Origin: a virus
Length of the DNA: 23,953 nt
Direction: 5' to 3' (one strand)
Virus record (IMG/VR): IMGVR_UViG_3300011445_000064
Coordinates: 1-23,953 of that record
The notes beneath the pieces are model-generated. The model saw only the letters and a list, made by a program, of their open reading frames with translations, searched no databases and was not told the origin of the DNA. Positions 1 through 23,953 of this stretch are shown one piece after another. Position numbers and translations under genes: made by a program. Within the stretch, counting starts at the first letter, position 1. Each line of letters begins with the position of its first letter.

Positions 1-713
1 GACCGGACGCTCGTGTTATGCGTGACGCAATGCGTTGCCGCCGTCGTGTTATTGATGATCACGTTCGCCGGCGTCGTCGTGTCACCGGTCAAGATGATCC
101 GCCCTGACGCGGCCTGGAAAAACTTCAGCGTAATCGGTGCGAACGTCCCCGCGCGCACTTGGATGGTGATGTCAAACGTGCCCAGATTGATGGCGACCGA
201 CACGTCAATAGCCTTCTGGATCGTCAGGAACGCGCCGCCGGCTGTGTCGGCCAGCCCCGTGTTCGAGTCGTTACCGTCCGTGCGCACGTAGTACGTGCGG
301 GCTGCACTCAGCAGTTCTTGCGCCGGCACCCAGCCGCTGTTGGAGAAGTGCTGGATCGTGGCCACCGACGGCTGCTTCGGAATGAGCCCATGCAGTGACG
401 TGCTCACGTCAAGGGTCGTCACGTCCGTTGGCGCGGCCAGTTCGTCCAGCTTGATCGCGTCACTGCCTCCCGACTTGTGGCTGGCGGCATGCGCTGTCGG
501 GGTGCGGGCATCAGACAACCTCGAGTCCGAAGTGATGACGGCGGTGCCCGTCACCTCCGCTGGCGTAATCGGCACGGTGCCCGCACGGAAGAACGCCAGC
601 AACGCAGCCAACGTCGTGCGGACCGTGCTGCTCGACTGCACCACCGGCGCAATGTCGGCGCCTGCGAGGGCGCCGGCTGCGGTCAGCTCGGAGATACGTT
701 GGTTCGCGGGCAT
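1..713 (-). CDS. Tail spike / tail fibre protein, N-terminal part (runs off left edge)
   Basis: The frame is open from an ATG at 713 to the left edge, so only the first 237 codons are present. The N-terminus (MPANQRISELTAAGALAGAD) resembles phage tail-fibre attachment regions. A linker HKSGGSDAIKLDELA follows around residues 79-93. From about residue 140 the motif TYYVRTDGNDSNTGLADTAG, followed by FLTIQKAID, is typical of the first turn of right-handed beta-helix (pectate-lyase-like) tail spikes. The start overlaps the shifted-frame stop of the upstream gene as TAATG, implying translational coupling. Family knowledge suggests a role in host-surface recognition, possibly with glycan-cleaving activity, but the catalytic part lies outside the window. 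Confidence 0.8.
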   Translation of the reverse strand, partial: MPANQRISELTAAGALAGADIAPVVQSSSTVRTTLAALLAFFRAGTVPITPAEVTGTAVITSDSRLSDARTPTAHAASHKSGGSDAIKLDELAAPTDVTTLDVSTSLHGLIPKQPSVATIQHFSNSGWVPAQELLSAARTYYVRTDGNDSNTGLADTAGGAFLTIQKAIDVSVAINLGTFDITIQVRAGTFAPITLKFFQAASGRIILTGDTTTPANVIINNTTAATHCVTHNTSVR

Positions 714-1386
714 TACATTCCCATCGCAAAGAGGTTGAATGTCTTCACCGTGATGTTCCGGCCCGCGGTCAAGTTGCCCGCCCAGAACTCCAAGAAATCG
801 TTCTGAGCCAATTCAGCCACAGCATGCAAGGCTGAAGACTGCGTGTCGGCTCGAAGCGTTGAATCGTGCGACCTCCCGGGATCACGATGCCGTTCTTGGC
901 CACCCCCATCACGAAGTGGTCACTGCCCGTCGCCGGATTCCCCGACCACGTCGCGGCGATATGAAAATGCCGTGTGGCCGCACCGATGTATCGCAGGCGG
1001 CCCGCCAGCGGACTGTCGAAGTCGCCGCAATCCAATAGCGTGGTCGCCGGTCGAATGGGCACCATGTTCGTCAACCCATCGGACTGAGCGGCGATAGTCA
1101 CGAGCGTGCCCGTCAGGTCGAAGTAGGACAGCTCACCGCACGGTAACTCCGACGTCTCACCCTGTGGACCGGGCACACCTTGCGGGCCTGCGATGTTCGG
1201 GATCGCCGCGAGCGCGCCAGCGATAACTTCCGCTCCTAAGTCGTGAGCGATTCCCAACAGAAACCCCGGCTGAGACTGCAACATCACCAATGAGTTTGCG
1301 CCGCCCAACGAGTTCAGCCACACGGAGACACGCGCTTCCAAGTCGTTGCCTTGCCCGGGGATCTGGAACGCTTTGACATGTACCAT
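713..1386 (-). CDS. Collagen-like tail/structural protein interrupted by an apparent -1 frameshift
   Basis: From an ATG at 1386 (a GTG at 1395 is also in frame) the frame encodes a globular start, a short collagen-like stretch (GPQGVPGPQGE) and a predicted beta-rich domain. The uninterrupted frame stops at 769 with an arginine- and tryptophan-rich tail. In the -1 frame the same region reads ADTQSSALHAVAELAQNDFL and ends NLFAMGM at a TAA that overlaps the next start as TAATG. That is the ending expected for this kind of phage tail protein. Joining the frames near 847-860 gives about 224 residues. I see no classical slippery heptamer, so this is a real mutation, a sequencing error or an unusual recoding site. 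The role is inferred to be a virion or tail component from its place before the spike gene. Confidence 0.7.
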
Positions 1387-1387
1387 G

Positions 1388-2152
1388 TTACACACTCAGT
1401 CCCAGGGTGCAGCGGCAGTTCGGATGCGCGGGCGGCCCATCGATCTCGTCGCCATCCACGTCGAACATCTCATCGAGGCCGACGGTCACCCCGTCCATCG
1501 GTTCGCAGATCGGACACAGCCGGTCGTCAGGCGTCACGATCCATTCTTGCTTCTCCGAGCCGGTCAATAGACCGGCTTCGGTCGCTTGGTCCCACAGCTG
1601 AGACTGCCCTTCGTTCGCGGCCCGCATCGACTCTGTCCGCGCGATGGTCTCAGCTCGGGCGTCGTCGCCCAAGACGCGCCCAATCTCCTTCGCGAGGTCA
1701 TCCACGTCGAACTGCTGCGAGAACGCCTCTTCGACCAGGTCGCGGATCTCCTCGCGCGTCGTCTCACTGATGCCCTTGATCGTTTCTCCTGCATGGGCGT
1801 GAGCCCAAGCTGTGGCCTTCTTGTTTGTCACGTCGAAGGCAAAACCCTTCACTGCGGGAGGTGCAGCCGAGCGCAGTGAAGATGAAGCCTTCAACTGCAC
1901 CTTCAACGCCTTGGCTGCGGCAGTGCCCGTCGTCGTCAGGGCCGCAAGGAGCAACGGTTCCAGCGTGCTCTCGAGCGCCTTCTCGGTCGCCTCAATCGCG
2001 CGCCCCACAACGGCGAAGAGCGCCTTCTCGTCCTGCGCCTCCAGCGTGCTCTCGAGAGCACGCTGAGTCGCTGCCTCATGCCCGGCGCGGAACGCGGCCT
2101 TCGCGGCTCGCTTGATCCGAAGTGCGAAATCGGTCTGCCACTTGGTGAACAT
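1388..2152 (-). CDS. MuF-like minor head (head morphogenesis) protein
   Basis: This 254-residue protein has an N-terminal alanine-rich helical region, including a duplicated segment ALESTLE (about residues 33-39 and 60-66). The C-terminal half is a Mu protein F-type domain: ARTESMRAANEGQSQLWDQA, then WIVTPDDRLCPICEPMDG and PPAHPNCRCTLGL. The CPIC and NCRC pairs probably bind a metal. MuF proteins are minor capsid proteins packed near the portal and involved in head assembly or DNA ejection. The gene directly follows the portal and overlaps its end by 77 bases, an unusually long overlap. The ATG at 2152 has GGAAG only one base upstream and a further purine run AAAGGGGG about 20 bases away, so the start is only moderately supported. 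Confidence 0.85.
   Translation of the reverse strand: MFTKWQTDFALRIKRAAKAAFRAGHEAATQRALESTLEAQDEKALFAVVGRAIEATEKALESTLEPLLLAALTTTGTAAAKALKVQLKASSSLRSAAPPAVKGFAFDVTNKKATAWAHAHAGETIKGISETTREEIRDLVEEAFSQQFDVDDLAKEIGRVLGDDARAETIARTESMRAANEGQSQLWDQATEAGLLTGSEKQEWIVTPDDRLCPICEPMDGVTVGLDEMFDVDGDEIDGPPAHPNCRCTLGLSV
1959..2065. repeat. 17-bp direct repeat and 24-bp perfect palindrome inside the MuF-like gene
   Basis: The 17-base unit TCCAGCGTGCTCTCGAG occurs at 1959-1975 and again at 2040-2056, 81 bp apart. This corresponds to a 27-residue duplication in the protein. The second copy extends into a perfect 24-bp palindrome (2042-2065) centred on CTCGAG, with 12 bp on each side and no spacer. Confidence 0.9.
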
Positions 2153-3566
2153 GCTTCCAAGCCGGCGCCCCCTTTCGTGACGTCTTCAGCTTGTAGAAGT
2201 GCACCTGTCGCGCTTGCGACAACACCACCCACTTCCGCAAGAACACCTTGGCCGCAGCCGGTTCCATCTGCGCGGTGACTTCCTCGAGCTTGGGCAGACC
2301 GAGGATGCGATCTCGGATCTCCTCCGCCGTAACGACGGTCTCCCCGGCCGCTTGGTTCAGGCCCGCCCACTTCGACGCGATCTCCGCGCGCTGCCCATCG
2401 TCGAGTACTTTGAGCTGCGCCCATCGAACGTCGAACGTCCCGTCTTTCGGGCGGGGCAGTGCACCCCAGTCAATGAGGCGCTGCACGAACGGACGCACAA
2501 CGAGCGGGCCGCCGTAATCATCGCGTCGATCCGTCACGCGGTCATCCCAGTTCGAGCGGTCCATCGCGGCGGCCAGCTTACCCTGTTCGGACCCCATCAG
2601 CACGCGCTGCGGGATGCCTGTGCTCGCCGAGATCAATCCGATGATCGCGTTGACAGGGTTTTGGAAGTCCGCGACGTCTGATCCTAGAGGTGTGACCGTC
2701 ACGCCGCGCGTCGTCAGGTTCCGGCGCAGCCCGTGCTCGTATTCCTCGAGCTGCTTCTTGAAGGCGTCCATCGCCTTCGACTTGTTCGGGTCCGTCACGT
2801 CGTCGCCTTCGAACTCCACCTCGGGATCGATGTCAAACTGTGTGCCTTGGTCGGCCCTGCGCCAGAACGCCTCCGCGCCACCGCCCGAGACCTTCTCGAG
2901 GTCGTCCAGGTAGTTCCAGATCGATTCCAGGCGCGGCTCGCCGTAGATGCGGTCATCGAGCAGGCCGTCGGCGACATGGATCACGCGCGACCAGTGCACT
3001 TGCTTACCCACTACGTTCGAGTTCACCGAGTCCGGCGAGAGCATCGTCGTCCGCGTGATGTTATACATCACGGGCAAGCCGAAGCGCGGACTCGTCGGGT
3101 CGATGTCGAACTTGTAGATCTTCGCGTCCTCCTCCGAGTATGGCTGCAAGTACTTGATGTCATCGGCCGACGCGCGCTCGAGCGGCGTCGTCATGTCCCC
3201 CGGCGCACCAATCAAGACGATGGCGTAGCGCCCAATGCCCGCCAGGATGTCCGCACGCGCGAGCGTGGCCCAGATGTTGAGCTGCTCATTGAGTGCATCG
3301 AAGGCCGCCTCGAAAGCCGTTTGCGTCGTCGGGTCCTCATCCTCGATGACTTCCGCACCGCCGCGCCAGGTCGCTTTCGGCAACGCCTTGACGACGCGAT
3401 TGGCCACGCCGTTCCGGCGGAAGCGCGACCGATAGTCCGGCGGGAACAGCTCACGCTGATACCCGAGCGCGCGGTACAGGTCGCGCTTGCCACGGAACGT
3501 ATGCCCAGCGACGTTCGCCAGGCGCGCTCGTCCGACAAGCGTGGTCATCAGTGATCGGAATCCCAT
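2076..3566 (-). CDS. Portal protein (DUF1073 / Phage_portal_3 type)
   Basis: This protein has 496 residues from an ATG at 3566. That start is chosen over a GTG at 3572 because AAGGAG sits five bases before the ATG and too close to the GTG. Portal signatures include RNGVANRVVKALPKATWRGG near residue 52, QVHWSRVIHVADG, an internal IYGEPRLESIWNYLDDLEKV, and the C-terminal ISASTGIPQRVLMGSEQG followed by DRSNWDDRV. Portals form the dodecameric ring at the capsid vertex through which DNA is packaged and ejected. The length and the place right after the large terminase fit. The last 34 or so residues (KTSRKGAPAWKHVHQVADRF and on) are basic and overlap the MuF-like gene; third-position GC stays high, so the frame looks genuine up to the overlap. 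Confidence 0.92.
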   Translation of the reverse strand: MGFRSLMTTLVGRARLANVAGHTFRGKRDLYRALGYQRELFPPDYRSRFRRNGVANRVVKALPKATWRGGAEVIEDEDPTTQTAFEAAFDALNEQLNIWATLARADILAGIGRYAIVLIGAPGDMTTPLERASADDIKYLQPYSEEDAKIYKFDIDPTSPRFGLPVMYNITRTTMLSPDSVNSNVVGKQVHWSRVIHVADGLLDDRIYGEPRLESIWNYLDDLEKVSGGGAEAFWRRADQGTQFDIDPEVEFEGDDVTDPNKSKAMDAFKKQLEEYEHGLRRNLTTRGVTVTPLGSDVADFQNPVNAIIGLISASTGIPQRVLMGSEQGKLAAAMDRSNWDDRVTDRRDDYGGPLVVRPFVQRLIDWGALPRPKDGTFDVRWAQLKVLDDGQRAEIASKWAGLNQAAGETVVTAEEIRDRILGLPKLEEVTAQMEPAAAKVFLRKWVVLSQARQVHFYKLKTSRKGAPAWKHVHQVADRFRTSDQASREGRVPRRA

Positions 3567-3575
3567 GGCCACTCC

Positions 3576-5063
3576 TTACCAAGTCATTGACGGCTTGCGC
3601 TTCGGCTTAGGTTCGAGGAGCACCGCATTGAAGGCACAGCTCGACCCGTCCACGTCGTCGTCGTGCTTGCCCGCAGGGAAGCCGCACACCACATTGAGGT
3701 AGGCTTCGTTCCACGGGCCCCGCACGAGGTAGACGTTGCCGGCTTCGACCTGCGCTCGGAACGGCTTCGCCCGCGTGATCTTCGACCCGCTGACCTGCAC
3801 GAACTTGTAGTCCCATCCGGCGAGCATCTTCCCGCGCGCTTCGACGACGGCCTTGCCCGATGCGCCGCCCTCTTTTTCTTCTCGGACGGCCACGCCTTTC
3901 CCATCGAGTTCGGCCGTCGCATACATCAGCTGATCCACGCCCGCAGGCGAGAGCTGCCCACGCTGCACGTCGCTGATGATGAAGCGCTTGTCTAGGGTCT
4001 CATCAATCCGCACGCCGACGGTCCAGTCTCCACCGTCTTCGGTACCGGCGGTGTCCCATCCTCGCGCACTGCGGACGATGTTGGTCGGGCGCGCATCGAG
4101 GAACTTGAACCAGCCGCGCTGGAACAGGCCGCCGCCCTTGAGCGATGGCTGCTGTTGGAGTTGCGCCTGCGCATCCCACGGACCCAGGTCGAGCTCGAGT
4201 TGGCGGACCTTGTCTTCGGGCACGAGCGCCGGGAAGAACAGCTCGCCTGCGACACGTCGGGGATCGCTCGGGTCCGGTGTGAAGCCGGGATCGTCTTCAG
4301 ACGCAGGACGCGCGACCTCGTACCGCATCGGCCACGTGACTACCTTCCAGCTGCCGCGCTTGATGAGGTGGCCCGACAGGTCGTCCACGTGCAGTCGCTG
4401 CATCACCACGATGATGCAGAGCTTCGGCCGCGTGATGCCGCGCGACGAGATGGTACCGTCGAACCATTCATTGGCGCGCGTGCGTTCGGGTTCGCTCTTC
4501 GCCTGTTCGACCGTCGTCGGATCATCGATGATGATGAGGTCCGGATGTTCGCCAGTACCGACGCCGTTGACCGAGGTGGCGATGCGCCAGCCACCGGCAT
4601 CGGTGTTGTACCGCGTCTTGGTGTTCTGGTCCTCGACGAGTTGCACCTTCCAGTATGACTGGAACCACGGGGAGACGATGATGTCTCGGACCCGCAGGTT
4701 ATCGCGCGTGGTCAGGTGCGCCGCATACGACGCGGTGAGGACACGAAGCTTCGGGTTCTTCGCCCAGCGCCAGGCCGGGAAGAACACACTGATGATGAGG
4801 GACTTCAGGGTGCCCGACGGGAAGTTGAAGATGACGCGGCGGTGCTTGCCCTGCGCCACTTCCTCGAGCACACGGCAGGTCTCGACCACGTGCCAGTTCG
4901 CGGTGAACGGCTGCGAAGGTTCGACGACGGACCACGCCGCCTTCACGAACTCGTAGAGCGAGTCCTCCAGGCGCATCCGCTCCATGTCATGCTGGAGCAG
5001 GACCGTGTCCGCCATCTCGGCGTCAAAGTCGTGGTCTGCGTGCTGTGTCGCCAGTTCGGTCAT
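3576..5063 (-). CDS. Terminase large subunit (ATPase and nuclease)
   Basis: This 495-residue protein is the phage DNA-packaging motor. The N-terminal ATPase has a variant Walker A (PSGTLKS, residues 82-88), a Walker B (LIIIDDP, about 176-182) preceded by the terminase motif SVNGVGTGEHPD, and a coupling-like segment CIIVVMQRLH. The C-terminal RNase H-fold nuclease starts at GWDTAGTEDGGDWTVGV, where D337 is the likely first metal ligand, and ends with the acidic KHDDDVDG segment. The stop overlaps the ribosome binding site of the portal gene, so the two are coupled. The start has no close Shine-Dalgarno; GGAGGGGAGG lies about 20 bases upstream of the ATG at 5063. No intein or frameshift is seen. 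Confidence 0.93.
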   Translation of the reverse strand: MTELATQHADHDFDAEMADTVLLQHDMERMRLEDSLYEFVKAAWSVVEPSQPFTANWHVVETCRVLEEVAQGKHRRVIFNFPSGTLKSLIISVFFPAWRWAKNPKLRVLTASYAAHLTTRDNLRVRDIIVSPWFQSYWKVQLVEDQNTKTRYNTDAGGWRIATSVNGVGTGEHPDLIIIDDPTTVEQAKSEPERTRANEWFDGTISSRGITRPKLCIIVVMQRLHVDDLSGHLIKRGSWKVVTWPMRYEVARPASEDDPGFTPDPSDPRRVAGELFFPALVPEDKVRQLELDLGPWDAQAQLQQQPSLKGGGLFQRGWFKFLDARPTNIVRSARGWDTAGTEDGGDWTVGVRIDETLDKRFIISDVQRGQLSPAGVDQLMYATAELDGKGVAVREEKEGGASGKAVVEARGKMLAGWDYKFVQVSGSKITRAKPFRAQVEAGNVYLVRGPWNEAYLNVVCGFPAGKHDDDVDGSSCAFNAVLLEPKPKRKPSMTW

Positions 5064-5113
5064 GGTGTTGTGTCTGCACGTCGTTCCTCCCCTCCACCAT
5101 GCGCGAGTTGAGA

Positions 5114-5139
5114 CGGTGCAGGCCCAACGACCTGCACCG
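5114..5139 (-). other. Intergenic stem-loop upstream of the large terminase gene
   Basis: Arms CGGTGCAGG (5114-5122) and CCTGCACCG (5131-5139) are perfect 9-bp complements around an 8-base loop. The hairpin lies in the 81-base gap between a small gene and the large terminase. On the minus strand it is followed by TCTCAACTC, not a T-run, so it is a poor intrinsic terminator. It may be an attenuating or mRNA-stabilising hairpin. Confidence 0.45.
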
Positions 5140-5144
5140 CCGTG

Positions 5145-5363
5145 TTACTTGGCCGCGTCGATCTCGGCCTGCGCCTTGTCGATCACGGACTGCGCCAGCG
5201 CGTTCGACTTGTCGAGACGTGCGTCGAGCTCCGCCTCGCTCAAGGTGAACAGCTCGCCCAGCTTCTTGATGCGCGAGACCGTCGCGGTCCCGATCCCGAC
5301 GAGCAACTGCGCCAGGCCGGCGATGGCCTCCGCCTTGTTGATGTTGTCTTCGATCTTCGACAT
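5145..5363 (-). CDS. Small helical protein of unknown function
   Basis: This 72-residue protein starts at an ATG at 5363 with AAGGAG eight bases upstream; that binding site lies inside the end of the preceding fucose synthase gene. The sequence is almost entirely helical: an amphipathic start (MSKIEDNINKAEAIAGLAQL), a glycine-containing hydrophobic stretch (LLVGIGTATV), and a charged coiled-coil-like end (SEAELDARLDKSNALAQSVI). I do not recognise it. Its place directly before the large terminase allows a role in packaging or virion assembly, but that is only inference. Confidence 0.7.
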   Translation of the reverse strand: MSKIEDNINKAEAIAGLAQLLVGIGTATVSRIKKLGELFTLSEAELDARLDKSNALAQSVIDKAQAEIDAAK

Positions 5364-5365
5364 GG

Positions 5366-6716
<1,351 letters not shown>

Positions 6717-6720
<4 letters not shown>

Positions 6721-6872
6721 GGTTTCTCCTTGAGTTCGTCCTGAGCCTTCGCTCGGGCGCGACGGGTGGCGATGGTGCGGTTACCAGTACACCACGGACA
6801 ACTGCCGTGGTTGCGACACGACCGAACGAACCGCTTCGCTCGGGTGTAAGCCCGCCTGCGAGTACGACTCAC
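6717..6872 (-). CDS. Small basic Cys-containing protein (51 aa)
   Basis: A GTG at 6872 overlaps the preceding stop as GTGA, and the reading frame ends in an ATGA overlap with the lipoprotein start, so the gene exactly fills the gap between its neighbours. The product begins MSRTRRRAYTRAKRFVRSCR (GTG read as Met) and continues NHGSCPWCTGNRTIATRRA. A C-x5-C-x2-C arrangement with nearby His suggests a small metal-binding knuckle in a very basic protein. Such short CRNHGSCPWC-type proteins are common in phage genomes but have no assigned function that I know. No strong Shine-Dalgarno is visible, consistent with coupled translation. Confidence 0.72.
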
Positions 6873-7084
6873 AGGCCGAGCAATCCGCTGAGGCCATTCT
6901 GGATGGCAAACCCCGTGACCGCGCCGGTGATCCAACGCTTCGAGGCGGTGCCCCAGTTGAAGCCATCGACTTTCCAGGTAGGTGACGTGCGCCACGCATG
7001 GATGTCCGCGGCTGCGGCACCGAGTGCGCCCATGAGGGTCGCACGCACGGACGGATTGGCGAGAAGAGTGTGCAGTGTGTCCAT
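6869..7084 (-). CDS. Small hydrophobic phage protein downstream of endolysin
   Basis: This 71-residue product starts at ATG 7084 with AAGGAG five bases upstream; the site overlaps the end of the endolysin gene. A central motif DIHAWRTSPTWKVDGFNWGT lies between two small-residue hydrophobic stretches (LMGALGAAAA near the N-terminus and WITGAVTGFAIQNGLSGLLG at the C-terminus). Genes of this kind next to an endolysin are often called holin-like, but the hydrophobic segments are short and interrupted, so membrane insertion is uncertain. Confidence 0.7.
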   Translation of the reverse strand: MDTLHTLLANPSVRATLMGALGAAAADIHAWRTSPTWKVDGFNWGTASKRWITGAVTGFAIQNGLSGLLGL

Positions 7085-7086
7085 GA

Positions 7087-7539
7087 TCACTCCTTGGGCA
7101 AGCGCACGTAAACGACGTGAGGACCGCCGATGAGATGTTCGAAGACGCCCGTCCCGTTGACGCTCTTGCCGTCCTCGCTGGTGTTGCCGGCAATGCCCGT
7201 GACTTCGGTGGCATTCACTCCGGTGACAATCCCCACGTGGTGCGCGTGTCCGGCGTCATCCGTGTAGAAGAACAGGTCGTCGGGCTGGGGAGCACCGGCG
7301 ACCACCCAGCCGCGCGTATTCGCTTGGTCGAGCAACGCCTGACACGATGCGCTCCGCTTGAGCGGGCACAGTCCACGGTAGGCGATGTCCAGGACCATCG
7401 AGACGAACGATGCACACCAAGAGTCGCCGACGCGATTCCAGGTGAAGCGCTGGAAAAAGTTGACCCAGCTGCCGTCGTTCGCGCCGCCCACTTCACGGAC
7501 GAAGGTGAAGCGTCGGGCGATGATGGATGCTGAGGCCAT
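7087..7539 (-). CDS. CHAP-domain peptidoglycan hydrolase (endolysin)
   Basis: This 150-residue protein is a single CHAP amidase/peptidase domain. The catalytic cysteine is C42 in GDSWCASFVSMVLD, the histidine is H101 in HAHHVGIVTGV, and N119 in GIAGNTSEDG fits the third position. The N-terminal FVREVGGANDGSWVNFFQRF is typical of phage CHAP endolysins. It would cleave cell-wall peptides or amide bonds for host lysis. ATG 7539 is preferred over upstream in-frame starts because it overlaps the preceding stop as TAATG and has GGGAG upstream. There is no signal peptide, so it needs a holin or another export route. Two small genes and a lipoprotein follow and may complete the lysis cassette. Confidence 0.88.
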   Translation of the reverse strand: MASASIIARRFTFVREVGGANDGSWVNFFQRFTWNRVGDSWCASFVSMVLDIAYRGLCPLKRSASCQALLDQANTRGWVVAGAPQPDDLFFYTDDAGHAHHVGIVTGVNATEVTGIAGNTSEDGKSVNGTGVFEHLIGGPHVVYVRLPKE

Positions 7540-8021
7540 TAGTGTGTGACTCCCTGAGTCGACTGATCCATCGGCGGCGGCGCACCGACCTGTCGGGCGC
7601 GCACGGCGTCCTTGATGCACTTGATCTGCGCGAGCAAGCCCGTGAGTTCTGCGCGTTCCTCAGGCGTCAAGAGTGACAACGCGATGGCCCCATCGTTCTG
7701 AGGCGTCACCGTGATCGTCTGAGCCGACCCGAATCCCGTGCGGTTCAAGACCGCCTCCGCCGCGCGGATGGCGACTCGCTGACGGTCGGAATCTCCCGAG
7801 GGAAAGCCGCACGTCGCGCAGGTCGCCGACAAGAACTGGTCGAGCACGTGCTGCAACGCTTCGATAGCGGGCATCCGCGCGAGTGCGAGCGCGTGCTCAG
7901 CTTTGATCTTCGACTCGGGGAACTGCGCACCGTGCTTACTGCATCGCGTGAAGCCCGGCTTGACATCGCGCCTGCACGGGTCGCCTAAGGAGTTGAGTCC
8001 GCCGTTGTCCCCGCACTTCAT
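7539..8021 (-). CDS. Putative terminase small subunit
   Basis: This 160-residue protein has an N-terminal Cys/His cluster (KCGDNGGLNSLGDPCRRD, then CSKHG), a helical middle (ALALARMPAIEALQHVLDQF), a second CxxC (CATCGFPSGD), and the segment RQRVAIRAAEAVLNRTGFG seen in phage small-terminase-like proteins. Small terminases bind the packaging site and hand DNA to the large subunit. The large subunit here is about 2.5 kb further downstream, with lysis and sugar genes in between. ATG 8021 is preceded by GAGG at about four bases. The gene is the first after the repeat-rich intergenic region. The assignment is by resemblance and context, so moderate. Confidence 0.62.
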   Translation of the reverse strand: MKCGDNGGLNSLGDPCRRDVKPGFTRCSKHGAQFPESKIKAEHALALARMPAIEALQHVLDQFLSATCATCGFPSGDSDRQRVAIRAAEAVLNRTGFGSAQTITVTPQNDGAIALSLLTPEERAELTGLLAQIKCIKDAVRARQVGAPPPMDQSTQGVTH

Positions 8022-8110
8022 CGCGCCTCGATTGTACCACGCCGCGCAACGTGACGCGGGCCGACGTTGCCTTCATGGGAAGCATCAGGTCGAGATGTGA
8101 GGGCAGGCGC

Positions 8111-8141
8111 ATCTGTAACCATCTGTTACTTGATCTGTTAC
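8111..8141 (+). repeat. Left iteron cluster, three ATCTGTWAC sites
   Basis: Copies are ATCTGTAAC at 8111-8119, ATCTGTTAC at 8121-8129 and ATCTGTTAC at 8133-8141. A degenerate fourth copy may end at 8150 (CGATTTAC). The sites are spaced 10-12 bp, about one helical turn, so a protein could bind them on one face of the DNA. The cluster is oriented opposite to the cluster at 8180-8206. Confidence 0.85.
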
Positions 8142-8179
8142 TCGATTTACTCCGGTGATTGTTGATGATTATTGATAAG

Positions 8180-8206
8180 GTAACAGATGATACAGATGAT
8201 ACAGAT
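8180..8206 (-). repeat. Right iteron cluster, three tandem 9-bp units
   Basis: GTAACAGAT (8180-8188) is followed without gap by GATACAGAT (8189-8197) and GATACAGAT (8198-8206), then a partial GATAG. The first unit is the reverse complement of the left-cluster motif. A further half-like site, GTGTGTTAC, lies at 8211-8219. The two clusters face each other across the AT-rich core. Confidence 0.85.
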
Positions 8207-8235
8207 GATAGTGTGTTACGTGGGTCCTGCGTCAA
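8205..8235 (-). promoter_or_regulatory. Candidate promoter for the small-terminase operon
   Basis: On the minus strand, TTGACG (8235-8230) and TATCAT (8210-8205) each match five of six bases of the sigma-70 elements, but the 19-base spacer is longer than ideal. The -10 lies inside the right repeat cluster, so a protein bound there could control it. This is a weak, by-eye prediction. Confidence 0.3.
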
Positions 8236-8303
8236 TGTGCGCTGTGTCACTGCCAGAGGACAGGCGCACTTACGATGCGTTTAGATCTTGACCCGCCTCC
8301 TCG

Positions 8304-8312
8304 ATCTGTTAC
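8304..8312 (+). repeat. Isolated copy of the ATCTGTTAC motif
   Basis: An exact copy of the left-cluster motif lies about 100 bp from the right cluster, between it and the inverted repeat at 8378-8411. Confidence 0.7.
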
Positions 8313-8377
8313 CCCGTCGGAAGCGCTTTGGGAACGTCGCAACTCTCGAGGGTTCAAGCAGTTGCAGGAAAGACAGG

Positions 8378-8411
8378 AGGTTACAGATGAAAAGCGCGAG
8401 ATCTGTAACCT
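8378..8411. repeat. Perfect 11-bp inverted repeat built from two motif copies
   Basis: AGGTTACAGAT (8378-8388) and ATCTGTAACCT (8401-8411) are exact reverse complements separated by 12 bases. The arms contain the same 9-bp motif as the clusters. The spacing is typical of a dimeric repressor or initiator site, and the element could also form a hairpin in RNA. Confidence 0.85.
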
Positions 8412-8489
8412 TAGAAGGCCCGGGCCGTTGAGGAGGGTCTCACAGGTGTCGGCTACGCTCAGTGGAAAAGTGTCCTCAAAACGGTAAGG

Positions 8490-10601
8490 TCAAAACGGAA
8501 TCGCGTTAGACGCAGTACTTGCGGGATCTGTGGGCCAATCGGAAGGCGCGCCAGCCTCCGCGTCGAACACCTGACGCGCATCACCAAGTGTTCTCAGATC
8601 AATGCAACGGATGACTTCACCCTTGATCTTCCGTGATTTGGACTCACCCGCGCTGAAGAATTCGATCATGCGTCGTCCGAACTCAACCTTAGACAGCAAG
8701 CGCGTTTTGCGCACAGAGCTCCAACTTGAATAAGCTTCGAATAGGGACGCGACAGGAACCCACTCCGCACCTGGCCATCCAAGCTGAGCAATGCGTCCCT
8801 CATACAAGCAGTCCTGCCACCACTCGAGCACAGGACTCAAACTCTGCGCCTGCTGCGCACGCAGCTCTTCGGTCTTCGGCACGGTGCGCAGCGCCTGACG
8901 GTCGAAGGGTCGCTTGAGCATCATATCGAGAAAGGCCGACAGGCCTCCGTCGAGAAGTTCCTTCTCGACGGCCTGGAAGTACGCTTGGTCGCCCATCCGC
9001 GCGCTCGAGACTTTCAGCGCCAAGAAGCGTCGTTCGCCCAACTGCGCGGGGATCGACCAATCATCATTCGTCGCCATGAAGAGATGGATGGAGTTCGACT
9101 CCTGCACCGAGTCGATGCCTTTCCGGGTGATTCTGAGCGTTGGCTCAGTAATCAGCCGTTTCAATGCAGCCACCTCACGCTTGTCGCCCGCCCAGAACGC
9201 TTCGTCACCGAACACGATGATCTTGCCGGAGATGGCCGCGTTGAAGTTGCCCACCAGGTCGGCGGTCTTGTCGAGATGCGCGAAGTGCCGCTCGAAGATG
9301 CGCCCCAAGGCACGGACAAAGGTGCCTTTCCCCGTGCCGGGCTTCCCGCGCATGACGACGGCCACTTCGGACTGGTAGCCGGGCTCCTGGCACGTGAGTG
9401 CGAGGAGGTCAAGCAAGTACTCGTAGTGCGCGACGTTGCCCGAGCAGATGATATCTTTGACATGCGCGAGGAAGAGTCGGCACTCCCCGGGCACGGGGAG
9501 TACCGAGAAGCCGGTCCACAAGTTGTAATCCACCGCCTCCACCGGACGAGGTGGAGGCGAGAACACCACCTCACGATACGACCTGCGCTGCTTCGACTCG
9601 AGCCACGCCTGGAACAGCGGTTTCCACGTCGGCTTGCCTTTCTCGTCGAGGCCCACGATCACTTGGCGGTTTGCGTACTCGGTGTAGAGCGAACGCGGTT
9701 TCTGGAAGACGACACCACCAGTGGCGTCTTCTCTTCCAATCGCGTCGTCCTTTCCCAGCCGGCACCAGAAGTGCTTCGCGTTCATCTCCTCGATGGCGTC
9801 CCCGTCGGCGAGCTTCAACCAGCCGCGCATCTTCGCCACGACCTCAGGCCCGAGGTCGTCGGTCAGCTTCGGACCGCCGGTGACGTTCTCTCCCGCACGA
9901 TGCTTGGCCACGGTCGACGTGGCGAACTTGACCCGGTCGGCCAGATCCGGGTCACCGGCGATACGGGCGGCGCTAGAGATGATCCGGATGACCTGAGCGC
10001 CCTCGAGGCCTGCTTGACACAGGAACCCGGCGAGGTGTCCCACGGCGCCGTGCCGCACGCCTGCGCCCGGCCAATGCCGGGCCAGGAGCGCCACCAGGGC
10101 CACCCCGCGGACCGCGGCATACAAGTCCTCCGGCGTCATGACCATCAGGTCACGCTCGACCGTCCACGCCAGCACGTCCCCGGACGGGTGCGTGCTGGGC
10201 GGCAGGGCGGTGTAACCGCCGGTGCTGCGGATCTCGACGAGCATGGACGTCGTGCCGCCTGCTCCTGCGGCGCGGACGTCGGTGAATTGCGTAGTCTTGA
10301 TGCCGTCGCAGCCGTACCAGTAATGCGAGTCCGGCTTGCCAGGCCGCCCATGCACCATGCCGGTGCGCGGCAGCAAGTCCCGCGCAGCCTCGACGGCCTC
10401 ACGCGAGTCGAGGTCCACGTCTACGCGCCACCCCGAGGGCTCCCCGCACTTGCCGGCGATGCCGTCGGTGGGGCCGAAGTCCTTCGGCTCGTAGGTCTTC
10501 TTCTGCCAGGACGACGACGCGCGCTTCTCGCCTTTGACGAGTGGGACGACCGCCCAGCCTTGATCGATGTAGTGCTTCGCGATGAAGCGGATATCAGCCA
10601 C
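8490..10601 (-). CDS. Primase-polymerase / superfamily 3 helicase replication protein
   Basis: This 703-residue protein combines two replication enzymes. The N-terminal prim-pol domain shows the metal-binding DVDLD (61-65), SHYWY (His 93) and LVEIRSTGGYTALPPSTHPS (Glu 123 onward). The C-terminal half is an SF3-like AAA+ helicase: Walker A GKPGTGKGT (419-427), Walker B IVFGDEA (about 462-468), and FMATNDDWSIP followed by GERRFLAL, which includes the sensor asparagine and arginine. It would prime and unwind phage DNA. The GTG at 10601 is chosen because GGGAG lies six bases before it and the homology-like start MADIRFIAKHYIDQGWAVVP follows. It overlaps the preceding small gene by eight bases. 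The stop is next to the iteron region, consistent with an origin there. Confidence 0.92.
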   Translation of the reverse strand: MADIRFIAKHYIDQGWAVVPLVKGEKRASSSWQKKTYEPKDFGPTDGIAGKCGEPSGWRVDVDLDSREAVEAARDLLPRTGMVHGRPGKPDSHYWYGCDGIKTTQFTDVRAAGAGGTTSMLVEIRSTGGYTALPPSTHPSGDVLAWTVERDLMVMTPEDLYAAVRGVALVALLARHWPGAGVRHGAVGHLAGFLCQAGLEGAQVIRIISSAARIAGDPDLADRVKFATSTVAKHRAGENVTGGPKLTDDLGPEVVAKMRGWLKLADGDAIEEMNAKHFWCRLGKDDAIGREDATGGVVFQKPRSLYTEYANRQVIVGLDEKGKPTWKPLFQAWLESKQRRSYREVVFSPPPRPVEAVDYNLWTGFSVLPVPGECRLFLAHVKDIICSGNVAHYEYLLDLLALTCQEPGYQSEVAVVMRGKPGTGKGTFVRALGRIFERHFAHLDKTADLVGNFNAAISGKIIVFGDEAFWAGDKREVAALKRLITEPTLRITRKGIDSVQESNSIHLFMATNDDWSIPAQLGERRFLALKVSSARMGDQAYFQAVEKELLDGGLSAFLDMMLKRPFDRQALRTVPKTEELRAQQAQSLSPVLEWWQDCLYEGRIAQLGWPGAEWVPVASLFEAYSSWSSVRKTRLLSKVEFGRRMIEFFSAGESKSRKIKGEVIRCIDLRTLGDARQVFDAEAGAPSDWPTDPASTASNAIPF

Positions 10602-10755
10602 GCGGCTCTCCCGTAATGCGGAGAGTCGGCATCCCCGCGCGGGTCTGCGCATACGGACACAGCGAGTTGTGACCGTACTCGGTGACACACTGACAATCAG
10701 ACTTCTGTTCCAGCAGGTCGATCAGTTCTTGAGTCGTGCGGCGCTTGATGGCCAA
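10594..10755 (-). CDS. Small Cys-containing protein with TTG start (53 aa)
   Basis: The likely start is TTG at 10755, six bases after a perfect AGGAGG (10767-10762); the nearest in-frame alternatives lie upstream of that site. The product begins MAIKRRTTQELIDLLEQKSD (TTG read as Met) and continues CQCVTEYGHNSLCPYAQ. The three cysteines plus a histidine suggest a small metal-binding fold. It overlaps the primase start by eight bases and is probably co-translated with it. I do not recognise its function. Confidence 0.65.
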   Translation of the reverse strand: MAIKRRTTQELIDLLEQKSDCQCVTEYGHNSLCPYAQTRAGMPTLRITGEPRG

Positions 10756-10761
10756 TCGGAA

Positions 10762-10767
10762 CCTCCT
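10762..10767 (-). promoter_or_regulatory. Perfect Shine-Dalgarno that decides a TTG start
   Basis: AGGAGG on the minus strand sits six bases upstream of TTG 10755. No ATG or GTG in this frame lies at a suitable distance, so the site supports use of the rare TTG codon. Confidence 0.65.
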
Positions 10768-10780
10768 GATATGAAGCGAG

Positions 10781-11005
10781 TCACGCACCACCGCAGGCCA
10801 CCCGATACGCCTCCATCGGGTCGTCAGGTTCGGGCGGCAGATCAGGACACTGATCGCACAGCCACGGTGTGTCCACGTGAGGCATGGTGTCGGCGCGTGC
10901 GAGTTCCGTCAACGGGATGATGACATTGTGTCCGCACGCCATCACGAGGATCACGCGCTGTTGGTGGCGTGCGTCGATCACGCGCTTGATGCGTTGTGGT
11001 CTCAT
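10781..11005 (-). CDS. Small zinc-ribbon-like protein (74 aa)
   Basis: ATG 11005 overlaps the stop of the GDP-mannose dehydratase gene as ATGA. The product has a CGH (ILVMACGHNVIIPL) and a CxxC (WLCDQCPDL) about 25 residues apart, a layout typical of one treble-clef or ribbon zinc site, then an acidic proline-rich tail (PPEPDDPMEAYRVACGGA). Such proteins often bind nucleic acid or partner proteins. No specific function can be assigned. Confidence 0.7.
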   Translation of the reverse strand: MRPQRIKRVIDARHQQRVILVMACGHNVIIPLTELARADTMPHVDTPWLCDQCPDLPPEPDDPMEAYRVACGGA

Positions 11006-11994
11006 GATGCGTGTCTCGCGAGATCGGCGGTGACCATCGACCTGACGAGCTCAGGGAAACCCAGGGTAGGTCGCCACTTGAGCACGGTCTGAGCGCGCGT
11101 GCTGTTGCCGCACAGGTGGTGCACCTCCGCAGGTCGCAGGAGCGCGCCGTCATTATACACGACGCAACGACGCCAATCATACCCGAGCGATCCATAGGCG
11201 AGCTCGAGGAACTCCTGCACCGAGTGCATCTCGCCCGTGGCGATCACGAAATCATCCGCATGCTCTTGCAAGACCATGCGGTGCATCGCCTCGACGTAAT
11301 CGCCGGCGAAACCCCAGTCCCGCTTCGCGCTGATGTTCCCCAGGCGCAGCATGTCTCCACCGTCAGCTTGACGCTTACCCGTATGCTGTCTAGCGACAGC
11401 ATCCGTGATCTTCCGCGTGACGAACTCGAGCCCACGCAGCATGGACTCGTGGTTGAACAGGATGCCACAGGAGATGTGCATCTGGAAGGATTCGCGGTAG
11501 TTCACCGCGAGATGATGCGCGGCGACCTTGGACACGCCATATGGCGAACGCGGATGGAAGGGTGTCGTCTCGTCCTGCGGGCACGTTCCGGGAATCCCAC
11601 CGAACATCTCAGACGAGGATGCTTGGTAGATGCGCACAGCACTGACTTCGTCATACACCTCCCGAACTGCCTCGAGGAGACGCAAGAGTCCGCCTGCGTT
11701 AACATCCATCGTGAGTTCAGCCTGACGCCAGGAGTCCCCGACGAATGACATCGCGGCGAGGTTGTAGATCTCGTTCGGGTAGACGTCTTTCAACGCCTGC
11801 ACGAGTGATCCGCGATCCGTCAGGTCGCCGCTGACGAACCGGAGGTCCTCAGCCAGGTGCGTCAGACGCCAGTGAGACTCCGCGCTGATGCGCCGCGTGA
11901 GACCATAGACGTCGTATCCCTGCCCGAGGAGCAGACGCGCGAGATAACTCCCGTCCTGCCCCGTGATGCCCGTAATCAGCGCGCGCTTCGCCAT
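11002..11994 (-). CDS. gmd: GDP-mannose 4,6-dehydratase
   Basis: This 330-residue enzyme begins MAKRALITGITGQDGSYLAR, the hallmark NADP-binding start of GDP-mannose dehydratases. Other family marks are IYQASSSEMFG (catalytic Ser/Glu region), SPYGVSKVAAHHLAVNYRES (Tyr and Lys of the YxxxK motif), and RLGNISAKRDWGFAGDYVEA. It converts GDP-D-mannose to GDP-4-keto-6-deoxy-D-mannose, the first step to GDP-L-fucose and related deoxysugars; the next enzyme is encoded at 5366-6283. The ATG at 11994 has AGGAG eight bases upstream and is preferred over the longer frame starting at 12069. It overlaps the HNH gene by 19 bases. An 8-bp inverted repeat lies at 11383-11402. Confidence 0.93.
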   Translation of the reverse strand: MAKRALITGITGQDGSYLARLLLGQGYDVYGLTRRISAESHWRLTHLAEDLRFVSGDLTDRGSLVQALKDVYPNEIYNLAAMSFVGDSWRQAELTMDVNAGGLLRLLEAVREVYDEVSAVRIYQASSSEMFGGIPGTCPQDETTPFHPRSPYGVSKVAAHHLAVNYRESFQMHISCGILFNHESMLRGLEFVTRKITDAVARQHTGKRQADGGDMLRLGNISAKRDWGFAGDYVEAMHRMVLQEHADDFVIATGEMHSVQEFLELAYGSLGYDWRRCVVYNDGALLRPAEVHHLCGNSTRAQTVLKWRPTLGFPELVRSMVTADLARHAS

Positions 11995-12275
11995 GAGACG
12001 TTCTCCTCGGGAGATTGCCACTCGAGGTGGCGTGGGTTGATGCAGAGTCGGTTCTCGCCAACGGGACACGTATGTCCGGCATGGTGTCGTGCCGTCGGAG
12101 ATGGCCCGTGGAACCAGGTGCAGACGACCCGCGTCACCGCGACGACGCGGTGCCCATCACGGATCACGGGCCGCCGCGTGCCGTGACGCTTTAACGAGAG
12201 CGCACCCGTCCACAGGATGCAGGCGTCAGGGTCGTCCGGAATCGTGGCCTTCGCCCATACGCGCGCCCAGAGCAT
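11976..12275 (-). CDS. HNH endonuclease
   Basis: This 99-residue protein begins at ATG 12275, which overlaps the preceding stop as TAATG. The C-terminal part is an HNH fold of the homing type: HHAGHTCPVGENRLCINPRH (H68, C70, C78, N80, H83), then LEWQSPEENVSWR. The N-terminal part, ATIPDDPDACILWTGALS, fits the usual substrate-binding lead. These free-standing phage nucleases cut DNA near their own gene and spread by repair, or assist DNA processing. Its place directly before gmd suggests that either the nuclease or the sugar gene was inserted here. Confidence 0.82.
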   Translation of the reverse strand: MLWARVWAKATIPDDPDACILWTGALSLKRHGTRRPVIRDGHRVVAVTRVVCTWFHGPSPTARHHAGHTCPVGENRLCINPRHLEWQSPEENVSWRSAR

Positions 12276-12775
12276 TAGGCCGTCGGCCCCGTGATCGTCA
12301 CGGTCAGGTGTCGACTGGGCCGCCAGGTCTCGCACCCGTCCACGGGATCGCCTTCGATCATGCGCCGACTGAAGTGCACGGTCGCGCGACCGGACTCGAG
12401 TATCCCGCGTAGCTGCGCGAGCGTCTGGTCAATCGCGGCGGGATTCATGGGCGTCCGCAGGCCCATGGGCAGGTCGGGCGCACTGCGCATCCCAAGCGCC
12501 AGCTTGGTGCCCTCCTCGTGCAGGATCTGAAGGAAGCCGTCCTTCGTCAATCCCGAGATGATCTGCGCTGCGAGCTCGCGTCCGGGGATGATGCGCCTGA
12601 CTTCGTGGCGCACGTCATCGATCTCGACTTGACACCCCGCGAGCTTGTCGCGTTCGCCCGAGTTGATCTCGCTGAGTGGCTTGACGCGACGACCCCGACT
12701 GATCGCCTGACCCTGGAGCTCGGCCTTGGCTTCCTTGAAGTGACGCTTGAGTGTAGACAAGACAGGTGGCAACAT
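12275..12775 (-). CDS. Hypothetical phage protein (166 aa)
   Basis: ATG 12775 follows GGAGG with an eight-base spacer. The first third is helical and charged (KRHFKEAKAELQGQAISRGR), the middle has VEIDDVRHEVRRIIPGRELA and repeated hydrophobic helices, and the end is beta-like (RHLTVTITGPTA). I see no recognisable domain. It is co-transcribed with the HNH gene through a TAATG junction. Confidence 0.7.
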   Translation of the reverse strand: MLPPVLSTLKRHFKEAKAELQGQAISRGRRVKPLSEINSGERDKLAGCQVEIDDVRHEVRRIIPGRELAAQIISGLTKDGFLQILHEEGTKLALGMRSAPDLPMGLRTPMNPAAIDQTLAQLRGILESGRATVHFSRRMIEGDPVDGCETWRPSRHLTVTITGPTA

Positions 12776-12790
12776 GGGACATTCCTCCAG

Positions 12791-13036
12791 TTAGGCAAAA
12801 AGTCCAGCGGGAGTCTCACCCGCGCGTCGGTGGTCGGGCAGGTCGGCCGTATGTGACGGTGTATCCCTGCAACATGACGCAGTGCTTTCACTTCCCTGGA
12901 CAAGCCGCGGGCCCTCGATGCGCGGAGCGCGACGACGTTCCACCAGCGGTGTGATGGAACGGGTGGGCAGGTCTGCCCATCGGGCCAAACGAAAGGCACT
13001 CATGGCGACGAGTGCGACGATCACGAGGAGATACAT
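12791..13036 (-). CDS. Small single-span membrane protein (81 aa)
   Basis: ATG 13036 is preceded by GAGG about nine bases upstream and follows the previous stop by two bases. The N-terminus MYLLVIVALVAMSAFRLARW is one membrane segment or uncleaved signal anchor; the rest is polar and arginine-rich with a CC pair. Third-position GC is high throughout, which supports coding. Function unknown; a membrane location is the only firm inference. Confidence 0.6.
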   Translation of the reverse strand: MYLLVIVALVAMSAFRLARWADLPTRSITPLVERRRAPRIEGPRLVQGSESTASCCRDTPSHTADLPDHRRAGETPAGLFA

Positions 13037-13038
13037 GA

Positions 13039-13368
13039 CTACACCCTCGGGAGAACGCAGGTTTTCTCAGTCAACGCCTCAACCTGCTTGACATGACACG
13101 TGGGGCAGGCGCCGAGCCCCGGTGCGGTCCATTCGTGTCCATTCGCGCAACGAAGTGACAAGATGCGGCGCATCGACGCCGGTTCGCCCGGCGCCGAAGT
13201 CAGATCCTGCTCAGGCGTCGTATGGTCGCCGCCTGACGCACCCGGATTCCGACGTGCGGCACCCTCGACGCCGGGCAGCTCGCTCGAAAACGCGACGATG
13301 CCGCCTGGCGCTGACCTCAGCGCCAAGGATTCCTTCCGCGTCAGTCGCTTGAAGTCCAGCAACTTCAC
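13039..13368 (-). CDS. Zinc-ribbon-containing small protein (109 aa)
   Basis: The start is GTG 13368, with GGGAAG upstream at the end of the previous gene. The N-terminal KLLDFKRLTRKESLALRSAP resembles a short DNA- or protein-binding lead, and a low-complexity linker follows. The C-terminal part has RCANGHEWTAPGLGACPTCH, a Cys/His plus CxxC ribbon. No specific family recognised. Confidence 0.65.
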   Translation of the reverse strand: MKLLDFKRLTRKESLALRSAPGGIVAFSSELPGVEGAARRNPGASGGDHTTPEQDLTSAPGEPASMRRILSLRCANGHEWTAPGLGACPTCHVKQVEALTEKTCVLPRV

Positions 13369-13371
13369 AGG

Positions 13372-14145
13372 TCACTTCCCATCATGACGGAGGAAGGTCA
13401 CGTCGTTCTTCTTCCCTTCGAAGCAGTACCCGCAGGCGAGGCAGTTCGCTTTGCGCCCCGTCTCCTCGGGACAGACGAGTGAAGGCTTGGTGTCCCAGCA
13501 GACGCGATTGTGATCGGTCTGCTTGAGCGACTTGCTCCCGTCCATGACGATCCACGGTGATCCTGACCCGTCGCCGCCTTGCTGGCCGTTCTGTCGGACG
13601 TCACCATCGATCCAGGCCCGACGCCACCCCGTGGGCGGCAGGTCCTCATGAGACGCATCCATCGAGGCGAAGAGCTGCACGTTCGGCAGCGCTCGCAACT
13701 TCTCGAGGGTGGGAAGCAGCGCCGGGACGCGCCACGACCTCGTGTAGGCCCAGCACGTCACGTCGGGACGCAGGATCAACTGCACGATCCAGTTCTCGAT
13801 GTACTCGACCGAGTCGAAGTCCCCGCTGACGTGGATCCGCAGGATGCGGCACTCTCCCGGAATCGGGGGCACGTCAGACCGCACACTGTTCCGACGATGG
13901 ACCAGGGCCACGTCTCCCTTGATGCGCTTGGCGTAGCAGATCGCTTCGCACTCCGTTGTAGAACCCGGGCAGGTCCCGTAGTACCCACGCGGCATGTCCG
14001 ACTCAGTGTCGCGCTTTGCGGGATCGCCCGGCGTCCGGGAATACGTGAACACACCGAAGCCGATCTTGTCGTTGCCCATGCCGTAGCGAGAGACGTCCAC
14101 GCTGCGGGTGTCAGGCAGATAGACCGTGATGGGCTGCGCCTTCAC
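13372..14145 (-). CDS. Gp88-family protein of unknown function
   Basis: This 257-residue protein resembles the mycobacteriophage Gp88-type family found widely in phages. Conserved-looking blocks are GYYGTCPGSTTECEAICYAK, RILRIHVSGDFDSVEYIENW, VTCWAYTRSWRVPALLPTLE and NVQLFASMDAS, then a C-terminal cysteine cluster NCLACGYCFEGKK. The cysteines CPG..C..ICYA plus CLACGYC could hold a metal or iron-sulphur cluster. No function is established to my knowledge. GTG 14145 overlaps the previous stop as GTGA. Confidence 0.75.
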   Translation of the reverse strand: MKAQPITVYLPDTRSVDVSRYGMGNDKIGFGVFTYSRTPGDPAKRDTESDMPRGYYGTCPGSTTECEAICYAKRIKGDVALVHRRNSVRSDVPPIPGECRILRIHVSGDFDSVEYIENWIVQLILRPDVTCWAYTRSWRVPALLPTLEKLRALPNVQLFASMDASHEDLPPTGWRRAWIDGDVRQNGQQGGDGSGSPWIVMDGSKSLKQTDHNRVCWDTKPSLVCPEETGRKANCLACGYCFEGKKNDVTFLRHDGK

Positions 14146-14534
14146 TGGAGTTCCGCGGTGATGGCCGCGCCTCCGGTGCGTTCCTTCACGCCGTTGGTCT
14201 CCATACACAGGAGACAGGCCGCGGCGACTTTGCGGACCTCGTCCTGCGTCACCGCCCGGTCGGCGAGCATGGCCGCGATGCTCTGCTGGAGCAACGCGAT
14301 GGTCTCATCCTGCGTCGGCGTCGGACTCATGCGCTGCGCCTGGAAGATCGCCTCCTGATTGATGGCACCGAACGAGGCGAGCCGCAAGAAGGGCAAGAAG
14401 GCGACGTTGCGCACCAGGTCGTAACTGGTGGCCACGGTCGGGTTCGGGCACTGCAAGAACGCACAATGGAGCGCGTCCTGCGGGTCCACGAAGAGCGTCT
14501 GGTTGTTACACGCGGGACAACGGGTGGTAATCAT
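14142..14534 (-). CDS. Hypothetical protein with N-terminal zinc ribbon (130 aa)
   Basis: ATG 14534 has a strong AGGAGG six bases upstream. The N-terminus MITTRCPACNNQTLFVDPQD followed by CAFLQCPNP forms a four-cysteine ribbon. The rest is helical (ETIALLQQSIAAMLADRAVT). A nucleic-acid-associated role is plausible but not shown. It is coupled to the Gp88-like gene by GTGA. Confidence 0.7.
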   Translation of the reverse strand: MITTRCPACNNQTLFVDPQDALHCAFLQCPNPTVATSYDLVRNVAFLPFLRLASFGAINQEAIFQAQRMSPTPTQDETIALLQQSIAAMLADRAVTQDEVRKVAAACLLCMETNGVKERTGGAAITAELQ

Positions 14535-14555
14535 GCGAGACCTCCTCAGGTCCAA

Positions 14556-14582
14556 GCCTGCCAGGCGCGAGGCCTGGCAGGC
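14556..14582. other. Strong GC-rich stem-loop between genes
   Basis: Arms GCCTGCCAGG (14556-14565) and CCTGGCAGGC (14573-14582) pair perfectly over 10 bp with a 7-base loop. It sits just after the stop of the ssDNA-binding-like gene and before the next Shine-Dalgarno. Only TT follows on the minus strand, so it is at best a weak terminator, or an mRNA-stabilising or processing element. Confidence 0.5.
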
Positions 14583-14588
14583 GCTGCG

Positions 14589-15395
14589 TTAGAACGGCGC
14601 CTTCTCGCGCGGTCCGTCGCCGGCATCGTCGGCGTCGACCGTCTCGGCGTCGACCACGACCGTCTTGCCCTTGGTCTTCTCGAACAGGTCGGCGCACTCG
14701 TTGTAGATGGACTCGTCCTTGACCCATCCCTTCGGCTCGATCTTCCAGCCATAATACGAGTACGTCCCGCGCTTCTCGGGCACCGGCGAGACCGCGAACT
14801 CGTGGGCGAACGACGGGAGCTTCGAGCCCAGAAGGATCGTGTTCAGCGTGGTGGCCTTCTTGAGCTGCGTGCTCTTGAGCGAGAAGGTCATGAACTCGTG
14901 CCGCCCCAGTGCACCCTCGACGCCGGCGAGGACGACCAGCACGAGGTAGTCGTAGAACTTCGTCGCACGCGGCTTCAGACGCACCAGCTTGCCGTCGCGT
15001 TCCTCGCTGCGGAACTCGGTGCGCGGGTCGCCGTCCGGCACCGCGAAGTCGATCACGCCACCGCCTTCGTTCATCGGTGCGAACTCGACGTGCCGATGCC
15101 CGAGCTGGTTGACGATGTAGAGCTCCAGCGGCCCTTCGCCGTAGATCTCGTGCGTGATCGAATTGAAGAAGTCACCCTCGCGCAGACCGTCGATGTAGGC
15201 GGCCTCCGAGCGCTTGACTTCCGGGGACATGGCCTGCGCGATGCGCAGCGCCGGCGGACGAATGTCCGCCATCGTGATGGCCTCGGTGCCGCGGACGTCA
15301 CCCGCCTTGATGAAGTCCGGACGGTCGAGGGCGGCCCCCGAAGCGATGGTCATACCACCGCCTGGGGTCCGTGCGAGCTTGTCGGTTTTGGACAT
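14589..15395 (-). CDS. Probable ssDNA-binding / DNA-metabolism protein
   Basis: This 268-residue protein starts at ATG 15395 with AGGAG seven bases upstream. It has the layout of uncharacterised phage DNA-metabolism proteins: EAAYIDGLREGDFFNSITHE, ELYIVNQLGHRHVEFAPM, LKSTQLKKATTLNTILLG and YSYYGWKIEPKGWVKDESIY. The C-terminus is strongly acidic and ends in phenylalanine (VDAETVDADDAGDGPREKAP, then F), much like the protein-interaction tip of single-stranded-DNA-binding proteins. That tail and its place among replication and repair genes are the basis for the call. Sequence alone does not prove DNA binding. Confidence 0.55.
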   Translation of the reverse strand: MSKTDKLARTPGGGMTIASGAALDRPDFIKAGDVRGTEAITMADIRPPALRIAQAMSPEVKRSEAAYIDGLREGDFFNSITHEIYGEGPLELYIVNQLGHRHVEFAPMNEGGGVIDFAVPDGDPRTEFRSEERDGKLVRLKPRATKFYDYLVLVVLAGVEGALGRHEFMTFSLKSTQLKKATTLNTILLGSKLPSFAHEFAVSPVPEKRGTYSYYGWKIEPKGWVKDESIYNECADLFEKTKGKTVVVDAETVDADDAGDGPREKAPF

Positions 15396-15440
15396 GTGTA
15401 GTCTCCTGGTTGCGTGGTTGTCGGACAGGTCGCTGCCTGT

Positions 15441-15578
15441 CTACAGCTTCTTCCCGAGCTGCGCGATGCGGACGCGCCGCTTGTCGTTCGTCGCCGCCGT
15501 GCGCTTGATCCGACGCTGGAGCTTGCCGATCTCGCGCTTCGCCGCGACCTGCGCCGCGGACTTCTTGATCGTCGCCAT
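15441..15578 (-). CDS. Very small basic coiled-coil protein (45 aa)
   Basis: A short frame from ATG 15578 to TAG 15441 encodes MATIKKSAAQVAAKREIGKL, then a lysine/arginine-rich helical end finishing QLGKKL. AGGA lies six bases before this ATG; an in-frame ATG at 15584 is an alternative. Almost every codon ends in G or C, like the neighbouring genes. It fills the gap between two larger genes. Strong positive charge and heptad-like spacing suggest a nucleic-acid-associated peptide. Function unknown. Confidence 0.65.
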   Translation of the reverse strand: MATIKKSAAQVAAKREIGKLQRRIKRTAATNDKRRVRIAQLGKKL

Positions 15579-15580
15579 GA

Positions 15581-16219
15581 TCATTCCTCTCCTTCAGTGA
15601 ACGGGCCATCCTCCGTCGGAGAATCCGACGGAGACTTCCGTGGGCCGGTGTGATGCACCGTCTCCCGCAAGAATACCCCGACGCCGGGCGGCGGTGTGCC
15701 GCTCCCAGGTTCGCCGGGCTTGAGTTCGGCACGCTGCGATACCGTCAGCAGGGCCGCATATTGCGTCTCGAGGGCCTCGGTCACGATGGACGCGAGGGTG
15801 GCCGGCATCAGGCGCAGTTGCGCTTCGCGTCCTGACTCGCGGACCCACGCCATCAGTGTGACGGGGTCTTCCACGACCGGCTTGATCTTGAATTGCGGCG
15901 AGAACGTCCCCGCGCTCTCCCCGCGCCAGGTGTCGTCGCCGGACAGCTCCTTGACCTTCGCGAGTTCCTCGAGCATGCGCCGCTCGATGGCGTCGTAGAG
16001 AATGTTCCGGCGGGACTGCGCCTCGGCGGCCGTCGCATCCTCGACCTCGAGGCCGGCGTATTCTTCCGCCAGCTCCTTCATGGTCTTGGTAGCGCGTTCG
16101 TCTTTCTCTTTGAGCACCTGGACCATGCGTTCGGTCAGCTGCACCTGTTCAGGATCTCGCGGGATGAGATCCTTCAGGTTCGACCACTTCCGCGCTTTGC
16201 CCGCCTTGCGTCTGGCCAT
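15581..16219 (-). CDS. Hypothetical coiled-coil phage protein (212 aa)
   Basis: ATG 16219 has GGAGG six bases upstream. A basic N-terminus (MARRKAGKARKWSNLKDLIP) leads into a long charged helix (about residues 25-95, including VQVLKEKDERATKTMKELAE and NILYDAIERRMLEELAKVKE), then a mixed region and a disordered proline/serine/glutamate-rich tail. Family unknown. It overlaps the upstream gene by 71 bases, in different frames. Confidence 0.7.
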   Translation of the reverse strand: MARRKAGKARKWSNLKDLIPRDPEQVQLTERMVQVLKEKDERATKTMKELAEEYAGLEVEDATAAEAQSRRNILYDAIERRMLEELAKVKELSGDDTWRGESAGTFSPQFKIKPVVEDPVTLMAWVRESGREAQLRLMPATLASIVTEALETQYAALLTVSQRAELKPGEPGSGTPPPGVGVFLRETVHHTGPRKSPSDSPTEDGPFTEGEE

Positions 16220-16556
16220 GCGTATCCTCCACTGCGAGTGTGCTATGCTGACAGGTGCGAGTCAAGCACCAGCCTGCGACCTGATCTCCGACGGGCGGCG
16301 GGTCGTCATACACGATGGCGATGTAGCCGCAGTTCGAGCAGTACGCGGTCCACTTACCCCGCGTCGTACCGTATTCAGTGAAGGTGGTCAGGTCGTGACC
16401 GAGGCCAGCCGCCTGCTCCCTCACCAGTTTTCTGAGTGTCTTTTCTTCCTGGACTTCATCGCGGGCCGCATGTGTCGGACACGGCATCGGCGGGCCGTAT
16501 TCGTAGACGATGCAGCCGCACTTGCGTGTTTTGAGTCCATCTCGAAACCTACCCAT
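16149..16556 (-). CDS. Hypothetical zinc-binding-like protein (135 aa)
   Basis: ATG 16556 has GGGAGGG about nine bases upstream. The N-terminus RKCGCIVYEYGPPMPCPTH holds CxC and CPTH, and a second site YCSNCGYIAIVYDD has CxxC followed by C further on. The last 23 or so residues overlap the next gene and are low in recognisable features, so the true end may be tolerated read-through rather than conserved sequence. No function recognised. Confidence 0.62.
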   Translation of the reverse strand: MGRFRDGLKTRKCGCIVYEYGPPMPCPTHAARDEVQEEKTLRKLVREQAAGLGHDLTTFTEYGTTRGKWTAYCSNCGYIAIVYDDPPPVGDQVAGWCLTRTCQHSTLAVEDTHGQTQGGQSAEVVEPEGSHPARS

Positions 16557-16580
16557 AATACCACACCCTCCCGCCCTGCG

Positions 16581-18221
16581 TCATGTCTCTCTCAGAATTT
16601 TCCGCCACTGGTCGACCGTCCATCGCGCCATGTCGTCTTTGCTCCGCAGTGCTCGGAGAATCGCGTGGTCAATAGTTTTCTGGCCCTTCGGACCCACCGC
16701 GACCACGTCCACGATCAGCATCGGCTGCGTGGCGCCCGGTCGCTCGATGCGCCCGATAGATTGCGTGCGCTCGAGCAAGCCGAGACCGTTCGACAGGTAG
16801 ACCGCGATGTTGGCGCCCGCAAAGTTCAGGGACGCGCCGCCGGCTTTCTGGTTCCCCACCACCGCTCCGCGCCGGCGGTTACCTCCGGGGGCGAGGAAGG
16901 TCTTGGCCGCGTGGCGTTCGTCCTTCGTCTGCCCACCCCGCAGCTGATACACCTCGGGGTATATCGCGCGGAGCGCCTGTGTCGTGCGCTCGAGTTCAGG
17001 CTTGAAGCGAGACCAGACGAGGAGCTTCTCGGGCTGGTTGTGGAACGTCTCGAGCCAATGGATGAAGGCATCAAGTTTCTCCCGTCCGATCTCGCGCGTC
17101 CCTTCGCTGACCAATGCGCCTAGTGGGGCGCTCGGTGTGGCCGGCACCGTCTCCGGATGCAGTGCACGCAAGAACTGCGGAAGCGGCTCGGTGATGTCCG
17201 GCGGAGGCGTCCAGCCGTCACCCTCGAGAAGAACGTCTTCGAGTCCGCCTAGAAAGCCTGACGTGAGCTGGGCCAGTCGCAGGCCTTTGACAATCGCTTG
17301 CTTGGAGACTGAGGCCTGCGTTCCGAGCCACGTGACCATGTCGTCACGCTGGGAGGTATACAGGGACCACGTGGTCGGCGTCAGGCGCGCTTCGACCGTG
17401 ACAGGCGGCAACATGGGCGGCAGGTCGAAACAATCGCGCGTGCGCCGCGACAGGACGTAGGGCGCCATGCGCTGGTTGTAGTCGTCGAGGTGCTGGTACT
17501 GCACCACCTTGCGATTGTCGTAACCACCCATGATGCAGTGCTTCGCCATGAATTGCGAACGACTGCTCAGCCCGAGAATCTGCGGGTCGAGGATCGACAT
17601 GGGGTAGAACGTATCCTCCGGGGCACCATCGCTGAGCGGGGTGCCGTTGAGGAGGGTCACCCGATCCGCACGCCGATTCCGCAGGCGGCGACAGGCGCGC
17701 ATCTGGTCGGAGAATCCTGACAAGGCCCAGCTTTCATCGAGGATGAGCCACACCCGGCGTCCGCGCAGTTGCTGCATGAGGTCGTGGAGACGATCTTCAC
17801 GTCGGATGAACTCGAAGTTGGTGATGACCCAGTTCAGCGCCATCGGGTCGAGCTGCAGCTCGGTGTAATTCTTGTGGTACTCGTGGATGACGTTAGGCAC
17901 TGCGTCCCAGGCGTGCTTGGCCACTTCGCCGAGCAGTGCGTCCGCGTCGGCCCAGGTCGAACGCGCGAAGCCCGGCGTTACCACGACCACGGTATTGACC
18001 TTGCGATCCAAGTAAAGAATCTGGCTCGCATCGACACATTGCTTGGACTTGCCCGCACCGACTTCGTCGGCGAGGAAGAACACGCGCGGGATGATGCGCC
18101 CGCGGGAGGGATCTGTGTCCGTCACGAGCTGGTACACTCCCTCGACTTGGTGCTCCCGATGCGGCCATTTCTCGTTGGCCGTCAGCAGCTTGAGGATCTG
18201 ATCGCGCGTGGGCTCAGCCAT
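16581..18221 (-). CDS. SNF2/DEAD-like superfamily 2 helicase
   Basis: This 546-residue protein has the full set of SF2 motifs: REHQVEGVYQL near the N-terminus, Walker A ADEVGAGKS (51-59), motif Ia VVVVTPGFARSTW, a DExx box LILDESWAL (160-168), motif III LLNGTPLSDG, and a C-terminal helicase half with LLVWSRFKPELE, VVGNQKAGGASLNFAGANIA and motif VI ERTQSIGRIERPG. The ordering is that of Swi2/Snf2-type ATPases, which translocate on double-stranded DNA. Phage versions are thought to aid replication or recombination. ATG 18221 overlaps the exonuclease gene by eight bases. Confidence 0.88.
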   Translation of the reverse strand: MAEPTRDQILKLLTANEKWPHREHQVEGVYQLVTDTDPSRGRIIPRVFFLADEVGAGKSKQCVDASQILYLDRKVNTVVVVTPGFARSTWADADALLGEVAKHAWDAVPNVIHEYHKNYTELQLDPMALNWVITNFEFIRREDRLHDLMQQLRGRRVWLILDESWALSGFSDQMRACRRLRNRRADRVTLLNGTPLSDGAPEDTFYPMSILDPQILGLSSRSQFMAKHCIMGGYDNRKVVQYQHLDDYNQRMAPYVLSRRTRDCFDLPPMLPPVTVEARLTPTTWSLYTSQRDDMVTWLGTQASVSKQAIVKGLRLAQLTSGFLGGLEDVLLEGDGWTPPPDITEPLPQFLRALHPETVPATPSAPLGALVSEGTREIGREKLDAFIHWLETFHNQPEKLLVWSRFKPELERTTQALRAIYPEVYQLRGGQTKDERHAAKTFLAPGGNRRRGAVVGNQKAGGASLNFAGANIAVYLSNGLGLLERTQSIGRIERPGATQPMLIVDVVAVGPKGQKTIDHAILRALRSKDDMARWTVDQWRKILRET

Positions 18222-19029
18222 GCTGTGTCGGGTAGACGCCGGTGAGTGCGATGCGGCAGACGTCCTTGACTTTGTCGCTGAACTTCTTGCCGAGGATCCA
18301 CTTCAGGTATCCTGTCGGCACAGCCTCCAGGGCCTTTCCGCGGTGTTCGCCGAACGAGAAGCAGAGCTGCCCATTCTTCCATTGCAGCTTGCCTTCTGAA
18401 TCATAATAACCTGGCCAGCACAAGTCGTGGAGGGCTTGCAGGTCGCGTGGCACGTCGGGGTAGGCGTGCAACTGCGCGGCGAGGACGCGCGTGGCCATGC
18501 GCACGTCATACAAGGCGGTGTGGGCCCCGTCGGCCCGTTCGCCGACGGGTTCGTCCTGCGGTGCCAGCGTCGTTACGCCAGCACCGAGCCACCTCGAGAC
18601 CGCGTGCTCGAGCGAGCGCCCTTCAATGACCTGCCACAGCCGGAAGCTGTCGAGGATGCGGGCCTCCTCGTAGTCCCACGTCTTGCCAGCTCGTGCGAAC
18701 TCGGCGGCGACGATCCGCAGGTCGAAGCGGACGTTATAGCCGGCGAAGTCGCAGCTCTTGAAGCCGATCAAGAAGTTGGTCGCCAGCGCCTCGAAGCGCG
18801 GCGCATCGGCGACCATCGCGTCCGTGATCCCGTGGATCGCCGTCGCGTCAGGAGGAATGGGCACACCGGGATTGACGAGGGTCCGATACTCGCGCGTCGG
18901 CTTTCCGGGCGCCATGATCTCCAAGGCTACCTCGACAATCCGCGCGGAGTCTGGGTTCGTCCCCGTCGTCTCCAGGTCGAACCCGAGCATGGGTCGCTCG
19001 AGCGTGAGTACCTCCGTGAGTGTCTTCAT
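18214..19029 (-). CDS. DnaQ-like 3'-5' exonuclease with C-terminal DUF3820-like domain
   Basis: This 271-residue protein has a DEDDh exonuclease core: Exo I GFDLETTG (D18, E20), Exo II AGYNVRFDLRIV, and Exo III AHTALYDVRMA, where H and D complete the site. After residue 200 there is FSFGEHRGKALEAVPTGYLK followed by WIL, matching the short DUF3820-type module that follows DnaQ domains in some phage and bacterial proteins. It would remove nucleotides 3' to 5' in proofreading, repair or RNA trimming. The start is ATG 19029 (TGATG overlap with the cold-shock gene) or GTG 19032. No polymerase domain is fused. Confidence 0.88.
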   Translation of the reverse strand: MKTLTEVLTLERPMLGFDLETTGTNPDSARIVEVALEIMAPGKPTREYRTLVNPGVPIPPDATAIHGITDAMVADAPRFEALATNFLIGFKSCDFAGYNVRFDLRIVAAEFARAGKTWDYEEARILDSFRLWQVIEGRSLEHAVSRWLGAGVTTLAPQDEPVGERADGAHTALYDVRMATRVLAAQLHAYPDVPRDLQALHDLCWPGYYDSEGKLQWKNGQLCFSFGEHRGKALEAVPTGYLKWILGKKFSDKVKDVCRIALTGVYPTQHG

Positions 19030-19262
19030 CACGCGAGAACCTTCACCGCTTCCGCGCGGAGACCGTTGCCTTTCCCGCCCGTCTCCTGCACCGGCGTGAA
19101 CTCCACTCGCGTGCCTTCGAGCAGCGTCGGGAAGAGGTCAGACGCAGGCGCACCAGCGGACGTCCGCAGGTTGCGCGCATGGAAGAAGCGATCGTGGCCT
19201 TGCTCATCGCGGATGAAACCGAAGCCTTTCTTCTGGATAACTGCCGTTATGATGCCCGTCAC
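19029..19262 (-). CDS. Cold-shock-domain protein
   Basis: This 77-residue protein is a single cold-shock domain. It has RNP1-like KKGFGFIRDEQG and RNP2-like DRFFHARNL, the aromatic residues that stack on single-stranded nucleic acid, and a C-terminal GNGLRAEAVKVLA matching the usual last strand. GTG 19262 is favoured over an upstream in-frame ATG because AAGGGG lies six bases before it and it overlaps the previous stop as GTGA. It probably binds single-stranded RNA or DNA and may act with the neighbouring exonuclease and helicase. Confidence 0.88.
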   Translation of the reverse strand: MTGIITAVIQKKGFGFIRDEQGHDRFFHARNLRTSAGAPASDLFPTLLEGTRVEFTPVQETGGKGNGLRAEAVKVLA

Positions 19263-19666
19263 TTGGTGCCCCTTTGGCAAATGGCACAACTGCGAGCTTG
19301 ATTCCTCAAGTCACGTCGTTGGCCTCTGGTGAGTTCATTTCTCTTGAGCCCTTCGTGAGGTGCGTTATCTAGATAATCAGCCGCAGCCCTGAGCAATTCA
19401 GGTGAGTCTTTGAATCGACCTAGACCTTGATTACAGGACCCACACAATACACCACGAATTACATCCGTGAGATGATTATGATCTAGGTGAAGTGCGGCTA
19501 AGCGCTTCTCCTTGTAACTGGGATCTTGCCATCGAGTCTTCAACCTCGGGCATGGTGCACCTGTTCCGCGTCCGCGAAACAAACCCAAGGCCCGCTTCTT
19601 AGCCCAAGTGGCGCGACACTTCACACGTTGGGCCGGAGTTCGTTTGTAAAGACCTGCACCGTTCAT
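19259..19666 (-). CDS. Endonuclease VII-like HNH nuclease
   Basis: This 135-residue protein starts at ATG 19666 in an ATGA overlap. The core LHLDHNHLTDVIRGVLCGSC followed by NQGLGRFKDSPELLRAAADYL is the recombination endonuclease VII signature (HxDHxH, then CxxC and N). Family members usually have an earlier CxxC just before LHxDH; here that spot reads APCPRL and lacks the pair, while a CAIC occurs unexpectedly at the very C-terminus (SCAICQRGTK). The gene is visibly lower in G+C than its neighbours, suggesting acquisition as a mobile nuclease. It may resolve DNA junctions before packaging or act as a homing enzyme. Confidence 0.8.
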   Translation of the reverse strand: MNGAGLYKRTPAQRVKCRATWAKKRALGLFRGRGTGAPCPRLKTRWQDPSYKEKRLAALHLDHNHLTDVIRGVLCGSCNQGLGRFKDSPELLRAAADYLDNAPHEGLKRNELTRGQRRDLRNQARSCAICQRGTK

Positions 19667-20217
19667 GATGCGGTCTCCCGTTGAATCCACCCCGAGACGA
19701 AGTCCTGCATCTGGCGATGCCACTCCCTCGGGCTGCTGGTGCTGGTCTGTCCTTCCTCCGCGTATTTCCCGCGCGGGTTGCGTCCCCGCGTCATGTACTC
19801 GTCGAGCTCGCCGCTCAGACGTGCGAGCGGCAGATAGATCCACCACGGAGTGACCACGATGGCCATCTTGTCCGCGTAGCAGAGGCGTGAGGGTGGCAGG
19901 TTCATGCGCTTGGCGAAGAACCGCGAGTGCAGGAGCGCGAAGCGGTACCAGTGATCACGCGGTTCGTGGAACCACGCGAGCTCGTCCAGTACGTCGAACC
20001 AGCCCATCAAGTGCGCACCGACTCGGGGATGCTGCTCACCTTCGAGACCGTCCATGTTCGGCTTGCCCCAGTAGCCCAGGTCGTGGACAAAGAACGCCAC
20101 CCACAGGCGCGGGTCCCACGGGAAGCCATAGAGCTTCCACCAGGAGTACGCGACAAACCATGGATGGAGAAATACTTGATGGACGCCGAACAGCAGACTC
20201 CGAGACCCCACCGTCAT
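19663..20217 (-). CDS. HD-domain-like phosphohydrolase (putative)
   Basis: This 184-residue protein starts at ATG 20217, eight bases after AAGGAG. It contains AFFVHDLGYWGKPNMDG with an HD pair (H45, D46), further histidines in GEQHPRVGAHLM and LLHSRFFAKR, and a distal aspartate in RLCYADKMAI (D116), the spacing of metal-dependent HD hydrolases. The N-terminal VFLHPWFVAYSWWKLYG supplies the leading His. Substrates could be nucleotides or signalling nucleotides; none is shown. Neighbours are MazG-like and methyltransferase genes, consistent with nucleotide metabolism. Confidence 0.7.
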   Translation of the reverse strand: MTVGSRSLLFGVHQVFLHPWFVAYSWWKLYGFPWDPRLWVAFFVHDLGYWGKPNMDGLEGEQHPRVGAHLMGWFDVLDELAWFHEPRDHWYRFALLHSRFFAKRMNLPPSRLCYADKMAIVVTPWWIYLPLARLSGELDEYMTRGRNPRGKYAEEGQTSTSSPREWHRQMQDFVSGWIQRETAS

Positions 20218-20245
20218 CGTGATCACTCCTTCGTCAGGACGCACA

Positions 20246-20854
20246 TTATACCACGGGCAATTGGTCGCCGAACGACGTCCAGCCGGAACGATTCTGCCGA
20301 GCGAACACCTCGAGGTAGGGCCCCGGCGTCAGGCGTTCAATCAGACCGTACTGCGCCTCCGGCTTCGCGGAGTGTCGCGTCCGCGGGGCCATGAAGACGT
20401 TGGGGACGTTGCGCTCGAGGACGAGCTGCGTGGCTCGTCCTCGGGTCGCCAGGATGATATGCTCGGTACACCCTCGGGTGTACCGGCCCAGACCGACGTT
20501 AAGGACCAGTTCGGCATGCGGCTCCAAGCCCCACAGCTTGGAGACAACGAGTCGACCCTTGACCCACGTAATGAGCTGCTTGGGCTCGAAGCCCCAAGCC
20601 TTGCAGACGCGCGCACCATCGCCGTTGAGTAAGAACGGGTTGGTGACCCAGCAGTACAGCACCGCGTGATCGGCGACAGGGTGACCGGCGATCTTCATGC
20701 CGAGTTCATCGGCATGGGCGAGATTGCAGATCGCGTCCGTCGTCATCACGTGGTACTGACCTGCGGCGCCGCGTTCGCCTCCCGCGTCTGTCGCGGGCAG
20801 CTTGTCGCCGTACTTCCACGGCGGGTCCGCGAGAATCGACGTGAAGGGTCTCAC
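20246..20854 (-). CDS. MT-A70-family DNA adenine N6-methyltransferase
   Basis: This 202-residue protein starts with FTSILADPPWKYGDK, where DPPW (10-13) is the catalytic motif of MT-A70 adenine methyltransferases. WVTNPFLLNGD and the later GFEPKQLITWVKG, TEHIILATRG and RTRHSAKPEAQYGLIERL match other MT-A70 blocks, the last being the substrate-binding region. It would methylate adenine N6 in DNA using S-adenosylmethionine. GTG 20854 overlaps the MazG-like stop (GTGA) and has GGAGG four bases upstream. No restriction partner is adjacent, so it is best read as a solitary methylase, probably protective. A perfect 10-bp inverted repeat with a 2-base centre lies inside at 20464-20485. Confidence 0.85.
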   Translation of the reverse strand: MRPFTSILADPPWKYGDKLPATDAGGERGAAGQYHVMTTDAICNLAHADELGMKIAGHPVADHAVLYCWVTNPFLLNGDGARVCKAWGFEPKQLITWVKGRLVVSKLWGLEPHAELVLNVGLGRYTRGCTEHIILATRGRATQLVLERNVPNVFMAPRTRHSAKPEAQYGLIERLTPGPYLEVFARQNRSGWTSFGDQLPVV

Positions 20855-21237
20855 CGGTCCTCCGTCAAGTGGCGCTGGGTGAACAGGATCTCCGCGATGC
20901 GGGGTGGCTCGTAGCCGGGACCCTTCCCGCCCTTCTTCGTCACCGGGTCGAGGCGATCCTTGGTCATGTTCGAGCGATGCACCTCCTCGAACACCGGCGC
21001 CACCTCGATGCCGTGGACGACGGCGGTACCGAGGACGACGTAGAGGAGGTCCGCGAGTGCGTCAGCGACCTTGACGACGTTCTCCTCGCTGCACGCCTCG
21101 AGGTATTCGATGAGCTCCTCCTCGATGAACTTGTACCGCTGCTTGACGAGCTCCACGTCAATGAGCTGCGGCGCCGTCCCGCGCGGGTAGGCCATCTTCT
21201 CGTGGAACGCGGCGACCTGTTCTTGACTGACTCTCAT
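20851..21237 (-). CDS. MazG-like / PRA-PH-type nucleotide pyrophosphohydrolase
   Basis: This 128-residue all-helical protein has the EExxE and DxxxD metal sites of the MazG superfamily: FIEEELIEYLEACSEENV (E40, E41, E44) and VADALADLLYVVLG (D59, D63), followed by GIEVAPVFEEVHRSNMTK. Such enzymes split nucleoside triphosphates into monophosphate and pyrophosphate. In phages they are thought to clear unwanted dNTPs or lower alarmone levels. ATG 21237 has GGAGGG five bases upstream. It lies in one operon with the methyltransferase and the TS-like enzyme. Confidence 0.82.
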   Translation of the reverse strand: MRVSQEQVAAFHEKMAYPRGTAPQLIDVELVKQRYKFIEEELIEYLEACSEENVVKVADALADLLYVVLGTAVVHGIEVAPVFEEVHRSNMTKDRLDPVTKKGGKGPGYEPPRIAEILFTQRHLTEDR

Positions 21238-21728
21238 CGTGACCCTCCCGAGTATAGGGGACTGTGTATCTTGTGCGTCTCGTGAACCAACCTCACGACT
21301 ACGTCGTAATCGATCTCTCCGAAGGAGGCTACGCCATGTAGACGCAGGTCCCGCAGAACAGTTTCCGCGCTTGAATACTCAAGCGCGCGGGGCACCCTTT
21401 CGCCGAAAAGAAACGTCGGGCGGTAGATGACCAGGCGCTCGTCCCGCATCGGAGAGCGACGCGGGCGACGGAACGCGATGACCCACGCACGCTGACATTG
21501 CTGTTCCAGCTTGATGAGCTCGACGAGCTGAACAGGGTCGAGCTGCGCATGGATACTCTCGACCGGGTCCAACAATTTGAACTCGAGCCACGAGGTTGGA
21601 CCGGCCCAGGTGAGGGTCGAATCGGGGATCCCGCGCGTGAACTTGTCCGCGTGCTTGTAGTACACTGCGTGCGGGCAGGCGGCCAGTAAGCGCTGGACTT
21701 GCTTGTGGTTGTAGTCACTCTCCTTCAT
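21234..21728 (-). CDS. PD-(D/E)XK nuclease, VRR-NUC-like
   Basis: This 164-residue protein has the compact VRR-NUC/resolvase-type core: YYKHADKFTRGIPDSTLTWA, then SWLEFKLLDP. D36 plus E49-x-K51 make the PD-ExK metal site, and a glutamine-rich helix follows. These nucleases cut branched or flapped DNA. ATG 21728 overlaps the previous stop as ATGA. The C-terminal half past residue 80 (AWVIAFRRPRRSP onward) is not recognised. An intragenic 9-bp inverted repeat lies at 21366-21387. Confidence 0.75.
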   Translation of the reverse strand: MKESDYNHKQVQRLLAACPHAVYYKHADKFTRGIPDSTLTWAGPTSWLEFKLLDPVESIHAQLDPVQLVELIKLEQQCQRAWVIAFRRPRRSPMRDERLVIYRPTFLFGERVPRALEYSSAETVLRDLRLHGVASFGEIDYDVVVRLVHETHKIHSPLYSGGSR

Positions 21729-21916
21729 AACATGTCCGGGATGATGCAGCCCTTCACGGCATGCACCGCAGGCAGTGAACCCAGCAACTTCTCCGCCGCT
21801 GAGACGATGCCGCGATGCAGGTTCTGATCGGCGGTGAACTGCGGTAGGCGTTCACCGAACTGCTTGATGAGCGCCTCATCGCTCAGCTCGACTTCCATGT
21901 AGAAACGGACTCGCAT
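21725..21916 (-). CDS. Hypothetical small protein (63 aa)
   Basis: ATG 21916 follows AGGAGG, with GGAGG six bases before the codon; longer upstream starts in frame lack such a site. The product, beginning MRVRFYMEVELSDEALIKQF, has a beta strand then helices and ends HAVKGCIIPDML. Not recognised. Confidence 0.7.
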   Translation of the reverse strand: MRVRFYMEVELSDEALIKQFGERLPQFTADQNLHRGIVSAAEKLLGSLPAVHAVKGCIIPDML

Positions 21917-21917
21917 G

Positions 21918-22133
21918 TCATCCCTCCTGGTCTTTACGGGTCTGGGCGTACTCGCCCAAGCCCTGAAGTTCGTTCTGGTCCTGACGGCGCTTCGGCGTGC
22001 GCCGCCGCACGCCGGAACTGGGTGACAGGCGCCGGGCATCCGCGGGCATTCCCACCCCGCACGCATCGCAGACCCCATGGACGGAGATCCGCCCACGGGG
22101 ACAGCACGGGCATTCTTGACGTTCGAAGATCAT
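21918..22133 (-). CDS. Small zinc-ribbon protein (71 aa)
   Basis: ATG 22133 overlaps the stop of the TS-like gene as ATGA. The first 30 residues hold two knuckles, CPCC and CDAC (ECPCCPRGRISVHGVCDACG), followed by a basic, glutamine-rich tail. It is probably a small nucleic-acid- or protein-binding zinc protein. Function unknown. Confidence 0.7.
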   Translation of the reverse strand: MIFERQECPCCPRGRISVHGVCDACGVGMPADARRLSPSSGVRRRTPKRRQDQNELQGLGEYAQTRKDQEG

Positions 22134-22939
22134 GACAACGCTTTCAGGAGGGCCGCATCGCGCTCGGCCTTGAGTTGGACCATGTCATTGGCAAACACGT
22201 GGAGACTCGTCATGTGCATCGTCAGGGTTCCGGGTCGGACCAAGTTCCACGTCGCGTCACGCTGGCGAAGCTCGACGAGCATCCAGAGCAGCAGACGAAC
22301 CGTGAGGTAGAAGTCGTCGGCGAAGTGACGCATGAGATCGCAAGAGCGCATCGGGTAGAAGACGTGCAGCCGTCCGCCACGCATGATGAACTGGTACCCG
22401 AGGGTGCAGGGCTTCCGGCCCCCGTCGCCGACGCCGGTGTCCTCGGGGAAGAAGATGGGAAGATACGCCTGCCGCGAGTGAGGCTGCTGCACGAGCAGAC
22501 TCACCACGTCCGCCAGGTCGCCGTACCGCCCGCGGATGCCTTCGTGCGGTCCGCCACCTGCGAGTTTTGGCCAGTACCTCTCGGGGTAGGTGTGGTTGAA
22601 CTTCTCGGCCGCATCGCGGTGCTTTGCTGCGGACCCCGCCCACGGCCACCACGCCCACGAGGGTGGCGGATTGAGCGGCAGACCGCTGACGCGCTCGAGG
22701 AAGTGATCGTCAGCCCACGGTAAGTTGGGTTTGACCTCTTCGCGCCACGCCGCCAAGTCTTCTTGGCGGTGAAGATCCGCCGCCAGAGTGACGTTGAGCA
22801 ACTCGTTGGTCACCGCGTCAGGTCGCGCTCGCACGTCTTGGCCCTGCCACGTTTCCGTCTTGACGACGGTGCTCTGGTCGAGCATCGCCGCCCGCAGGAT
22901 GGACAGCGCCTGCGGGAAGAGCTTCGTTTCGATCATCAT
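22130..22939 (-). CDS. Thymidylate synthase / dCMP hydroxymethylase family enzyme
   Basis: This 269-residue protein has the pyrimidine methylase fold. GIRGRYGDLADVVSLLVQQP and SRQAYLPIFFPED (R156) precede the catalytic C178 in RKPCTLGYQFIMRGG. R198, S199 and D201 follow at 20, 21 and 23 residues after the cysteine, as in E. coli thymidylate synthase. The residue 31 after the cysteine, Asn177 in E. coli, is Asp209 here (FADDFY). Asn to Asp at this site is the established mark of dCMP hydroxymethylases, so the substrate may be dCMP rather than dUMP. The usual His after the catalytic Cys is Thr, and the HxY motif is LHVFAND. ATG 22939 overlaps the previous stop as ATGA. Confidence 0.78.
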   Translation of the reverse strand: MMIETKLFPQALSILRAAMLDQSTVVKTETWQGQDVRARPDAVTNELLNVTLAADLHRQEDLAAWREEVKPNLPWADDHFLERVSGLPLNPPPSWAWWPWAGSAAKHRDAAEKFNHTYPERYWPKLAGGGPHEGIRGRYGDLADVVSLLVQQPHSRQAYLPIFFPEDTGVGDGGRKPCTLGYQFIMRGGRLHVFYPMRSCDLMRHFADDFYLTVRLLLWMLVELRQRDATWNLVRPGTLTMHMTSLHVFANDMVQLKAERDAALLKALS

Positions 22940-23292
22940 GGCTTTGAACTCTTGAACAGGCGGACGATCTGCGCACGTTTTCGACCTTTCAAGTGAGCGC
23001 ACAGTCGCCACAGGAAAAGAGTCTGAGTGATCATCGTCAAGTCGCCTTCCCGGGTGCGAACTTGGACAATTTCTTTTCGCTCGATGCACTCAAGGAATCC
23101 CGCAGTTCGTTTGACCATGCGAGCATTGCGTCGGACGGCATTGTAAGGGTCAACGCCGATACGCGCGAACAGGACGTTTCGCTCGAATGATTGACCCTGA
23201 CGCTCCGCGCATTCTCGTAGCATAGCGACAGCTTGCTCCCACTCATGATCCACAGGTGAGTTGGTCTTGCGCTTTCTATTCTTAATGGGCAC
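22936..23292 (-). CDS. Hypothetical protein beside HNH gene, lower GC (118 aa)
   Basis: GTG 23292 has a clear GGAGG six bases upstream. The product is basic at the start (VPIKNRKRKTNSP), mixed helical through its middle (HEWEQAVAMLRECAERQGQS), and ends basic (KGRKRAQIVRLFKSSKP). It overlaps the preceding nuclease gene by 11 bases and the TS-like gene by 4. Codons use more A and T in the third position than nearby genes, suggesting recent arrival together with the nuclease. No family recognised. Confidence 0.68.
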   Translation of the reverse strand: MPIKNRKRKTNSPVDHEWEQAVAMLRECAERQGQSFERNVLFARIGVDPYNAVRRNARMVKRTAGFLECIERKEIVQVRTREGDLTMITQTLFLWRLCAHLKGRKRAQIVRLFKSSKP

Positions 23293-23632
23293 GATGATCC
23301 TCCATGTATTTCAAGACAGCGCGAACTTCCTTGATCGTCGCATCACTCTTCAGGCGGTTCGCTCGCCAGCTGATGATGGCGACGTTGCTCTTCACATAAC
23401 CGCGACTTGGGACGATCTCGTCAATCGTTGGTGCATTATCTTTCAATCGACGAGTGCCTTGGATCAACTTGATCCCGAACACAGGACATCGCAGTGGAAT
23501 CATGAGATCGGTCTCAGCTAAGTCGAATCGCGTTCCGCGAGTTCGAGACCTTTTCTTTGCTGAGCGAATGAGGGACCTCAAAGGATATTTCCGACGCCAG
23601 TGCCGGAAGTGCTTATTCTTCGGACTCTTCAT
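23282..23632 (-). CDS. HNH-like phage endonuclease, lower GC
   Basis: This 116-residue protein starts at ATG 23632, five bases after GGAGG; a longer frame from 23668 lacks such a site. A basic N-terminus (KHFRHWRRKYPLRSLIRSAK) precedes the core CPVFGIKLIQGTRR, then DNAPTIDEIVPSRGYVKSN and VAIISWRANRLKSDATIKEV. This is the pattern of small HNH-related nucleases widespread in phages, with D, N and R residues of the metal site region. The usual second Cys is not apparent. It overlaps the preceding gene by 20 bases. Confidence 0.72.
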   Translation of the reverse strand: MKSPKNKHFRHWRRKYPLRSLIRSAKKRSRTRGTRFDLAETDLMIPLRCPVFGIKLIQGTRRLKDNAPTIDEIVPSRGYVKSNVAIISWRANRLKSDATIKEVRAVLKYMEDHRAH

Positions 23633-23953
23633 TGGTCCCTCCGCGTAATTCCGCAGGAACTTCCTCAAACCTGCACCGCGTCATCACAGGATGGTTGGCA
23701 CGAGTGTAAGCTTGCAACTCAGCCAAGGCGTCAGGAAGCAGACGACCCCGTGCGTCCTTGTGGACGCGGAGTGCCTGCGCAAACTTCGCAATGCCACGGT
23801 GGAACTCATCACAGATGTATCGAGCATTCCACTTGTTGACCCACCCCCAGAAATATGGGTCTTGCACTTTGAGCTGCTCGAGTGCGCCCACCGGATCCGG
23901 CAGCAGCGGCAAGATCGTCGCGAAGTACATGGGGTGAGCCGTAATGTTGGCGA
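23613..23953 (-). CDS. Unknown protein, probably cut by the right edge
   Basis: The frame is open from the right edge to a stop at 23613. An ATG at 23930 exists but lacks any purine-rich site upstream, and the seven codons before it (ANITAHP) read naturally into MYFATILPLLPDPVGALEQL, so the gene probably begins outside the window. Features are aromatic and helical (KVQDPYFWGWVNKWNARYIC) with an acidic C-terminus. I do not recognise it; it may work with the TS-like enzyme two genes downstream, but only position suggests so. Confidence 0.6.
   Translation of the reverse strand, partial: ANITAHPMYFATILPLLPDPVGALEQLKVQDPYFWGWVNKWNARYICDEFHRGIAKFAQALRVHKDARGRLLPDALAELQAYTRANHPVMTRCRFEEVPAELRGGTNEESEE

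Follow-up and report, generated by a model that had tools for sequence, protein, structure and literature searches.

Described origins beside primase-helicase genes

In SaPI origins, two opposed sets of iterons flank an AT-rich region beside rep. In the record of Streptococcus phage Sfi21 (NC_000872), the annotated origin (34487-34784) directly follows the 3' end of the primase gene, in a non-coding region of 302 bp. The origin of phage P4 is of the iteron type, and its alpha primase is of the Toprim type (PMC4234260). Replication of the archaeal plasmid pRN1 needs a stretch located 3' of orf904, a gene encoding prim-pol, SF3 and winged-helix parts; the required element is a 100-nt stem-loop without iteron structure (PMC4234260). 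Action through a stem-loop has also been proposed for such phage proteins, including BIP-1, the recognition motifs having not yet been identified (PMC4234260).

The DNA analysed here, referred to as the window, is a complete source record, a 23,953-base virus fragment without end repeats and with a G+C content of 62.6%. Positions 8105-8411 are predicted to be a phage replication origin bound by the product of the adjacent primase-helicase gene (8490-10688), a reading from sequence to which we assign a probability of about 0.85. A replication start is very probable here because many phages unrelated to this one carry the same word and layout next to a gene of the same type. The original prediction had proposed an origin for the adjacent prim-pol/SF3 helicase, a pac/cos site or an operator; comparison with other phages strongly supported the first, and no positive support was found for either of the others.

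The likeness to the annotated Sfi21 origin is observed directly. Both loci are non-coding, lie directly 3' of a D5-like primase gene, and carry opposed tandem repeats with a GTWAC core (GTTAC-ended TTAGTTAC in Sfi21) around an AT-rich stretch. Sfi21, a Gram-positive, low-GC phage, differs in the 8-bp period of its repeat, compared with ATCTGTWAC at 9-12 bp in the window, and in that its AT-rich stretch is a long divergent-type spacer. The fold of the window primase-helicase resembles SaPI PriRep1 (7pds), which differs in being a satellite protein; the likeness is one of fold and layout. P4 alpha is also a primase-helicase with a C-terminal winged helix (origin-binding in P4, predicted in the window; 1ka8 aligned with Z 4.7), and differs in its Toprim-type primase and its iterons. 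The orf904 protein of pRN1 shares the prim-pol, SF3 and winged-helix parts (the last predicted in the window) and the non-coding stretch 3' of the gene; its stem-loop is without iterons, whereas the window has nine.

The primase gene (bbp29) of the Bordetella phage BPP-1 ends at 27,177, the coordinate given for the BIP-1 replication protein (PMC4234260). The inverted repeat 3' of this gene is composed of the 9-bp TTGCCTCGT, present as two tandem pairs that oppose each other (L459 1608-1711), and the stem-loop there can therefore be read as iterons. BPP-1 resembles the window in its order of primase, gap, endonuclease, TerS and TerL, with opposed 9-bp tandem repeats in the gap, and differs in the word and in having four copies.

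Gene content of the window

Nearly all of the family-matched genes of the window are carried on the minus strand. In minus-strand order, they include an SNF2-like helicase (16581-18221), a sugar-nucleotide dehydratase (11002-12069) and the primase-helicase, which is followed by a 468-bp intergenic gap that holds the iterons. The next gene downstream of the gap (7539-8021, minus strand) is, by position, the probable terminase small subunit. Its product showed no match in the Pfam, PHROG and NCBIfam families, and was 31% identical over 108 amino acids to the protein in the same place in the relative L129. The locus had been described as lying between the primase and the small terminase; the primase was borne out by family matches, and the small terminase is a designation by synteny. 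The order is completed by a gene resembling a CHAP endolysin (7087-7620), a pair of genes with no matches, and the genes for an epimerase (5366-6283), the large terminase (TerL; 3576-5063) and the portal (2076-3572).

Two sugar-nucleotide dehydratase/epimerase genes (5366-6283 and 11002-12069) thus lie amid replication and packaging genes, and are possibly involved in modification of host surface sugars. No RNA elements or tRNAs were found in the window with Rfam and ARAGORN, and a strand-specific GC skew plot of the window was uninformative, with no clear switch. A 6.7-kb contig (L128) encodes a large terminase that is 99% identical, and ends before the array region.

Iterons and the AT-rich core

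The repeats, their geometry and their position are observed directly. Seven exact copies of ATCTGTWAC are present in the window, where shuffling predicts 0.06; the maximum in any shuffle was one, and seven were reached in 0 of 100 shuffles. The left array consists of ATCTGTAAC as the outer copy (8111-8119) and ATCTGTTAC at 8121-8129 and 8133-8141, all on the plus strand and exact, the last with its GTTAC end toward the core. Facing it, on the minus strand, are an exact ATCTGTTAC next to the core (8180-8188) and two tandem copies of the variant ATCTGTATC (8189-8197 and 8198-8206), each with one mismatch. The prediction of three plus-strand copies (8111-8141) facing three tandem minus-strand copies (8180-8206) was thus confirmed by the match positions. 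The further copy foreseen at 8304 and the inverted repeat at 8378-8411 were both found: the former is an exact, outlying ATCTGTTAC (8304-8312, plus strand), and the latter is a perfect 11-bp inverted repeat (8378-8388 and 8401-8411, 12-nt gap) containing a divergent pair of exact ATCTGTAAC copies (8380-8388, minus strand; 8401-8409, plus strand), at a spacing common in other phages.

The copy number had been given as nine or ten. Nine copies stand, seven of them exact; the tenth, GTGTGTTAC at 8211-8219 on the plus strand, has two mismatches, keeps the GTTAC core only and is an uncertain, possibly degenerate copy. All nine are confined to 8111-8409, and a search of the whole 24-kb record identified no exact copy outside this interval, so that equally dense copies elsewhere in the record, for which a check had been suggested, were absent. 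The spacings are 0, 0, 1 and 3 bp between tandem copies, 12 bp in the divergent pair and 38 bp across the core.

The core (8142-8179) is 34% G+C against 62.6% for the window, in agreement with the earlier estimate of about one-third, and only 0.18% of the 38-mers of the window are as AT-rich. The lowest-GC 38-mers of the record start at 8155-8165 and overlap both the core and the minus-strand copies. The core contains ATTGATAAG, which resembles elements in the cores of other phages; it is the proposed site of melting and assembly. The marks of an iteron origin are thus found together, namely clustered short repeats, an AT-rich element and an adjacent gene for a primase and SF3 helicase.

The strand at 8105-8215 is predicted to fold into one long hairpin, far better than shuffled sequence (z -3.2, 0 of 200 shuffles), and pRN1 requires a 100-nt stem-loop 3' of its gene, with the same proposed for BIP-1 (PMC4234260). 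The opposed arrays might thus extrude as a single hairpin, recognised by structure and not by word. We consider this very improbable. Opposed repeats are bound to pair in this way; unrelated phages retain the exact word; and the tandem and divergent copies contribute nothing to a hairpin. Furthermore, the inverted repeat of BPP-1 is itself built of opposed TTGCCTCGT pairs, and the absence of iteron structure that characterises the pRN1 type does not hold for the nine iterons of the window.

The primase-helicase as the proposed initiator

The proposed initiator is the prim-pol/SF3 (D5-VapE-like) primase-helicase encoded on the minus strand at 8490-10688, ending 81 bp from the iterons. Its product matches the Pfam families Prim-Pol (6.8e-12), DUF5906 (2.4e-20) and VapE (8.3e-10), and the PHROG assignment is DNA primase. 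Against TIGR01613 (the P4 family), the protein scored 32.5 bits, below the cut-off of 108.7, and judged by sequence it is distant kin of this family and not a member. The best fold matches were the C-terminal region of the NrS-1 phage primase (top), ASFV PrimPol and SaPI PriRep1 with dsDNA, from a whole-protein model of modest quality (pTM 0.41).

The model of the last 173 residues (560-732) had a mean pLDDT of 87.7 and predicted a winged helix. The winged-helix-like part, covering approximately residues 643-713 (8550-8762, minus strand) according to the model and fold matches, is the proposed iteron reader. This C-terminal part matched RFX (Z 6.7), ORC/Cdc6 (up to 5.8), ASFV PrimPol (5.4) and the P4 origin-binding domain (4.7); as these values (all below 7) are within the range of a common fold, the matches are support and not proof. 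The RFX X-box contains GTTACC. This likeness was not relied on, as most iterons have A or C, and not C/T, as the base that follows GTWAC.

We infer a mechanism in which the primase-helicase would read the 9-bp iterons through its C-terminal winged helix, assemble on both opposed triple arrays and melt the 38-bp AT-rich core between them. An SF3 helicase ring would then be loaded on each side of the core and synthesis primed, which would make the locus active as an origin. The outlying copy and the divergent pair (8304-8409) may act as auxiliary sites.

The word in other phages

IMG/VR was scanned for two close exact copies of ATCTGTWAC, with the reversed word, scanned in the same way, as the control; the viral records are fragments, and many of the loci compared are related. 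Among the matches listed, 25 of 120 stretches carried four or more copies, with both orientations represented, in a span of 400 bp, compared with 1 of 116 for the reversed word. In unrelated phages, tandem copies were separated by gaps of 0-3 bp (a period of 9-12 bp) and divergent pairs by gaps of mostly 8-12 bp. The convergent gaps were spread to both sides of a commonest class of 36-40 bp (8 of 21, in a set unselected for spacing). The core lengths give a suggestion of helical phasing: the motif-only set of 16 gaps gave p of approximately 0.01-0.06 over several tested periods, and a larger set of gaps was biased by the search pattern.

An AT-rich convergent core is not a general feature, the cores of other phages being near the GC content of their loci and the long divergent spacer being their AT-rich part. 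For CCTTGATA/ATTGATAA, a possible common element of the cores, the evidence is no more than suggestive, its best 6-mers lying close to the upper end of what shuffles produce. Many convergent cores, for example those of L127, L254, L293 and the window (8142-8179), contain a TTGATA-like element (AAACCCTTGATAT, TTATTGATAA), with weak enrichment over shuffles.

When one genome from each species was scanned more strictly, the matches included contigs of Lederbergia, Ruminococcus bromii and Thiothrix, and a Prolixibacteraceae MAG. This MAG (UBA10471) contains palindromic arrays of an 11-bp unit that includes ATCTGTAAC on seven contigs (L250, L252, L253, L255, L256, L257 and L258), and these arrays possibly represent a repeat of an unrelated kind. 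Clusters confined to one strand and spaced by multiples of 6 (L030, L056, L081, L105, L120 and others) looked like coding repeats and were set aside. Searches of the openly accessible literature identified no description of a single exact word common to phages of different phyla, and searching with the letters of the motif returned unrelated papers only.

Association with SF3 primase genes

The association of the clusters with SF3 primases is observed directly. DUF5906 was encoded by 41 of 50 cluster records, and either DUF5906 or VapE, both SF3-type primase-helicase domains, by 43 of 50; for the control-scan records the figure was 3 of 50, with DUF5906 as the one family searched. In many lineages for which the retrieved DNA included the primase, the cluster started between -71 and +187 bp from the primase stop codon (L018, +17; L087, +5; Thiothrix L254, +29). 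These stop-adjacent clusters included GC-balanced phages (L018 and L087), VapE phages (L069, L079 and L285) and L254. The cluster was 2-5 kb further 3' of the primase in L262 and L100, and 5' of the primase gene in L083. Phages with primases less than 20% identical had ATCTGTWAC in common.

These data bear on a packaging start (pac or cos), at which the small terminase subunit would bind the repeats and the large subunit would cut. The gene order lends this some colour, as the next downstream gene of the window is in the small-terminase position with TerL following, and the cluster lies between the primase and terminase genes in several cluster phages. However, the repeats track SF3 primases (43/50 compared with 3/50, the control counting DUF5906 only), often touch the primase stop codon, and share their word among highly diverged primases. 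In Sfi21, approximately 6 kb separate the annotated origin, which has this geometry, from the cos site annotated at 40722-40736, and the cluster of L075 is flanked by a VapE gene and a prim-pol-like ORF, with no recognised terminase in the nearby ORF list. Packaging is thus unlikely as the main role, and its chance of being the correct explanation is slim.

In a motif-blind analysis, primase loci were fetched by protein and any 8-mer occurring at least five times within 400 bp, with both orientations represented, was recorded. Such arrays were present on the 3' side of the primase, at a distance of up to 5 kb, in 39 of 63 loci. The 5' side had none in 49 loci, and they were present in 3 of 87 control loci, one of which (L138) belongs to a record that itself encodes DUF5906. 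After removal of near-copies at 75% identity, the counts were 14 of 22 on the 3' side and 0 of 20 on the 5' side; for primases nearer to that of the window, they were 9 of 47 and 1 of 40, respectively. About half of the non-redundant SF3-primase loci, including YuA and Pam3, had no exact-8-mer array within approximately 5 kb on the 3' side. This counts against the origin reading, as do the loose repeats of the relative L379, the clusters beside integrase genes, the composition of the convergent cores in other phages and the GC skew without a clear switch. The words of the arrays varied, and included ATCTGTWAC, other xxxxGTWAC words, (A)TCTTGAAC, ATCTGTTC, TCTGGGTA, AGGTTGGA and more. Inverted distances in the first set clustered near 18-22, 46-48 and 57-60 bp, with tandem distances of 9-12 bp, and were less regular in the set nearer to the window's primase. 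On a primase tree (a quick tree with long branches), the ATCTGTWAC label required 8 changes compared with approximately 19 in shuffles; the word thus appears partly inherited and partly scattered.

Most SF3-primase phages could conceivably share a single origin design, with iteron words from a single drifting family (ATCT-GTWAC and its relatives, among them xxxx-GTWAC, ATCTTGAAC and ATCTGTTC) at fixed helical spacings, read by the winged helix of the primase; we put the chances of this at somewhat below even. Recognition of GTWAC may be ancient, since the sequence is found repeatedly, in phages of Bacteroidota, of Bacillota and of Gammaproteobacteria with primases that share less than 20% identity. 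To our knowledge, the origins of most environmental phages are unknown. If the single design is true, origins would be predictable from sequence alone. The 9-bp word, the spacing rules and the gene-side position amount to a testable prediction of the origin for this phage and dozens of others, across host phyla. Should the primase read the word, origins could be annotated from sequence, and primase-origin pairs could serve as tools with which phage replicons are built in laboratory strains.

Repeats in related phages

A single-protein search found no close relatives of the window primase, and alignments were therefore used. In the closest relative, L379 (primase 60% identical), one exact ATCTGTTAC, one copy of the variant ATCTGTATC and looser TGTTTC repeats were present. 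In L129, which has a primase approximately 40% identical, a TerL 53% identical and the gene order of the window, the corresponding gap contains repeats of ACCTGTTAC and of CTGTAAC. L130, also with the gene order of the window, has GTAAC/GTTAC repeats there, and the array word of a further relative, L382, is ATCTGTAC. The repeats of L379, L129 and L130 in the same place are related to those of the window and diverged from them; the site thus persists as its word drifts. With regard to the proposed check in close relatives, the place of the repeats was upheld, by related repeats, and their sequence was not.

Clusters beside integrase genes and other arrays

A second ATCTGTWAC cluster was present directly upstream of a tyrosine integrase gene in two prophage-like records (L084 601-837 and L086 5382-5645), mixed with AAGTGTWAC in L086. 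The other clusters of these records lie elsewhere in the same record (L274 5062-5355 and L348 11387-11783). In view of these two records, ATCTGTWAC may serve other roles. Integrase arm sites were considered for this reason and rejected, as most clusters adjoin primases.

The integrase-side clusters are also relevant to an operator, at which a phage regulator would bind the repeats and govern one of two operons, the late (terminase) or the replication one. The divergent pairs (GTWACAGAT-N12-ATCTGTWAC) resemble a dimer site, and a promoter-like match on the plus strand (8172-8200) overlaps the right array and is directed away from the late genes; however, such matches were near chance (1 compared with 0.3 expected). 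Nine copies with opposed triple arrays over 300 bp exceed the normal needs of an operator, and the gene common to the cluster loci, as far as examined, is the SF3 primase and not a regulator. An operator is thus an unlikely main role, with a similarly small probability to that of packaging, and a role as an origin would be compatible with autoregulation by the initiator.

Among the control-scan loci, L191 (2543-2817) and L240 were observed to carry an array of TGTAGACA, in ten copies and with similar spacing rules.
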